NCBI GenBank assembly: GCA_017303895.1
Contig: JAFLBF010000002.1
Span: 186,001 to 250,000 of the forward strand
Length of the DNA stretch: 64,000 nt
Reading direction: 5' to 3'
Origin: Bacteroidota bacterium
GTDB lineage: Bacteria; Bacteroidota; Bacteroidia; 2-12-FULL-35-15
Positions 1 through 64,000 of the stretch are shown piece after piece. Each line of letters starts with the position of its first letter. The first letter of the stretch is position 1. Under the pieces are notes generated by a model, which saw only the letters and a list, made by a program, of their open reading frames with translations, made no database searches and was not told the DNA's origin. The position numbers were made by a program, and so were the translations under genes.

Positions 1-365
1 GACATGTTCTTTGCCTCATTTTTTTTGAGAAAATGAACGAGTTTTCCTTTGATGTTTTTTGGCTTGTTCTTTACGACAGCCCAATATGTTTTTTGGATCT
101 CTTTTGTTTGGAACATTTGATTCAACCGTGCCAAGGCTTTGCTTGTTTTTGCAAAAAGCACGATACCACTTACCGGTCTGTCGATCCGATGTACTGTTCC
201 AATAAATACATCTCCGGGTTTATTGTATTTTTCCTTGATGTATTGTTTTACGAATTCATTGAGAGGAGTATCGCCTGTTTTATCACCTTGTACAATATCG
301 GATGGACGCTTGTTTATGGCAATAATGTGATTGTCTTCGTATAAAACTTCTAAAGTGGAGGCCAT
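1..365 (-). CDS. RluA-family RNA pseudouridine synthase, N-terminal part (runs off the left edge)
   Basis: Reverse-strand reading frame from the ATG at 363-365, open to the window edge, so only about 121 N-terminal residues are present. It contains HRIDRPVSG at residues 59-67, the RluA/RsuA-type catalytic loop with Asp62 as the expected nucleophile, preceded by the usual N-terminal start 'LEVLYEDNHIIAINK'. Members isomerise uridine to pseudouridine in rRNA or tRNA. Which RNA position it modifies cannot be told. No S4 domain precedes the catalytic part, as in RluA/RluC-short types. The neighbouring GxxExxY pseudogene is on the same strand but separated by a repeat arm. Confidence 0.85.
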   Translation of the reverse strand, partial: MASTLEVLYEDNHIIAINKRPSDIVQGDKTGDTPLNEFVKQYIKEKYNKPGDVFIGTVHRIDRPVSGIVLFAKTSKALARLNQMFQTKEIQKTYWAVVKNKPKNIKGKLVHFLKKNEAKNM

Positions 366-368
366 CTT

Positions 369-926
369 CTAATATCTAATTACTAATAAAACACGAATAT
401 ACGAATTACAAATTTTTAGATTCACTAATATTGATTATTCGTTTGAACTTTACACCTTGTTTGGTAAAGTTGATCAAAATGGCAAGCTTTAGGTCTGTCG
501 TTTTTAGGTAGTTTAAGACCTGATCAATACTGGTCTTTGTGAAATTCTCATCTTTTTTTAATTCTACAATAATTTTGTCTTCAACCAAAAAGTCTAAGAA
601 ACCTCGTCCGATTATTTTTTCTTTAAATTTTAAAGGATAATAAACTTGCTATTTAAATTGAATATTTTTCAACTTAAATATATAAGCCAATGCATTTTGA
701 TAATTTTTTTCAGAATGCCCTGGTCCCAATTCGTTAAAAACTTCGAACGCGCAACCTACTATTTGGAAGCTTAGATCAGGAAATAAAAGATCATCTCGTT
801 TTACTATACTAAATGTCATGTTAAAAATTGAATTTAACGGAGTAGACTTTTAGTGTTTGATGATTAGTGTTTTTAATTCGCTATTCGTTTAATTCGTAAC
901 GATAGCTATTCGTAATTAGATATTAG
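369..926. repeat. 15-bp perfect inverted repeat bounding the GxxExxY pseudogene
   Basis: The 15-mer at 369-383 (CTAATATCTAATTAC) recurs exactly, in inverted orientation, at 912-926. Both arms continue inward with A/T-rich ACGAATTA-type words. The right arm overlaps the panB stop codon at 923-925. The left arm begins four bases from the pseudouridine synthase start codon. The enclosed 528 bp hold only the broken GxxExxY gene. The repeat is seen directly. That the unit moved as an element is inference; no target-site duplication was identified. Confidence 0.7.
406..819 (-). pseudogene. GxxExxY family protein, broken by an in-frame TAG
   Basis: Reading from the ATG at 817-819 gives 138 codons in one frame with an internal TAG at 649-651 (codon 57). 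Before the stop lies GPGHSEKNY, which is the family-defining G-x-x-E-x-x-Y motif (GHSEKNY, about residues 34-40). After it the frame continues with the family's C-terminal part, including FLDFLVEDKIIVELK. An intact protein would be of normal family length. Because the frame is kept on both sides, a single substitution (for example CAG to TAG) explains the break. The function of the family is unknown; it has a fold related to PD-(D/E)XK nucleases. Stop-codon readthrough is a less likely alternative. Confidence 0.8.
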
Positions 927-1738
927 TATTGCTCTCCAGCATTTGGAAAATCTTTTGACTTAACATCTTTGATGTATTGACCTACAGCTGTATTTATCTC
1001 TTCGTACAGATTTAAGTAACGTCTTAAAAATCGTGGATTGAATTCGTGTGTTAAACCAACCATATCGTGAAATACCAATACCTGTCCATCAACTCCTCCA
1101 CCGGCACCAATACCAATAACCGGAATTGCTAATTCTTTGGCTACTTGCTCTGCTAATTTTGCCGGGATCTTTTCCAAAACAATTGCAAAACAACCTGCTT
1201 TTTCAAGTGCATGTGCATCTTCGATCAATTTTTGAGCTTCTGCTTCTTCTTTTGCACGCACATTGTATGTCCCGAATTTATAGATACTTTGAGGTGTTAA
1301 TCCCAAATGTCCCATGACAGGGATGCCTGCAGTGAGGATACGCTGAATGGACTCCGTGATCTCTTTTCCGCCTTCTAATTTTACGGCATGTGCACCACTT
1401 TCTTTCATGATACGGATAGCAGAATTTAAAGCTTCCTTAGAATTTCCCTGATAGGTTCCAAAGGGGAGATCAACAATGATCAAGGCTCTGTCCACTGCCC
1501 GTACAACTGAAGATGCATGGTAGATCATCTGATCTAATGTGATAGGTAATGTCGTTTCATGTCCCGCCATAACATTTGAAGCACTGTCGCCTACTAGGAT
1601 CACATCTATTCCGGCATGGTCAACGATCTTTGCCATGGTATAGTCGTATGCGGTCAGCATGGATATTTTTTCGCCACCACGCTTCATTTCCTGAAGAACA
1701 TGGGTGGTTACCTTTTTAATTTCTTTGTGAACTGACAT
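923..1738 (-). CDS. panB: 3-methyl-2-oxobutanoate hydroxymethyltransferase (ketopantoate hydroxymethyltransferase)
   Basis: First committed step of pantothenate (coenzyme A) synthesis: transfers a hydroxymethyl group from methylene-tetrahydrofolate to 3-methyl-2-oxobutanoate; cytosolic, Mg-dependent. The 271-residue protein shows the expected metal and substrate sites: [15 protein letters not shown] near residue 50, [17 protein letters not shown] and IVLEKIP. The start is set at the ATG at 1736-1738; four codons upstream a TTG could extend it, but the ATG matches the usual family N terminus. It appears to be a single-gene unit with its own promoter upstream. No panC or panD is adjacent. Confidence 0.95.
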
Positions 1739-1812
1739 GTTTTGATTCAATTAAATCGTTTATTAAACATACCGACCGCTGTTTGTTTCAGTAAATCGGC
1801 TTAAATCTGCTA

Positions 1813-1839
1813 CAAAGCTACAAATACTTTCCAATTCAA
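1813..1839 (-). promoter_or_regulatory. Bacteroidota-type promoter candidate for panB
   Basis: On the reverse strand a TTG (1839-1837) is followed after 16 nt by TAGCTTTG (1820-1813), matching the TAnnTTTG -7 element of Bacteroidota primary sigma factors. It lies 75 nt upstream of the panB ATG. The match is by eye only. Confidence 0.4.
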
Positions 1840-1930
1840 CCGTTTATTTGTAAAATCTGCCGTTTAGATATTTTTGTAGATAAAATTCAAATTTATTGAT
1901 ACATTTGTTTCACTAAAAAATTGAATAAAA

Positions 1931-2965
1931 GTGAAAAAGAATTTATTATACATTTTTGCCGCTTCATTGACATTATTTTCGGCTTGTAGTACCGACTTAG
2001 ATGTGAATGGCGATTGGAAAGAAACAATGGTTGTGTATGGTCTTTTGGATCAATCTCAGCCAAAGCAATACATTAAGATCAACAAAGCATTTTTGGGAGA
2101 AGGCAATGCATTTGAATTTGCGCAGGTACAGGATTCTGTGCAATATGCCAATTCACTGGTAGTAAAGCTGAAAAGAGTTTCAGACGGAACAGAATATACT
2201 CTATCTCCTGATAATTCTATTCCCAAGGAGTCGGGAGTATTTTACTCCGCAGATCAGGCAAATGCGATCTATTCAGCTGCTGTTCCTTTGGTGGCAACAA
2301 GTGAGTATAAATTGATCGTTAGAAATTCAGAAACGGGCCAGGAAGTGACAGCGCAAACGCCTTTGGTGTATGATTTTGCTTACACAGCGCCTACTGCATC
2401 TTCTCCGGCATTCTATTTTATTTTGCCAAACAATGATAATTATCCATTCAAAGTACAATGGACAAGCACTAAAAATGCCCGTCTGTACCAATTGATCATT
2501 CGTTTTAATTATATTGATTCGACTACTACCGGAAATGACACCACTTATCTTGACTGGATGTTCCCGACCAAGAAAACACAAGGACTTTCAGGTGGAGAGC
2601 CAATGGAATATAGTGTTCGTGGACAAGATTATTTATCGTACATAGGAAATAAGCTTTGCAACAATTGCACACAACCTGCTGGTCTTATTGCGCGTAGAGC
2701 ATTGAAAACAGACCTGATCATGGTGGCTGCAGCAGATGACTTAAATACCTTTATAGAAGTAAATGTGCCTTCAACTGGTATTATCCAGACAAAACCTGAA
2801 TTTACCAATATCAGTAACGGTTTGGGTTTGTTTTCGGCCCGTTTCAATAAAACACCATTTACACGTCCTTTAGAAAAGAATACCCTGGATTCATTGGCTT
2901 GTGGAAGATATACGAAAAATTTGAAGTTCTTGAATTTTGCCAATGTCTTACCTGCTTGTCCATAA
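1931..2965 (+). CDS. Predicted outer-surface lipoprotein, DUF4249-like
   Basis: 344 residues with a GTG start. A signal sequence ends in the lipobox LFSAC with Cys19 as the lipidation site. The mature part begins with an acidic stretch and a beta-rich segment (MVVYGLLDQSQPKQYIKI) that resembles the N-terminal beta-sandwich strand of DUF4249 proteins such as the one at 62029-62925. Two CxxC-like cysteines occur late (CNNC, about residue 240). Function is unknown; DUF4249 proteins usually accompany TonB-dependent receptors, but none is next to this gene. It stands alone between panB (divergent) and dnaK and is closed by a strong terminator. Confidence 0.6.
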   Translation: MKKNLLYIFAASLTLFSACSTDLDVNGDWKETMVVYGLLDQSQPKQYIKINKAFLGEGNAFEFAQVQDSVQYANSLVVKLKRVSDGTEYTLSPDNSIPKESGVFYSADQANAIYSAAVPLVATSEYKLIVRNSETGQEVTAQTPLVYDFAYTAPTASSPAFYFILPNNDNYPFKVQWTSTKNARLYQLIIRFNYIDSTTTGNDTTYLDWMFPTKKTQGLSGGEPMEYSVRGQDYLSYIGNKLCNNCTQPAGLIARRALKTDLIMVAAADDLNTFIEVNVPSTGIIQTKPEFTNISNGLGLFSARFNKTPFTRPLEKNTLDSLACGRYTKNLKFLNFANVLPACP

Positions 2966-2991
2966 AATCTGTCGCTTTGTCATATAAAATG

Positions 2992-3022
2992 AGCGTCACA
3001 ATCCATTTGTGACGCTTTTTTT
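2992..3022 (+). terminator. Rho-independent terminator after the DUF4249-like gene
   Basis: Perfect 9-bp stem GCGTCACAA (2993-3001) / TTGTGACGC (3007-3015), five-base loop, followed by T7. It separates the lipoprotein gene from dnaK. Confidence 0.85.
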
Positions 3023-3047
3023 ATGCCAATATTTCCCTAAAACCCAA

Positions 3048-3062
3048 TGGCACAATGATTGA
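3048..3062 (+). promoter_or_regulatory. Sigma-54-like -24/-12 element upstream of dnaK (weak)
   Basis: TGGCAC, five bases, then TTGA, compared with the sigma-54 consensus TGGCAC-N5-TTGCA. The spacing is exact and the -24 GG is present, but the -12 GC is GA. It lies 52 nt upstream of the dnaK ATG. No obvious TAnnTTTG element was seen in the same gap. Confidence 0.25.
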
Positions 3063-3113
3063 AATAAGGCTATCGTCATTATAAATTAGTAACAAATAAA
3101 ACCCAATATAATC

Positions 3114-5024
3114 ATGAGTAAAATAATCGGTATCGACTTAGGAACAACAAACTCTTGCGTTTCTGTAATGGAAGGTAATGAGCCGGTTGTAATTCCAAAC
3201 AGTGAAGGAAAGCGTACTACCCCTTCCATTGTTGCATTCGTAGAAAACGGAGAACGCAAAGTAGGTGATCCAGCGAAACGTCAGGCGATCACAAATCCTA
3301 GAAAAACCATTTATTCCATTAAACGTTTTATGGGGATAAATTTTGACGAAGCTCAAAAAGAAATTTCCCGTATGCCTTATGCTGTAGTAAAAGGTGATAA
3401 CAATACCCCACGTGTACAGATTGATGATAGAAAATATTCTGCTCAAGAGATCTCTGCGATCATTTTGCAAAAAATGAAAAAAACAGCAGAAGATTATTTA
3501 GGACATGAAGTTTCTGAAGCAGTAATTACTGTTCCTGCATACTTTAACGATGCACAACGTCAGGCAACCAAAGAAGCTGGAGAAATTGCCGGATTAAAAG
3601 TAAAACGTATCATCAATGAGCCAACTGCTGCTGCTTTAGCATATGGATTGGACAAGAAGAATAGCGACATGAAGATCGTTGTGTTCGACTGCGGTGGTGG
3701 TACACATGACGTATCTGTTCTTGAGTTAGGTGATGGTGTATTTGAAGTAAAATCAACCGATGGTGATACACACTTAGGTGGTGACGACTTCGATCAAAAG
3801 ATCATCGACTGGTTAGTGGAAGAATTCAAAGCGGAGAACGGTGGTCTTGATCTGTCAAAAGATCCAATGGCTTTACAACGTTTGAAAGAAGCTGCTGAAA
3901 AAGCAAAAATCGAATTATCAAGTACTACATCAAGTGAGATCAACTTGCCTTACATTATGCCTGTTGACGGTATTCCAAAACACTTGGTTCGTACCTTAAC
4001 ACGTGCAAAATTCGAACAGTTAGTGGATGACCTTGTAAAACGTACGATCGCTCCTTGTCAGTCGGCACTAAAAAATGCAGGATTAAGCACAAGCGATATC
4101 AATGAGATCATTTTAGTAGGTGGTTCAACCCGTATCCCTGCTATCCAGGAAGCTGTTCAGAAATTTTTCGGAAAAGCTCCTTCAAAAGGTGTAAATCCGG
4201 ATGAGGTGGTTGCTGTTGGTGCTGCTATTCAAGGTGGTGTATTGACAGGTGAAGTGAAAGATGTATTGTTGTTAGATGTAACTCCACTTTCATTGGGTAT
4301 CGAAACAATGGGTGGTGTATTCACTAAATTGATCGAAGCTAATACGACTATTCCAACTAAGAAATCAGAAACTTTCTCTACAGCAAGTGATAATCAACCA
4401 AGTGTACAGTTACATGTATTGCAAGGAGAACGTCCAATGGCAAAAGATAACAGAACCATCGGTCAGTTCAACTTAGACGGCATCATGCCAGCACCACGCG
4501 GTGTTCCTCAAATTGAAGTAACATTCGATATTGATGCGAATGGTATCGTACAAGTATCTGCAAAAGATAAAGCAACAGGAAAATCACAGCAGATCAGAAT
4601 TGAAGCGGGTAGCGGTTTATCGAAAGAAGAGATTGAAAAAATGAAACGTGAGGCAGAAGCAAATGCCGAAGCAGATAAAAAAGCGAAAGAAGAAGTAGAA
4701 AAGATCAATGCTGCTGATTCGATGGTTTTCCAAACAGAAAAGCAATTGAAAGAGTATGGTGATAAACTTCCTGCCGACAAGAAATCTGCTATCGATGGTG
4801 CTTTAGCAGAATTGAAAACGGCTCATGGAGCGAAAGACCTTACAGGAATTGACGCTGCTATGGAAAAATTAAATGCTGCATGGCAAGCTGCTTCTCAAGA
4901 TATGTACAATGCACAGCAACAAGCCGGTAATCCTCAAGGGGATGCCGGAGCAGGAGCAAATGCTTCGTCTGATGCAGAAGTAACAGATGTTGATTTTGAA
5001 GAAGTAAAAGACGATAAAAAATAA
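3114..5024 (+). CDS. dnaK: Chaperone protein DnaK (Hsp70)
   Basis: ATP-dependent cytosolic chaperone. The 636-residue length is normal. The N-terminal nucleotide-binding domain starts with [12 protein letters not shown] (phosphate loop 1), followed by the second phosphate motif [15 protein letters not shown], where family members more often have DLGGGTFD, and by [11 protein letters not shown]. The substrate-binding domain contains the linker [16 protein letters not shown]. The helical lid ends in an acidic tail with a near-EEVD finish ([10 protein letters not shown]). No grpE or dnaJ is adjacent, so dnaK is a single-gene unit with a strong terminator downstream. Confidence 0.98.
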
Positions 5025-5046
5025 TTTTCTTTTGTTTGATTGTTAT

Positions 5047-5084
5047 ACGGGCGTCCGGCACATGTGTCGGACGCCCGTTTTTTT
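5047..5084 (+). terminator. Rho-independent terminator after dnaK
   Basis: A 32-nt near-perfect inverted repeat (5047-5078) starting ACGGGCGTCCG and ending CGGACGCCCGT, with one G/T mismatch inside, followed by seven T residues. Confidence 0.9.
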
Positions 5085-5099
5085 GTACATTTGTAACAC

Positions 5100-6176
5100 A
5101 TGAAACACATTGCCCGTATTCTATTTATTGCCGTATTGGTCATTCAAGGGTATGCTCAGATACCTCCGGGTTATTACAATGCAGCGCAAGGACTAACAGG
5201 CGCTCCATTGAAATTAGCGTTGCATAACATCATTAAAAATCATAATTCGGTGAGCTATTCCAGTTTGTGGACACATTTTCAAAGTACGGATAAGCGGTCA
5301 AACGGAAAAGTGTGGGATATTTACAGCGATGTTCCGGGTGGAACACCTCCTTATCAATTTACATTTGTATCCGATCAATGTGGTTCTTATAATTCAGAAG
5401 CCGATTGTTATAACCGGGAACACTCCTGGCCACAAAGCTGGTTTAATTCCGAAACAACACCTTCTTCCGATCTTTTCCACGTGTATCCTACAGATGGGTA
5501 TGTAAACAATATCAGAAGTAATTATCCTTATGCAGAAGTAGGCTGGGTAAACACAACCACATTAAACGGAAGTACTTTAGGTTTTTCATCCAGTACAGGA
5601 TATGCTTCTGCAGCATTTGAACCTATTGATGAATACAAAGGGGATCTTGCCCGTAGCTATTTTTATATGTCTACTCGTTATATGAATGAAGATGCAGGTT
5701 GGTCAACTTCTGCTGCAACCAATAAATCAGAGTTGTTGCCATGGCAGGTGGATCAGTTGTTGATCTGGGCACATCAGGATACCGTGAGTGCCAAAGAGAT
5801 TGCACGGAATAATGCTATTTATCAGATACAGAACAACCGTAATCCATACATTGATCATCCCGGATGGATAGACAGTATTTGGCATTTTACACTAACAGGT
5901 ATAGAGGTACAAGAGACAAAAGATCTGTTTATGCACGTGTATCCCAACCCCTCCAATGAGAATGTAAATGTTATATTCGATGGTATCGCTGGTCAAAAAG
6001 CAAAACTACATGTTGTAAACATATTGGGGGAAGCAGTTCTTACTGAAGAGTACACAACAGATCCTCTGGGAAAACTATCATGTGAATTGAAAAGTGAACA
6101 TTGGGAAAGTGGCGTGTATTTTATTAGCATACAACAGTCTGCTCATTTTAAAACTATCCGTTTTATTAAATATTAG
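5100..6176 (+). CDS. Secreted endonuclease I (EndA/NucM type) with T9SS sorting domain
   Basis: 358 residues. Signal peptide 1-20 ending GYAQ. The Endonuclease_1 domain covers about residues 30-260 and carries the catalytic region NREHSWPQSWF (His108) and DLFHVYPTDGYVNNIRSN, diagnostic of EndA/Vvn/NucM non-specific nucleases with a His-metal site. A C-terminal Por secretion tail starts near residue 278 (VYPNPS) and ends in the typical hydrophobic GVYFISI...IRFIKY strand pattern. The enzyme should be exported by Sec and then T9SS and degrade extracellular DNA/RNA for nutrients or biofilm turnover. The ATG lies only seven bases after a TACATTTG box (5086-5093), so a near-leaderless transcript is possible. 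Confidence 0.92.
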   Translation: MKHIARILFIAVLVIQGYAQIPPGYYNAAQGLTGAPLKLALHNIIKNHNSVSYSSLWTHFQSTDKRSNGKVWDIYSDVPGGTPPYQFTFVSDQCGSYNSEADCYNREHSWPQSWFNSETTPSSDLFHVYPTDGYVNNIRSNYPYAEVGWVNTTTLNGSTLGFSSSTGYASAAFEPIDEYKGDLARSYFYMSTRYMNEDAGWSTSAATNKSELLPWQVDQLLIWAHQDTVSAKEIARNNAIYQIQNNRNPYIDHPGWIDSIWHFTLTGIEVQETKDLFMHVYPNPSNENVNVIFDGIAGQKAKLHVVNILGEAVLTEEYTTDPLGKLSCELKSEHWESGVYFISIQQSAHFKTIRFIKY

Positions 6177-6177
6177 T

Positions 6178-6936
6178 TCAAATAAAACGGATCTCTTTCA
6201 GGTCAAATTCTCTTATTCCTGTTCCCATTATTATTTGCAGTTTACCGGTCTCAGAAACTCCCGATAAGGTTCCTATGAATTGTCCTGAATCGGTTTCATA
6301 TAATGCCGGTGTTTCAAATTGATAAAGTTGTTTTAGATATGCTGCATCCAGATCGGAGATCCTGTTTGATTTAAGCTTCAAATAATACGCCTCCAGTTTG
6401 GAAGAAAGCAATTCGAGTAACATCTCTTTACTTTGCTCTTTTTTAATTAAAATTTTAAGAGAAGTAGCTTTAGACGTAGTTTTAAATTCCGTTTGATTGA
6501 TATTGATCCCTATTCCGATAATGCTATGTTGAATGGTGTTGTCTTTCAGAATATTCTCAATTAGGATGCCTGCAATTTTGTTTCCATTTACATAAATATC
6601 ATTTGGCCATTTGATCTTTACATCGGCTTGGATCCCTTCTTTTTTGAGTGTGTCTGTCATTACGTCAGCAACCGCTAAAGACACCGTTTTGGTAAGTAAA
6701 AATTGCTTATTTGGAGCGAGGAATTTAGCATGCAAAATATAGCTCAATGCTACATTTTTAGAGGGTTCGCTTTCCCATGAGTTACCTCTTTGTCCACGAC
6801 CATTTTGTTGATCAAATGTGTAGAATAATGTGCCATCGGGCAAGCTAATTTGTCGCAACAATTCGCTGGCATAACTGTTGGTAGAATCAACAGACTTCAA
6901 ATGAATGCTATTTTGCCCTACAAATAATGTTTTCAT
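6178..6936 (-). CDS. birA: Biotin--[acetyl-CoA-carboxylase] ligase, catalytic-only form
   Basis: Activates biotin with ATP and attaches it to the biotin carboxyl carrier protein. The 252-residue protein has the ligase motifs GRGQRG (46-51, biotinyl-AMP loop) and KWPND (109-113), followed by GNKIAGILIE. There is no N-terminal helix-turn-helix, so it cannot repress biotin genes as E. coli BirA does. The C-terminal SH3-like part is present (FIGTLSGVSETGKLQI). It is convergent with the endonuclease gene (one base between stop codons) and divergent from rsfS, an arrangement common in Bacteroidota. Confidence 0.93.
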   Translation of the reverse strand: MKTLFVGQNSIHLKSVDSTNSYASELLRQISLPDGTLFYTFDQQNGRGQRGNSWESEPSKNVALSYILHAKFLAPNKQFLLTKTVSLAVADVMTDTLKKEGIQADVKIKWPNDIYVNGNKIAGILIENILKDNTIQHSIIGIGININQTEFKTTSKATSLKILIKKEQSKEMLLELLSSKLEAYYLKLKSNRISDLDAAYLKQLYQFETPALYETDSGQFIGTLSGVSETGKLQIIMGTGIREFDLKEIRFI

Positions 6937-7029
6937 GCGAGTTTATGCAAAAGATTTCCTTATTTTTGTACTTATTGCAAAATGGGATAATTCCTGCAAA
7001 GAAAGAAATTAAAAACATACAAATAGCTA

Positions 7030-7596
7030 ATGGCTAAAAAGAAAGAAACGGTAGTTAAAAAAACGGCAGCAAAGAAAACGGTTCCGGCAAAATCTGCCCG
7101 TCCGACAGGCGGGAAATCAGCTTCCAAAACATCAAGTACAACTGCTAAAAAAGCGGTGAAAAAGGCAGTATCCAAAACAAGTAAAGTTTCCAGCCCTAAA
7201 AAAGCAGTTAAATCAGCTGCTCCCAAAAAGAAGGAGATCAAGAATGCAACTCAGCTTTTAGCTGATGCTGTGGTAGAAGGGATTTTGGAAAAGAAAGGTA
7301 AAAATATCTCTGTTTTGAACTTAAAAGAGATTCACAATAGAGTTTGCGATTATTTTATCATTTGTCAGGCCGATTCAACTACACAAGTGAATGCTATTGC
7401 AGGTTCTGTAGAAGAGATGGTGAAGAAACGTACCGGTGAAAAGCCATATCGTTCAGAAGGTTTCGAAAATTCAGAGTGGATCCTTGTGGATTACGTTACC
7501 GTAGTAGTACATATTTTCCAATCGCATGTTCGTGATTTTTACAATTTAGAGGCACTATGGGCTGATGCGGAGATAACCAACATTGCATTTGATTAA
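7030..7596 (+). CDS. rsfS: Ribosomal silencing factor RsfS with a histone H1-like N-terminal tail
   Basis: Residues about 73-185 form a complete RsfS/Iojap domain (ATQLLADAVVEGILEKKGKN, then NRVCDYFIICQADSTTQVNAIA and the conserved DYVTVVVHIF), which binds ribosomal protein uL14 and blocks subunit joining in stationary phase. Residues 1-72 are an extra tail made almost only of Lys, Ala, Ser, Thr, Val and Pro with AAKK/KKAVKK/SPKKAVK repeats, like histone H1 C-terminal or AlgP-type tails; a normal RsfS is about 110-130 residues. The ATG start seems right because the tail is in frame and no start lies close to the domain. The gene leads the block rsfS-ftsH-LUD-cdsA. Confidence 0.92.
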   Translation: MAKKKETVVKKTAAKKTVPAKSARPTGGKSASKTSSTTAKKAVKKAVSKTSKVSSPKKAVKSAAPKKKEIKNATQLLADAVVEGILEKKGKNISVLNLKEIHNRVCDYFIICQADSTTQVNAIAGSVEEMVKKRTGEKPYRSEGFENSEWILVDYVTVVVHIFQSHVRDFYNLEALWADAEITNIAFD

Positions 7597-7623
7597 ACAA
7601 TAAATTTTAGACTGAAGAAAATT

Positions 7624-9729
7624 ATGAGTGAGCAAAAACAAGACAATAAGAGTTTAAAAGACAAACTTCCCAATAAACCAAAGCTGCCTAAAACACCTTT
7701 CAATTTTTATTGGATCTATGGGATCATTGCTGTGGCATTGATCGCTTTGCAGGTAATGAATTTTAATGCCGGCTTAAAAGAAGTAAAGTCGGGCGAATTC
7801 TATGAAACAATGCTAAAACAGCATCATGTAACAAGGATCGTAGTTGTTCCTACAGATAACATTGCCGAGATCTATATTGGAAAAGACTATCAAAAATTAC
7901 CGCAGTATGCCAAAGATGGTTTGGATAAAAAGCCAAGTGGTCCGCACTATAAACTGAAAATATTATCGGTAGAATCATTTAGCAAGGATCTTGAAAAAGC
8001 TCAAAAGGATTTTTTGCCAAACGAGATCATTTATCCTGAGAAAGATGAACGCACCGATTGGGGAAGTCAGTTAAGCTGGATCCTTCCATTGGTATTGATG
8101 ATCGTTATCTGGATCATTATCATGCGCAGAATGGGTGGTGGTGGAAGCGGTGGTCAGATCTTCAATATTGGAAAGTCTAAAGCACAGCTATTTGATAAAG
8201 ATACCAACGTAAATATTACGTTCAATGATGTTGCCGGTTTAGAAGGGGCAAAGATCGAGATCAAAGAGATCGTTGATTTCTTGAAAAACCCTAAAAAATA
8301 TACCGCATTAGGAGCTAAAATTCCGAAAGGAGCGTTATTGGTTGGTCCTCCGGGTACGGGGAAAACATTGTTGGCTAAAGCAGTTGCAGGTGAAGCCAAA
8401 GTGCCTTTCTTCTCATTATCCGGTTCTGATTTCGTAGAGATGTTTGTCGGAGTAGGAGCTTCACGTGTGCGCGATCTTTTCCGTCAGGCAAAAGAAAAAT
8501 CACCTTGTATCATTTTTATCGATGAGATCGATGCGATTGGTAGAGCACGAGGAAGAAGTGTTTCTCAAGGTGCTAACGATGAACGTGAAAACACATTGAA
8601 CCAATTGTTGACAGAGATGGATGGTTTTGGAACAAATAGCGGTGTGATCATTCTTGCTGCCACTAACCGTGCCGATATCCTGGATAGAGCGTTGATGCGT
8701 GCAGGTCGTTTCGATCGCCAGATCTATGTGGACATGCCGGATCTAAATGAAAGAAAAGATATTTTTAAAGTGCATCTAAAACCATTAAAGTTGGATACAA
8801 CAGTTGATGTTGATTTCTTGGCAAAACAAACGCCAGGCTTCTCAGGTGCTGATATTGCAAATATTTGTAATGAAGCCGCATTGATAGCAGCCCGTCACGG
8901 GAAAGAGTCGATCGGTAAGCAAGATTTCCTGGATGCTGTAGATCGCATCATTGGTGGTTTAGAGAAAAAGAACAAGATCATCACCAAGTTGGAGAAAAAA
9001 GTGATCGCTTATCATGAGGCAGGACATGCCGCAACAAGCTGGTTATTAGAACATGCACATCCATTGATCAAAGTAACCATCGTTCCTCGTGGACGCTCAT
9101 TAGGTGCAGCTTGGTATTTGCCGGAAGAGCGTCAGATCACTACAACAGAACAATTGTTGGATGAAATGTGCGCTACTTTGGGTGGAAGAGCTGCTGAAGA
9201 GATCATCTTTGGAAAAATATCTACCGGAGCCTTAAGTGATCTTGAGAAAGTGACAAAACAAGCCTATGCAATGGTGACGGTGTATGGATTAAATGATAAG
9301 ATCGGTAACCTGAGCTATTATGATTCCTCCGGTGCGAATGAGTATGGATTCACAAAACCATATAGTGATAAAACAGCAGAGGTGATTGATGAAGAAGTGA
9401 GTAAAATGGTTGAAACAGCGTATGCTAGAGCTAAAAAAATACTTTCTGATAATAAGCACTTGTTAACTCAGCTTGCTGAAAAACTATTGGAAAAAGAAGT
9501 GATCTTTAAAGAGGATTTGGAAAATATTTTTGGTAAACGTAGATTTGAAAAAGATATAGAGGCAGAAGAGAATGAGAAATTGCAATCGCAAAAAACAGAA
9601 CAAATTGCGAATACAACTTCAGAATCAACATCTGTAGCAAAGCAGGAAGAGGATACAAATTCGAATCAAGCAAAAGAGGAGGATACAAAGAAAGAAGATC
9701 AGGAACCTCCTAAGACAACTTTGTTTTAA
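7624..9729 (+). CDS. ftsH: ATP-dependent zinc metalloprotease FtsH
   Basis: Membrane-anchored AAA+ protease for quality control of membrane proteins and short-lived regulators. The 701-residue protein has two membrane segments (about 28-46 and 146-166) flanking a periplasmic domain, Walker A GPPGTGKT near residue 241, Walker [13 protein letters not shown], the second region of homology with [21 protein letters not shown], and the zinc site HEAGH near 464. The C-terminal tail after about 640 is acidic and low-complexity (Glu/Lys/Gln/Thr). It follows rsfS by 27 bp and precedes the LUD gene by 3 bp, so the genes are probably co-transcribed. Confidence 0.98.
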
Positions 9730-9732
9730 AGA

Positions 9733-10386
9733 ATGCAAGATAGCACAACCTCGAAAGAGAAAATATTAAAAAAGATCCGTAAGGCACTTATCCATAAATC
9801 GACTCAAGAGATCGGTGATGTGGATAAGACCTCTGAGATATTTTCATCTTCCGAAGAACCACTGGAAATTCAATTTGCTACTAATTTTTCGGCATTGAAT
9901 GGTAAATTTGTCTTTTGTGAGAACGAGCAGGAGTTTATCGAGAGTTTTGACTTTATCGCAAAAGATAATGAGTGGGAAAATATTTTTTGTTTGGAGCCAA
10001 AGATCAAAGAACTTTTACACAAAGGGAATATCAAATTTTCTGATCAGGAAGCAGATCTTTTAAAAACTGACATCGGGTTGACACTATGCGAATGTTTGGT
10101 AGCCCGCACAGGTAGTGTGGTGGTATCTTCCAAGCAATTGTCCGGTCGCAGGGTGCCTTTCTATTCCAATTTTCACATTGTTGTTGCTTACACTTCTCAA
10201 TTGGTTGCAAATACCAATGATTCATTAAAGTTTATCAAAGAAAAATACAATAATCAATTACCTTCTATGATCTCCACGATCACCGGGCCGAGCAGAACGG
10301 CCGATATTGAAAAGACCTTGGTGCAAGGAGCTCATGGTCCACGCGAGATCTTCGTGTTTTTGATAGATGATATTCATGTTTTATAA
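9733..10386 (+). CDS. LUD-domain protein (LutC/YkgG-like)
   Basis: 217 residues. The C-terminal half has the LUD/DUF162 signature: CECLVARTGSVVV, a Ser/Arg loop (LSGRRVPF), and the end motif ISTITGPSRTADIEKTLVQGAHGP. LutC proteins belong to the LutABC lactate oxidation complex, but neither lutA nor lutB is here. Instead the gene sits between ftsH (3-bp gap) and cdsA (10-bp gap), an order I associate with Bacteroidota. The specific role is therefore uncertain and lactate use should not be assumed. The N-terminal 90 residues are variable and rich in charged residues. Confidence 0.82.
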   Translation: MQDSTTSKEKILKKIRKALIHKSTQEIGDVDKTSEIFSSSEEPLEIQFATNFSALNGKFVFCENEQEFIESFDFIAKDNEWENIFCLEPKIKELLHKGNIKFSDQEADLLKTDIGLTLCECLVARTGSVVVSSKQLSGRRVPFYSNFHIVVAYTSQLVANTNDSLKFIKEKYNNQLPSMISTITGPSRTADIEKTLVQGAHGPREIFVFLIDDIHVL

Positions 10387-10396
10387 AACGATCTAG

Positions 10397-11212
10397 GTGA
10401 ACAATTTTTTTAAACGGACACTAACAGCAGGGGCTTTTGTAGCAGTTTTATTGGGCTGCACCTATTATAATCAAGTATCGTTTTCCATTCTATTTTTCTT
10501 GATCACCGTGATGGGAGTTTGGGAGTTTTATACACTTTCCGAAAAGGGGGCGAATAAACCTCAAAAAGTGTGGGGGACAGCTGTTGGTGGAGTGGTATTT
10601 GCTTCAAATGTACTTGTTGCTTCCGGCTATGTTGCACCTACATTTTTAGTCATTAACATACCTTTGTTGTTTTCCATTTTCATTATTGAATTATATACAA
10701 AAGCTGCGAACCCTTTCCGGAATATTGCTTTTACCCTTTTGGGGATCATTTATGTGGCAGTTCCTTTCTCCATTTTGAACTATTTAGTTACTATGACAGG
10801 CACCTACAATTATGAAGTGCTTTTTGGTTTCTTTCTGATCTTATGGAGTAATGATACCGGTGCGTATTTAGCAGGTTCTGCTTTCGGGAAAAATAAATTG
10901 TTTGCACGAGTTTCGCCCGGTAAATCATGGGAAGGTAGTGCAGGTGGTGCTTTAGTCAGTTATATTGTTGCTTTTATCATCTCGGGATGGTACACATCTG
11001 TTTCCTTGATCGATTGGATGGTAATTGCTGCCATCTTGGTGGTTATTGGTACTTTAGGTGATCTGGTGGAGTCGTTGTATAAACGCAGTAAAAATGTGAA
11101 GGATTCAGGGACTTTATTGCCAGGTCATGGAGGTATTTTGGATCGATTTGACAGTTTGATCATGGCTGCTCCCTTTGTATTCACTTATTTATACCTTCAA
11201 AAGGTGTTTTAA
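10397..11212 (+). CDS. cdsA: Phosphatidate cytidylyltransferase (CDP-diglyceride synthase)
   Basis: Makes CDP-diacylglycerol from phosphatidate and CTP at the inner membrane, the branch point of phospholipid synthesis. It has 271 residues, a GTG start and about eight hydrophobic segments. The family signature lies near the C terminus: GDLVESLYKRSKNVKDSG followed by LLPGHGGILDRFDSL, with the two metal-binding Asp residues, and SPGKSWEGSAGG upstream of it. It is the last gene of the rsfS-ftsH-LUD-cdsA block; the spacing to gdhA (122 bp) suggests a separate promoter for the next gene. Confidence 0.95.
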   Translation: MNNFFKRTLTAGAFVAVLLGCTYYNQVSFSILFFLITVMGVWEFYTLSEKGANKPQKVWGTAVGGVVFASNVLVASGYVAPTFLVINIPLLFSIFIIELYTKAANPFRNIAFTLLGIIYVAVPFSILNYLVTMTGTYNYEVLFGFFLILWSNDTGAYLAGSAFGKNKLFARVSPGKSWEGSAGGALVSYIVAFIISGWYTSVSLIDWMVIAAILVVIGTLGDLVESLYKRSKNVKDSGTLLPGHGGILDRFDSLIMAAPFVFTYLYLQKVF

Positions 11213-11334
11213 CGATAAAAAATGTACATTTAACGATAAGTTTTTAGATAGTTTATTATTTTTTTTAAATTCGCAAACCTTAACAATGTTCCTTTTGGGA
11301 ATAAAATAGAATAAAGGAACCTAACAAAAAGATT

Positions 11335-12612
11335 ATGACAACAAAAACAAGCACAAAAGCAGCCGAAGAACACGAAAGTATGTTTGATGCAGTACTTGCT
11401 CGACTTGATGTTGCAGCAAAGATTTATGGATTATCCGATGATGTTGCTAATATTTTAAGAAACCCGCAAAAACAAGTAAAAGTGAGTCTTCCGGTAATGA
11501 TGGACGATGGTAAAATGCAGGTTTTTGAAGGTTTCAGAACTGTCCATTCTACTATTTTAGGCCCATCTAAAGGTGGTATCCGTTACGCAATGGATGTGTG
11601 TGATGATGAGGTAAAAGCACTTTCAGCATGGATGACATTCAAATGTGCAGTTGCAAATCTGCCCTACGGTGGAGGTAAAGGTGGTATCAAATGTGATCCA
11701 CGTAAAATGAGTGTTGGTGAATTGGAGCGTTTGACAAAAGCTTATACAGTTGCTATGGCAGATGTATTTGGTGTTGATAAAGATATTCCGGCTCCAGATA
11801 TGGGAACAAGTGGAAGAGAAATGGCATGGTTAGTAGATGCCTATAATAAAGTTCATCGTGGCGATTTTCCTGGTGTTACAACCGGAAAACCTGTTGGAAT
11901 GGGTGGTTCATTGGGTCGTGATGCGGCAACAGGAAGAGGTGTGATGATCTCAACTTTGGCTGCATTGGCAAAAATGAAATTAGATCCTAAAAATGTGACT
12001 GCTGCAGTCCAAGGTTTTGGTAATGTGGGTTCACATGCTGCTCGTTTGTTAAATGAGCAAGGTATCAAGATCTGTGCAATTGGTGACCATACAGCTACGC
12101 TTTGGAATGAAAAAGGAATTGATATCAAAGCGGCTTTAGACTATGTAAAAGCAAACGGAAATGTTTTAAAAGGATTTACCGGTGGAGTGGAGATCAAGCC
12201 TGCTGAATTATTAACTGCAAATGTTGATGTGTTGGTTCCTGCTGCATTACAAAATGTAATTACAGAAGAGATTGCTAATAACATCAAAGCGAAGTTGATC
12301 GTAGAAGGAGCAAATGGTCCAACAACTCCAGAAGCAGATCCTATCTTGCAAGAAAAAGGAATTATTGTAGTTCCGGATATCTTGGCGAATGGTGGTGGTG
12401 TTACTGTTTCTTATTTCGAGTGGGTTCAAAATAAATACGGACACTATTGGACAGAAGCAGAAGTAAACGCAAAACACGATGCTTCAATGAATGCAGCATT
12501 CGAGAATGTATGGAATAATGCAGCTCATTACAAAACTAGCATGCGTATTGGGGCTTATATCACTGCTCTTAAAAAAGTAGAATTAGGGATCAAAGCAAAA
12601 GGCTGGTTCTAA
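11335..12612 (+). CDS. gdhA: Glu/Leu/Phe/Val-type dehydrogenase (glutamate dehydrogenase)
   Basis: 425 residues of the hexameric 'short' glutamate dehydrogenase group. Substrate domain: KGGIRY followed by LPYGGGKGGIKCDP with the catalytic Lys near 115 and PAPDMGTSGREM with the catalytic Asp near 155. Coenzyme domain: Rossmann motif VQGFGNVGSHAARL. Oxidative deamination or amination of glutamate links nitrogen and the TCA cycle. NAD versus NADP preference cannot be decided by eye. It is a single-gene unit closed by a perfect terminator hairpin. Confidence 0.93.
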   Translation: MTTKTSTKAAEEHESMFDAVLARLDVAAKIYGLSDDVANILRNPQKQVKVSLPVMMDDGKMQVFEGFRTVHSTILGPSKGGIRYAMDVCDDEVKALSAWMTFKCAVANLPYGGGKGGIKCDPRKMSVGELERLTKAYTVAMADVFGVDKDIPAPDMGTSGREMAWLVDAYNKVHRGDFPGVTTGKPVGMGGSLGRDAATGRGVMISTLAALAKMKLDPKNVTAAVQGFGNVGSHAARLLNEQGIKICAIGDHTATLWNEKGIDIKAALDYVKANGNVLKGFTGGVEIKPAELLTANVDVLVPAALQNVITEEIANNIKAKLIVEGANGPTTPEADPILQEKGIIVVPDILANGGGVTVSYFEWVQNKYGHYWTEAEVNAKHDASMNAAFENVWNNAAHYKTSMRIGAYITALKKVELGIKAKGWF

Positions 12613-12625
12613 TATTTCATATAGC

Positions 12626-12666
12626 AAAAAAGAAGGGCGAAGAAAATTTCTTCGCCCTTCTTTTTT
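12626..12666. terminator. Bidirectional terminator between gdhA and the reverse-strand 12678 gene
   Basis: A perfect 20-bp inverted repeat around a single central base (12646), core GAAGGGCGAAGAAA, with A-rich left and T-rich right ends, so it can end transcription from either convergent gene. Confidence 0.92.
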
Positions 12667-12677
12667 AAGATCTTTTC

Positions 12678-13151
12678 TCAAGGAGCATTCACGGTTTCCA
12701 ACTCTTCGAAGCTCTCAATTTTCAATTGTTTGACTTTCCCTTTAACTGTATAAAAAATAATTGCCCCCGAGCTAAAGTCCTCTACTTCCACCATATTATT
12801 CGGAGGAGAGTTGGGTCTACCGCCACCTCTTTTTTTGTTGGTGCTAAATGTAATCTGGTAATTGCCTTTGTCCTTTTTGCAATAGCATTTTACCGCTTGA
12901 TAGTTAGGTGAGGTAGCGTTCATATCATCCACTTTTACAACATTGAATTTTAATGATCGTCCTAATGGTGTGTGAACCGAATCAATGCTCCATTTGAAAT
13001 TTTTGTCTTTTTTAAGCAGAACTGTATAGTTAATGGTTGAGCCGGGAGCGGCACCATGATTGATCTGCTGCTTAGTTGCTTTTGTTAGCTTTAGTTCCTG
13101 TGCATTTAGTACAGAATGAAATGCCAATAGAATGATTAAAAGATGTTTCAT
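12678..13151 (-). CDS. Hypothetical secreted protein
   Basis: 157 residues from the ATG at 13149-13151; a TTG two codons upstream is the less likely start. Signal peptide of about 17 residues (MKHLLIILLAFHSVLNAQ). The mature protein is beta-rich and basic, with a CYCKKDKGNYQITF segment containing its only two cysteines and an Arg/Gly/Pro/Asn-rich linker (KKRGGGRPNSPPNN). I do not recognise the family. It is probably periplasmic or outer-membrane associated. It converges on gdhA. Confidence 0.6.
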   Translation of the reverse strand: MKHLLIILLAFHSVLNAQELKLTKATKQQINHGAAPGSTINYTVLLKKDKNFKWSIDSVHTPLGRSLKFNVVKVDDMNATSPNYQAVKCYCKKDKGNYQITFSTNKKRGGGRPNSPPNNMVEVEDFSSGAIIFYTVKGKVKQLKIESFEELETVNAP

Positions 13152-13159
13152 AAGCAATA

Positions 13160-13473
13160 TTTGATAGAACGAAAATAGTGAATCAAATGCAATGCCTTTC
13201 TATTTTTGATTAAATAATAGTCTAGCAGACTGATATTAATCATTTTGTTATTTATAAAAAACACGAACCTTCGCTCAAAATTATACTTTATGGATGAGCG
13301 GATCCTTTCCTTAATAAAAGCTCAAACAGCCTTAACGTTCGCTACAGTTAAGGATGATATTCCGTTTTCTTAACGTTTATCTGGCGCAGATTAGGCGTCT
13401 TGAAAATTCCTTTGGACTGTTATTACAGCTAGTTGGAATAAATGAACATGGAATAAAAACTAACTATTTTTTT
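13160..13473. other. 314-bp gene-free region upstream of tryptophanase
   Basis: The forward frame of the next gene is open back to 13354, but the stretch before 13474 encodes no tryptophanase-like residues. The region contains no tRNA or convincing hairpin. It presumably holds promoters for the divergent 12678 gene and for tnaA. No TnaC-like leader peptide with a Trp codon was recognised. Confidence 0.4.
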
Positions 13474-14856
13474 ATGAGCGAATTCAAAACAATTATAGAA
13501 CCATTTAAAATTAAAATGGTAGAGCAGATCAACGTTACTTCAAAAGAAGAACGATTGGACTTTCTTAAACAAGCACACTACAATCCTTTTCTGTTGAATT
13601 CAGATAAAGTGATGATCGATTTTCTTACAGATAGTGGAACCTCAGCGATGAGTGCAAATCAATGGGCCGGTATCATGCAGGGAGATGAATCCTATGCAGG
13701 AGCAAGTAGTTGGCATCATATGCGCGATACGATCTATGATCTAACCGGGCATGAGTATATCTTGCCAACGCATCAGGGAAGAGCGGCTGAACGAATATTA
13801 TATGGTTATTTAGGTGGGAAAGGAAAAACATTTATTAGTAATACCCATTTTGATACAACACGTGCCAATATTGAGTTTTCCGGAGCAGAAGCTATTGATA
13901 TTGTGATTGAAGAAGGTAAAGCTCCCAAGACATTTCATCCTTTTAAAGGAAACATTGATACTAAAAAGTTGGAAGATTTGATTATTGAAAAAGGAGCAGA
14001 GAATATTGGTGGTGTTATTCTTACTGTCACCAATAACAGTGGTGGTGGGCAGCCGGTAAGCATGGAAAATGCAAAAGATGTTGCTGCTATTTGCAAAAAG
14101 TATAATGTTCGATATTTTTTAGATTGCTGTCGTGTAGCTGAAAATGCTTACTTCATCAAGCACCGTGAGAAAGGATATGAAACTAGCACCTACAAAGAAA
14201 TAGCTCAGGAGTTATTCGCATTAGTTGACGGCTCGATCATGAGTGCCAAGAAAGATGCTTTGGTCAATATGGGAGGTTTTTTGTCCTTGCGTGATGAAGA
14301 ATTAGCTTCTGCATGTAAAAATTTGTTGATCATTACAGAGGGTTTTGCAACCTATGGAGGCTTGTCGGGACGCGATATGGAAGCGTTGGCAATTGGTTTG
14401 AAAGAAGTGTTTGAACCCGATTATTTGCATTATCGTATCCGTAGTACAGCTTTTTTAGGTGAGAAGTTAAAAGAAATGGGAGTTCCGTTGGTGTGGCCTA
14501 TTGGTGGGCATGCTGTATATATTGATGCTAAAGAGTTATATCCACATATTCCCGTGCATGAATACCCTGGACAGGCATTGGTTTGTGAGTTGTATTTAAA
14601 AGGTGGCATCAGAACAGTTGAGATTGGATCGGTCATGTTTGGAAAATACGATGAAGAAGGTAAACTTATTCCTTCGCCTATGGAATTGGTTCGCTTGGCC
14701 ATTCCTCGAAGAGTATACACTCAAAGTCATATTGAGTACGTTATTGAAGTATTTGAAAAGATCATGGAGGATCGTAAAAATGCCAAAGGGCTAAAGATCA
14801 TTGAAGAACCGAAGTTTTTAAGACATTTTACGAGTAAGTTTGTGAGGGTTGCTTAG
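13474..14856 (+). CDS. tnaA: Tryptophanase (tryptophan indole-lyase)
   Basis: PLP enzyme that splits L-tryptophan into indole, pyruvate and ammonia. The frame is open from 13354, but the ATG at 13474 gives the family start (FKTIIEPFKIKMVE) and a normal 460 residues. Motifs: LTDSGTSAMS, PTHQGRAAE, TNNSGGGQPVS, and MSAKKDA carrying the PLP Lys (pair at 259-260). It is close to both tryptophanase and tyrosine phenol-lyase. Three positions known to separate them read as tryptophanase: Asp in HFDTT (phenol-lyase has Thr), Ile in VEIGS (Arg in phenol-lyase) and His in LRHFT (Phe in phenol-lyase). There is no adjacent transporter gene. Confidence 0.9.
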   Translation: MSEFKTIIEPFKIKMVEQINVTSKEERLDFLKQAHYNPFLLNSDKVMIDFLTDSGTSAMSANQWAGIMQGDESYAGASSWHHMRDTIYDLTGHEYILPTHQGRAAERILYGYLGGKGKTFISNTHFDTTRANIEFSGAEAIDIVIEEGKAPKTFHPFKGNIDTKKLEDLIIEKGAENIGGVILTVTNNSGGGQPVSMENAKDVAAICKKYNVRYFLDCCRVAENAYFIKHREKGYETSTYKEIAQELFALVDGSIMSAKKDALVNMGGFLSLRDEELASACKNLLIITEGFATYGGLSGRDMEALAIGLKEVFEPDYLHYRIRSTAFLGEKLKEMGVPLVWPIGGHAVYIDAKELYPHIPVHEYPGQALVCELYLKGGIRTVEIGSVMFGKYDEEGKLIPSPMELVRLAIPRRVYTQSHIEYVIEVFEKIMEDRKNAKGLKIIEEPKFLRHFTSKFVRVA

Positions 14857-14860
14857 CAAA

Positions 14861-14890
14861 AAAAGCCTCAGTCGATCGGCTGAGGCTTTT
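14861..14890 (+). terminator. Rho-independent terminator after tnaA
   Basis: Perfect 11-bp stem AAAAGCCTCAG (14861-14871) / CTGAGGCTTTT (14880-14890), eight-base loop, T-rich 3' side. Confidence 0.88.
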
Positions 14891-14892
14891 AA

Positions 14893-14926
14893 TTTTGCTG
14901 AAACATCTCTTTTTTTGCTGAAACAT
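14893..14926. repeat. 14-bp direct repeat with 20-bp period
   Basis: TTTTGCTGAAACAT occurs at 14893-14906 and at 14913-14926. It lies just after the tnaA terminator and has no obvious gene partner. Confidence 0.5.
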
Positions 14927-14972
14927 TTCTGAATCAAAATTGATAAAAATCAAGAATTCTTGAATACTGCTT

Positions 14973-15019
14973 AAAATCCAAAAGCCTGTATAACTATGTT
15001 ATACAGGCTTTTGGATTTT
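14973..15019. repeat. Perfect 22-bp stem hairpin
   Basis: The arm at 14973-14994 is exactly complementary to 14998-15019 with a three-base TAT loop. The arms begin AAAATCCAAAAGCC and end GGCTTTTGGATTTT, so either strand carries T-rich flanks. It could be a bidirectional terminator, although the tnaA terminator already lies 80 bp upstream. Confidence 0.8.
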
Positions 15020-15042
15020 CTTGAAGCTATTAAGCTTACCAA

Positions 15043-15059
15043 GTGATCCCGCTGGGATT
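15043..15059. repeat. Second copy of the tRNA-Lys 3' end
   Basis: The 17-mer GTGATCCCGCTGGGATT at 15043-15059 is identical to 15213-15229, which is the 3' acceptor/T-arm end of tRNA-Lys, and has the same orientation. The rest of the tRNA is absent: after the shared stretch the sequence runs into GCTGGGA...TCCCAGC (15051-15077), a hairpin. No gene lies between the copies. Confidence 0.8.
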
Positions 15060-15101
15060 AGCTTCGCTGTTCCCAGCTTATCGTGTGCGATATCTCAATC
15101 C

Positions 15102-15128
15102 CGCTCCTTTTCAAGGAGCGAAGTTTTT
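15102..15128 (+). terminator. Terminator-like hairpin in the tRNA-Lys spacer
   Basis: Stem CGCTCCTT (15102-15109) / AAGGAGCG (15113-15120), loop TTC, followed two bases later by a T-run. No forward gene ends here, so its role is unclear. Confidence 0.5.
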
Positions 15129-15171
15129 TATTTATATTTCTTACAAAAGCGAGCTTTTGACGCATATAAAT

Positions 15172-15202
15172 AAAAAAACCCAAGCCTTTTCGGCTTGGGT
15201 TT
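15172..15202 (-). terminator. Rho-independent terminator of tRNA-Lys
   Basis: Perfect 11-bp stem AAACCCAAGCC (15176-15186) / GGCTTGGGTTT (15192-15202). Read on the reverse strand, it lies 11 nt past the tRNA 3' end and runs into T7. Confidence 0.85.
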
Positions 15203-15213
15203 GAGATCTTATG

Positions 15214-15286
15214 TGATCCCGCTGGGATTCGAACCCAGGACCCCTACATTAAAAGTGTAATGCTCTACCAGCTGAGCTACGGAATC
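15214..15286 (-). tRNA. tRNA-Lys (anticodon TTT)
   Basis: 73 nt without encoded CCA. Acceptor stem GATTCCG / CGGGATC (one G-T pair), D-arm TAGCTCAGCTGGTAGAGC, anticodon loop CTTTTAA giving anticodon UUU, T-loop GGTTCGAATCC. All four arms fold normally. The 3' end is duplicated downstream at 15043-15059. Confidence 0.97.
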
Positions 15287-15516
15287 TAATCTACACTTAA
15301 ATTGTAGTTCCCTTTTTGAATTGGGAGTGCAAATATAAAGGCATTATTTTATTTTGCAAAACCTTTTTTAAAAAAATAGGAAATAATTTATTACTGCCTG
15401 ATTTTCAGGTACTTTTTCTTCTTTTGTTTCTGTAAAATCAAGGTTTAATTTTATGTTGAGCGTATGGGCAGATGTTGTACATTTATGGTGTAATAGTCAG
15501 ATCATTAAACACGAAT

Positions 15517-15975
15517 ATGTCGATTGACTTAGAAATAAAGCCTTGTGTTGGTCTTTGCGGACTGCTTTTCGGTGCTTCTATGAAGGATGCAGAAAAGTTA
15601 TTCGGAAAAGCGGAAGAAGTGGCTTTGTTCGATGACGTGGATGATGCGAAATCTACCGTTTGGCATTATTGGGAAAATGGGTTTTCATTGTTCTTCGATG
15701 AAATGAACAGTCAAATATTTTGCTGTGCAGAGATCGATAATCCCGAGGTGACCATTTGGGGGAAAAGAGTGTTTGACTTGAATGAAAAAGAGATCATCAA
15801 TTTGTTTAAAGAAAATAATTATAAATTGTTCGAAACCGAAGTGCACGAATGGGGAGAAAAGCGTTTAAGCTTTGATGATGCGAATATTGATTTTTATTTT
15901 GAAAAGAATAAATTAACTTCCATTAATTTTGGAAAACCGTATATGTCTTCACAAATTTTAATTCTACCAAACTGA
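15517..15975 (+). CDS. Hypothetical protein, coupled to shikimate kinase
   Basis: 152 residues from the ATG at 15517 (the frame is open from 15472 but lacks a convincing start there). Acidic and soluble, without signal peptide. Its N-terminal part LLFGASMKDAEKLFGKAEEV reads like a helix that recurs in small regulatory or immunity-type proteins, followed by alternating beta strands. Family not recognised. The stop codon overlaps the aroK start (TGATG), which suggests translational coupling. Confidence 0.6.
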   Translation: MSIDLEIKPCVGLCGLLFGASMKDAEKLFGKAEEVALFDDVDDAKSTVWHYWENGFSLFFDEMNSQIFCCAEIDNPEVTIWGKRVFDLNEKEIINLFKENNYKLFETEVHEWGEKRLSFDDANIDFYFEKNKLTSINFGKPYMSSQILILPN

Positions 15976-16496
15976 TGGCGAAAATATTTCTTGTAGGTTA
16001 CATGGGTAGTGGAAAGTCTACTGCCGGTAAAAAGATAGCTGCAAAGCTGAATTTCGAATTCATTGATCTCGATAAATTTATTGAGGAAGAATATGGAATG
16101 AGTATCTCTGATATTTTTGCTCAAAAAGGGCAAAGCGAATTCAGAGCCATGGAGCACAATTCATTAAAAAAGATCGTGGGCTTAAATAGGAACATTCTTG
16201 TTTCCTGTGGTGGCGGTACACCTTGTTATTACAATAACATGGAGTTCATGAATTCGAATGGAATGACCATCTATCTAAAGATGAGTGCCGATGCATTAGC
16301 CAACAGGTTGATCAATGCAAAAGGTCATCGTCCTTTAATTGATGGTAAGACACATGATGAATTAAAGAAATTTATAAACGAGCATTTAGAAAAGCGTGAG
16401 GATTTTTATCACAAAGCGCAATATACTGTAAAAGGGAAAGATCTAAATGTAGATGAACTTGTTGATTTTATTCAAAAGGAAGTGGCTTTAGCTTAA
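15975..16496 (+). CDS. aroK: Shikimate kinase
   Basis: Phosphorylates shikimate at the 3-OH in the chorismate pathway. The 173-residue protein has P-loop GYMGSGKSTAGKKI (about 8-21), DLDKFIEEEYGMSISDIFAQKG with the shikimate-binding Asp and Arg region (EFRAME), the Walker-B-like VSCGGGTPCY, and the lid GHRPLI. It overlaps the previous small gene by one base and the reverse-strand phosphoribosyltransferase gene by 9 bp at the 3' ends. Confidence 0.95.
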   Translation: MAKIFLVGYMGSGKSTAGKKIAAKLNFEFIDLDKFIEEEYGMSISDIFAQKGQSEFRAMEHNSLKKIVGLNRNILVSCGGGTPCYYNNMEFMNSNGMTIYLKMSADALANRLINAKGHRPLIDGKTHDELKKFINEHLEKREDFYHKAQYTVKGKDLNVDELVDFIQKEVALA

Positions 16497-16988
16497 ATAA
16501 GCCGCTTCTTTTCCTTTTTTTAATTCCACATCAATGTGCTCTTGCAAGGTAGTGGATAAAGATAATCCAACAAAGTCTGCTTTGATTGGGTATCTGTTAT
16601 GACCCCTGTCGACCAAAACCGCTGTTGTCAATCGTTTAACAGGTGTCACCAGGAATGGTTTTGCGCCAAATATTAATGTTTTTCCTGAGTTTAGAACATC
16701 ATCAACTAGGATGATGACCTTATTTTTTAATTCTTTGTCGCTTAATTCGATCTTTATTTCTTTTTCAGCAGGATTTTCCTTGTTGATCTTTATTTCGATC
16801 AGCTTCGTTTTAATTGGTGAGATCTTTTTGATCACATTATTAATGCGGTCGGCTAAAGCAAATCCGTTTCCAACAATCCCGGCAATGATGATCTCTTTTT
16901 CATCATAATTGTTCTCGTATATTTCATAGGCAATACGATTGATCTTTTGTTCAATTTGTTTGCTCGTAAGAATTACAGTTTTAGCCAT
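16488..16988 (-). CDS. Phosphoribosyltransferase-family protein (PyrR-like)
   Basis: 166 residues. The PRPP-binding loop VIILVDDVLNSGKT (about residues 90-103) is typical of type I phosphoribosyltransferases and of PyrR in particular, and the C-terminal region VLVDRGHNRYPIKADFVG matches the PyrR 'hood' RGHRELPIRPDFVG-like motif. It might be a uracil phosphoribosyltransferase/pyr attenuation regulator homologue. There are no pyrimidine genes here and no anti-terminator was recognised nearby, so a regulatory role is not shown. Confidence 0.8.
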   Translation of the reverse strand: MAKTVILTSKQIEQKINRIAYEIYENNYDEKEIIIAGIVGNGFALADRINNVIKKISPIKTKLIEIKINKENPAEKEIKIELSDKELKNKVIILVDDVLNSGKTLIFGAKPFLVTPVKRLTTAVLVDRGHNRYPIKADFVGLSLSTTLQEHIDVELKKGKEAAYLS

Positions 16989-16998
16989 TGTTGTTAGT

Positions 16999-17511
16999 TT
17001 AAAATCGTCCTGCTTTGTAAAAATATTTTTTATAGTATGGTTCGTCCAGGTCGCTTATAATTACTCCCGACTGAACGGATGCATGTGCAAATTTATTATT
17101 TCCAAGATAAATACCAACGTGCGAAATTTGTCCCTTTCTGATCTTGAAGAATAAAATATCTCCTTCTTTCAGTTCGGATTTCGTTATGTTGTTTTCTTTT
17201 ACTTGCGAGTAGATATCTCTTGAGCCTCCACTTAGTGAAATGCAATATACCCTGTCATACATTTTTGATACAAATCCCGAACAGTCTATTCCTTTTTTTG
17301 TTTCACCCGAATATTTATAACGTGTTCCTATCCATTCATAAACTTGATAATAAAGGAATGGAGAGGTAGCAGAATCTATGGTTAATTGCTGTGAATGGTA
17401 ATATGTTGTTATATCCGGTTTAGCATACGAACTTATTGTCTTTTTCTTTTTTGTCTGAGCATAAGAAAAAGTAGTAATAGACAATAATATGACCAGAATA
17501 CTGAATCGCAT
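16999..17511 (-). CDS. NlpC/P60 family cell-wall endopeptidase, exported
   Basis: 170 residues from the ATG at 17509-17511, which gives a clean signal peptide ending SYAQ; an ATG six codons upstream (17529) is also possible. NlpC/P60 catalytic triad visible: Cys77 in DCSGFV, His131 in SHVGIYL and His143 in KFAHAS. These enzymes cut peptide stems of peptidoglycan, often the D-Glu--diaminopimelate bond. Ten bases separate it from the PyrR-like gene downstream, so the two may share a transcript. Confidence 0.9.
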   Translation of the reverse strand: MRFSILVILLSITTFSYAQTKKKKTISSYAKPDITTYYHSQQLTIDSATSPFLYYQVYEWIGTRYKYSGETKKGIDCSGFVSKMYDRVYCISLSGGSRDIYSQVKENNITKSELKEGDILFFKIRKGQISHVGIYLGNNKFAHASVQSGVIISDLDEPYYKKYFYKAGRF

Positions 17512-17544
17512 GGGTGCAAAGATAAGCATTAAAAATTACTTGTT

Positions 17545-18204
17545 TTACCTGAATGATAAAAGCTCTTTGTTAATGATGGCATTGATCTCATCTGCTCTGT
17601 TAATGATCATGAAGTGCGATCCTCCATGTATAAGGTAGTCGGCCTTTATTTTTTTATGAGGAAGTACTTCATCCTTGTCGCCATGGATATGAATAACATT
17701 TTCCGGGTACTCTTTGTTTTCCCAGCTGACAATGCAGTGCACAGCACCTTTAAAATAATCTTTGGGAGCCGTTTGAAGCATGTCTAAAAAACGTTCTTGT
17801 TGTTCTTTCGTATTAACTCCAAACTGCTTTTTAAAAAGCATAGCACCGTTAATATAGTGCCTGTCAGATAATGTTCTATAAAGTGGTAATCTGTTCCAGA
17901 TCTTGATAATATTGGGTATTTCATTTCTTGTTTTGCTGCTGGAGACTAAAAATGTTTTGACAGGATTTAGTTTTTTTGATATTTCAATTGCGCACATTCC
18001 ACCAAAAGACACTCCTATCAAACAGAAGGGCTGATGTTGATCGATCTGTTCCGATAAGCGCATGGCATATTCTTGCAGCGTTTCATTTTTTAAAGGGGTG
18101 AGCCATTTAATGTGATGTATGCAACAGCCTTCCAGTTTTAAATTGCGAAACAAGCGCTCATTGACGCCCATCCCGGGAATACAATAAATATTCATTGTTT
18201 TCAT
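17545..18204 (-). CDS. Alpha/beta hydrolase
   Basis: 219 residues without a signal peptide. Nucleophile elbow GVSFGG with Ser66, acid residue in HGDKDEVLP and catalytic His in HGGSHFMI near the end; oxyanion region IPGMGVNE at the N terminus. Substrate unknown; the small size and compact lid suggest an esterase/thioesterase-like enzyme. It heads the three-gene reverse cluster and is divergent from the adhesin operon. Confidence 0.85.
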   Translation of the reverse strand: MKTMNIYCIPGMGVNERLFRNLKLEGCCIHHIKWLTPLKNETLQEYAMRLSEQIDQHQPFCLIGVSFGGMCAIEISKKLNPVKTFLVSSSKTRNEIPNIIKIWNRLPLYRTLSDRHYINGAMLFKKQFGVNTKEQQERFLDMLQTAPKDYFKGAVHCIVSWENKEYPENVIHIHGDKDEVLPHKKIKADYLIHGGSHFMIINRADEINAIINKELLSFR

Positions 18205-18240
18205 GCCTGCAAAGATACAAATGGAATGCGTCTGATAAGC

Positions 18241-18271
18241 TTTGTTTTATAAGTAAAAAATGCTATTTTTG
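18241..18271 (+). promoter_or_regulatory. Bacteroidota-type promoter for the T9SS adhesin operon
   Basis: TTTG at 18241-18244, 19 nt, then TATTTTTG at 18264-18271, matching the TTTG / TAnnTTTG pair with usual spacing. The -7 box lies 26 nt before the ATG at 18298, leaving a short A/T-rich leader. Confidence 0.6.
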
Positions 18272-18297
18272 ATAGATACTAAATATTAGAACTACTT

Positions 18298-21200
18298 ATG
18301 CCTCAAATGATAATGAAATATTTTTTCATTTTACTGTTGCTCTTGGGTAGTTATTCTCATGCTCAGAAAGTTGTCACTCCCGAACCTCAGAATACTGTAA
18401 AGTTTGCTGAAAACAAAAATCAATGGGATTCTAATATTTTATACCATGCTTTTTTAGATGGGGGAAGTCTGTTTCTCGAAAAAAATTCCTTTACCTATAG
18501 TTTTTATGATCAGGAAGCATTACATCATAATCATGTTCTGAAACAAGGTGAAAAAATGATGCCTGTTAATGCTCATGCATTTAAGGTTGAGTTTAGAAAT
18601 GCTGAAGTGGATGTAAAACATATTTCCAAACAAAAAACCTCCGACTACAATAATTACTTCATTGGCAATGATAGGTCGAAGTGGGCTTCTCATGTAAATA
18701 ATTACAAAGAGGTTGTTTATGATGGAATTTATTCCGGAATTGACCTTCAAGTTATTGGGATGCAAAATAGTTTGAAGTATAACTTTTATGTTTCTCCTTT
18801 TGTTGATGCGAATATTATTCAAATGAAGTATGAAGGAGTAGAAGCTGTTTTTCTTGAAAAAGGTGCATTAAAGATCAAAACAAGTATCAATGAAATTACA
18901 GAGCAGAATCCTTATGCTTATCAATGGATAGGTGGAAGAAAAGTGGAAGTGCCATGTGAATTTGTATTGGATAATAATATTGTTTCTTTTTCTTTCCCAA
19001 GTGGTTATGATAAAAAGTATGAGCTAGTGATCGATCCTGTTCTGATCTTTGCATGTTCTTCGGGTTCTACTGCCGATAATTTTGGAATGACTGCCACATA
19101 CGATGCACAGGGTAATTTGTATTCGGGAGGAACTGTGTTTGCTCAAGGGTTTCCTACTACTTTGGGAGCAATAGATGTAACATACAATGGCGTTGTTGCC
19201 TCCGGAAGAACAGATGTAGTTATTACTAAATATGATTCATCCGGTACTTTTTTACAGTACTCTACTTATTTTGGTGGTGCTACCAGTACTGAAGTTGTTA
19301 GTAGTATCATTGTGAATGCGCAAGATGAACTGGTGCTTTACGGGGTTACTGGGTCCTCTGATTTCCCTATGGGCCCCAATGCTTACGATTCTACATTTGC
19401 CGGAGGTACATTTTTGAATTATGCTCCAAACGGTACCCAATATAATAACGGGATGGATCTGTATGTTTCCAAGTTTAATGCAACAGGTACAAGTTTGTTA
19501 GCTTCAACCTATATTGGAGGTATTTCAAACGATGGTGTCAATTCCAGTGCCACCTTGGTTTATAACTATGGCGATTATTATCGTGGTGAAATTCAAGTTG
19601 ATCCTTTTGGGAATTGTTATGTGGCCAGTTGTACCTATTCGGTTGATTTTCCAACAACTTCCGGAGTAGCTCAGGCTTCACTTTCCGGTGGTTTAGATGG
19701 AGTTGTTTTTAAATTCGATTCAAATCTATCTAATTTGTTATGGAGTACTTATATTGGAGGAAATGCAGATGATGCATGTTATGCCATTGCATTGGATGAC
19801 TCTTTGAATGTGTATGTGACAGGTGGAACAGCAAGCGCTAATTATCCAACAACAGTGGGAGCAATAAGTACAACTTACAATGGCGGACAGACAGATGGTT
19901 TTGTTTCTAAGATCAAAAATGATGGGTCACTTGTATTGAATTCCACTTTTGTAGGAACACCTGCTTATGATCAAAGCTTTTTTGTTCAATTAGATAAAGA
20001 TTTTGATGTGTATATTGTAGGTCAAACGCTTGGCGTAATGCCCGTTTCTGCAGGTGTTTATTCGAATGCCAATAGCGGACAATTTATTTGGAAAATGACG
20101 AATGATCTGAGTGCTCAGATTTTTACGACTATTTTTGGAAATGGAAATAATAGCATCAATATTTCTCCATCTGCATTTTTGGTTGATTATTGTGAGAATA
20201 TTTATGTTTCCGGTTGGGGTGGACATATTTTGCAAGGTGTGCCAACTAATAATATGCCATTAACAGCAAATGCAGTTCAGTCCACTACTGATGGATTCAA
20301 TTTTTATCTTTTTGTACTTTCTACAAATGCTACATCATTGTTGTATGCAACTTATTTTGGTGGTGCATCTAGTCAGGAACATGTGGATGGTGGAACTAGC
20401 CGTTTTGATAAAAAAGGAATTATCTATCAATCGGTATGTGCGGGTTGTGGCGGGAATGATGATTTTCCCGTAACACCTGGTTCATGGCCATACACTGCTC
20501 CGAACTATACACCTTATACTCCGGGTGTTCCTTCAACAGGCATCAATATGAATTCCAATTGTAACAATGGAACTTTCAAATTCGATTTTCAAATTCCGAT
20601 CGCTGATGCCAATTTTACTGTTGATTATTTAGAAGGTTGTGCGCCTCTTACTGTTGAATTTGAAAATCAAAGTACTGTAGGAGGAAGTTATATGTGGAAT
20701 TTTGGAAATGGTGATACAACATCCACCGTTTTTAATCCCATCAGAACATACCCTACCCCAGGGACATATTTGGTAGAGTTGTATATTTTTAATCCTACCA
20801 GCTGTAATATTTGGGATACAGCGTTTCAGTATGTTACAGTTCATCCTTCTATTACAGCCGATTTTGATTTTGTGAGTGTACCTTGTTCCAATCAGGTTAG
20901 TTTTAATGATTCATCTGCTCTTGCTCCGGTATCCTGGTTGTGGTATTTCGATGATGGCGATTCTTCACAAGTTCAAAATCCAACTCATGTATATGACACA
21001 ACCGGAGTGTATGATGTTCAGTTGATCGCTACGAATACTTTTGGTTGTAAAGATACAACTGTCGTTCAGGTGAATATCAGTTTGGCGAATACGACCATAT
21101 CACCTACAGATACCATTTGTGTTCAATCATCTTCCCAATTGTTGGCTACCGGTGGTTTTGCATATAACTGGTCTCCTGCTTCCGGTTTGAATAGTACAAA

Positions 21201-21849
21201 CATTGCCAATCCGCTTGCTTCACCAAGTTCAACAACAACCTATACTGTTAATATTTCAACTACCAATGCTGCGGGTGATACATGTGTTCAAACACTTACA
21301 ACAACTGTTTTTGTGATCAATCCCTCTTCTTTTAATATTATCGCTACTGCCGATAATGATACCATAGAAGAAGGAGAGTCAACGATCATTCATGCGATCA
21401 CCAATCCATCACTTTCTGTTGCCTGGCAGAATGGGAATTTCTCGAATCCTTCTTTAGCAGATCAAACAGTTAGTCCAACAGAAACTACTACCTATTATGT
21501 TTCCATATTAGATTCAACGGGTTGTCCTAAGCTCGCAAGTATAACGGTATATGTTTTAAGTATGAAGTGTAGAACGGAAGATGTTTTTGTTCCGAATACA
21601 TTTACACCTAACAGTGATGGACAGAATGATATTTTGTTTGTAAGAAGTAATTCAATTCAGGAGTTATATTTTGCGGTGTATAACCGTTGGGGAGAAATGG
21701 TGTTTGAAACAACTGATATTACAAAAGGCTGGGATGGAACTTATAAAGGAATGAAGGCCGATCCTGCAGTTTTTGCATGGTATTTAAGAGTGAAATGTTA
21801 CAATGGCGATGAGCTGAAAAAGAAAGGCAATACAACATTGATACGATAA
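18298..21849 (+). CDS. Giant cell-surface adhesin with beta-propeller-like repeats, PKD domains and gliding-type C-terminal domain
   Basis: 1183 residues. Signal peptide 1-23 (YSHAQ). An N-terminal DUF7948-like domain (about 30-245, FAENKNQWDSNILYHAF) is followed by SBBP-type repeats to about residue 750, each carrying YSTYFGG/ASTYIGG-like strands and 'D..GN.YV.G.T.S.DFPTT' blades. Two PKD domains (about 760-930; YMWNFGNGDTTSTVFNP and WLWYFDDGDSSQVQNPTH) and an Ig-like region precede the CHU_C / gliding-motility C-terminal domain (about 1097-1183: VFVPNTFTPNSDGQND, YNRWGEMVFE, GWDGTYKG). That domain is a T9SS type B sorting signal. The adjacent PorP/SprF gene is the usual partner for such cargo. 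Likely role: surface adhesion or gliding. Confidence 0.9.
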   Translation: MPQMIMKYFFILLLLLGSYSHAQKVVTPEPQNTVKFAENKNQWDSNILYHAFLDGGSLFLEKNSFTYSFYDQEALHHNHVLKQGEKMMPVNAHAFKVEFRNAEVDVKHISKQKTSDYNNYFIGNDRSKWASHVNNYKEVVYDGIYSGIDLQVIGMQNSLKYNFYVSPFVDANIIQMKYEGVEAVFLEKGALKIKTSINEITEQNPYAYQWIGGRKVEVPCEFVLDNNIVSFSFPSGYDKKYELVIDPVLIFACSSGSTADNFGMTATYDAQGNLYSGGTVFAQGFPTTLGAIDVTYNGVVASGRTDVVITKYDSSGTFLQYSTYFGGATSTEVVSSIIVNAQDELVLYGVTGSSDFPMGPNAYDSTFAGGTFLNYAPNGTQYNNGMDLYVSKFNATGTSLLASTYIGGISNDGVNSSATLVYNYGDYYRGEIQVDPFGNCYVASCTYSVDFPTTSGVAQASLSGGLDGVVFKFDSNLSNLLWSTYIGGNADDACYAIALDDSLNVYVTGGTASANYPTTVGAISTTYNGGQTDGFVSKIKNDGSLVLNSTFVGTPAYDQSFFVQLDKDFDVYIVGQTLGVMPVSAGVYSNANSGQFIWKMTNDLSAQIFTTIFGNGNNSINISPSAFLVDYCENIYVSGWGGHILQGVPTNNMPLTANAVQSTTDGFNFYLFVLSTNATSLLYATYFGGASSQEHVDGGTSRFDKKGIIYQSVCAGCGGNDDFPVTPGSWPYTAPNYTPYTPGVPSTGINMNSNCNNGTFKFDFQIPIADANFTVDYLEGCAPLTVEFENQSTVGGSYMWNFGNGDTTSTVFNPIRTYPTPGTYLVELYIFNPTSCNIWDTAFQYVTVHPSITADFDFVSVPCSNQVSFNDSSALAPVSWLWYFDDGDSSQVQNPTHVYDTTGVYDVQLIATNTFGCKDTTVVQVNISLANTTISPTDTICVQSSSQLLATGGFAYNWSPASGLNSTNIANPLASPSSTTTYTVNISTTNAAGDTCVQTLTTTVFVINPSSFNIIATADNDTIEEGESTIIHAITNPSLSVAWQNGNFSNPSLADQTVSPTETTTYYVSILDSTGCPKLASITVYVLSMKCRTEDVFVPNTFTPNSDGQNDILFVRSNSIQELYFAVYNRWGEMVFETTDITKGWDGTYKGMKADPAVFAWYLRVKCYNGDELKKKGNTTLIR

Positions 21850-22866
21850 ATGAAAAAGGTAGTAGTCATATTGTTGATCATCTTATTTTGCAAAGACAAT
21901 GTTTTTGCACAGGATATTCATTTGTCGCAATACAATGCTTCTCCTCAAAATTTAAACCCTGCTCAAACCGGCTTGTTTGATGGCGATTGGCGTTTGGTAG
22001 GGAATTATCGCAGTCAGTGGTCTGCCATCCCCGTTCCTTACAAAACATTTTCATTATCGGCTGATACCCGTTTAAAAACGAAATTAAAAAATGATGTGCC
22101 TGCCGCAGGTTTGCTCATCAATACAGATAGAGCAGGCGATTCCCGATTTACAACCATGCAGGTGTTTGTTTCCGGGTCTTACATCAAAAAGCTAAATTCC
22201 GATTCAACACACTTTGTTTCTTTAGCCATTCAGCCCGGAATTACAACAAAAAGTTTTGATGTGGCGGCACTTACATTTGATCAGCAATGGGATGGCGATA
22301 GCTATAATAGCTCATTGTCAAGCGGAGAAAATTTTCCTAAAACACGTATTACATATTTTGATATGGGAGCTGGCTTGGCTTATTTGTGGAGGAAGAACAA
22401 TAGAACGAAGTTGAATTTTGGTGTATCGGCTTTACATTTAACAAAACCCAAACAATCATTCTTTAATGATAATAACATTCAGCTGGATATGAAATTTAAT
22501 GTGAGTGCCTTGGCTCAGATACCAGTTGCTGCTAAGCTTGATGTTATGCCTTCTTTCTTATATCAAAATCAAGGGAAGTTTAATGAAACGCTGATCGGAC
22601 TTTTCGGGAAGTATCATCTCACACCCATCAATGGACAGGAAACAGCTGTTTCACTAGGCGCCTTCTATCGTTTGAAAGATGCCTTTATTTTGGCGGCCAA
22701 CATGGATTACCGGAATTTCAATGTAGGTGTTAGTTATGATGTAAATACATCCAAGCTCATTGAGGCTACCAATAGACGTGGTGGCTTTGAAATATCAGTG
22801 ATCTACATCTTCAAAAAGATGGTTCCATTTGTTGCTAAAAAACGTGTTTGTCCAACTGATATGTAG
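21850..22866 (+). CDS. PorP/SprF family type IX secretion membrane protein
   Basis: 338 residues. Signal peptide ends at VFAQ, followed by the family start DIHLSQYNASPQNLNPAQTGLFDGDWRLVGNYRSQW (only partly quoted in spirit; key residues are the early SQ, NPA and G..R..NYR). The rest is an outer-membrane beta barrel. SprF-type proteins pair with a C-terminal type B cargo and anchor it to the outer membrane after T9SS export. It starts directly at the adhesin stop codon with no gap, so the two are almost surely co-translated. Family assignment is firm; cargo pairing is inferred from neighbourhood. Confidence 0.92.
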   Translation: MKKVVVILLIILFCKDNVFAQDIHLSQYNASPQNLNPAQTGLFDGDWRLVGNYRSQWSAIPVPYKTFSLSADTRLKTKLKNDVPAAGLLINTDRAGDSRFTTMQVFVSGSYIKKLNSDSTHFVSLAIQPGITTKSFDVAALTFDQQWDGDSYNSSLSSGENFPKTRITYFDMGAGLAYLWRKNNRTKLNFGVSALHLTKPKQSFFNDNNIQLDMKFNVSALAQIPVAAKLDVMPSFLYQNQGKFNETLIGLFGKYHLTPINGQETAVSLGAFYRLKDAFILAANMDYRNFNVGVSYDVNTSKLIEATNRRGGFEISVIYIFKKMVPFVAKKRVCPTDM

Positions 22867-22896
22867 TTTATGTATAAATCGAACAACACATTTTCT

Positions 22897-24858
22897 ATGA
22901 TCAAAAAAGCATTTCTGCTTTCATTATTGTTATTGCTATTTTCGAATTTCGCTTCTGCACAAAAGTTAAAACAATTGTTAGAGGATGGAGATAAAGCTAT
23001 GGCGGATAACGACTTTTTTAGTGCTGCCATCTATTACAATAAAGCAATTCTCCAGGATTCATCCGACATCGCCATTCAATATAAATATGCGGAAGCAAGC
23101 CGGTTGAATTTTGATTACGATGTAGCAGATCGTTGGTACACGAAAGTATATAAGAAAGATCCTTCGGGTAAATTATATCCTGAGTGTGTATTCTGGTTAG
23201 CAACTATCAAAAAAAGTAAAGGCAAGTATAAGGATGCCAGAAAGATGTTTGATAAGTATGCCAAAAAGAATAAAAAGAAAAAGGATAGTTACTTTGTAAA
23301 AAAAGCAAATCAGGAAGTGCTGGCCTGTGACTACGCTCAGCTTCTTGTTGCCCGGCCCGATAAAACCATAACGATTATTCATTTAGATAGCGCTGTGAAT
23401 AGCAAGGTTTCTGAATATGCACCAGTTCAGATCGATAGTGTACTTTATTTTTCTTCTTTGCGTGATGCAAAAGATAGAGATAAAAAAAATCATGTCAATT
23501 ATAACAAGATCTATACAGCTATTCAGGATTCCATCAAGTGGCACAAAGCAAATGAATTGGATACATTGTTCAATCGTTCGGGGATCCATAATGCAAATAC
23601 AGCTTTTAATGAAGATTATTCACGTGTATATATCACAAGGTGTGAGCAAAAAAATGCACAAGAATTTGTATGCGAGATCTATTCATCCGATTATAAAGAT
23701 GGTCGTTGGACCAGTTTAAAAAAACTTCCTTCCGAAGTGAATCTGCCCGGTAGTAATAATACACAGCCAGCCGTAGGCTTTTGGGGTGATGAAGAGGTTT
23801 TGTTCTTCTCATCTAACAGATCCGGAGGTGAAGGAAAGATGGATATATGGTACAGCAAGATCAATACAGATGGATCATACGGAAGAGCAATCAACGCGGG
23901 GAAAAAAGTTAATTCCATTGAAGATGAGAAAACACCATATTATTGTAAGCCATGTCAGGAATTATTTTTTAGTAGTACATGGCATAAAGGTTTAGGTGGT
24001 TTGGATATTTTTAAAAGTCCCTTCAAAGATGGAGCTTTAGCAGAGCCGGTAAATTTAGGCGTGCCCATTAACACAAGTTATAACGATCTGTATTTTAGCA
24101 TTAGTTCTGATAAATCAAAAGCATTCTTATCCTCCAACCGTCCGGGTTCTTATTTCGAAGAGAAAGAAAGTTGTTGTAATGATATTTATATGTTTAACAT
24201 ACCTGTCATTACCGAACCACCCAAAAAAATAGATAGCACACAGGTGTTTGTCACCCAAATGAAATTATTGGTGCCATTAACTTTGTATTTTCATAATGAT
24301 GAACCGGATAAGAAAACGCTTGCGATCACTACAAAAAAATCATACAAAAAGGCTTGGGAAGAATATACAGCAATGCGTGAGCAGTACAAAAAAGAATATA
24401 GCAAAGGTGCTGCTGATAAAGACATGGATAGAGCGGTGAATGATATCGAAGCACTTTTTGATGATAGCGTGGATGCAGGAATGCAAGATCTTGAAAAATT
24501 TGCGCAATTACTGGTAAAAGTCTTAAAGAACAATGAAAAAGTAACGATCACCATGAAAGGTTACTGTAGTCCACTGGCTTCAACCGATTATAATGTGAAT
24601 CTTGCGAAAAGAAGGATCTCCAGTTTGAAAAATTATTTTATGGAATATGAAAATGGAATTCTGGTAAAATATGTCAATAATCCGATAGCTACCGAGGGGA
24701 GTATCACCTTTTTAGAAGAAGAAATTGGCGAGTTGAAAGCCCGCCCTAATGTCAGCGATGATTATTACGATACGAAAAATTCTGTTTATAGCCCGGCAGC
24801 AGCACTCGAACGTAAGATACAGATCATTGCTATCTCCACTTTTTCGGCAGCTCAATAG
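22897..24858 (+). CDS. Exported TPR/PD40 protein with OmpA-like C-terminal domain (PorE-like architecture)
   Basis: 653 residues from the ATG at 22897, which gives a clean signal peptide (SNFASAQ); the frame opens nine codons earlier. About residues 20-150 form TPR-like helices (FFSAAIYYNKAILQDSS). The middle, about 170-440, has WD40-like PD40 blades (LFFSSNRSGGEGKMDIWYSK, LFFSSTWHKGLGGLDIFKS, AFLSSNRPGSYF). The C-terminal part about 510-650 is OmpA-like (KVTITMKGYCSPLASTDYNVNLAKRR) and may bind peptidoglycan. This order matches PorE, which fastens the T9SS to the cell wall. It might instead be a paralogue dedicated to this operon. Gap to the PorP-like gene is 30 bp. Confidence 0.8.
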   Translation: MIKKAFLLSLLLLLFSNFASAQKLKQLLEDGDKAMADNDFFSAAIYYNKAILQDSSDIAIQYKYAEASRLNFDYDVADRWYTKVYKKDPSGKLYPECVFWLATIKKSKGKYKDARKMFDKYAKKNKKKKDSYFVKKANQEVLACDYAQLLVARPDKTITIIHLDSAVNSKVSEYAPVQIDSVLYFSSLRDAKDRDKKNHVNYNKIYTAIQDSIKWHKANELDTLFNRSGIHNANTAFNEDYSRVYITRCEQKNAQEFVCEIYSSDYKDGRWTSLKKLPSEVNLPGSNNTQPAVGFWGDEEVLFFSSNRSGGEGKMDIWYSKINTDGSYGRAINAGKKVNSIEDEKTPYYCKPCQELFFSSTWHKGLGGLDIFKSPFKDGALAEPVNLGVPINTSYNDLYFSISSDKSKAFLSSNRPGSYFEEKESCCNDIYMFNIPVITEPPKKIDSTQVFVTQMKLLVPLTLYFHNDEPDKKTLAITTKKSYKKAWEEYTAMREQYKKEYSKGAADKDMDRAVNDIEALFDDSVDAGMQDLEKFAQLLVKVLKNNEKVTITMKGYCSPLASTDYNVNLAKRRISSLKNYFMEYENGILVKYVNNPIATEGSITFLEEEIGELKARPNVSDDYYDTKNSVYSPAAALERKIQIIAISTFSAAQ

Positions 24859-24944
24859 CTTGTTTTTCAGATTTTTATCGTCATTTTTTTTCGTTTCAAG
24901 TTCCCCTAAAAATGCGTAAATTTGTTACCGTACAAATTTGTTAT

Positions 24945-26492
24945 ATGCGCAGTTTATTCAAGATCATAGCCCTGTTTTTTCCTATTGTGCTTTGGGCACA
25001 ACCCAATCAGCCTGTTAATAACAATGGATACAATAAATTCTATCATGAAAATGGCAAGCTATCCAGCGAAGGAACCATGCGCGATGGTAAGCCTGATGGA
25101 TACTGGAAGACCTATTCACTATCCGGTGTTTTAAAATCAGAGGGGAATCGGAAAGATTTTTTATTGGACAGTATCTGGAAATTTTATAGCGAGCAGGGCA
25201 AATTGGCTTTTGAATTTAATTATAAAGAAGGCAAAAAAAATGGCCTTAAAAAGACCTATGATACAAAAGATGGTTTTTTATTGACCACTGAAAATTTTGA
25301 AAATGATGTTAAGAATGGTTCGACCATTTATTATTATCCGAATGGAAAAGTAAAAAAGGTAGTTCCTTTTATTTTGGGGAAAGAAGAAGGTATGGGCTAT
25401 GAATATGCTCAGGATAGTACTATTATTACTATCACGGAATATAAGATGGGGTTTATTAAATACGAGGAACGGATTAACAGACGTGATGCTAATGGATGGA
25501 AGCAGGGAATGTGGAAGGAATTTTATCCCACCGGAGTTATTAAAACAGAAGTAACCTATTCCGATGACAAAATGAATGGTTATTTGAAAGAGTATTCTCC
25601 TAAAGGAAGTTTATTGAATACAACAAAATACATTAATGGAGTATTACAAACAAATGTACCTGAACTTGCAAAAGTTGATGTTAAAACCTATTACTATCCG
25701 GATGGGAAAGTGAAGTACGTTGGAACATATAAAGACGATATTCCGGAAGGGATCCATCGTGAATTTACCCCGGAGGGAGAAGTGAAAAATTCTAAAGTTT
25801 ATGTCGATGGAATTTTGATAGGAGAGGGGATCATCGATACGCTTGGGCGCCAACAAGGTCCATGGAAAGAGTATCATGTTAATGGTGAACTTAAATCACA
25901 AGGCGAGTTTCTGAATGGGAAACGAATTGGAGAATGGGTGTTCTATCATCCCAATAAGAAGATCGAACAGAAAGGGAAGTATGATAAAAAAGGGAAGGCA
26001 CAAGGTGTATGGAAATGGTATTATGAAAGTGGAAATCTGTTAAGAGAGGAAAACTATTTGAATGACAAACGTGAGGGTGTCATGACAGAATACAGTGATA
26101 GCGGTAAGGTGATCACAAAAGGAGAGTTTATTGATGGATTAAAAGAAGGTGCTTGGTTTTTAGAATTGCAGGATTATAGGGAAGAAGGGAATTATAAAGC
26201 GGATATGCGAGATGGGGAATGGAAACACTACTTTTTAAATACAAATAAAGTAAGGTATCAAGGAAAATACATTGATGGTGTTCCTGATGGAATGCAAACC
26301 TACTATTATGAAAATGGTAAAGAAAGACAGACGGGAAAATTTGTAGGAGGAATGAAAGAGGGGGATTGGAAATTTTATGATGAACAGGGTTTTTTGATCT
26401 TGATCATTACCTTCAAAAGTGATGTGGAAATTAAATTCGATGGTGTCAAAGTAAACCCGGAGATCCCTACTACTGCCCCAAGTATCAAATAA
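24945..26492 (+). CDS. Exported YwqK-repeat (MORN-like) protein
   Basis: 515 residues from the ATG at 24945, giving signal peptide MRSLFKIIALFFPIVLWAQ; upstream in-frame codons start at 24912. The mature part is one continuous array of about 20 repeats of 20-24 residues of the type 'G.WK.YY.nGkl..eG.y.nGk..G', seen for example in GYWKTYSLSGVLKSEGNRKD and GVWKWYYESGNLLREENYLND. These are annotated as 'YwqK antitoxin' repeats and resemble MORN repeats, but no toxin is here. A role in surface binding or scaffolding is possible. Only six bases separate it from the kinase gene. Confidence 0.85.
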   Translation: MRSLFKIIALFFPIVLWAQPNQPVNNNGYNKFYHENGKLSSEGTMRDGKPDGYWKTYSLSGVLKSEGNRKDFLLDSIWKFYSEQGKLAFEFNYKEGKKNGLKKTYDTKDGFLLTTENFENDVKNGSTIYYYPNGKVKKVVPFILGKEEGMGYEYAQDSTIITITEYKMGFIKYEERINRRDANGWKQGMWKEFYPTGVIKTEVTYSDDKMNGYLKEYSPKGSLLNTTKYINGVLQTNVPELAKVDVKTYYYPDGKVKYVGTYKDDIPEGIHREFTPEGEVKNSKVYVDGILIGEGIIDTLGRQQGPWKEYHVNGELKSQGEFLNGKRIGEWVFYHPNKKIEQKGKYDKKGKAQGVWKWYYESGNLLREENYLNDKREGVMTEYSDSGKVITKGEFIDGLKEGAWFLELQDYREEGNYKADMRDGEWKHYFLNTNKVRYQGKYIDGVPDGMQTYYYENGKERQTGKFVGGMKEGDWKFYDEQGFLILIITFKSDVEIKFDGVKVNPEIPTTAPSIK

Positions 26493-26498
26493 GATTAA

Positions 26499-29400
26499 AT
26501 GCTGAAGAGTAAAACTAAAATAGAATTGATCAAAGAGGTTGAAAAGCTTCAGCGTAAATTGTCTTCACTTGAGAAAAAGAAAGGGGCTATGGAAATCCCT
26601 ACAGCTCATCTCCTTAAAGGACATATCTGGGAATCGTTTTTTAAAAATTCAGCCAATTTTATTGTAATTGTCGATCAGAAAGGAGTTATTCTCGATATCA
26701 ATCGTATTGTAAAAGGGCTTAAAAGAGCTGATGTAATTGGTGCAAGTGCTTATGATTTTGTTTCGGAGGCGGAACGATCTAAAATGCAAGCCGCAATAAA
26801 AAAAGTATTTAAGAATGGTACTCCGCAAGAGTACAAAATAACAGGGGTGGGTGCCAATCATTTAACGGCATATTATTCAAGCCGGCTTTCTCCTGTCATT
26901 GTAAATAAAAAGATTGTTGCTGTAGCGATCGATACAGTTGATATTACCGCTGAAGAATCCATTAAATCGCAATTGCTTCACAGCGAAGCAAAATATAAAA
27001 AGCTCTCAGAGTCTGCTTTTGAAGGAATTGTTATACATCAAAACGGGAAAGTGGTTGAGATCAATGCTGCCATACAAAGAATATTTGGTTATTCTGAGAA
27101 GCAGATAATTGGTCAGCCGATCTTTAAATTCATCTCTCCCGACTATCATCAAACGGCCATTCAAAAGTTAAGTAACAAAGATGAACAGGTTTATGAGATG
27201 CAAATGTTGAGAAAAGGGAATAAACCTTTTTGGGCAGAACTGGTAGCACGTGAAATTGAATATAATGGGGATAGAGCTAGAGTTGTTGCTATTCGGGATA
27301 TTGATCTTCAAAAAAAATATGAAGAGAATTTAAAGCAAAGTGAAGAGCGTTTTAGAATGTTTGCAGAAAATGCGGTGGACATTATCTCCCGCTATCAGGT
27401 TTTTCCGGAACATAAATTAGAATTCATTAGTCCATCTGTTGAACAAATAACAGGGTATTCTCCTAAAGAATTTTATGCCGATCCGTTTTTAGGCACCAAG
27501 ATCATTCATCCGGAAGATTTAAAAATTCTGACCAGTATGCAAGCTGCTGAAAATGGGAGCTTTGAAAAAAATACGCCTAAGCCTTTGGTGGCCCGTTGGA
27601 TCAAAAAAGATGGGAGCATTATATGGATAGAGACCATCAATAGACCCATTTTTGATAGTCAGAACCGTTTGATAATGGTGGAAGCAGTGGGGAGAGATAT
27701 TACTGAGCGAAAAAAATTAGAAGCCGAGAAAGAATCGGGAGAACAAGCCTTATCTCAGATCTTGAATAACATTGATGAGTTAGTTTATTATATCGAATTT
27801 CAAGCCGATGGCTCACGCAAAGTGAAATATTTAAGTGAGCATATAGAACAAATTCTAGGTGTAAAAAAAGAAGAGTATGATACTTTTGCTAACAAATTCA
27901 TTGAATATGTTCATCCAGAGGAAATAGCAGCATTAAAAGAAAAAAGTAGTTTGATCAAAAAGTCTAAGACGACTCAGAAATTTATTTATAGGTTCTTGCA
28001 TCAAAAGCGCAAAGAATACATTTGGCTGGAAGAAAAGGTGACCCCACAGTTTGATGAAAAAGGAAATCATGTCGGGAACTTTGGTATTACAACAGATGTT
28101 ACTGAACGTGTAGAAGCTGAAAAGGCCTTGAAAAAGAGTGAAGAACGATTTAGAATGTTGGCTGAGAATGCAATGGATGTGATCTATCGATATTCTGTTG
28201 TGCCTACTCCTCATTATGAATATATCAGCCCATCGATTTTAAAAATGTCAGGATATTCTCCTGAAGAATTTTACAATGATCCCTACATTGCTTTCAAAAT
28301 TATTCATCCTGACGATCTTTATCTTTTAGGAGATTCTGAAGAATCGTTAAAAAAGAAGTCAAAGATATCTTCCGTTAAAGATCCTACGGTAATATTACGA
28401 TGGATCAAAAAGGAAGGCTCGGTCATTTGGACAGAAACAAAAACACAAAATGTGTTTAATGAGAAGGGAGAGAAAATTGCTATTGAAGGTATAACTCGAG
28501 ATGTTTCAGCACAAAAAAATAGTGCTGAGAATTATAAAAGTTTGGTGGATGCATCACCGGATGGCGTTTTAATTCATATTGATGGTGCCATCAAATTTGC
28601 GAATCCGAGCGCATTGAGAATTGTTGAGGCGGAGAGTTTTAATGAGATCAAAGAGTTCTCCGCTCTGCATTTTATTGATCCGGAATATCATGATCTGGTG
28701 ATTAGCAGGACTGAGAATGTTAAAAAGGGAGGTGAGGAAAATTTTGCTGAAATAGGTATAAAAACCTTGAAGGGGAAGTCACTTTTCATAGAATCAAAGC
28801 CTATTGCTATAAAATTTGACGGACTGGATGCTATTCAGGTTGTTTTCCATGATATAACAGCTCAAAAAGAGCTGATGAAAGAACAGTTGAGAGCACAGGT
28901 GGCGGAAGAGACGAATCAACGTTTGCAAAAGGAAATATCTGAGCGTATCAAAGCCGAATCAGAACTGAGAGAGGTTCAAAAATATACACGTTTGATCATT
29001 GATAGTTCTATTGATATGATCTGCGCTTCTGATAAAGATGGTTATATAACAGAATTTAATCAAGCAGCACTTGATACTTTTGGATATACATCAGAAGAGA
29101 TCATTGGAAAACACGTTACTATGCTTTATGCTGTTCCGGGAGATAGACAAGAAATTACCGATAGGAGAATTTTTAAAGAGGGAGCCTTTTCCGGAGAGGT
29201 GCTCAACCGGAAAAAAAATGGAGAAGTATTTCTTTCTTTCTTGTCAGCCTCTGCATTGAAAAATGAAAAAGGAGAAATTATTGGTGCAATGGGGGTTTCA
29301 AGAGACATATCAGGAGAAAAGGAAGCAGAACAGCGTCTAAGGGAGCAATCAGCAAAATTGAATGCAGTTTTCGAGAGTAGTTCACACGTTATCTGGACCA

Positions 29401-30368
29401 TCAATCGCGAATATAAGATCACTTCATTCAATACAAACTTTGCGAAGCACATGCAATTGCGTTATGGAGTAAAAGCCGAGTTAGGGCTCGATATGGTAAA
29501 TGGGGATACTGTTTCAACAGAAGAATATAACCGCTTCTGGATCAATAAATACGATGCTGTGTTTAAGGGGAAACCCGACTATTTCGAAACCAAATTGATC
29601 GATAAACATGGAAATCTTGTTTGGAGGGAGATCTATTTGAATCCCATTTTTGATAGTAATGGAAAAGTTATTGAAGTTTCAGGTATAGGACACGACATTA
29701 CTGAGAAAAAATTGGTGGATGAGCAGATCAAACAGTCTCTTCAGGAAAAAGAGGTGCTTTTAAAAGAGGTACACCATCGTGTAAAGAACAATTTACAGGT
29801 GATTTCCAGTATTTTGAACCTGCAGTCCTCTTACGTGAAGGATCAAGGAACACTTAATATCCTGAAAGAGAGTCAAAATAGGATCAAGTCCATGGCTTTT
29901 ATTCATGAAAGCTTGTATCAAACCAAGGACTTCTCCAGCATTAATTTCTCAGAATATGTGGTCAATTTGGCGAATAATTTGATCCATTCCTACTCGAATT
30001 TTGACAACGACATAAAATTAAATCTTGACATTCAAAATGTTTTTCTTAATTTAGACCTGGCAATTCCATGTGGATTAATCATAAATGAGATTGTATCCAA
30101 CGCATTAAAATATGCTTTTGTCGAAAATAGTGAAGGTGGAGAGATCACAATAGTGATGAAAAGTGACGGTGAGAACTTGACACTGAACATTGGGGATAAC
30201 GGAATTGGATTGCCACCGGATATTGATTACCGAAATACAGAGTCCTTAGGTTTGCAGTTAGTAGTTACGCTTACAGACCAGCTTAACGGAATAATTGAGC
30301 TGGATAGCCAAAAGGGCACGAATTATAAAATAGTTTTTAACCAGAACCAAGCTAAAAATAGAATATAA
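26499..30368 (+). CDS. Multi-PAS sensor histidine kinase (HisKA_2 type)
   Basis: 1289 residues, no signal peptide and no clear membrane segment, so it is probably cytosolic. A short N-terminal coiled coil is followed by about eight PAS domains (roughly 45-155, 165-275, 285-405, 420-540, 550-675, 685-795, 835-945, 955-1075), several with PAC ends such as [10 protein letters not shown] and [16 protein letters not shown]3 and PAS5 are near duplicates ([10 protein letters not shown] / [10 protein letters not shown]). The catalytic core begins [23 protein letters not shown] with the phospho-accepting His near 1091, typical of HisKA_2. The ATPase has [12 protein letters not shown] and [10 protein letters not shown]. 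Its stop overlaps the start of the response regulator gene. Confidence 0.93.
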
Positions 30369-31120
30369 TGTCAAAAACAAACATTTTAGTTGTAGAAGAC
30401 GAAAGCATCGTTGCGAAGGACATACAACATAGTCTGAAAAAATTGGGCTATACTGTTGTGGGTATCTGCTCAAATGGAGAAGATGCAATTAAAACTGCAG
30501 AGGAATTGAAGCCGGATCTGGTTTTGATGGATATCATGCTAAAAGGAGATATGAGCGGTATTGAAGCAGCTTCGTTTATTCGCGAAAAATTTAACATTCC
30601 TGTTATCTATTTAACAGCTTATGCAGATGAAAGTACATTAAGCAAAGCAAAAGTGTCTGAGCCTTATGGATATATCATCAAGCCATTCAAAGAAATAGAT
30701 CTTCATACCTCTATTGAAATGGCGGTTTATAAACACGAAAAGGAATCTGACATCAAAAAAGAGCGTGATTTCCTATATTCGATCGTGGAAAATAAAGAGT
30801 CGAAAGATATTATTTTCGTGAAGTCAAATTCCCGTTTGGTAAAAGTAAAAACAAGTGATATCTACTTTGTAGAAGCATTGAAAGATTATGTGGTGATCAA
30901 TACGGCTAATGCACGATATACTATCCATTCTACCATGAAAGATATTGAGAAGAAATTACCTTCTTCTGACTTTATCCGTGTGCACCGTTCTTTTATTGTT
31001 CGTATCGACAAGATCGTTGCAATTGAACAACCGAACTTGATCTTAGAAGACGATAAAAAATTAATTCCGATCGGTGGGTCTTACAAGGATGATCTTGCGA
31101 ATCGATTGAATATGGTATAA
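30368..31120 (+). CDS. LytTR-type response regulator
   Basis: 250 residues. Receiver domain 1-120 with acidic pair ED (10-11), phospho-acceptor Asp55 in VLMDIML, Thr in YLTAYAD and Lys in IIKPFKE. A linker with a coiled-coil feel leads to a LytTR DNA-binding domain (about 140-245; [33 protein letters not shown]). TAATG overlap with the kinase shows translational coupling, so the pair should act together. Targets are unknown; LytTR sites are usually direct repeats upstream of regulated genes. Confidence 0.94.
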
Positions 31121-31133
31121 TAGATTTTTCTAT

Positions 31134-31174
31134 AATTAAAAAGCCCCGACCAATTTGGCCGGGGCTTTTTAATT
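31134..31174. terminator. Bidirectional terminator ending the adhesin/kinase operon
   Basis: Perfect 15-bp stem (31134-31148 with 31160-31174), core AAAAAGCCCCG / CGGGGCTTTTT. It serves both the operon and the convergent CstB-like gene. Confidence 0.92.
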
Positions 31175-32588
31175 ATAATAATGTGGTAGGACAAACATAC
31201 GCTGTTTTGGGAACATCGAGTTTTTTTATTTCATTGAAGCCTCCTGTTACATCCACAAAGTTGCTCCAGCCTCTTTGTTTTAAGATGGAAGCAGCGATCA
31301 TACTTCTGTAGCCACCTGCACAATGTAATATAAATGCTTTATCTTTTGGAAACTCCACCAAATGATCATTGATCTGATTCAACGGAATATTAACAGCTCC
31401 TACCAGGTGCTCTGAATCGAATTCACTCTTTTTTCGAACATCGATCACCACAGGGGCTTCTTTTTTTAATTGATCAGCAAACTCTTCCGGACTAATTCGA
31501 TTCACTGTTTCTATTTCTTTCCCTGCTTCTTTCCAAGCATTAAAGCCTCCTTTTAAAAATCCGATCGTATTGTCGTATCCCACTCTTGATAATCGGATGA
31601 TCGTTTCTTCTTCTTTGCCTTCATCTGTTACCAGTAAAATCTCCTGTTTAATATCACTGATCATTTCTCCTACCCACATCGCAAAATTGCTGTCAATTCC
31701 TATGTTGATACTGTTCGGTATAAATCCTTTTGCAAAGTCGGCTGCTTTTCTGCTATCGAGGATCAATGCTTTTGTTTCATTTGCCACAAGTTCAAATTCA
31801 GTTGCATTCAAAGGCTTGTAACCTCTTTCCATGACAGTATCCAAGCTTTCATACCCTTTTATATTCATCAACACATTCTTTGGGAAGTATCCCGGAGGAG
31901 TTGTTAATCCGTTTAAAAGTGTTTTTATGAATTCTTCTTTACTCATATCCGGACGTAATGCATAGTTTACTTTTTTCTGATTACCCAGTGTATCAGTCGT
32001 TTCTTTACTCATCATTTTACCACAAGCACTTCCTGCACCATGGTTTGGATAAACGATCAGATCATCGCTTAAAGGCATGATCTTATTTCTTAATGAGTCG
32101 AATAAGTGGGCCGCTAATTTCTCTTGAGTCAGATCTGCGATCACATGCTGTGCCAGGTCAGGTCGGCCTACATCTCCTATAAATAAAGTATCACCGGTAA
32201 TGATCCCATGCTCTTTTCCTTTCTCATCAATGAGCATATATGTTGTACTCTCCATAGTATGTCCGGGAGTATGGATCGCTTTTATCGTATAATTTCCAAC
32301 TTTAAATAATTGTCCGTCCTCAGCTACTACAGCTTCAAATCCGGGCTTTGCCGTTGGACCATAAACGATCGTTGCACCGGTTTTTTTTGCCAGATCCAAG
32401 TGACCACTTACAAAGTCGGCATGGAAATGTGTTTCAAAAACATACTTGATCTTTGCATTGTCTTTTTCTGCTCGTTTGATATAGGGAAGAACGTCTCTTA
32501 ATGGATCAAATATAGCAGCTTCACCATTGTTTTCAATATAATAGGCAGCATGAGCGATGCAGCCGGTATAAATTTGTTCTACTTTCAT
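31173..32588 (-). CDS. MBL-fold persulfide dioxygenase with pseudo-rhodanese and rhodanese domains (CstB-like)
   Basis: 471 residues from the ATG at 32586-32588. Residues 1-250 form a metallo-beta-lactamase fold of the ETHE1 persulfide dioxygenase group: HFHADFVSGH, HTPGHTMESTTY, GDTLFIGDVGRPDL and VYPNHGAGSACG supply the iron ligands. Two rhodanese domains follow. The first (about 265-365) lacks the catalytic Cys (LLVTDEGKEEE where the loop should be). The second (about 375-465) has an intact loop HCAGGYRS. This three-part order equals S. aureus CstB, which oxidises persulfide and makes thiosulfate. It would protect against sulfide. No cst regulator is adjacent. Confidence 0.9.
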   Translation of the reverse strand: MKVEQIYTGCIAHAAYYIENNGEAAIFDPLRDVLPYIKRAEKDNAKIKYVFETHFHADFVSGHLDLAKKTGATIVYGPTAKPGFEAVVAEDGQLFKVGNYTIKAIHTPGHTMESTTYMLIDEKGKEHGIITGDTLFIGDVGRPDLAQHVIADLTQEKLAAHLFDSLRNKIMPLSDDLIVYPNHGAGSACGKMMSKETTDTLGNQKKVNYALRPDMSKEEFIKTLLNGLTTPPGYFPKNVLMNIKGYESLDTVMERGYKPLNATEFELVANETKALILDSRKAADFAKGFIPNSINIGIDSNFAMWVGEMISDIKQEILLVTDEGKEEETIIRLSRVGYDNTIGFLKGGFNAWKEAGKEIETVNRISPEEFADQLKKEAPVVIDVRKKSEFDSEHLVGAVNIPLNQINDHLVEFPKDKAFILHCAGGYRSMIAASILKQRGWSNFVDVTGGFNEIKKLDVPKTAYVCPTTLL

Positions 32589-32974
32589 AATATGATAGTT
32601 TTTTGATTTCTGAAACAAAGGTAGATGGCCGGGAAATAATGCACAGTGATATTCGTCACATTTTAAAGAAATAGGAGGGGATACCCAAGAGTTGTTCTAC
32701 GTGTTTTTGAGAGTAATGTTTTGTGAATTTTTCTTTTGAAATACCGCTGCTAATTAATGAACAGCGGCTGTTCATATTTAATGCTTTAAAAGCGAACCTT
32801 TAAAAGGATCGAGCGTACAAGATGCCCAAAACTAAAACTACTCCTACCCGGAACCCTGTGTTCTCTGAGGATGATACAGGGCTGGTAAAACATTAACAAT
32901 CGAACAATCAATTATTTTCTGAACTAAAAATTTAATCAATATGAAAAAATATTCACATTCTAAACTTATGAAAC
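32589..32974. other. 386-bp gene-free region
   Basis: It separates the CstB-like gene from the helical secreted protein. It holds a short hairpin (CCGCTG / CAGCGG, about 32746-32770). Short ORFs at 32822 (24 codons) and 32941 (about 42 codons) are not convincing. No repeat or RNA gene was seen. Confidence 0.4.
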
Positions 32975-33601
32975 ATGAAAACGAAATTGATCATTCTAAC
33001 AATGTTTGCTTTTGCCATTCAGGTAATGGTAAAAAGCCAAACGCCCGCCAACCTGGCTTTTCAACATAATCCGAATTATGTTTTGGGTTATGCCTATTAC
33101 ACCGAGGAAGAGCGTAGAGCCTTTTCTCTGGTACAAGATCCATCAGAACTGTACATACAGTCAGAACATCTCATCGAAAAAGCTCAAAAGCTAAAAAATG
33201 ATGCGCGAACTAAACAAGGCGCTGAACGTGATCGTCTAAACAAAGAGGTCAAAGAATTATACAAAAAGGCAGAAGTATGTCAATTAGCTGCATCCGAACT
33301 TCTAGCATATTACAACAGAGTTGAGTTTAGTATTTGCAAAGCTTCTTTTATAACACTGTTAAATTGTTATTCCGAAACCGATAGTGTTACCATTCAATCG
33401 AAAAAATTATTGTTAGCTGCAGTCAGAGCGTTTAGATTGGCGAAAGAAATGCGTGAAGAAGCCTATGCTCAAGTTACTAATGCCGCTATTATTGCTAATT
33501 TGAGACTGGCCGAAGAAAAAGAATTGTTGGCACTACGTAAATTGGTGGAAGCAAGGGAATTGTTAAAAACAGGAATATCAATTGTATTAGCAACCCGATA
33601 A
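32975..33601 (+). CDS. Hypothetical exported helical protein
   Basis: 208 residues. Signal peptide 1-21 (IQVMVKSQ). The mature protein is largely alpha-helical and Ala/Glu/Lys/Leu-rich, with heptad-like stretches (SEHLIEKAQKLKNDARTKQG; EMREEAYAQVTNAAIIANL) that suggest coiled coils or a periplasmic helical bundle. A near-N-terminal motif YYTEEERRAF and one or two Cys are its other visible traits. Family not recognised. It is single and converges on the DUF6340-like gene through a shared terminator. Confidence 0.65.
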   Translation: MKTKLIILTMFAFAIQVMVKSQTPANLAFQHNPNYVLGYAYYTEEERRAFSLVQDPSELYIQSEHLIEKAQKLKNDARTKQGAERDRLNKEVKELYKKAEVCQLAASELLAYYNRVEFSICKASFITLLNCYSETDSVTIQSKKLLLAAVRAFRLAKEMREEAYAQVTNAAIIANLRLAEEKELLALRKLVEARELLKTGISIVLATR

Positions 33602-33637
33602 AAATAAAAGCCGGAACATTGTTTCGGCTTTTATTTT
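33601..33637. terminator. Bidirectional terminator
   Basis: Stem AAAATAAAAGCCGGAAC (33601-33617) with GTTTCGGCTTTTATTTT (33621-33637), one mismatch, between convergent genes. It overlaps the stop codon of the 32975 gene by one base and that of the 33637 gene by one base. Confidence 0.88.
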
Positions 33638-34641
33638 TATTCTACATTGATGCGATACTTTAATACATTAGCGTAGTCTCTTCCTAATTTATTTCCATAG
33701 TCTTCATACGATTTTTTTGCCCAAGCCAGTGCTTCATCTGTTTTGCCAAGGACTTCACATGCTACAGCTAAGTTCAAACAAGCCCGGCCTGCATTTTTGC
33801 CGCTCGATTTTTGAGCAATGTCCAGCCATACATCATAAGCACCTTTCCAATTTGCTACTTCCGATTTTCTGAATCCGGCTTTAAACTGTTCTTTGAAAGC
33901 TCCCTTCCCTTTTTTATACAGATCACGCTTTACATAATAATAGCTTGGTAAAAAACGGTAGATGTACTGTTCACCTGCTGCATAAGCTGTTTGTGGAAGC
34001 GCTTCCGGTGGAGGAAGATTGAGCGTTCCACCTGTATTGAACGTTAGATAATTGGTGGATTGATACTGATCGATTATTTTTTTGTTCACCGGATCATACA
34101 TTCTCCAATAAGCTACTACGTTCATTCGGATTTGACTGGGTGGAGCTGTAGTCCCCGTTGCACCCGCTAATACACTATTGAGTTGATTGTTCACAGCACT
34201 TAAAAGGAGGTCGGAATTAGAATCAAACATTTCTAAAACAAGTAAAGCATCTGCTTTGGTGGAATCACAGATCTGTTGTACGATCTTCCAGTCGAGTATA
34301 TCCGGTGTAACACGGGTGCCTGTTCCCATTAATCTTGTTTTTGCAGGAAACACTATTGAGATCCCTTGATGTCCGTTAAAGCGGTCGTATACTGCTTTCA
34401 AGCATTCATCCGATGCTAATTTATCTGATCCTGCTATCTCACCTGTTAGAATAGATTCAGCAACATTATTTGTATTGTTTTCCTCAGGAGACAATGAGCG
34501 ATTCACGATTGCGATCGTTTTGATGTTTTCAGGAAGATACATGGAAGGTTCGTTTGGATATTTCAAACGGACAAACCCATATTTTGAGCAACTGCTGATA
34601 AGGATTACAACTAATATTAATGAAGTAAATTTTATTTTCAT
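33637..34641 (-). CDS. Lipoprotein of the DUF6340 type
   Basis: 334 residues with lipobox LISSC (Cys18). After the lipid anchor the protein reads YGFVRLKYPNEPSMYLPENIKTIAIVNRS, typical of a Bacteroidota-only lipoprotein group, and a C-terminal helical repeat-like part (GRACLNLAVACEVLGKTDEALAWAKKSYEDYG) that resembles a TPR pair. The middle contains a short loop rich in Gly/Thr/Pro. Function unknown. The TPR-like end suggests protein contacts in the cell envelope. It is followed downstream only by a terminator. Confidence 0.7.
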   Translation of the reverse strand: MKIKFTSLILVVILISSCSKYGFVRLKYPNEPSMYLPENIKTIAIVNRSLSPEENNTNNVAESILTGEIAGSDKLASDECLKAVYDRFNGHQGISIVFPAKTRLMGTGTRVTPDILDWKIVQQICDSTKADALLVLEMFDSNSDLLLSAVNNQLNSVLAGATGTTAPPSQIRMNVVAYWRMYDPVNKKIIDQYQSTNYLTFNTGGTLNLPPPEALPQTAYAAGEQYIYRFLPSYYYVKRDLYKKGKGAFKEQFKAGFRKSEVANWKGAYDVWLDIAQKSSGKNAGRACLNLAVACEVLGKTDEALAWAKKSYEDYGNKLGRDYANVLKYRINVE

Positions 34642-34689
34642 GAGATCGTTTTTAGCCTGCTTGGCAAATAGTATTCCAAATTACAAAAA

Positions 34690-35169
34690 TTATAGTTCGA
34701 TGCCTAGTCTTTCAAGATCCGCTTTATGGTCGTACTGAAGATCTTCATGTAGCTTACCGTATGCTATTTTTATTTTATCAATCTCGCGATAATATAAATT
34801 ACTGATGATCTTACTTGCATCCAGGTCGATGCGCGCTTTCTTGATCAACTGACAGAAATAGGATCGTAGTTCTATTTCGGTAGATTTTGATTTTGAGTTT
34901 TTGATCAATTTGTTCAAATGCCTCACCACCTTTTGCAAACCTTTTTTTGTTGTGAAAGTGGTTTTACGGCTTACCGTATAAAATACATCATCTAAATGTA
35001 CTTTTGCTTCTTTAACATACTGTTCTTCATTTGCTGAACCGAATAATAAATAGATCAAATAGTCTTTGTTCTCTTTTTTGAATTTGGTAAGTTTCATGCA
35101 TATATCCAACAACTCTTTTTGTGAGTAGTTGGATAATTCTTTTTGCAGCTGGCTGACAGTTGGTTTCAT
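34690..35169 (-). CDS. Hypothetical helical protein
   Basis: 159 residues, no signal peptide, Lys/Leu-rich and predicted mostly alpha-helical. N-terminal LQKELSNYSQKELLDICMKL and LTKFKKENKDYLIYLLF look like conserved packing helices. I do not recognise the family, but its style matches conserved cytosolic proteins of Bacteroidota. It is bounded by the A2M terminator upstream and lies 48 bp from the DUF6340-like start. Confidence 0.6.
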   Translation of the reverse strand: MKPTVSQLQKELSNYSQKELLDICMKLTKFKKENKDYLIYLLFGSANEEQYVKEAKVHLDDVFYTVSRKTTFTTKKGLQKVVRHLNKLIKNSKSKSTEIELRSYFCQLIKKARIDLDASKIISNLYYREIDKIKIAYGKLHEDLQYDHKADLERLGIEL

Positions 35170-35183
35170 GTGTTAAAGTTATA

Positions 35184-35224
35184 AAATAAAGAGCCGAAAC
35201 AATTTTGTTTCGGCTCTTTATTTT
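35184..35224 (-). terminator. Rho-independent terminator of the A2M gene
   Basis: Perfect 19-bp stem with core AAGAGCCGAAACAA / TTGTTTCGGCTCTT around 35203-35204. Read on the reverse strand it lies directly behind the A2M stop codon. Confidence 0.88.
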
Positions 35225-38200
35225 TACATACCCGGTTTCACAACTTCAACCCATTTGCCCGGTTTTCGGGAGTTAATGGTATTGTCGTACATCGCTTCAC
35301 AATAGATCGTTGGTAAATAGTATCGTCCTACATACGCAGCATTCAATACGATACGGAATACTTTCGTTTTATTCGGAGAGATATTAAAATACGTGTACAC
35401 TCTGTCATCACGGATATCCTGATAAGTTGGATAATCACTCTTGATAACACTTTCTGCTTCTTCCATGCGGGTGTTATGAATTTCCCAGCCGCTAGGGAAT
35501 ATTTGTGAAAGTGCCATTTGTAAATATTCCCCTCTCGTCCCCGGATTGCTGATCTGTACCTCAGCAATAAAGTCTGTTCCCTGTTCTATTTTTGTAACAT
35601 CAATTACTCCTCCTTGCATGGTTGTGTAATTAATATCCACAGTAAGATCGCTATCCACTTCTGTTTGATCGCCTGTTTCAGGAATTCCTTCCAGAATGAT
35701 ACGTGCAAACATGATGGCAGAACCATTGTTGCTGATCGTTACGTTGCCTGCTGCTGCTCCTTTTAACTGCATGTCAATTTGTTTAACCGGCAATTTTGTA
35801 TTCAAGGCAATTGGCGCATTGTTGTTGATCTTAACATTGTATTTCATTTCTGAACTTCCAACGCCAGCTCCTTTTGCAAATTTTGAAACAGCTACCAAGC
35901 AATATGCAGTAGTTTGAGTACTCATCCAATAATTAGAGCTCAACGCTTTTGATACTTCTTTCAATACAGGTGCAGCCTTGGTTTTCATATCCAGCAAGGT
36001 TAATGTTTCCAGAATCATGGCTTCATCACGGTTGTTACTTCCGTAGGTCCAGCCCATTTCACTGTATGGATCCACCTTGTATGGCAAGTTGGCGATCAAC
36101 TTTTTAGCAACTTCCGGTTGTCCTGCTTTCACATAAGCAGCAGCTAAGCGCCATTTTGCAGCAGCCGATAAGGAAGGGTTTTCTTTTAACCTGTTCATGG
36201 CTCCAAGTTCAGGAGCTTTTGCCAATGCTAAAGTGTATAAACGATAGGCCTGATCAAGATCACTATTGTAATAGTAATAATGTTCTTTTGAACGGGAGGT
36301 CCATGCATTCGCTTTGTTTCGCTGATAACGTTTCCAATTTTCAATGAATCCAACCGGCAAGGTATAACCTTTCATTTCTGCTTCCAGCATAAAGTGACCG
36401 GCATAGCTGGTTCCCCAATCATCAGCATCATATTGTCCTGCCCAATAACTCAATCCTCCATTCGAAGTCTGGAATAATTTTAATCGCTCAATTCCGGCTT
36501 TGATATTTTTATCGATAGCGATCTTGAAATCAGAATTTAATTCCATGATATCACTCAAAAATAATTGCGGGAATACTGATGATGTTGTTTGCTCCACACA
36601 ACCATGTGGATAATCGATCAGGTATTTTAATCGTTCTCCTAAATTGATAGGAGGGATGCTCGATAATTCGATCGTTCCTTTGTTGGTGCCTGTCATTCCT
36701 GCCGGAGTATATGGTGTATTCCATGTTTTGCCGGCTTCAATCACTCCTTCTACTACATTCACCACTTTTGGATTTGGATTGCGGACATCTAATTCAATAT
36801 CGTACACCGCTTTTTCACTTCCACTTGTTGCAATGATCTTCACTTTGCCAACACCTAGCATCGAGTTCACTTTTAATTTGAAGTTCACTACATCATCTCC
36901 AACTTCCTTGAATGAAATGGATTTGGATGTTTCATCCAATGGTGTAAAGAATCCATTTGCTTGAATCTCTACTTTCACATTCTTCACTTGTTTCTCCATT
37001 GCGAAAACGGTTACAGGAAGATCTACTTCTTCTCCCGGTCCTAACACACGTGGTAATGTTCCAAGGATCATCAATGGTTTACGCACTGGTGTTGTTTTGT
37101 CGGATGAACCGTATGCTCCTTTGTATCCTGCAATGATCATGGTTCTCACGCTTCCCACATATTGTGGCATCATGAAATCATGTTTCACTGTTTCTCCTTT
37201 TTTCAAATGATAAGGTCCGAAGAATTTAACCATTGGTTTAAAACGGTTCGCTTTGTTTCCTGCTTTTCCGTTAATATCACCATCACCACCAATTGCCAGG
37301 ATGCGAGATAATTCAGCGCCATAAGCACCCATCACCATATCGAAGAGATCCCATGTTTTTACACCTAATGCTTCACGTGCATAGAAAGCACTCCAAGGGT
37401 CAGGTGTTTTGAAGCGGGTAAGATCCAATAGTCCTTCATCCACAATAGCAACAGTGTACGTCATTTCTTTTCCATCTTTTTCTTTTACACTAAAGCTGGA
37501 TTTTGTTTCAGGACTCCATTTTTCAGGAGTGATCACTACCGGATTCAAATGTGTATTCGGATCTTCAACTGAGATCGGGATCACTCCATACAAACGTATT
37601 GGCAAGTCATTGATCGTTTGTGCATGTGGCTGGATCAATGTTACATTCACATACACATTCGGTGTCATGTCGGGTGTTACTTTAAAATTAAAATTGGTTT
37701 CACCTTTTTGTGTTTCTACCCAATATGCATTGATCACTTTCGATCCACTTTCAATACTGATCAATGCACGTCCGGCACCACTTGAAGGGATCGTTAATTT
37801 TACATCTTCACCAACATTGTATTGTTTTTTATCACTGCTGAATGAAAGTAGTGTAGCTCCTTCGTTTCCTTTTGGCGAACTACCTGCCCATGCCGGCCAG
37901 TCGATATAAACAGTTTGTCCGGTACGGTGACCGCTTTCCTCATCTGTAACACATACATAATAACGTCCCCATTCCGGACGGTTCACACGTAATACAAATT
38001 GTCCTTTTCCATTGCTGGTAGAAATGTACTGATCCATGATTGGTTGACGGTATTCATTCCCTACATAATTGGCTAAGTCGCCATCATAACTATCCCACCA
38101 CCATCTCCAGCTTACTTTGTAAACCTGAACTTTTAATTTCGATTTAGATACAGGTTTTCCATCGCTATCAACAGTTACCACTTTTACAATATGGTTGGTA

Positions 38201-40827
38201 TCTGTTTGTATCATGCCTGAAAATTTATTCCCTTCCGGTAATTTCATCCCAACATACGATGAATATGGAGAATAAGGAATAGAGAACTGATCCACGCTGA
38301 ATGCTCCACCTTGTTCGAACACACGCACTTTGAAAGCTGCTTTTAACATTCCTGGTGCTGCATCGTTCACCGTTAAGTTTGGTTTTACGATGGCTTTACC
38401 TTCATTATTAATGTCTGAATCAAAAATGGTTTGTGCTTCGGAAGTGAAATTTCGTGCAGCATCATCAAAGTTGTAATCTTCAAATTTTTTGAAGGTGGTA
38501 TTTGTTTCCGATAATGTTACTTCCACTTTTGCATTCAAATTACGGGCAACTGCTCCGTGCAACCATTTTACTTCCAATGATCCAGGAAGATCTTTTTTGG
38601 TAACCGATAATTTATCTACTCCGAAGTCTAATTTTATTTTTAAGCGGTTAGGCATAATGGTTTCGATCTTGATCGTTTTGGTAAACCATGCACCACCCAC
38701 TTTTACTCTCGCTGTCCAATTTCCTGTTGGAGAGTTTTTATCGGTAGTAGTTGTGAAGTTGTAGAATCCATTCAACCCATTTGAACGCACCATTTTCTTG
38801 AATACTTGTCCTTGCGGATTCAATAATTCAAATTGAACCGGATGATTCTTCGGTAAGGTGTTTTGTTTGTCTTCTAAAATGAAGGATAAGAACAACGTGT
38901 CACCCGGGCGCCATACACCACGCTCTCCATAAATAAATCCTTTGATGCCTTTTTGTACTTCTTCTCCGCTTACATCAAATGCACTTAATGAAAGTGATGA
39001 TCCATCATCTAATTTTAAATAACCACGTTGGTTTCCGCTTTTTGCGATCATCAGGAATGGTTTCTTTTTGAAACTTGCATCGCACATTCCATTGGCATCG
39101 GTCTTCATTGTTTTTAGAACTTGCAATTGATAGTCGTAAAGTTCTACTGTTGCTCCAGCAATTGGAGCGGTTGTCACTAAGTTGGTGACAATAAATTTCA
39201 TGGAACCATCTGTTCCGCGTTTTGCGATCAATCCAAGATTTGAAGCCAATACATTTCTGCTTACTTCTTTGTTTCTGTAGTAGGAATTACGACATGGATT
39301 ATCTCTGTCCTGATAGTTATATCCATAATCATATTCATCATAGTATTCATATCCATCGTAATAATAGTCGCCATAATAATCCCAATCACGTTCGCTATCA
39401 TCATCCGTTCCATCATCTACCTCTTGTAAGCCCCCATTATCATCTTCTTCAGGAGCACCTGAATCAGTACAGGTATAAGTTGAATATTCTTTTTTGAAAG
39501 AGATCACGATCTTATAGATAGCACCCGGCTCCGTTTTGATCAATTGTGCCAGATCAAATGAATAGGTATTCCATTTGCCAAGATCCATTGCACTTTTTTG
39601 TGTCAGCTGGATGGTCTTCTTTAATACCACTTTTCCTACACGTCTCAATTCTCTTTGTCCTTCAAGGTTATTTACCTGTAAGAATTGTGGGATATTCTTT
39701 TCATAGATCTTTAAGATCTTGACATCAACAGCTTTTAAACTTACTGCTCTGAATGGGAAGATCAAACCATTTGAATTTGGCAAGATCACACCTTTACCTA
39801 TCAATTGAATTTCCGGTTTTATTTCCTCGAACATTACTTCCATCATGTAACGTTCTTTTAGAGGCATTCCTAAAATATTCTTGATCCCCAATTCGGCAGT
39901 GATGGTGCGCGGTCCGGCTTGACGTGTTTGTGGATACACACGGATCTCATTATCTTCAATAATATATTTTAATGCACTTCCCCCACTCAATGTTACTAAT
40001 CCATCTAACATTTGTCCTTCTTGTATAGGGTCGGAGAATTGTAGTACGGCATACTGTTCCGGACTTTGGATCACTTTTACATCCATTACTTTAAAGTCGC
40101 CCAAAGCGGGAATTTCAATACTTTTGTTTCCTTTTATATCCACACCGATAGCATCTCCATCCCAGCTAACATCTACTTTCCCGGGTTTTTCAGTACGTTG
40201 AATACCATCTACAGAAAATCGGTGAGTTGTTTTATTTCCTTCGTGGATCCATGTTAAGGATAAATTTTTACCATTTTGTGAAACCGTCACGATCTTTTCC
40301 ACTAATGCAATATCGGCTGCATCAGCAGTAGATAATGTTCCATCCAAGCGCTGTGTACGTAAGGTCTTTTTATCGGTAGTGGTCATTCCGTCAATGTACA
40401 CCTCATACGATTGTTGCATCGTTTGAAAGTTGAATTCGAATGTTTCAAATTCACCGGGAACTTCCATGATCTCAGAAAGATAAAATTCAGCCTTATATTC
40501 TGTATTGTTTGGTAATGGCTTCTCCGGTCTAAATTCAATAGTTCTGCTATCCAGCCAAACAGTTGTTCCTTTTATAGAAGGCGAAAAGTCAAACAATGTC
40601 TTTTCGATGGGTTTGCCAACTTCTATCGGTGTTTCCATCTCATTGGTAAGGAGAATACGGATACTCGATTCACTTGAAATGATCCCGGAAGTGTAGGCGC
40701 TGATATAGGCGCTGAATGCGGGATTCGTTTCTTCGTAAGAAGATGAACCCGATTTGCTGAATACTGCAAAACCTGCCATTGCAGCCACAACAATGCCGGC
40801 AATGATAAACAATAAACGTTTAGACAT
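35224..40827 (-). CDS. Alpha-2-macroglobulin family protein with thioester motif
   Basis: 1867 residues, the usual size for bacterial large A2M (YfhM type). A hydrophobic segment at about 5-25 without a lipobox suggests signal-anchor tethering to the inner membrane. MG domains occupy the N-terminal two-thirds, including the MG2-like YGERGVWRPGDTLFLSFIL. The macroglobulin core has PQYVGSVRTMIIAGYKGAYG. The thioester CxEQ is intact as HGCVEQTTS near 1408, so it can trap attacking proteases covalently. An unusual Asp/Tyr/Glu-rich insertion lies at about 450-513 (plus-strand 39280-39480). The usual partner pbpC (penicillin-binding protein 1C) is not next door; a Prc-type protease is divergent. 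Confidence 0.92.
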   Translation of the reverse strand: MSKRLLFIIAGIVVAAMAGFAVFSKSGSSSYEETNPAFSAYISAYTSGIISSESSIRILLTNEMETPIEVGKPIEKTLFDFSPSIKGTTVWLDSRTIEFRPEKPLPNNTEYKAEFYLSEIMEVPGEFETFEFNFQTMQQSYEVYIDGMTTTDKKTLRTQRLDGTLSTADAADIALVEKIVTVSQNGKNLSLTWIHEGNKTTHRFSVDGIQRTEKPGKVDVSWDGDAIGVDIKGNKSIEIPALGDFKVMDVKVIQSPEQYAVLQFSDPIQEGQMLDGLVTLSGGSALKYIIEDNEIRVYPQTRQAGPRTITAELGIKNILGMPLKERYMMEVMFEEIKPEIQLIGKGVILPNSNGLIFPFRAVSLKAVDVKILKIYEKNIPQFLQVNNLEGQRELRRVGKVVLKKTIQLTQKSAMDLGKWNTYSFDLAQLIKTEPGAIYKIVISFKKEYSTYTCTDSGAPEEDDNGGLQEVDDGTDDDSERDWDYYGDYYYDGYEYYDEYDYGYNYQDRDNPCRNSYYRNKEVSRNVLASNLGLIAKRGTDGSMKFIVTNLVTTAPIAGATVELYDYQLQVLKTMKTDANGMCDASFKKKPFLMIAKSGNQRGYLKLDDGSSLSLSAFDVSGEEVQKGIKGFIYGERGVWRPGDTLFLSFILEDKQNTLPKNHPVQFELLNPQGQVFKKMVRSNGLNGFYNFTTTTDKNSPTGNWTARVKVGGAWFTKTIKIETIMPNRLKIKLDFGVDKLSVTKKDLPGSLEVKWLHGAVARNLNAKVEVTLSETNTTFKKFEDYNFDDAARNFTSEAQTIFDSDINNEGKAIVKPNLTVNDAAPGMLKAAFKVRVFEQGGAFSVDQFSIPYSPYSSYVGMKLPEGNKFSGMIQTDTNHIVKVVTVDSDGKPVSKSKLKVQVYKVSWRWWWDSYDGDLANYVGNEYRQPIMDQYISTSNGKGQFVLRVNRPEWGRYYVCVTDEESGHRTGQTVYIDWPAWAGSSPKGNEGATLLSFSSDKKQYNVGEDVKLTIPSSGAGRALISIESGSKVINAYWVETQKGETNFNFKVTPDMTPNVYVNVTLIQPHAQTINDLPIRLYGVIPISVEDPNTHLNPVVITPEKWSPETKSSFSVKEKDGKEMTYTVAIVDEGLLDLTRFKTPDPWSAFYAREALGVKTWDLFDMVMGAYGAELSRILAIGGDGDINGKAGNKANRFKPMVKFFGPYHLKKGETVKHDFMMPQYVGSVRTMIIAGYKGAYGSSDKTTPVRKPLMILGTLPRVLGPGEEVDLPVTVFAMEKQVKNVKVEIQANGFFTPLDETSKSISFKEVGDDVVNFKLKVNSMLGVGKVKIIATSGSEKAVYDIELDVRNPNPKVVNVVEGVIEAGKTWNTPYTPAGMTGTNKGTIELSSIPPINLGERLKYLIDYPHGCVEQTTSSVFPQLFLSDIMELNSDFKIAIDKNIKAGIERLKLFQTSNGGLSYWAGQYDADDWGTSYAGHFMLEAEMKGYTLPVGFIENWKRYQRNKANAWTSRSKEHYYYYNSDLDQAYRLYTLALAKAPELGAMNRLKENPSLSAAAKWRLAAAYVKAGQPEVAKKLIANLPYKVDPYSEMGWTYGSNNRDEAMILETLTLLDMKTKAAPVLKEVSKALSSNYWMSTQTTAYCLVAVSKFAKGAGVGSSEMKYNVKINNNAPIALNTKLPVKQIDMQLKGAAAGNVTISNNGSAIMFARIILEGIPETGDQTEVDSDLTVDINYTTMQGGVIDVTKIEQGTDFIAEVQISNPGTRGEYLQMALSQIFPSGWEIHNTRMEEAESVIKSDYPTYQDIRDDRVYTYFNISPNKTKVFRIVLNAAYVGRYYLPTIYCEAMYDNTINSRKPGKWVEVVKPGM

Positions 40828-41011
40828 TTTAAAAGGAAATTAGTGGTTAAATGATGTGAAGGAATTTTAACGTAAATGTATAGCAAAAAAGCAATCTGTT
40901 ATAAAAAGTTAAATAATATTTTTGGAACGCAATTTGTCACGTCTTTATCCGTAAATTAGTACTATCAAAAAAGAGGGTTTTGATCCCGTTTACCAATTGA
41001 AATTTATATAT

Positions 41012-43099
41012 ATGTTAAAAACAAAAAAACTACTGTTCTTTATCCCGGTGCTTGTAGTAGCACTGTTTTCCTATACCTACGTTGCCCAATCGGATAAAGA
41101 AGAGGCACTCGATCAGATCCTGATGCAGAGTTTAGCCAATATTCATTATTCACCAATGGAGGTGAACGATAAGTTTTCTGAGAAAGTATTTAAATTCTAC
41201 CTGCAACGATTGGATTACAATAAGAAATTCCTGTTGCAATCGGATGTGGATGAATTAAAGAAGTACGAGCGCAGTATTGACGATGATATTATGGCCGGAC
41301 GGTTCAATTTTTTTAATAAATCCCTGGAGATCGTTAGCAATCGTATCGTTGAAGCACAAAGCTATTATAAGGATGTATTGGCACAACCGATCGATTTTTC
41401 GAAGGAGGAAACAATTCAGCTGGACGTTGAGAAGCTGAACTACTGTAAATCGAAAGAGGAATTGAAGGATGCCTGGAGAAGATCCATGAAATATCAGGTA
41501 TTAGCAAAGATGGCTGATCTATTGGATAGTCAGGAAAAAGCCCGTGAGAAAAGTGATACAGTAAAGATTAAAACCAAGGAAGAAATAGAAGTAGAAGCAC
41601 GGAAAAAAGTACTAAAAAGTAACGATGATTGGTTTAAGCGCTTGAAAGATTTTGACCGTAACGACCGTATTGCCGTTTATTTTAACTCGATCACCGGTAT
41701 CTACGATCCACATACAGAGTATTATGCTCCAAAAGATAAAGCCAATTTTGATATAGGTATGAGCGGTCAGTTGGAAGGAATTGGTGCTCAGCTTCAGGAA
41801 AAAGATGGTTATATAAAAGTGACCAACATTGTACCGGGTAGCGCTTCATGGCGCCAGGGACAATTAAAAACAGGTGATATTATTCTAAAAGTGGCTCAAG
41901 GAGCAAATGAACCTGTTGATATTGCCGATATGCCATTAGACGATGTTGTCTTATTAGTAAGAGGTAAAAAAGGAACAGAGGTGCGTTTAACCGTAAAAAA
42001 GCCGGATGGCAGCACCATCATCATTTCGTTGATACGTGATATTGTAGTATTGGAAGAAACCTATGCGCAATCGGTTATTTTGAAAGGTAAAAAGAATATA
42101 GGCTATATTAAATTGCCAAGCTTCTATGCCGATTTTGGTGGACAGAATGGTGGACGCAGCTGTGCAAAGGATGTTAAGAAGGAGCTACAAAAACTAAAAG
42201 AAGAAAACGTAGACGGGGTTATTCTCGATCTACGTTACAATGGTGGTGGCTCATTGGGCGATGTGGTGGATATGGCCGGATTATTTATAGATAAAGGTCC
42301 GATCGTTCAGGTGAAACAAAAAGCAAGTATTCCTCAGGTAATGGAAGACAGAGATCCTGCAGTAGTTTATGACGGTCCATTGGTAGTAATGGTTAATAGT
42401 AATTCGGCATCTGCTTCGGAGATCATGGCTGCTGCCATTCAAGATTATAAGCGTGGTGTGATTGTGGGAACTTCTCCATCTACTTTTGGAAAAGGAACAG
42501 TACAACGCTTTTATGAATTAGATGATTATTTACCTCCTGCGTATTCTCATCTAAAACCATTAGGCTCTGTTAAGATCACTACTCAAAAGTTCTATCGTGT
42601 GAATGGTGGTGCCACTCAATTGAAAGGCGTTACGCCTGATATTATTCTTCCGGATCCATATTATCTATTGGATCAAGGAGAGAAAGAGCAGGATTATCCA
42701 ATGGCTTGGGATGAGATCGCAGCGGCAAAATATACCCCTTGGAGCAAAGCTCTTACTGTGGATAAGTTAAAAGCAACCAGCGCTGAACGTGTGAAAGCGA
42801 ATTCAGGCTTTACTTTATTAAATGATGCAGCAAAACGTTTGAAAAAACAAAAAGATGAAACTGTTGTTTCTTTAAACTATGATAAGTTTATGGCTGAGCA
42901 GAAGAAATACAAAGAAGAAGCTAAGAAGATGGATGCTTTGGATAAAGAGATTGAAGGCGTAGAAGTGCTGACTTTGAAAACAGATGTTATTCCTGAAAGC
43001 GATACCGTGAAAGTTGCCAAAAACAAAGAATGGTACAAAGCGATCAAAAAAGATATTTATTTACACGAAACTGTAAATATCATTTCGGAAATGCAATAG
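41012..43099 (+). CDS. Carboxy-terminal (tail-specific) processing protease, Prc-like
   Basis: 695 residues from the ATG at 41012; an in-frame TTG lies five codons earlier. N-terminal signal or anchor sequence (FFIPVLVVALFSYTYVAQS). An N-terminal helical region (about 30-230) precedes a PDZ domain (GIGAQLQEKDGYIKVTNIVPGSASWR, about 245-335), the S41 protease core (about 345-560) with catalytic Ser in NSNSASASE and Lys in STFGKGTVQ, and a C-terminal DUF3340-like part. Members trim or degrade periplasmic proteins from the C terminus. Divergent from the A2M gene with 184 bp in between. Confidence 0.95.
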   Translation: MLKTKKLLFFIPVLVVALFSYTYVAQSDKEEALDQILMQSLANIHYSPMEVNDKFSEKVFKFYLQRLDYNKKFLLQSDVDELKKYERSIDDDIMAGRFNFFNKSLEIVSNRIVEAQSYYKDVLAQPIDFSKEETIQLDVEKLNYCKSKEELKDAWRRSMKYQVLAKMADLLDSQEKAREKSDTVKIKTKEEIEVEARKKVLKSNDDWFKRLKDFDRNDRIAVYFNSITGIYDPHTEYYAPKDKANFDIGMSGQLEGIGAQLQEKDGYIKVTNIVPGSASWRQGQLKTGDIILKVAQGANEPVDIADMPLDDVVLLVRGKKGTEVRLTVKKPDGSTIIISLIRDIVVLEETYAQSVILKGKKNIGYIKLPSFYADFGGQNGGRSCAKDVKKELQKLKEENVDGVILDLRYNGGGSLGDVVDMAGLFIDKGPIVQVKQKASIPQVMEDRDPAVVYDGPLVVMVNSNSASASEIMAAAIQDYKRGVIVGTSPSTFGKGTVQRFYELDDYLPPAYSHLKPLGSVKITTQKFYRVNGGATQLKGVTPDIILPDPYYLLDQGEKEQDYPMAWDEIAAAKYTPWSKALTVDKLKATSAERVKANSGFTLLNDAAKRLKKQKDETVVSLNYDKFMAEQKKYKEEAKKMDALDKEIEGVEVLTLKTDVIPESDTVKVAKNKEWYKAIKKDIYLHETVNIISEMQ

Positions 43100-43116
43100 A
43101 ATAAATAAATGTTCTT

Positions 43117-43148
43117 AAAAAAGGCCGCTCGAAAGAGTGGCCTTTTTT
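43117..43148 (+). terminator. Rho-independent terminator after the Prc-like protease
   Basis: 14-bp stem AAAAAAGGCCGCTC (43117-43130) / GAGTGGCCTTTTTT (43135-43148) with one G-T pair and GAAA tetraloop, ending in T6. Confidence 0.9.
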
Positions 43149-43169
43149 ATTATATTTACTTTGTATTCT

Positions 43170-44747
43170 ATGATCAAAAAGCATCACATACTTTTTATAT
43201 CTCTTATTTTGAATCAACTGGTTTTTTCGCAAAATCCGGTTGTTGATTCATTGAAAAAAGAATTAATAAAGGCAACCCACGATACTACCCGTTGTGCCAT
43301 TTTGAACCAGATGGTGGAAGAAGAAGGCGATCCGGCATTGTGGCCTCAGTACAACGAAGAAATGAGGGTGATTGCTGAGAAGAATAGTCATTCTTCCGTT
43401 CCTCTTTTAAAAACTACATTTTCTAAATATCTGGCAATCGCTATTGGTAACAAAGGCTATGAATACGCTATGAATGGCAAAATGAAAGAAGCCATTGAAA
43501 GTTATGCTAAATGTATTGTCATTCAGAAGCAGATCAATGATAAAAGTGGCTTGGCCACCACCTTGAGTAGTATGGGGAATATATACAGGAATATGGGGGA
43601 CAGTGATAACGCGATCAAATACTACGATCAAAGTTTGACAATCAACCGTGAAATAAAAGAAAAAGAAGGAGAAGCGATCGCTTTATACTTTTTAGGTTGG
43701 GCTTACGACAATAAAGGTGATGTGACCAAGGCGCTGGAATATTACAACAGTAGTTTGAAGATACAGGAGCAGAACAATAACAAAGAAGGGATGGCGCATG
43801 CTATTAATAATATTGCTTATATCTACAATAATCAGGGTGATGTAAAAACAGCAATTGATTATTATCAAAGAAGTTTGAAGTTGTATGAAGAAATTCAAAA
43901 CACAAAAGGCATTGCTGCAGCTTTGAATAATATTGGTAATATTTATTACAAAAAAGCGGATATCACTAAAGCGGAAGATTATTACAATAAGAGCTATCAA
44001 AAATTCAAGTCCGTAGATGATAAAATCGGGATTGGCTATACCCTGAATAATCTGGGAAATGTCTATGTTAAAAAAGATGATCTGAATAAAGCATTTGAGT
44101 ATTATACCAATAGTTTGTCCATACGTCAAGAGATCATAGATATGCAGGGCGTATCAGTCACCAGTTCTAATATCGGTGAGGTCTATTTTAAACAAAATAA
44201 GTTAAATGATGCGAAAGAGAAGTGTTTATATGGATTAAAAGTGGCTCAGGAAATTGGCTATCCGGAAGGGATAAAAACCGCTTCGGGATTATTATACAAG
44301 ATCTTTGAAAGACAAAATGATGGAATGAATGCGTTTCAGATGCACAAGTTGTACATTCAGATGCGTGACAGTATCAATAATATAGCAACACAAAAAGCAG
44401 TTATTACACAGTATGCAAAATATACCTATGAGAAAAAGGCTGCTGCTGATAGTATCCGCGTTTCGGAAGAAAAGAAACGGACTGATCTTCAATTGAAGCA
44501 GGAACGGACACAACGTTATTCATTGTATGGTGGATTAGTATTGGTATTGATCTTCTCTGTTGTTATGTTCAACCGGTTTAGAGTAACACAAAAACAAAAA
44601 TTGGTAATAGAGGAACAAAAGAAGATCGTGGATGAAAAGCAGAAAGAGATCATTGATAGTATCAACTACGCCAGACGTATTCAAAATTCCATTTTGCCGA
44701 ATGAAGGCTATATCTCAAAAAGTATTCAGCGTTTAAGAAAAAAATAG
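43170..44747 (+). CDS. TPR-repeat protein with a single membrane segment and a cut-off phosphatase-like C terminus
   Basis: 525 residues from the ATG at 43170 (an earlier in-frame GTG lies inside the terminator hairpin). Signal peptide ends VFSQ. About residues 90-390 hold six to seven tetratricopeptide repeats of 40 residues (GNIYRNMGDSDNAIKYYDQS; AYIYNNQGDVKTAIDYYQRS). A coiled coil and a membrane segment (YSLYGGLVLVLIFSVVMF, about 451-468) follow. The end, DSINYARRIQNSILPNE, is the first helix of the SpoIIE/PP2C domain found after this arrangement in full-length sensors, but the protein stops 13 residues later. Such short forms are known to me from related proteins, so this may be a stable variant. 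Confidence 0.85.
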   Translation: MIKKHHILFISLILNQLVFSQNPVVDSLKKELIKATHDTTRCAILNQMVEEEGDPALWPQYNEEMRVIAEKNSHSSVPLLKTTFSKYLAIAIGNKGYEYAMNGKMKEAIESYAKCIVIQKQINDKSGLATTLSSMGNIYRNMGDSDNAIKYYDQSLTINREIKEKEGEAIALYFLGWAYDNKGDVTKALEYYNSSLKIQEQNNNKEGMAHAINNIAYIYNNQGDVKTAIDYYQRSLKLYEEIQNTKGIAAALNNIGNIYYKKADITKAEDYYNKSYQKFKSVDDKIGIGYTLNNLGNVYVKKDDLNKAFEYYTNSLSIRQEIIDMQGVSVTSSNIGEVYFKQNKLNDAKEKCLYGLKVAQEIGYPEGIKTASGLLYKIFERQNDGMNAFQMHKLYIQMRDSINNIATQKAVITQYAKYTYEKKAAADSIRVSEEKKRTDLQLKQERTQRYSLYGGLVLVLIFSVVMFNRFRVTQKQKLVIEEQKKIVDEKQKEIIDSINYARRIQNSILPNEGYISKSIQRLRKK

Positions 44748-44893
44748 TTTTTTTCTTTTTGTATTGCCCTTTGATTACTTCGCCCGCGGAGCAAATCGAC
44801 CTTCTTTTTATATAGATCTGAAAATACCCTTATCTTTGTGCTTCGAAGCTGTTTTATTTAAATTGCCAACTACAGCTAAAAGAAAGCACATAC

Positions 44894-46169
44894 ATGGAGA
44901 TCATTATTATTATTGCATTGGTTTTACTGAATGGGATCTTTTCAATGTCCGAAATGTCATTGGTTTCATCCCGGAAGTTTAAGCTTGAAAATGCAAAGCG
45001 AAAAGGTAAGAAAGGAGCTAAAACAGCACTGGAGCTATCCGAGAGTCCAACTAAATTTTTATCAACCGTACAAATTGGGATCACGCTTATCGGGATTTTA
45101 CTTGGGGTTTATAGTGGGGAAAACATAACCAACGATGTAGCCGGCTTTTTTTTTAAAATACGAAACGATCAAGCCTTATGCTCATGATATGGCAGTAGCA
45201 AGTGTTGTTGTGTTTGTTACCTACGTGTCAATCGTTTTGGGAGAGTTATTGCCCAAACGGATCGGAATGGCCTTTCCCGAGCCTATTGCCATGTTTTTTG
45301 CTAAACCGATGCAAATACTTTCCATTATTACATCGCCTTTCGTATGGTTACTGACAACAACAAATGATCTGATGCTAAAGTTATTGGGAATAAAAGGCAA
45401 GACCGATAATATTGTATCGGAAGAGGAAATTAAATCGATAATAAAAGAAAGTGCTGAAAGTGGAGAAATACAAGATATTGAACAAAATATTGTTGAACGT
45501 GTATTTGAATTGGGGGATCGTAGAGTGAATACCCTGTTTACCCATAGAAGTGAACTCACTTACTTTAATAGAACGGATGATTGGGAAACCGTTAGAAATA
45601 AGATCAATGAAGAAAAGCATTCTGCTTATCCTGTGTGTGATAATGGAAATATCGACCATGTGGTTGGGATTGTTTTACTGAAAGATCTTTTTACTCCTGA
45701 AATAGAGAAGAACTTTGATCTGAATAAATTCATAAAAGAGCCGCTTTATTTGAATGAAAGTATGTATGCATATAAGGTGTTAGAGTTGTTTAAAAAAGAA
45801 AAAATGCATTATGGAATTGTAGTAGATGAATATGGTGCTACACAAGGAATTGTAACGATGGATGATGTGGTGGATGCATTGGTAGGTGATGTGTCGGAGA
45901 TCGATCAGGATGAATATCAAATTGTTCAACGCGATGAGAATTCCTGGTTGGTAGATGGACAATATTCTGTTTTAGAATTTTTAAAATATTTCGATCTCAT
46001 GATTGAGGATGAAATTCAAGATCAATTTACAACAGTGGCTGGTTTGATCATTCATAAAAAAAATCGTCTTCCCGAAGTAGGAGAAAAATTAAGGATCGAG
46101 AATTATGAGCTTGAAGTGATCGATAAGGATGGACAGCGAATTGATAAGATCTTGGTGACGAAAAAATAG
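44894..46169 (+). pseudogene. CNNM/CorC-HlyC family protein with a +1 frameshift at a T9 run
   Basis: Two frames together make one protein of about 424 residues. The first (44894-45187) encodes the N-terminal membrane part of the CNNM domain (NGIFSMSEMSLVSSRKFKLE). The second, joined after the T-run, reads LKYETIKPYAHDMAVASVVV and continues with the remaining membrane helices, two CBS domains (THRSELTYFNRTDDWE; VVDEYGATQGIVTMDDVVDALVGD) and the C-terminal CorC/HlyC domain. Removing one T from the nine at 45146-45154 restores the frame exactly. Family members are linked to Mg/Co efflux or resistance. Sequencing error, true mutation or slippage are all possible. Confidence 0.85.
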
Positions 46170-46242
46170 CTAGATCTACCTGCAAAATATATTTAGAAAA
46201 TGAATGTTGGATAACACCAACATTGGGCAGAATATATACAAA

Positions 46243-46275
46243 AAAAGCTCCGGTTAATTCCGGAGCTTTTCTTTT
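46243..46275. terminator. Bidirectional terminator
   Basis: Perfect 11-bp stem AAAAGCTCCGG (46243-46253) / CCGGAGCTTTT (46260-46270) between the convergent CNNM and sigma factor genes. Confidence 0.88.
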
Positions 46276-46891
46276 AAATTTTACCTTCTGAGTTTTTAAG
46301 GATATTGGCAAGGAATTCTCTTGCTCTGAATAATTGAGCTTTTACAGTACCCAATGGTAGATCTAATTTCTCTGCGATCTCTTCATATGACAACTCTTCA
46401 AAATAACGCATCTCTACCAGCACTTTGTAGCGTGGTTTCAATTTATCTACTACCGCACGCATGTGAACGATCTTTTGCTTTTTCTCCATATTTTCTTCGG
46501 GTGTTAATCCCGAAGCTTTTATGTCCATCGCCATAGATGAACCTTCTTCATCTTCAAAGGTTTTATCAATGGAGAATGTTACCATTTTCTTTCTTCTGAT
46601 GAAGTCGATGGCATTATTGGATGCTATTTTAAATAGCCAGGTGCTAAAAGCGTAATTGGGTGTGTATTGTTGCAAACGTTTGAATGCTTTCCCGAATGCT
46701 TCAATGGTCAAGTCATCTGCATCATCTTTATTGTTGACCATTTTCAATAACATGAAATAAACAGAGTCGCGGTAGCGACCCATTAATTCGGCATATGCTT
46801 TTTGATCGCCTTTATCCAAAGCTGCACGGATCAGGTTATAATCGTACACCGCTTTTTCAGATAAGTTGGAGTCAAATTCTAATTCGTCCAT
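46274..46891 (-). CDS. ECF-type RNA polymerase sigma factor
   Basis: 205 residues. Region 2 (about 25-95) contains DADDLTIEAFGKAFKRLQQY and FSTWLFKIASNNAIDFIRRKK; region 4 (about 135-195) has YFEELSYEEIAEKLDLPLGTVKAQLFRAREFL. It is longer than usual in the linker (DKTFEDEEGSSMAMDIKASG). No anti-sigma factor gene follows, so its control is not visible. It lies 7 bp before the glycosyltransferase gene's stop side, on the same strand and downstream of it, so the two may be co-transcribed. Confidence 0.93.
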   Translation of the reverse strand: MDELEFDSNLSEKAVYDYNLIRAALDKGDQKAYAELMGRYRDSVYFMLLKMVNNKDDADDLTIEAFGKAFKRLQQYTPNYAFSTWLFKIASNNAIDFIRRKKMVTFSIDKTFEDEEGSSMAMDIKASGLTPEENMEKKQKIVHMRAVVDKLKPRYKVLVEMRYFEELSYEEIAEKLDLPLGTVKAQLFRAREFLANILKNSEGKI

Positions 46892-46898
46892 AATGTGT

Positions 46899-48035
46899 TT
46901 ATTTCCATTTGTTTTTTCTCATGAATAAGTTTGATAGCGTTACCATCGGGTAAATGAACATCAGAACCAATTCAATGATGGGAGAAAGCAATAATAGGTC
47001 TTTTTCCGCCAAATGCTTCATTGATTTGTTAAAGATAATCATTTGAATGATCAATCGCAAAGCAAAAATTGATAAAACGATCACAGGCTGAAACTGAAGG
47101 ATCAAGACCGTGATAAAGCTAGCAAAGAGTAAATACTGACTAAAGCTGATCATGCTCAAGCGGAATTTACTACCTGAATTATAATGTTTGAAAGTGGTGA
47201 CATGTCTGCGTTTCTGACGGAACCAGTCTTTGTATGTTTTCTTAACACGGGATACCGTGTGCGTGTCAATATCGATCTCGATCTTGGAATTACGTTTGGT
47301 AGCTGCTTCGTTTACAAACAAGTCGTCATCACCCGATTCGATGTGATAGTGTGAAGCAAAGCCTTTCATTTTAAAGAATAATGATTTTTTGTAAGCCAGG
47401 TTACGCCCCGTTCCCATATAGGTTTTACGTGCAAGTGCAAAAGAAAGGAATTGCAAGGCGATCATGAATGTATCGAAACGGATGAGCTTATTCAAAAATC
47501 CTTTTTGCTTTTCATACGCACCATAGCCCAATACAATCTCTGTTTCCCCTACAAAATGTTGTACCATATTCCGGAGCCAGTCTTTGCTATTCGGTTTACA
47601 ATCGGCATCGGTTAGTAATAAATGTTCGTGCGTAGCACCTTTGATCCCCATCATCAAGGCTACTTTTTTGCCATGTGAGTAATATTCATCTTCCTTGATG
47701 GTCACAATTTTTAAGTTGCTATGTTTCTTTGCAAACTCTTTTAAAATATCACCTGTATTATCGAAAGAGCAATCGTTCACCACCACCACTTCAAATTCCG
47801 GATAATCCTGTTCGAAGATACGGGGAAGAAATTCTACCAGATTATCGTCTTCATTGCGAGCGCAAATGATGATCGTAGTTGGTGGAGTGTTCGGCTCTAA
47901 TGCTTTTTTCTTGTAAAATGCCAAACGGGAGAAATAGCCTAAATAGTACCACAACTGCACAAGCCATGCAAAAACAAAAACACCAAAAATGAGGAGTCCT
48001 ATCGAGAAAGTCTGAAATACTGAAACATCAATCAT
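46899..48035 (-). CDS. Family 2 glycosyltransferase, membrane-anchored
   Basis: 378 residues. An N-terminal membrane segment (about 10-30) precedes a GT-A domain with TTIIICARNEDDNLVEFLP, the VVVNDCSFDNTGDI nucleotide site, metal motif LLTDADCKP and the acceptor/Q-x-x-R-x motif FRQKRRHVT. Two to three hydrophobic segments follow at the C terminus. The architecture matches processive or lipid-linked sugar transferases such as those in polysaccharide export, but the sugar and acceptor are unknown. It is divergent from tgt. Confidence 0.88.
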   Translation of the reverse strand: MIDVSVFQTFSIGLLIFGVFVFAWLVQLWYYLGYFSRLAFYKKKALEPNTPPTTIIICARNEDDNLVEFLPRIFEQDYPEFEVVVVNDCSFDNTGDILKEFAKKHSNLKIVTIKEDEYYSHGKKVALMMGIKGATHEHLLLTDADCKPNSKDWLRNMVQHFVGETEIVLGYGAYEKQKGFLNKLIRFDTFMIALQFLSFALARKTYMGTGRNLAYKKSLFFKMKGFASHYHIESGDDDLFVNEAATKRNSKIEIDIDTHTVSRVKKTYKDWFRQKRRHVTTFKHYNSGSKFRLSMISFSQYLLFASFITVLILQFQPVIVLSIFALRLIIQMIIFNKSMKHLAEKDLLLLSPIIELVLMFIYPMVTLSNLFMRKNKWK

Positions 48036-48074
48036 AATCTACGGTCAAATTACCTTTTCCTAAACAAAAATACC

Positions 48075-48106
48075 TTGAAGACATAAACGGTAATGTGTTA
48101 TCTTTG
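48075..48106 (+). promoter_or_regulatory. Bacteroidota-type promoter candidate for tgt
   Basis: TTG at 48075-48077, 21 nt, then TATCTTTG at 48099-48106, matching TAnnTTTG. The ATG of tgt is 100 nt further, leaving a fairly long leader in which no conserved RNA element was recognised. Confidence 0.45.
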
Positions 48107-48205
48107 GCAGGATTTAAACAAAGTAATTAACAATTGTAGGTTTGACCGTTTCGGAGTATCCAATCTCAATGTTTGATTAATTGTTTTAGCATTAGAATTA
48201 AGACG

Positions 48206-49336
48206 ATGAAATTTTCAATATCACATAAAGACAAAGGAAGCAAGGCGCGTGCAGGAGAGATCGTTACAGATCATGGAGTGATCCAAACACCCATTTTTAT
48301 GCCGGTAGGAACGGCAGGGACAGTAAAAGCCGTACATCAGCGAGAATTGCGCGATGATATTAAAGCACAGATCATTTTAGGGAACACCTATCATTTATAC
48401 CTTCGTCCGGGTTTGGATGTGATCGAGAAAGCCGGTGGATTGCATAAATTCAATGGCTGGGAGCGTCCCATTTTGACAGATAGTGGTGGTTATCAGGTGT
48501 ACTCGCTTTCCGGGCAACGTAAATTGGTAGAAGAAGGAGCCAAGTTCACTTCTCATATTGATGGAAGCAAACACTTTTTTACTCCGGAGAATGTGATGGA
48601 CATTCAGCGTACCATTGGTGCGGATATCATTATGGCATTTGATGAATGTACGCCTTATCCCTGCGATTATAACTATGCACGTAATTCGATGCACATGACG
48701 CATCGATGGTTAAAACGTTGTTGTGAACGTTTCGATCAAACGGAGGGGAAATATGGTTATTCTCAAACTTTGTTTCCGATCGTGCAAGGAAGCGTATATA
48801 AGGATCTGAGAGAAAAATCGGCTGAGTTCATTGCTTCTCAAAACCGCGAAGGAAACGCGATTGGTGGTTTATCGGTGGGAGAGCCTGCTGAAGAGATGTA
48901 TGCTATGACTGAAGTGGTGTGTAATATCTTACCTGCCGACAAACCCCGCTATTTGATGGGAGTGGGTACTCCTGTCAATATTCTGGAAAGTATTGCATTA
49001 GGGATTGATATGTTTGACTGTGTGATGCCAACCCGTAATGCCCGTCATGGTTTGTTATTTACTCAAAACGGTATCATTAACATTAAGAATGAAAAATGGA
49101 AAGCCGACTTCTCGCCTTTGGATGAGAATGGGACTTCCTATGTAGATAAAGAATACACAAAGGCATATTTGCGTCATTTGGTGCATTCTCAGGAATTGCT
49201 GGCAGCTCAAATTGCAAGTATTCACAATTTGGCGTTTTATTTGTGGTTGGTGGGCGAAGCTCGCAATCAGATCATTGCCGGAACATTTTATGAATGGAAA
49301 AATAAAATGGTAAAACAAATGAGTGTTCGCTTGTAA
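48206..49336 (+). CDS. tgt: Queuine tRNA-ribosyltransferase (tRNA-guanine transglycosylase)
   Basis: 376 residues from the ATG at 48206 (frame open from 48173). It swaps guanine-34 for queuosine precursor in GU(N) tRNAs. Motifs: TPIFMPVGTAGTVK, LTDSGGYQVYSL with the proton-relay Asp, GGLSVGE, and the nucleophile Asp in DMFDCVMPTRNARHG. Unusually, the zinc motif CxCxxC found before AYLRHL in E. coli and Zymomonas is absent: the stretch reads ENGTSYVDKEYTKAYLRHL. The IHN His is kept. The next gene lptF/G follows by 20 bp, likely in one transcript. Confidence 0.95.
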   Translation: MKFSISHKDKGSKARAGEIVTDHGVIQTPIFMPVGTAGTVKAVHQRELRDDIKAQIILGNTYHLYLRPGLDVIEKAGGLHKFNGWERPILTDSGGYQVYSLSGQRKLVEEGAKFTSHIDGSKHFFTPENVMDIQRTIGADIIMAFDECTPYPCDYNYARNSMHMTHRWLKRCCERFDQTEGKYGYSQTLFPIVQGSVYKDLREKSAEFIASQNREGNAIGGLSVGEPAEEMYAMTEVVCNILPADKPRYLMGVGTPVNILESIALGIDMFDCVMPTRNARHGLLFTQNGIINIKNEKWKADFSPLDENGTSYVDKEYTKAYLRHLVHSQELLAAQIASIHNLAFYLWLVGEARNQIIAGTFYEWKNKMVKQMSVRL

Positions 49337-49356
49337 ATGTAGCTTTTGCACAAAAC

Positions 49357-50433
49357 ATGAAATTAATAGACCGATATATCATCCGTAAGTTTTTGGGGAC
49401 ATTCTTTTTTGCGATGTTACTCATCATTCTTATTGTGGTGGTATTTGATGTATCGGAGAAGATCGAAGATTTTGTGGGGAAGCAAGCACCTTTGAGAGCT
49501 ATCATTTTTGATTATTACTTTAATTTCATCCCTTATTTCATCAATCTTTTTAGTCCGCTTTTTACATTCATTGCCGTTATATTTTTTACTTCCAAAATGG
49601 CAACACGTACCGAGATCGTTGCTATCCTGAGTAGTGGTGTGAGCTACAACCGTTTGTTGTTTCCCTACATGGTATCTGCAACAGTGATCGCACTTTTATC
49701 ATTGTACATGAATAATTTCGTGATACCCAATGCCACGAAAAAACGGATCGCTTTTGAGAATGAATTTATCCGTGATAAATATTACAACAACGATCGTAAT
49801 ATTCACAAACAGATCTCTCCGAACAATTACATTTATATCGAACGATACAGTACAGAGGATAATACAGGTTACCGTTTTTCAATAGAGAAATTTAATAAAG
49901 GAGCTTTGTATTACAAACTTGTGGCGGATAATATCAAGTGGGATAGTGTAAAGAGTCAATGGTCCATCAATAAATATTATATCCGTTATATCAGCGGAAT
50001 GGATGAGTCGATCGTGAAAGGGGAGAAGATAGATACAGTATTAGCATTTACACCAAAAGAATTCGAACGAAAAGATAATACCATCGAAACGATGGATTAT
50101 ACTGAGCTGAGAGCATACATTGCTTCGGAGCGATTGAAAGGCTCAGATAAAATAGAAGTATTGGAATTAGAAAAACACAGACGCATCGCTTTCCCTTTTG
50201 CCACTTTCGTTCTTACCTTGATCGGTGTGTCCATTGCGAGCCGTAAAGTGCGTGGAGGAATTGGAATGCATATTGGTTTGGGGATCGGGATCAGTTTTAC
50301 GTATATCATGTTTATGCAGGTAACCACTACTTTTGCAGCAAGCGGTTTGGTCTCACCTATGATAGCCGTTTGGATCCCGAATATCGTTTTTACTTTCCTT
50401 GCATTGTATCTGGTGAAAATTGCCCAGAAATAG
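49357..50433 (+). CDS. LptF/LptG-family lipopolysaccharide export permease
   Basis: 358 residues of the YjgP/YjgQ type. The N-terminal start MKLIDRYIIRKFLGTFFFAM is diagnostic, with an Lpt-type coupling helix. Three membrane segments lie in the first 120 residues and three in the last 100, surrounding a periplasmic beta-jellyroll part (about 130-270) with LPS contact residues. It cooperates with LptB and LptC in LPS extraction from the inner membrane. LptF and LptG cannot be told apart here; only one permease gene is in the window. It converges on ispE with one base between them. Confidence 0.92.
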   Translation: MKLIDRYIIRKFLGTFFFAMLLIILIVVVFDVSEKIEDFVGKQAPLRAIIFDYYFNFIPYFINLFSPLFTFIAVIFFTSKMATRTEIVAILSSGVSYNRLLFPYMVSATVIALLSLYMNNFVIPNATKKRIAFENEFIRDKYYNNDRNIHKQISPNNYIYIERYSTEDNTGYRFSIEKFNKGALYYKLVADNIKWDSVKSQWSINKYYIRYISGMDESIVKGEKIDTVLAFTPKEFERKDNTIETMDYTELRAYIASERLKGSDKIEVLELEKHRRIAFPFATFVLTLIGVSIASRKVRGGIGMHIGLGIGISFTYIMFMQVTTTFAASGLVSPMIAVWIPNIVFTFLALYLVKIAQK

Positions 50434-50434
50434 G

Positions 50435-51259
50435 CTATAGCTTAGCTTCAAAAACAAAATAATCTTTATACTTTCCTTTCAAGTTGCTCGCTTCTTTGAA
50501 AATTCCATACACCGTTGAGCCGCTTCCACTCATAGCAGCATACACAGCACCATGAGCGTATAACTCTTCTTTTATCTTTTTGATCTCCGGAAATTGTGGG
50601 AAAATAGAGTCTTCAAAGTCATTATGAACAAATTTTTTCCATTGTTCTACTGGTAATTGCAACAGGTCATTCTCAAGCGAACGGGCAGAAGCTTTTGGTT
50701 TAACTCCGCTGTATGCTTTTGCTGTGTTGATATGAATGTTAGGATAGATCAGTGCAATGTGATAATTGCTGAGGTCAACAGTAATACTTTCAAATTCATC
50801 GCCTTTCCCTTGTACATACGAAGGTTTGTTGCTGATAAAAAAAGAGCAGTCGCTGCCCAATTGTTTGGCATAATGATGCATCTCTCCCCAGGCTAAACCA
50901 AGTTCAAATTTTTCATTCAATAGTTTGATAAAGAATGCAGCATCGGCCGAACCACCACCTAAACCGGCTCCTATGGGAATATGTTTGTGTAAATGCACTT
51001 TTATTTTTGGTAAGGCATAATCTTTCGCGATCAGGTGATAGGCTTTTACGCATAGGTTATCATTCTCATCGCCCGGGATCTTGATGCCGGAAGAACTGAA
51101 TACAACAGGAATGTTATTACTGTCTTTGTTTTCGATGATCTCTAATGCATCACACAGTGGAACGGCATAAAATACACTTTCAATGTTGTGAAAGCCATCG
51201 GAACGTTTTTCTACAATGTTGAGTCCGATATTGATCTTAGCGTTTGGGAAAGTCACCAT
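50435..51259 (-). CDS. ispE: 4-diphosphocytidyl-2-C-methyl-D-erythritol kinase
   Basis: 274 residues from the ATG at 51257-51259; the open frame reaches 51361 but the added residues do not match the family. GHMP kinase that phosphorylates CDP-ME in the MEP isoprenoid pathway. Motifs: FPNAKINIGLNI at the N terminus, the phosphate-binding PIGAGLGGGSADAA near residue 85, and the C-terminal AAMSGSGSTVYGIF. It is divergent from the small membrane gene at 51346. Confidence 0.95.
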   Translation of the reverse strand: MVTFPNAKINIGLNIVEKRSDGFHNIESVFYAVPLCDALEIIENKDSNNIPVVFSSSGIKIPGDENDNLCVKAYHLIAKDYALPKIKVHLHKHIPIGAGLGGGSADAAFFIKLLNEKFELGLAWGEMHHYAKQLGSDCSFFISNKPSYVQGKGDEFESITVDLSNYHIALIYPNIHINTAKAYSGVKPKASARSLENDLLQLPVEQWKKFVHNDFEDSIFPQFPEIKKIKEELYAHGAVYAAMSGSGSTVYGIFKEASNLKGKYKDYFVFEAKL

Positions 51260-51345
51260 AATGCAAAGGTGCAGAATAAAATGCAATTCTGAAATTTGCT
51301 TTTCCCGATTTCTTTTCTTAATTTGGTTTAACAAAAAATAAGAGC

Positions 51346-51684
51346 ATGGAACAACATCCAACTTTTCATCAGCACATGAACACCGCCAAAACGCTTCTTG
51401 AGCAAGGCCGTGATAATGCTTTTATTGAATCACACTTGCAGCAGCAAGGACTTGATTCACATCTGCTTTCCTCCATTTTGGAACAGGTAAAACGCCTGAG
51501 GAATGCCAAACGGACTCAGAATGGAAGTATGTTGATCCTGATCGGTGTAATTCTACTGGGATTGGGTTTTGTCAGTTGCATCTTTTTGCATGACTCGGGA
51601 GCCTCGGTCGATTTTGCCTTGTATGGGCTTACAGCCATTGGAGCAGTTGTGTTGGTGGCCGGTTTGACCATGATCTTCCACTAA
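51346..51684 (+). CDS. Small hypothetical membrane protein
   Basis: 112 residues. A helical N-terminal half with an LEQG/ESHLQQQGLD repeat-like motif resembles the short helical hairpin found before membrane segments in Bacteroidota proteins. The C-terminal half has two hydrophobic segments (about 61-82, and 90-110). No function can be assigned. It is 67 bp upstream of accA and could be co-transcribed. Confidence 0.65.
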   Translation: MEQHPTFHQHMNTAKTLLEQGRDNAFIESHLQQQGLDSHLLSSILEQVKRLRNAKRTQNGSMLILIGVILLGLGFVSCIFLHDSGASVDFALYGLTAIGAVVLVAGLTMIFH

Positions 51685-51751
51685 AAAATATTCCTCCATA
51701 TTTAAGGGATAATTTGTATTTTAGTGCCCCATTAATCAACAATTGAATAGA

Positions 51752-52708
51752 ATGAATTATTTAGACTTTGAAAAGCCGATAGCAGAATTGCATGAGCAGT
51801 TGGAAAAGGTGAAACAAGTAGCTGAAAAGAGTGGTGTGGATGTTTCTAAAACAACTGCTGATATTGAAGAGAAGATCAAACAAACACGTACCGAGATATT
51901 TTCCAATCTAACACCTTGGCAACGTGTGCAGGTGTCACGTCATCCCGACCGTCCTTATACCTTAGCTTATATTGATTATATCACCAATGGATCATTCATT
52001 GAATTACATGGCGATAGAACCGTAAAAGACGATAAAGCGATGGTGGGTGGTTTCGGAAGCATTGATGGAAAAACAGTGATGTTCATTGGTCAGCAAAAAG
52101 GGATCAATACCAAAATGCGTCAGATCCGTAATTTCGGTATGCCGAATCCGGAAGGTTACCGCAAAGCATTGCGTTTGATGAAAATGGCAGAAAAATTCAA
52201 CAAGCCGATCGTTACTTTTATTGACACCCCGGGAGCTTATCCGGGATTGGAAGCAGAGGAACGCGGACAAGGGGAAGCCATTGCACGTAACTTATTAGAA
52301 ATGGCACAATTAAAAGTGCCAGTAATTTGTATCATCATTGGTGAAGGTGCTTCCGGTGGAGCATTGGGCATTGGGATCGGTGATAAAGTTTTGATGTTGG
52401 AGAATACCTGGTATTCTGTGATCTCTCCTGAATCATGTTCTTCTATCCTTTGGAGAAACTGGAACAATAAAGAACGTGCTGCTGAAGCTTTAAAACTGAC
52501 TGCTACTGATATGTATGGTAACAAACTGATCGATGGTATCATTCCTGAACCATTGGGTGGTGCACATACCGATCATGAAGCGATCTTTAAAACAGTGAAA
52601 GAGGAGATCTTGAAACACATCACTGCATTAGAAAAATTAGATCCTAAAAAACGCGTTGATCAACGAATTGAAAAGTTCTGTTCGATGGGCGTTGTGAATG
52701 AAGCATAA
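51752..52708 (+). CDS. accA: Acetyl-CoA carboxylase carboxyltransferase subunit alpha
   Basis: 318 residues from the ATG at 51752 (an in-frame TTG at 51743 is rejected). Catalyses carboxyl transfer from biotin to acetyl-CoA, together with AccD, in fatty acid synthesis. N-terminal [18 protein letters not shown] and the crotonase core [52 protein letters not shown] and [15 protein letters not shown] are all typical (quoted stretches are the diagnostic regions). No accD is adjacent. birA in this window would supply the biotin for the complex. Confidence 0.96.
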
Positions 52709-52711
52709 TTC

Positions 52712-52738
52712 AAAAGCCGCATTTTGCGGCTTTTATTT
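52712..52738 (+). terminator. Rho-independent terminator after accA
   Basis: Perfect 10-bp stem AAAAGCCGCA (52712-52721) / TGCGGCTTTT (52725-52734), three-base loop, T-rich tail. Confidence 0.9.
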
Positions 52739-52774
52739 TAATATAAATTGCATCATAATAGATGCCTTTACACC

Positions 52775-54385
52775 ATGAAACACGAGATCAATCTTGTTCT
52801 TAGTCCTGAGGATGCAGCTAACGATGCTGTCATAAAACGTACACTTTCCAGACAATTAAATACTACCCTTGAATCCATCACACATTTCAGAATTCTGAAA
52901 CGTTCCATTGATGCCCGTTCACGAAACATAAAAGTGAATTTAAAAGTTGAGGTGTTTCTCAATGAGCCTGCACCTGCACCTGTCAATTATAAGATCAATT
53001 ATCCCGATGTGCATTCCAAACCACCGGTGATCGTGGTGGGGGCCGGACCGGCAGGATTATATGCTGCTTTGGAATTGATCGAATGTGGTTTTAAACCAAT
53101 AGTGCTGGAACGTGGGAAAGATGTAAAAAGCAGAAGACGCGATCTGGCTGCTATCAACAAAGAACACATTGTGAATGCCAACTCCAATTATTGTTTTGGA
53201 GAAGGTGGTGCCGGAACATACAGCGATGGAAAATTATACACCCGTTCTACCAAACGAGGTGATGTAAATAAAGTGCTGGAGATCTTTGTAGCGCATGGTG
53301 CTGACGAGAATATTTTAGTTGAAGCACATCCGCATATTGGAACGAATAAATTGCCGAAGATCATTCAAGCCATCCGCCAAACGATCATTGATGCAGGTGG
53401 AGAAGTGCATTTTAATACGCAAGTGATCGATCTGATCATTAAAGATAATTGCATGAAAGGTGTTGTGTGTAATGATCTGGAAAAAGATACTACGCTCGAA
53501 TTTATAGCTGATCAGGTGATATTGGCAACAGGACACAGCGCCCGGGATATATTTGAATTGCTGCATAAAAAAAATATTCTGATCGAAGGAAAAACATTTG
53601 CGATGGGAGTGCGTGTAGAACATCCACAGGCGCTTATCGATTCATTGCAATATCATTGTGCAATGGATGAAGTGGAACACAAGCGTGATCTGCTTCCTGC
53701 TGCATCCTATAGTTTGGTGCATCAGGCCATGGGAAGAGGTGTGTATTCTTTCTGTATGTGTCCGGGTGGTATCATTGCTCCTTGTGCTACAGCTCCCGGT
53801 GAAGTGGTAACCAATGGCTGGTCGCCTTCCAAGCGAAACAATCCTTTTGCTAATTCAGGTATAGTTGTAACCATAGAACCCGAAGATTATAATAAATATG
53901 CAAGTGATGGTCCGCTTGCCGGATTACGCTATCAGCAAGCATTGGAAAAGATGGCCTGGAATGCCGGAGGCAATGTGATGAGTGCAACAGCACACGGTCA
54001 AACTGCACCCGCACAACGCTTGGCCGATTTTGTGAATGGAAAATATTCTCAGTCATTGCCCGATGTATCGTATCAGCCGGGTGTTAAGTCGGCCGAGTTG
54101 CATCATTTATTGCCTGCTGAGATCGGAAAACGATTACAATTAGGTTTTGCTGAATTTGGTAAAAAGATGCGTGGTTATTTAAGTAATGATGCGGTGATCG
54201 TAGGGGTGGAGTCGCGTACCTCATCGCCTGTGCGTATCCCGCGCGATCCTGAAACATTGCAGCATCCACAGATACAAGGTTTGTATCCGTGTGCCGAAGG
54301 AGCAGGATATGCAGGCGGAATTGTATCGGCTGCTATTGACGGACAAAAATGCGCCAGAGCAATTGCTCAGCTGCTCCACAAATAA
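52775..54385 (+). CDS. FAD-dependent oxidoreductase (COG2509 type)
   Basis: 536 residues from the ATG at 52775. An N-terminal ferredoxin-like extension (about 1-85) is followed by the Rossmann motif VVGAGPAGLYAALELIECG and the acidic end of the FAD-ribose site (ERG). Later motifs are ANSNYCFGEGGAGTYSDGKL, ATGHSARDIFELL, MGVRVEHPQ and the C-terminal FAD site GLYPCAEGAGYAGGIVSAAIDG. Substrate is unknown; the group is widespread and cytosolic. It forms a single-gene unit between the accA terminator and the small holin-like gene. Confidence 0.9.
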   Translation: MKHEINLVLSPEDAANDAVIKRTLSRQLNTTLESITHFRILKRSIDARSRNIKVNLKVEVFLNEPAPAPVNYKINYPDVHSKPPVIVVGAGPAGLYAALELIECGFKPIVLERGKDVKSRRRDLAAINKEHIVNANSNYCFGEGGAGTYSDGKLYTRSTKRGDVNKVLEIFVAHGADENILVEAHPHIGTNKLPKIIQAIRQTIIDAGGEVHFNTQVIDLIIKDNCMKGVVCNDLEKDTTLEFIADQVILATGHSARDIFELLHKKNILIEGKTFAMGVRVEHPQALIDSLQYHCAMDEVEHKRDLLPAASYSLVHQAMGRGVYSFCMCPGGIIAPCATAPGEVVTNGWSPSKRNNPFANSGIVVTIEPEDYNKYASDGPLAGLRYQQALEKMAWNAGGNVMSATAHGQTAPAQRLADFVNGKYSQSLPDVSYQPGVKSAELHHLLPAEIGKRLQLGFAEFGKKMRGYLSNDAVIVGVESRTSSPVRIPRDPETLQHPQIQGLYPCAEGAGYAGGIVSAAIDGQKCARAIAQLLHK

Positions 54386-54422
54386 TATGTACCTTTGTTC
54401 AATAAATTTTTAAGAGAATCGT

Positions 54423-54791
54423 ATGCGTTTTATTATTCAACTCATCATTTCAACCTTAGCGGTACTTATCTCCAGCTTCTTATTGCCGGGTGTAGAAGTA
54501 CAGGATAATAATATTTTTACAGCCATTATTGTTGCGGCTGTGTTGGCATTTTTGAATGCAGTGGTAAAACCAATTATGATCGTACTCACCATACCGGTTA
54601 CCTTTTTTACATTTGGTTTATTCCTCCTGGTGATCAATGCGCTGATGATCATTTTGGCGTCTAAACTAGTGGATGGATTCAGAGTAGATGGTTTCTGGTG
54701 GGCATTATTGTTCAGTTTTATATTATCGATCGTTACTTCCATTTTAGAGAATGTGAAAAAACGTGATGAAAACGAAGAAGGGAACTTGTAA
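54423..54791 (+). CDS. Small four-helix membrane protein (phage holin 4_2 / YvlD type)
   Basis: 122 residues, almost wholly hydrophobic with four membrane segments. The signature VLAFLNAVVKPIMIVLTIPVTFFTFGLFLLVINALMI region (about 40-77) and the DGFRVDGFWWALLFSFI motif match the DUF360/YvlD group, wrongly named phage holin. No phage genes are near. Function unknown; related proteins affect envelope stress. A TACCTTTG box lies at 54390-54397, 25 nt before the start. Confidence 0.85.
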   Translation: MRFIIQLIISTLAVLISSFLLPGVEVQDNNIFTAIIVAAVLAFLNAVVKPIMIVLTIPVTFFTFGLFLLVINALMIILASKLVDGFRVDGFWWALLFSFILSIVTSILENVKKRDENEEGNL

Positions 54792-54920
54792 TAGAACTAC
54801 GAATTATTACGAAAAAAACGAATTACGAATAGTGGCTGGATGAAGGGTGATTGACGATTGATGAAGTATGAATGGTGAATTGAGAAAATAAACAACAGAT
54901 AACAAAACAAGACAATAAAA
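54792..54920. repeat. ACGAATTA-type simple repeats
   Basis: Contains ACTACGAATTATTACG and AACGAATTACGAATAG (54798-54830). The 12-mer AATTACGAATAG recurs, inverted, at 907-918 in the right arm of the GxxExxY element. Further downstream are short TGAATGGTGAATTGA-like words. Confidence 0.4.
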
Positions 54921-55754
54921 ATGATAGAAGTAGGTAAATACAATGAGATGGAAGTGGTGAAGCACATGGATTTTGGTATCTATCTGCGTAAGGATGATGT
55001 GGAAGTACTGTTACCACACAAATGGGTTCCGAAAGGAACACAAATGGGGGATATCCTGGATGTATTTGTATTTCGTGATTCGGACGACCGTTTGATCGCA
55101 ACTACTGTTGAGCCTTATGCTATCAGTGGTGAATTTGCTTTTTTGGAAGCCAAACAAGTGAATAATTTCGGAGCATTTTTAGATTGGGGAATGGATAAGG
55201 ATCTTTTAGTTCCTTTTAGTGAACAACCCAACAGAATGAGTCCGGGAAAGAGCTATGTGGTGTATGTATATACCGATGAAAAGAGTAACAGGATCGTAGC
55301 ATCAGCTAAATTGAATAAATTCATTGAACGCGATGAGATTGATCTTCAACAAGGTGATGTGGTAGATCTACTTGTGTATTCCGAAACCGACAAAGGCTTA
55401 AACGCTATCATTAACAATCGCTATACCGGCTTGATCTATAAGAACGAGATCTTCGATAGCATCCGTATTGGCGATAAATTAAAAGGTTTTGTGAAACTGA
55501 TCCGTGAGGATAATAAGATCGATTTGAGTTTACAAAAAGCAGGATTTGAATTGGTGGATGATGTAAAATGGAGATTGTTGAATCTGCTGAAAGAGAAAAA
55601 TGGTTTCTTGCCTTTGCATGATGGCAGCTCACCGGAAGAAATAAAAGCCGCTTTACAGATCAGTAAAAAAGCATTTAAAAAAGCTGTGGGTGCTTTGTAT
55701 AAAGACCGCCTGGTAAAACTTACCGACAAAGGTGTTGAGTTGATTCAGAAATAA
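54921..55754 (+). CDS. CvfB-like S1 RNA-binding protein
   Basis: 277 residues. Three S1-like OB-fold modules (about 1-65, 70-140, 145-212), with typical GAFLDWGMDKDLLVPFSEQ and YTGLIYKNEIFDSIRIGDKLKGFVKL regions, and a C-terminal winged-helix domain (about 220-277; FLPLHDGSSPEEIKAALQIS). This is the CvfB/YitL architecture, an RNA-binding regulator of virulence factors in staphylococci. A role here is not established. No neighbours point to a pathway. Confidence 0.88.
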   Translation: MIEVGKYNEMEVVKHMDFGIYLRKDDVEVLLPHKWVPKGTQMGDILDVFVFRDSDDRLIATTVEPYAISGEFAFLEAKQVNNFGAFLDWGMDKDLLVPFSEQPNRMSPGKSYVVYVYTDEKSNRIVASAKLNKFIERDEIDLQQGDVVDLLVYSETDKGLNAIINNRYTGLIYKNEIFDSIRIGDKLKGFVKLIREDNKIDLSLQKAGFELVDDVKWRLLNLLKEKNGFLPLHDGSSPEEIKAALQISKKAFKKAVGALYKDRLVKLTDKGVELIQK

Positions 55755-55763
55755 TTTTTCTAA

Positions 55764-56237
55764 TTAATCCCAATCATAATCGCGGCCACTGGAGGAGTTC
55801 GAATCCCAGTCTTTTGTTGCAAAAGGAATTTTTCCATAGGTGCCTACGCAGTAAAAATTGGTTTTATCAATTCTTCTGTATCTATAGTCTAATCCTATAA
55901 AATAATTCATCCATACTGTACTTTGAATACCTAAATGCGCTTTTCGTTCTGCTTTATTGATCTCTAAAACCGGTCCGGCTGAAATACCTGCAATACCAAA
56001 ACCTGTTTGAAGCTCACTGTATAAACGAACGCGTTTTTTCCCAAACTCAATTCCAGCATCAATGCTGTAGGGGAAATTTTTTATGTTCCAATAAGCCGTT
56101 TCAATCGCAAAAGAGAAATGTCTTTTTTCTCCGCCAAAGTTATAATGAAACATGGGCCCAATGGTCCATACCGACTGCCCAAGCATTTTGCTGCTGATGC
56201 TTAGGATAATGATCGAAAATAGAATTGTTTTTTTCAT
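55764..56237 (-). CDS. Hypothetical exported beta-rich protein
   Basis: 157 residues with a signal peptide (MKKTILFSIIILSISSKMLGQ). The mature part alternates aromatic and polar residues (WTIGPMFHYNFGGEKRHFSFAIE) as in small outer-membrane barrels, and its C terminus is Asp/Ser-rich (WDSNSSSGRDYDWD). Family not recognised. It converges on the CvfB-like gene with nine bases in between. Confidence 0.6.
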   Translation of the reverse strand: MKKTILFSIIILSISSKMLGQSVWTIGPMFHYNFGGEKRHFSFAIETAYWNIKNFPYSIDAGIEFGKKRVRLYSELQTGFGIAGISAGPVLEINKAERKAHLGIQSTVWMNYFIGLDYRYRRIDKTNFYCVGTYGKIPFATKDWDSNSSSGRDYDWD

Positions 56238-56403
56238 TTGATATTGGAGTAATGTTTTTAATCTTTTTTAACGTTCCAAGGCCTAGCGTTCGTTTGGGTT
56301 TCTTACTATATTTTTAATTGCGAAGCCTGATTTCAAAGTTAATGTATTTTGTCTTGCGGAGCAAGATGCCCAAATGGCTCCAGACCTTTGTTAGCAGTAT
56401 TTA
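56238..56403. other. Structured left flank of the metalloprotease gene
   Basis: 166 bp with no gene. It contains a CTTGC-GGA-GCAAG hairpin (about 56353-56365) and inverted TTTGGG..TCTT words (about 56296 and 56368). TGTTAGCAGTATTTATT (56389-56405) matches, inverted and with two mismatches, 57551-57567 beyond the other end of the protease gene. Confidence 0.4.
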
Positions 56404-57540
56404 TTATACTAGTTTGACATAGGCCAATTGCATTAAATCGTTTCTTATTTTTCCCCATTTCTCGAGAACTGCAGGAACATATTCTTTCCCTTTTTTAATG
56501 GCTTGCAAATATTCTTTTGCGTTAATTTTGTTCCCGGTTATGCATACATATGTGTCTTCCACCGCGGTCGTTAATTGCCCATATGTCGCTTGGGGAAACG
56601 ATTCATATTCTTTTGGGCAGTACTTCTTCATATATTCATCAACGGTCGTTAAGAGCATACCGTATCTTACTCCAGGGTGTGGATGGGTTTTAGAATTTGT
56701 ATCTGAATCTTTATAGTTGCTGGATTCAACCATTATTCTAATAAGGGTAGAAACAGATAGAACCCAATTGAAAATAACATCGGTAAAATTAGAATAAAAT
56801 ATTTTTCTTTCTTCTGAAACACTTTGTCCTCCCGTAAATCTTCTATAGGCATTTCCTAATCCTTTAGAAGTAGCCATCGCATCAGCATCCATTTCCAACG
56901 TTTGAATTGTCAAGATTTCATCGTGATCTTTAACCTCGACATTTTGTTCGTCAAAAAAGCTTATTCCAAACAGATGAAATTTGTAGTCAACATGTCCGTT
57001 TATAATATGTGTTAATTCATGAGCTACTAAAAAATCGATTGCTATTTCAATGAGATGATCCGCATATTCTTGTCTTACTTTATCAATAGGTTGTGCTATT
57101 TCATAGTAATTAAAATCTGAGTCTTTGCTAGATACCAATTTAGTCGCATCGAAATAGTATTTTTCGAGAGTCGGATTTTGCTGGGTTTCAACTGAAGGAT
57201 CACCAACTTGTTTCACCAGTGTTGGATAAGACATCATTCTTAAAAATAAATCATTAAGAATAATAATGGTTCCGGAATTTACGCCAATTAAATAAACCTT
57301 CTCTTTTGTTATTGTCGCAACGGCATTGAGTTTTGTGTTGTAGATAAAGTCAAAATATATTACCGGAGGATCTTTTACAAGGCTAGTGTGCTGTCTAAAA
57401 CTTTCTATATATTTTTCAGCTCGTTCTTTATAAAGATTAAATTTAGCTTTAAGACCATCTTCTAAAATATTTGTATTAAATAGTCCGCCTCTGTCTGCAA
57501 ACGTTTTCTCAAATAATAATTGTAATTCTTTTTTGTCCAT
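56404..57540 (-). CDS. HExxH zinc metalloprotease-like protein
   Basis: 378 residues without a signal peptide. The zinc motif VAHELTHIINGH (about 169-180) has two His and the general base Glu, plus a third His four residues after HEXXH+; a downstream Glu in LEMDADAMA (about 210-218) could be the third ligand as in M48 peptidases. N-terminal 130 residues are helical/beta mixed without recognisable domain. Substrate unknown. No membrane segment is obvious, unlike classic HtpX/M48. The gene sits between palindromic flanks and away from conserved neighbours, which suggests accessory origin. Confidence 0.75.
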   Translation of the reverse strand: MDKKELQLLFEKTFADRGGLFNTNILEDGLKAKFNLYKERAEKYIESFRQHTSLVKDPPVIYFDFIYNTKLNAVATITKEKVYLIGVNSGTIIILNDLFLRMMSYPTLVKQVGDPSVETQQNPTLEKYYFDATKLVSSKDSDFNYYEIAQPIDKVRQEYADHLIEIAIDFLVAHELTHIINGHVDYKFHLFGISFFDEQNVEVKDHDEILTIQTLEMDADAMATSKGLGNAYRRFTGGQSVSEERKIFYSNFTDVIFNWVLSVSTLIRIMVESSNYKDSDTNSKTHPHPGVRYGMLLTTVDEYMKKYCPKEYESFPQATYGQLTTAVEDTYVCITGNKINAKEYLQAIKKGKEYVPAVLEKWGKIRNDLMQLAYVKLV

Positions 57541-57711
57541 CGGGTATGGAAATAATTACTGCTGACATTTCGCTATACGTATTGCTGATATTTTTCACTT
57601 GTACGGCTAGCCTTTTAGCTAAAATAAGAAAAATTTAACTGTTTAATGGTTAAAATTCAATATTCCTGCCTTTGCAGGTGTTATCACCTGCAAAATGTTG
57701 CATAAAGGTTA
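57541..57711. other. Structured right flank of the metalloprotease gene
   Basis: 171 bp with no gene. AATAATTACTGCTGACA (57551-57567) is the inverted partner of the left flank; a GGCTAGCC palindrome follows (about 57604). A perfect 10-bp hairpin TTTGCAGGTG / CACCTGCAAA lies at 57671-57694, downstream of the DUF1801 gene, but no T-run follows on the reverse strand. Confidence 0.45.
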
Positions 57712-58341
57712 TTATTCCAGAAACCCTTTTCCTTTCAGGATATTCGGGATGCATTTTTCAATACGTGAAATACGTGTGGCAGATTGTTTGGCGGATGAGA
57801 AATGAAGTAAGTATGCTTTTTGTCGCCCCGGTGTTAAGGCTTCAAATGCTTTTTTTAAAGCGGGTATTGCTTTTAGTTTGCTTTTAAATTCTTCGGGAAC
57901 AGTATATTCTTCTAATTTTTTAGGTGTTACTTTTAATCCTGCTTTTTCAATTTCAATGGCTTCAAAAACATAGGCTTTTAAAACTGCTTCCAGTTTTTGA
58001 ATGGTCTTCACATCCGTAAAACGGATCACTTTAGCTGATTGTGAATTTTCCCCGGGAAATTGTAAGATCTTCTCTTCATCTTGCAGTAAAGCTCCTTTGA
58101 AAAAACTCAATACACAGTTTTCCTTAAAAGCGCCAATAATAATGATGTTATGTTTTTGGTAAGTATACACCGGAACGCCCCATTTGATCTCTTCGTTCAA
58201 GCCACAATCGAGTGCTATTTTTCGAAGCAGTTTTAATTCCTGTGTCCATTTATGCACTTTGCATTCGGGTGTTCCACCTAGTTTGCATCGTCCGCAGCCT
58301 TCTGCTAAATAGTTATCTACTTGTGGATTGGTACTGATCAT
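57712..58341 (-). CDS. DUF1801 / YdeI-OmpD-associated protein
   Basis: 209 residues from the ATG at 58339-58341. The open frame continues upstream through the tRNA-Leu gene and its repeats, so the longer form (to 58566) is not real. The N-terminal half is DUF1801-like (WTQELKLLRKIALDCGLNEEIKWGVPVYTYQ, only part diagnostic; the KWG-P-Y core is typical). The C-terminal part VPEEFKSKLKAIPALKKAFE and LTPGRQKAYLLHFSSAKQSATRISRIEKC matches the YdeI/OmdA group. A CxxC pair (CGRC) occurs near residue 15. Function unknown; homologues are tied to stress or polymyxin tolerance. Confidence 0.85.
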   Translation of the reverse strand: MISTNPQVDNYLAEGCGRCKLGGTPECKVHKWTQELKLLRKIALDCGLNEEIKWGVPVYTYQKHNIIIIGAFKENCVLSFFKGALLQDEEKILQFPGENSQSAKVIRFTDVKTIQKLEAVLKAYVFEAIEIEKAGLKVTPKKLEEYTVPEEFKSKLKAIPALKKAFEALTPGRQKAYLLHFSSAKQSATRISRIEKCIPNILKGKGFLE

Positions 58342-58400
58342 TTTTGGTTCAATGAATGAATAGTCTAAAATAAATAATTTTTGTAGAAGGGGAGTGAGTA

Positions 58401-58551
58401 TAAAATAAAAAAGCCCTCCAATGGAGAGCTTTTTATTGCGGATGAAGGTCCTTCCCGAATCTCCACTACGTTTCGTTCGGGACAGGCTTCTCGTAAAGTG
58501 ATTAAAATAAAAAAGCCCTCCAATGGAGAGCTTTTTAAGTGCGGATGAAGG
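58401..58551. repeat. Duplicated terminator plus tRNA-Leu 3' end
   Basis: A 35-nt stretch at 58401-58435 is repeated exactly at 58503-58537 (core GCCCTCCAATGGAGAGC hairpin). After two or three differing bases both copies continue with GCGGATGAAGG (58438-58448 and 58541-58551); the second is the 3' end of tRNA-Leu. Between them lies a CCCGAA / TTCGGG hairpin at about 58454-58481. Confidence 0.8.
58509..58537 (-). terminator. Terminator of tRNA-Leu
   Basis: Hairpin with stem GCCCTCCA / TGGAGAGC flanked by A- and T-runs, one mismatch; read on the reverse strand it directly follows the tRNA and ends in T6. A second copy at 58407-58435 forms a tandem terminator. Confidence 0.75.
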
Positions 58552-58621
58552 GACTCGAACCCCCACGCCTCACGGCACCAGATCCTAAGTCTGGCGCGGC
58601 TGCCAATTACGCCACATCCGC
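58540..58621 (-). tRNA. tRNA-Leu (anticodon TAG)
   Basis: 82 nt without encoded CCA. Acceptor GCGGATG / CATCCGC, anticodon stem CCAGA / TCTGG with loop CTTAGGA (anticodon UAG), a long variable arm as in class II tRNAs, and T-loop GGTTCGAGTCC. Confidence 0.97.
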
Positions 58622-58792
58622 GTTTTGATTGAATTGGACGGCAAATATATATTTTTTCTGCCAATTGGAATAGTTTTTAGATATTTTTTTGTTCTGCGGG
58701 ATTATAAATATCAACATTCTCAAGCATTTCGTTGATAACATCTTTTTAAGGAAAAGCGAATTAATTCTATTTTTGTTTGAGATTTTTATTTT

Positions 58793-59692
58793 ATGCTTAG
58801 AATTGATCCAAAGGAGGTAAAAACTTCTGTTTTACATAGTTATTTGCTGGGTGCTGTTGCGCCACGCCCCATCGCTTTTGCCAGTACAATTGATAAGGAT
58901 GGCAATCCGAACCTGGCGCCATTCAGTTTTTTTAATGTGTTTAGCGCCAATCCGCCCATTGCTATCTTTTCTCCTGCACGTAGCGGTAGAACAGGCATTA
59001 CCAAACATACTTACGACAATGTGAAAGAGGTTCCTGAAGTAGTGATCAATGTGGTGAATTACGATATGGTACAGCAAATGAGTTTGGCAAGTACTGAATA
59101 TCCAAAAGGGGTTAATGAATTTGTAAAAGCGGGCTTTACACCTGTTGCTTCCGAAATGGTAAAGCCATTCAGAGTGAAAGAATCGCCTGCTCAATTGGAG
59201 TGTAAAGTAAAACAGGTGATCGAACTGGGCGAACAGGGTGGAGCTGGAAATCTCATTATTTGTGAGGTGATATTGATGCACATCGATGAAAAAGTGCTGG
59301 ATGCCAATCAAATGATCGACCCGAATAAAATTGATCTGGTGGCACGTTTGGGTGGAAACTGGTATAGCCGCACCAATGGAAATGCGTTGTTTGAAGTAGC
59401 TAAGCCGCTTCTTAATTTAGGAATTGGAGTGGATGCTATTCCTGATCATATCCGTCATTCGGATGTGTTAACGGGAAATAATTTAGGTCAGTTAGGAAAC
59501 ATTGAAAAACTTCCTACAGAAGCCGATATTATGCATTATCTGGCATCGGGTGCTATCAATGAAGTGTTTGAATTATATGGAACCGATCGCAAAAAGTTAG
59601 AACATCAATTGCACCATGTAGCCAAAGGCTTATTGGAAAACAATAAAGTAGAAGAAGCATGGAAAGTATTACTTTCTGTTAATCATAAATAA
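58793..59692 (+). CDS. Flavin reductase-like FMN-binding protein
   Basis: 299 residues. Residues about 1-200 form the split-barrel flavin-binding domain: APRPIAFASTIDKDGNPNLAPFSFFNVFSANPP (FMN loop; partial) and a conserved VINVVNYDM strand. The C-terminal about 90 residues are helical and less conserved. Such proteins bind FMN and serve as flavoredoxin or NAD(P)H:FMN reductase. The electron partner is unknown. It starts a small forward pair with the DUF3127 gene 28 bp downstream. Confidence 0.88.
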   Translation: MLRIDPKEVKTSVLHSYLLGAVAPRPIAFASTIDKDGNPNLAPFSFFNVFSANPPIAIFSPARSGRTGITKHTYDNVKEVPEVVINVVNYDMVQQMSLASTEYPKGVNEFVKAGFTPVASEMVKPFRVKESPAQLECKVKQVIELGEQGGAGNLIICEVILMHIDEKVLDANQMIDPNKIDLVARLGGNWYSRTNGNALFEVAKPLLNLGIGVDAIPDHIRHSDVLTGNNLGQLGNIEKLPTEADIMHYLASGAINEVFELYGTDRKKLEHQLHHVAKGLLENNKVEEAWKVLLSVNHK

Positions 59693-59719
59693 GTAAACAA
59701 TTAAAAACAATTATATATC

Positions 59720-60088
59720 ATGGACATCACAGGAATTTTAAAAGTAAAAGGACAAACACAACAAGTATCAGAAAAATTCAAAAAGAGAGAGATCGTAGTA
59801 ACGGATAATTCATCACAATATCCTCAACACATTTCTTTTCAGTTGACACAAGATAAATGCAGCATCATCGATAATTACAATGTAGGTGATGAGATCAAAG
59901 TTCATTTTAATTTACGTGGAAGAGAGTGGACCAGCCCACAAGGTGAAACAAAATACTTCAACTCATTAGAAGCATGGAGAATTGAAGGAAATGCAAGTGC
60001 AGTAGCATCAAATAACAGCGGAGCAGGTATGAATGATGTAGCAGCTACTTTCACTGCAGCATCGCAGGAAGATGATCTTCCGTTCTAA
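59720..60088 (+). CDS. DUF3127 OB-fold protein with SSB-like acidic tail
   Basis: 122 residues. The N-terminal 88 residues match DUF3127: ITGILKVKGQTQQVSEKFKKR, DEIKVHFNLRGREWTSPQGE and YFNSLEAWRIEG, which reads as a small OB fold. A Gly/Ala/Asn/Ser linker leads to the last six residues EDDLPF, very like the DDDIPF end of single-stranded DNA-binding protein that recruits repair and replication enzymes. DNA binding has not been shown from sequence. The shape is that of a mini-SSB. Confidence 0.88.
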   Translation: MDITGILKVKGQTQQVSEKFKKREIVVTDNSSQYPQHISFQLTQDKCSIIDNYNVGDEIKVHFNLRGREWTSPQGETKYFNSLEAWRIEGNASAVASNNSGAGMNDVAATFTAASQEDDLPF

Positions 60089-60106
60089 GAAAGAATAAAA
60101 TAATAG

Positions 60107-60142
60107 AAATTAAAAAGGGTGCGAATGCACCCTTTTTAATTT
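60107..60142. terminator. Bidirectional terminator
   Basis: Perfect 16-bp stem AAATTAAAAAGGGTGC (60107-60122) / GCACCCTTTTTAATTT (60127-60142), GAAT loop, between the DUF3127 gene and the convergent YwqK-type gene whose stop codon it overlaps. Confidence 0.92.
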
Positions 60143-60864
60143 GCTACCAACTCACCGTTGACGTATTTTTCTTCCGTCATCTTTCCCTTCTCATCGTAGT
60201 TCTTCCAAAGTCCATCCTTTTGATAATCGGCTACGGCTTTGTTGTATTTCATGGTTCCTTCGGCTTTGATGGATCCATTCTCATAATATTCTTTTTTTGT
60301 ATAGATCTTTTTCTTCGGATCGATCAATTCAAACAGATCTTGTGGTTTACCATCTTCAGCATAGGAATTTCTTTTGATCAAGTATTCCATGCTTTTTGCA
60401 CTTTCTTCGGTATAGGAGATCTGTCCGTTGTTATAATAGTCGGTCCAAATTTGTTCCGCGCCTTCATAATACGTAATGTCCGATTTCAATTTGCCATCCG
60501 GATAGAACAATTGCATATTGCAACGTTTGAAATCCAGGATCTTGAAGGAACGCTCAATATTCCCGTTCTCATAAAAGTTCTTATAGATCTTTAAATGTCC
60601 GTCTTCGTAATAGCCTTTGTGGATCAGTTTCCCACTTTCATAAAGGTCTTCGATCCATCCCTGGCAGGCATAGCCTTTTTTGTCGTTTCGAACGGAATCA
60701 CCACCAATTTGAAAATTTAACTTTTCATACATGGTAATACCGTATTCGGGGTCAACTACTTTGGCAGCATTGTATTTAGTAGCTTGAGGGATCTGCCCGA
60801 AAAATTGAGCAAAACTTAATTTTCCTGCAATAATAAATATAGATATGAATAAAATTCTGCTCAC
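60136..60864 (-). CDS. Exported YwqK-repeat protein
   Basis: 242 residues from a GTG at 60862-60864, which gives signal peptide SRILFISIFIIAGKLSFAQ; the frame is open further to 60939 but that part overlaps a terminator hairpin. About seven YwqK/MORN-like repeats follow (ESGKLIHKGYYEDGHLKIYKNF; YYNNGQISYTEESAKS; YYENGSIKAEGTMKYN). It is a short relative of the 24945 protein. Function unknown. It lies downstream of trxB on the same strand but behind trxB's terminator. Confidence 0.8.
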   Translation of the reverse strand: MSRILFISIFIIAGKLSFAQFFGQIPQATKYNAAKVVDPEYGITMYEKLNFQIGGDSVRNDKKGYACQGWIEDLYESGKLIHKGYYEDGHLKIYKNFYENGNIERSFKILDFKRCNMQLFYPDGKLKSDITYYEGAEQIWTDYYNNGQISYTEESAKSMEYLIKRNSYAEDGKPQDLFELIDPKKKIYTKKEYYENGSIKAEGTMKYNKAVADYQKDGLWKNYDEKGKMTEEKYVNGELVAN

Positions 60865-60920
60865 TAAAAAAGTAGTTTTTTGTAATTGGATGTGAAGATA
60901 ATAAAAAAAATGATACTGCA

Positions 60921-60954
60921 AAAAAGAAGGCTGTAACACGAAGTATTACAGCCT
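60921..60954 (-). terminator. Rho-independent terminator of trxB
   Basis: Perfect 10-bp stem AAGGCTGTAA (60927-60936) / TTACAGCCTT (60945-60954). On the reverse strand it runs into a T-rich stretch. Confidence 0.85.
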
Positions 60955-60976
60955 TTTATCTTTTAATAGTAGGTGA

Positions 60977-61918
60977 TTAATGGATGCCTTTATCTGCTAG
61001 ATAACGCTCTGCATCTAATGCACCCATACATCCGCTTCCGGCAGCAGTAACTGCCTGACGGTAAATATGATCTTGTGCATCACCTGTTGCGAATACCCCG
61101 GGAATATTCGTTTTAGATGATCCCGGAATGGTTTTGATATATCCTGTTTCATCCATATCCAACCAACCTTTGAAAATTTGAGTGTTTGGCTGATGTCCGA
61201 TCGCTACAAAGAATCCGGTTACATTAATTCTTCTTTCTTCTCCTTTGTTGTTCACTAGAATTGCGCCTTCCACTGTTTTATCGCCCACGATCTCTTTTGT
61301 TTCGGTATTGAAGATCACTTCAATGTTTGGTGTGTTCAATACACGGTGTTGCATTGCTTTAGAAGCACGCATCTCCCCTTTACGAACGATCATATATACT
61401 TTAGTACAAAGTTTAGCTAAATAAGTGGCTTCTTCGGCAGCCGTATCTCCTGCACCTACAATGGCAACATCTTGTCCTTTGAAAAAGAATCCGTCACACA
61501 CAGCACATGCCGACACACCAAATCCGTTCAAACGTTGTTCGCTAGGTAATCCTAACCATTTAGCAGATGCACCTGTTGCAATGATCACACTATCAGCAGT
61601 AATGGTTGTTTTTTCATCTACTACTACTTTATGAACCGGTCCGGTAAAATCTACAGAAGTCACTAATCCCCAGCGGATATCTGTTCCAAAACGTTCTGCT
61701 TGTGCTTTAAAGTCTTCCATCATTTGTGGACCATGTGTTCCTTGCGGGTATCCCGGGAAATTTTCTACTTCAGTAGTGATAGTTAATTGTCCACCCGGTT
61801 GTAATCCTTGGTACATAACAGGTTTTAGATCAGCTCTTGCTGCATAGATAGCAGCTGTATATCCTGCAGGGCCACTGCCAATAATAAGGCATTTTACATG
61901 TTCAATTTGTTCGCTCAT
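60977..61918 (-). CDS. trxB: Thioredoxin-disulfide reductase
   Basis: 313 residues. Reduces thioredoxin with NADPH in the cytosol. FAD motif IIGSGPAGYTAAIYAARA (13-30), redox-active CAVCDG (about 137-142), NADPH motif AIVGAGDTAAEEA, and C-terminal GVFATGDAQDHIYRQAVTAAGSG. A TAATTTTG box lies upstream at 61952-61945 (reverse strand). Single-gene unit. Confidence 0.97.
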   Translation of the reverse strand: MSEQIEHVKCLIIGSGPAGYTAAIYAARADLKPVMYQGLQPGGQLTITTEVENFPGYPQGTHGPQMMEDFKAQAERFGTDIRWGLVTSVDFTGPVHKVVVDEKTTITADSVIIATGASAKWLGLPSEQRLNGFGVSACAVCDGFFFKGQDVAIVGAGDTAAEEATYLAKLCTKVYMIVRKGEMRASKAMQHRVLNTPNIEVIFNTETKEIVGDKTVEGAILVNNKGEERRINVTGFFVAIGHQPNTQIFKGWLDMDETGYIKTIPGSSKTNIPGVFATGDAQDHIYRQAVTAAGSGCMGALDAERYLADKGIH

Positions 61919-62028
61919 AAAAATTATCTTTAATTAATTCGGTACAAAATTACGATTAGTTTAAAGCAAGTTTTGTGATTTTATTCACATTCCATTAAAA
62001 ATGAATCACATCTTTAGTAATTGAACGA

Positions 62029-62925
62029 CTACTGTGCATAAATCGTATCATAACTGCATCCCATGCCGGCCCACACCCCTAATCCGCCTCCTTGAATATT
62101 GGAAAGGATGGTAACAGGAGATGCAAATGGATTTCCATTGCTACTCATGGCTGCTTCATAGGTTTTATAAAAGTCTTGCGAGGCTTTATCTAAAGTGCTA
62201 AATCGAATATAGATCGTGTCGCCATATTTATAATAGCCTCTTTCTTCTTCCGGCTCATCTTCATAATAAGCTGCTTCGGTTGGGTCGGTCGGACGGAAAT
62301 ATGCAAAGTCAAAAGTTTTTCCATCAATGAATTTATCATCAAAGGTAGCGCCACTTGGTGCAATGTATCTTCTGTCGAGTATCAATGGATTGCCTTCAAA
62401 CATTACAAATTTTGTAGGACGTTTTACCTGCCAGCGATAGCCATTTCCAACACCTGTTGGATCGCTGAGTGTAGCCCAAGCAAAACCCAAACTGTCTTGT
62501 GGTGGTTGTGGTTGCCACCAAACTGAATCCAGTGCAATAGGAGCAGGGATGGTTGTTGTAGCGGTGTATGTTTTTCCATCGGCAATTACGGTTAAGAAAT
62601 ACGTTTGTCCCGAAATACCAATAACAGAGCTGCCTACATAGCAAAATGGATTGGAGGCATTAAACACTGTATCGAAAACCAATGTATCTGTGATCACACC
62701 ATTGGAGACATACACTTGCGCATTGGTCACCAAAATGTTTGAAAAGTTTACAGCTTGTGTAAGCGGACTGTTACGTGTTACCATTACCTGAGCAAATTTT
62801 CCATTCTCTATCTCTCCTTCGATCACGATCTTGGGTTCACTGCTGGCAATATTCAGATCAATATCTTCTTCACAGGATGTGAGAAAGGTTATGATTCCTA
62901 GTAGTGCAAAAAATATTTTTTTCAT
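62029..62925 (-). CDS. DUF4249 lipoprotein
   Basis: 298 residues with lipobox FLTSC (Cys18) followed by acidic residues EEDIDL, a signal for surface export in Bacteroidota. The N-terminal Ig-like part reads KIVIEGEIENGKFAQVMVTRNSPL, the hallmark of DUF4249. A Glu/Asp/Tyr-rich segment (DPTEAAYYEDEPEEERGYYKYG) is present near 215. It follows the TonB-dependent receptor by 18 bp, an arrangement typical of this family, and may act as the receptor's surface partner, by analogy to SusD. Ligand unknown. Confidence 0.92.
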   Translation of the reverse strand: MKKIFFALLGIITFLTSCEEDIDLNIASSEPKIVIEGEIENGKFAQVMVTRNSPLTQAVNFSNILVTNAQVYVSNGVITDTLVFDTVFNASNPFCYVGSSVIGISGQTYFLTVIADGKTYTATTTIPAPIALDSVWWQPQPPQDSLGFAWATLSDPTGVGNGYRWQVKRPTKFVMFEGNPLILDRRYIAPSGATFDDKFIDGKTFDFAYFRPTDPTEAAYYEDEPEEERGYYKYGDTIYIRFSTLDKASQDFYKTYEAAMSSNGNPFASPVTILSNIQGGGLGVWAGMGCSYDTIYAQ

Positions 62926-62943
62926 AGCCTTGAGCTTATTTAA

Positions 62944-64000
62944 TTAAAATTTAAAATTCCATGTTACAGAAGGGAGTATCGGGAACAGATAGATCTGTTT
63001 TGCTTTGATCTTTAATGTTCCATCGTATGCGCTTCCTTCATTCGCAAAATAAACGATGTATGGATTATGTCTGTTGTAAACATTGAATACACTGAAATTC
63101 CAGCTGGATTCATAATTCTTAAAGAATTTTTTAGGGATGTTCACTTCATCCGGATTGGTAATGCCTTTGCGTTCCATGATACGTGCTCTGCGTTTTTCAA
63201 TTTTCTTTGTTCTATCCGGTGTAAGTGTAGCTGAAATATCGAGGCGGTGATAAGCCGGCATACGGAAGCTGTTTCGTTCGCCATACTCCGTCACAAAATT
63301 TCCATCAATGAAATAGTATGACTGAGGGATGGTGATGGCATTTCCTGTTCCATATACCCAAATAGCGGAGAATACCCATTTTTTACTCAGGTCATAACTC
63401 ATTACGATCGATACATCATGTCTGCGATCGTATTTTGCATAAAATTCTTTTCCTCTGTTCAGATCAGGGAATCTACGTTTGGTATAAGAAAGTGTATAGC
63501 CGATCCAACCATTGAATTTTCCAACTCTTTTCTTTAAGAATAATTCGATACCGTATGCTTGACCTGTTCCGAATACAAATTGATTGTCGGCATTATCATT
63601 AATACTTTCTCCAGGTAAGGCTCCATCTCTATATTCGATCTGGTTTTTCATGTCCTTATAATAAACCTCTACTGATCCTTCGTAGGCATTGTCGAAGAAG
63701 TTGCGGAAATATCCCAATGAATATTGCGATCCTTTTTGTGGCTGAACTAATTCAGAACTTGGCACCCAAATATCGGTTGGTAATGTAACAGCCGATAATG
63801 ATGCAAGGTGAATGAACTGCAAGTTATAGGTGTACGATGCTTTGATCGATGATTTTGAATTTAATGTATAACGGGCATTGAAACGTGGTTCCAATCCGCC
63901 ATAATCTTTTACTTTTTGGTTCGATGTATAATGGATCACATTGGTGGTTTGTCCGGTGATCGGATCTTTTACATAGCGGTCGAATGGACCAATTTGCATG
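62944..64000 (-). CDS. TonB-dependent receptor, C-terminal part (runs off the right edge)
   Basis: About 352 C-terminal residues of the outer-membrane beta barrel; the start lies beyond the window. Strand patterns with alternating aromatics occur throughout (SIKASYTYNLQFIHL; VEVYYKDMKNQIEY; FNGWIGYTLSYTKRRF), the barrel end FSVFNVYNRHNPYIVYF is followed by a C-terminal aromatic ending SVTWNFKF. The plug domain and TonB box are not visible, so the substrate is unknown. Together with the DUF4249 gene downstream it should form an uptake pair. Confidence 0.92.
   Translation of the reverse strand, partial: MQIGPFDRYVKDPITGQTTNVIHYTSNQKVKDYGGLEPRFNARYTLNSKSSIKASYTYNLQFIHLASLSAVTLPTDIWVPSSELVQPQKGSQYSLGYFRNFFDNAYEGSVEVYYKDMKNQIEYRDGALPGESINDNADNQFVFGTGQAYGIELFLKKRVGKFNGWIGYTLSYTKRRFPDLNRGKEFYAKYDRRHDVSIVMSYDLSKKWVFSAIWVYGTGNAITIPQSYYFIDGNFVTEYGERNSFRMPAYHRLDISATLTPDRTKKIEKRRARIMERKGITNPDEVNIPKKFFKNYESSWNFSVFNVYNRHNPYIVYFANEGSAYDGTLKIKAKQIYLFPILPSVTWNFKF

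Follow-up and report, generated by a model that had tools for sequence, protein, structure and literature searches.

The DUF3127 protein encoded in the window (the whole 64,000-nucleotide stretch of Bacteroidota DNA analysed here) is best read as a divergent, minimal member of the bacterial single-stranded DNA-binding protein (SSB) superfamily, which in cells would be an accessory SSB docking on the same partners as the canonical protein and in phages would be the phage's own SSB. The probability of this reading is put at roughly three in four. The fold of DUF3127, its kinship to SSB, the conservation of its C-terminal tip and the likeness of that tip to the SSB one, its near-universal presence in the class and its phage context were established computationally. 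The original prediction had proposed a nucleic-acid-binding protein that docks on SSB partners or competes with SSB, and this proposal is supported, having withstood all of the computational tests made.

The gene and its surroundings

The open reading frame on which that prediction rested was recovered at exactly the same coordinates (Table 1). Its product begins with MDITGILKV and ends with SQEDDLPF. The gene is probably co-transcribed with the flavin-reductase-like gene that precedes it, which, as far as shown, lies outside the SSB mechanism. The terminator-like palindrome is reported on the - strand by the scan, with one found against 0.2 in shuffles. Two - strand open reading frames of 284 and 99 aa (window 57712-58664) run into a tRNA-Leu gene (58539-58621, - strand); owing to this overlap, the starts chosen for them are probably wrong and the N-termini artefactual.

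Table 1. Features of the DUF3127 locus, with positions in the window.
Feature	Position	Strand	Details
Flavin-reductase-like gene	58793..59692	+	Pfam Flavin_Reduct 2e-20; 27 bp upstream of DUF3127 gene
DUF3127 gene, SSB-like protein	59720..60088 including stop	+	122 aa, ATG start
OB-fold core, residues 1-90	59720..59989	+	AlphaFold2 (71 sequences) pLDDT 93-96; PDB matches SSB and PriB
Variable disordered linker, residues 91-116	59990..60067	+	pLDDT about 51-58; high column entropy
C-terminal tip EDDLPF, SSB-type, residues 117-122	60068..60085	+	Conservation; of the same type as in genome's own SSB
Near-perfect palindrome and T-run, terminator-like	60107..60142		Between convergent DUF3127 and MORN-repeat genes

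Family assignment and the OB core

A Pfam search placed residues 3-89 of the protein in DUF3127 (PF11325) with 97.3 bits (E=6e-28), above the gathering score of 27 bits. The canonical SSB family (PF00436) gave no match to the window protein at E up to 1, and its gathering score was thus not reached; two viral DUF3127 homologues attain 15-17 bits against this family, below the cut-off of 26. In PHROGs, residues 1-122 align with positions 1-117 of the 117 in phrog_4932, annotated as 'single strand DNA binding protein' (E 2.2e-37), and a weaker match was obtained with phrog_44 (SSB; 3e-6). The earlier statement that DUF3127 has no assigned role therefore holds for the Pfam entry, but not for phages, whose copies are labelled SSB in PHROGs (phrog_4932) and in RefSeq.

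The sole other Pfam match of the 122-aa protein, a weak one to IF3_C (E 0.06), would suit an RNA-binding OB protein that has kept its SSB-like tail for another reason. OB folds often bind RNA. Such a role is nevertheless highly improbable, as DUF3127 genes of phages belong to modules for recombination and replication, and the matches listed by profile and by fold are SSB-type proteins.

The single-chain AlphaFold2 model (71 sequences) consists of strands at residues 2-15, 21-29 and 36-43, a helix at 44-52 and further strands at 58-71 and 77-90, followed by a tail predicted to be disordered. All 50 matches listed by Foldseek against the PDB are SSBs or PriB, in agreement with the OB-fold-like domain proposed for this protein, which is confidently predicted. 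Structural alignment with VIA-align gave Z values of 11-12 across 79-99 residues to SSBs overall, for example Rim1 (Z 12.0, 90 residues, 3.0 A) and Salinibacter SSB (Z 11.9, 91 residues, 2.5 A), and values of 11.5, 11.4 and 11.3 to the PriB chains 3klw, 3en2 and 1woc, respectively. Rows differing by no more than 1 Z were regarded as ties, and fold alone thus cannot separate SSB from PriB. Mitochondrial SSBs and PriB reach Z values similar to those of bacterial SSBs, and a shared fold alone shows no function. In a viral structure library, DUF3127 proteins ranked first and phage SSBs next.

The tie in fold is what could be expected of a PriB-like replication-restart factor, that is, a small OB protein bridging PriA and the helicase loader, in which the tip would be the PriA contact. 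A PriA gene is indeed present in the genome, and PriB chains rank beside SSBs by fold. Sequence profiles, however, retrieve SSBs and not PriB, and PriB proteins are not known to carry an SSB tip, so that this role is considered unlikely.

Membership in the SSB superfamily is where the sequence profiles point. When PDB sequences were searched with a profile built from 71 homologues, D. radiodurans SSB came first (3e-8), ahead of Thermus SSBs (1e-3 to 2e-3) and of further SSBs with weaker scores; the first non-SSB rows appeared at E 0.09. The cores were also compared directly, with both the DUF3127 and the phylum-SSB alignments trimmed ahead of the linker lest the tip inflate the score. This comparison aligned 47 columns, which correspond to the second half of the OB fold, with a score of 30.6 (hhalign probability 69%, E 4.5e-5), against 16.4 for the best of 30 column shuffles and 11.9 for the reversed alignment.

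The base-stacking aromatics of E. coli SSB are given as W40, W54, F60 and W88 in the section cited (PMC3991886). By sequence alignment, W70 of DUF3127 is the counterpart of W88 and is aromatic in 65 of the 71 homologues; the position of F60 is not aromatic in DUF3127, and those of W40 and W54 fall outside the 47 aligned columns. Further conserved positions among the 71 homologues are the aromatic ones F20 and W86 (71/71 each) and Y34 (aromatic in 68/71), and also K22 (65/71).

The linker and the C-terminal tip

Residues 91-116 read NASAVASNNSGAGMNDVAATFTAASQ, and the Gly/Ala/Asn/Ser linker described in the original prediction is thus real. Its flexibility is consistent with the predicted model, in which pLDDT is about 51-58 in this region and 93-96 in the core. 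Over 71 aligned homologues, mean column entropy rises from 1.84 bits in the core to 3.26 in the linker (residues 91-115) and drops to 0.83 in the tip.

The protein ends in exactly EDDLPF, as first reported, and the suggested check on conservation of this hexapeptide was run. An acidic residue shortly before an [LVMI]PF end is kept in 133 of 138 cellular homologues (closed frames of at least 80 aa), and among representatives in 49/52 at <70% identity and 18/20 at <50%. Two of 225 rows (one open-ended, one of 53 aa) were left out of the count, as were L194 and L195, which repeat viral loci already counted. The cellular row L227 is a gene split into two frames, and the cellular copy L076, which continues seven residues beyond DDLPF, was scored as a miss. 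Among viral homologues, the acidic-[LVMI]PF end is present in 59/85; of the 26/85 that miss the strict tip, 11 are short tail-less forms. Other viral proteins end in variants that include DLPW, DLPY and DDPFS, or have no tail.

The genome's own canonical SSB (C30) ends in GDDLPF, and all of the tailed SSBs read in the phylum (31/31) end in DDLPF, so that DUF3127 bears the local spelling of the tip. The SSB of F. psychrophilum likewise ends in DLPF, according to the section cited (PMC3991886). The SSB-like plan originally attributed to the protein is borne out, with a predicted OB fold, a linker and a conserved tip of the phylum-SSB type. A second PF00436 gene in the same genome (C7:56973-57275; L003:1480-1818) encodes 112 aa without linker and tip.

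Among the 108 cellular genes with a DDLPF end, each of the six Leu codons and four Pro codons is found at the tip, which indicates that the peptide is what is kept. The degenerate DNA pattern GANGANNTNCCNTTYTRR ([DE][DE]xPF-stop) has two sites in the 3.6 Mb genome, namely the ends of the DUF3127 gene and of canonical ssb; a reversed-pattern control occurs once in the whole genome. A chance origin of the tip was rejected on the basis of its conservation relative to the hypervariable linker, the codon variety and the genome-wide pattern count. Two genomes of family f14 encode DUF3127 proteins (L215:1489-1884 and L220:1375-1773) that end in NVDDE or DEEDEA and lack LPF, and the SSB read from one of these genomes keeps DDDLPF. 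Thus, the tip is not indispensable everywhere.

A tip that is more conserved than the core and is of the resident SSB's type may also be read as that of a competitor or decoy, which would hold the tip, bind ssDNA weakly and, by occupying the pockets of SSB partners, damp SSB-dependent repair or restart. We give this reading little credence. Phages without a detected canonical SSB carry DUF3127 beside annealase, exonuclease and primase genes, a context that suits an active SSB better, and the conserved aromatics F20, W86, W70 and Y34, together with K22, would suit a putative binding face.

Distribution and neighbours in cells

DUF3127 was found in 222/395 genomes sampled across the phylum and in 96/98 of the window's class, the latter a count of rows made by hand that includes the window's own genome; the two genomes of the class without DUF3127 are G292 and G391. 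Canonical SSB was found in 392/395 of the same genomes and in 220/222 of those with DUF3127, so that cellular DUF3127 is an addition and not a replacement. The missing SSB matches in the two remaining DUF3127 genomes (G024 and G220) are perhaps assembly gaps. In a test of restriction to the phylum, Bacteroides ihuae was the only one of 14 control genomes to match DUF3127. Matches titled Saccharibacteria and Nitrotoga (L056 and L091) probably represent mis-binned contigs.

The gene immediately upstream of DUF3127 encodes a flavin reductase in 73/80 of the closest cellular loci, and in 6/31 and 2/28 of the other cellular sets. The same arrangement recurs in a single distant genome from another family (L204), and the gaps are mostly <120 bp. 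The search for a conserved DNA-repair neighbour of the cellular gene found none, there being flavin reductase in part of the class and unrelated genes elsewhere. Similarly, a Pfam search on 87 neighbours from 57 divergent loci, picked by hand from 114 with mainly repeats from near relatives dropped, returned only scattered housekeeping families among the best 25 of 110 families. In one family, dnaN adjoins DUF3127 on the other strand in the first member. The idea of a genomic partner that would disclose the pathway was rejected, as no neighbour is conserved across the cellular sets.

In a tree of 72 cores, which is built on only 93 columns and leaves many forks open, 7 changes are required to account for the viral rows, and at least 3 of these fall on well supported branches. 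The gene has thus passed between cells and phages on more than one occasion. The tree divides into two deep subfamilies. The smaller (15 rows) has a shorter strand-4/5 hairpin and lacks phage members, and the larger (57 rows) holds the window protein and all phage members.

Phage copies

A tblastn search found DUF3127 in 127/50,697 phage records, most of them from phages of Flavobacterium, Polaribacter and Cellulophaga. In several cases, the product is a hypothetical protein in the GenBank original but is called 'single strand DNA binding protein' in the RefSeq version. The SSB assignment of phage copies is thus already known from PHROGs and RefSeq labels, and a DUF3127 hit in the SSB of a Pantoea phage is mentioned in the section cited (PMC8004638).

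In Nonlabens phage P12024L, the gene order is Erf annealase, YqaJ exonuclease, DUF3127, two others and primase. Cellulophaga phage phi18:3 carries a RecT annealase gene about 1.4 kb upstream of DUF3127, and phage tooticki has genes for a primase/helicase and NinG downstream of it. The neighbours in phages Gundel_1 and Fpv5 are mostly hypothetical, with NinG or DNA polymerase nearby. Overall, 33 of the 85 viral loci have a YqaJ-type exonuclease and 20 have ERF, each cluster being named by one representative.

The SSB profile PF00436 exceeded its cut-off in 0/46 DUF3127 viral records, a count that lacks a host-matched base rate and covers records that are fragmentary or of uncertain completeness. 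These 46 are the records, among 80 viral loci, with contigs of about 23 kb or longer, and the two sub-threshold matches seen in them are the DUF3127 genes themselves. The genome's own SSB matched 2236/50,697 phage records by tblastn; most belong to other hosts, and phages of Bacteroides and Parabacteroides are among the matches listed.

The short tail-less viral copies (<=97 aa; L130, L133, L143, L148, L152, L164, L167, L170, L175, L182 and L183) have phrog_21613 about 1 kb upstream in 10/11 cases, against 6/74 of the others (p 3e-8; related phages, non-independent). ERF is nearby in 0/11 of the short copies and 20/74 of the others (Fisher p 0.06; related phages). Pairwise identities listed among the short copies range from 0.61 to 0.99. 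As these copies belong to related phages and are not independent, no conclusion is drawn on whether the tip tracks the annealase. One ERF-bearing locus has a DUF3127 copy that ends in LFGKQ and is tip-less.

Acidic-PF ends were also observed on phage primase-helicases of the phrog_239 type, proteins unrelated to SSB, in 68/80 related viral loci (open reading frames of L344-L422 and L166, e.g. L344:3917-5764). In the cluster first noticed, a stricter tip pattern is present in 9/13 members. DnaB-like helicases in three other loci end in acidic-PF as well. A tie between the helicase tip and DUF3127 was rejected, since the tip occurs in 25/29 loci with DUF3127 in the stretch analysed and in 43/51 without it. 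For phage T7, the sections cited describe acidic C-terminal tails of the gp4 helicase that contact the polymerase (PMC12593628) and an acidic tail on the SSB gp2.5 (PMC5686142).

Proposed role of DUF3127

The OB fold of ~90 residues would bind ssDNA, probably as an oligomer, and the linker-borne copy of the tip (DDLPF in the phylum) would dock in Phe-accepting pockets of the partners that the main SSB uses, such as RecO and PriA. RecO and PriA both bind the SSB tip in E. coli. The two proteins, which the original prediction had named as partners, are encoded in the genome. Pockets that take the C-terminal Phe of SSB are described for RecG and other partners in the section cited (PMC10164576). 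By analogy with SSB, DUF3127 would bind ssDNA, oligomerise, dock and recruit its partners rather than inhibit them. Points that weigh against this reading are the failure to match PF00436, the incomplete retention of the stacking aromatics within the reach of the alignment, the lack of a conserved DNA-repair neighbour in cells, the loss of the tip in the two f14 genomes and the tail-less phage forms.

In the cell, DUF3127 would be an accessory SSB beside canonical SSB, and either protein would display the same tip on the ssDNA that it binds. Docking tips would therefore still be available where DUF3127 makes up all or part of the coat. In phages of Bacteroidota, DUF3127 would be the phage's SSB and would feed ssDNA to the neighbouring annealase, exonuclease and primase-helicase. 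This role fits the case of phage HK620, whose Sak4 annealase, as described in the section cited (PMC5928155), cannot bind SSB-coated ssDNA unless the phage SSB has its last six residues.

In the open-access literature, one paper that mentions DUF3127 was found and none that mentions PF11325. What appears to be new concerns the cellular family: nearly all members of the class have it as a second protein of the SSB type, with the docking tip kept in the local spelling. A more general picture can be offered tentatively, and we would sooner doubt than assert it: ssDNA traffic in Bacteroidia may run on two tip-bearing SSBs with different OB cores, of which the second is nearly universal, ancient and shares every SSB-partner pocket, so that the 'one SSB hub' of E. 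coli would fail in most of the phylum. Phages would in addition have grafted the tag onto their primase-helicase, and the acidic-PF end would be a general replisome address label.

If the proposed role is correct, a domain found in almost every member of the Bacteroidia, among them major bacteria of the gut and the environment, would gain a testable role, and models of repair and restart built on a single SSB hub would need revision in this class. It would also mean that a second SSB retains the docking tail, in contrast to several known accessory SSBs from which it has been lost. What the tip does could be studied with natural controls, namely the phage forms without a tail and the family without a tip. 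Further, phage annealase and SSB could be rationally paired for recombineering in Bacteroidota.

Comparison with known systems

Canonical SSB, both that of E. coli and the genome's own, shares with DUF3127 the OB fold, a disordered linker of variable length and an acidic LPF/IPF tip, and the core profiles can be aligned over strands 3-5. The canonical core, however, has about 110 residues and that of DUF3127 about 90, and the TEWH block of SSB is without counterpart in the alignment. The PHROG 4932 SSB of Flavobacteriaceae phages is an end-to-end homologue, although it is phage-borne and some copies are tail-less.

PriB has the small OB fold in common with DUF3127 (Z 11.3-11.5), but the latter possesses a tail with the tip, which PriB is not known to have. 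Enc34 ORF6 (DUF2815) offers a parallel from phages, being a 'DUF' protein for which, in the section cited (PMC5686142), structure and gel shift established that it is an SSB and that its tail is acidic. Its fold is of the T7 gp2.5 type, whereas that predicted for DUF3127 is of the bacterial SSB type.

The SsbB and SsbC paralogues (SsbB of B. subtilis, SsbB and SsbC of S. aureus) are likewise extra SSBs beside the main one. As described in the section cited (PMC5945547), these three proteins are without the acidic tip, whereas SsbB of S. pneumoniae keeps it. DUF3127 departs from the tip-less form of B. subtilis and S. aureus and, like S. pneumoniae SsbB, keeps the tip.
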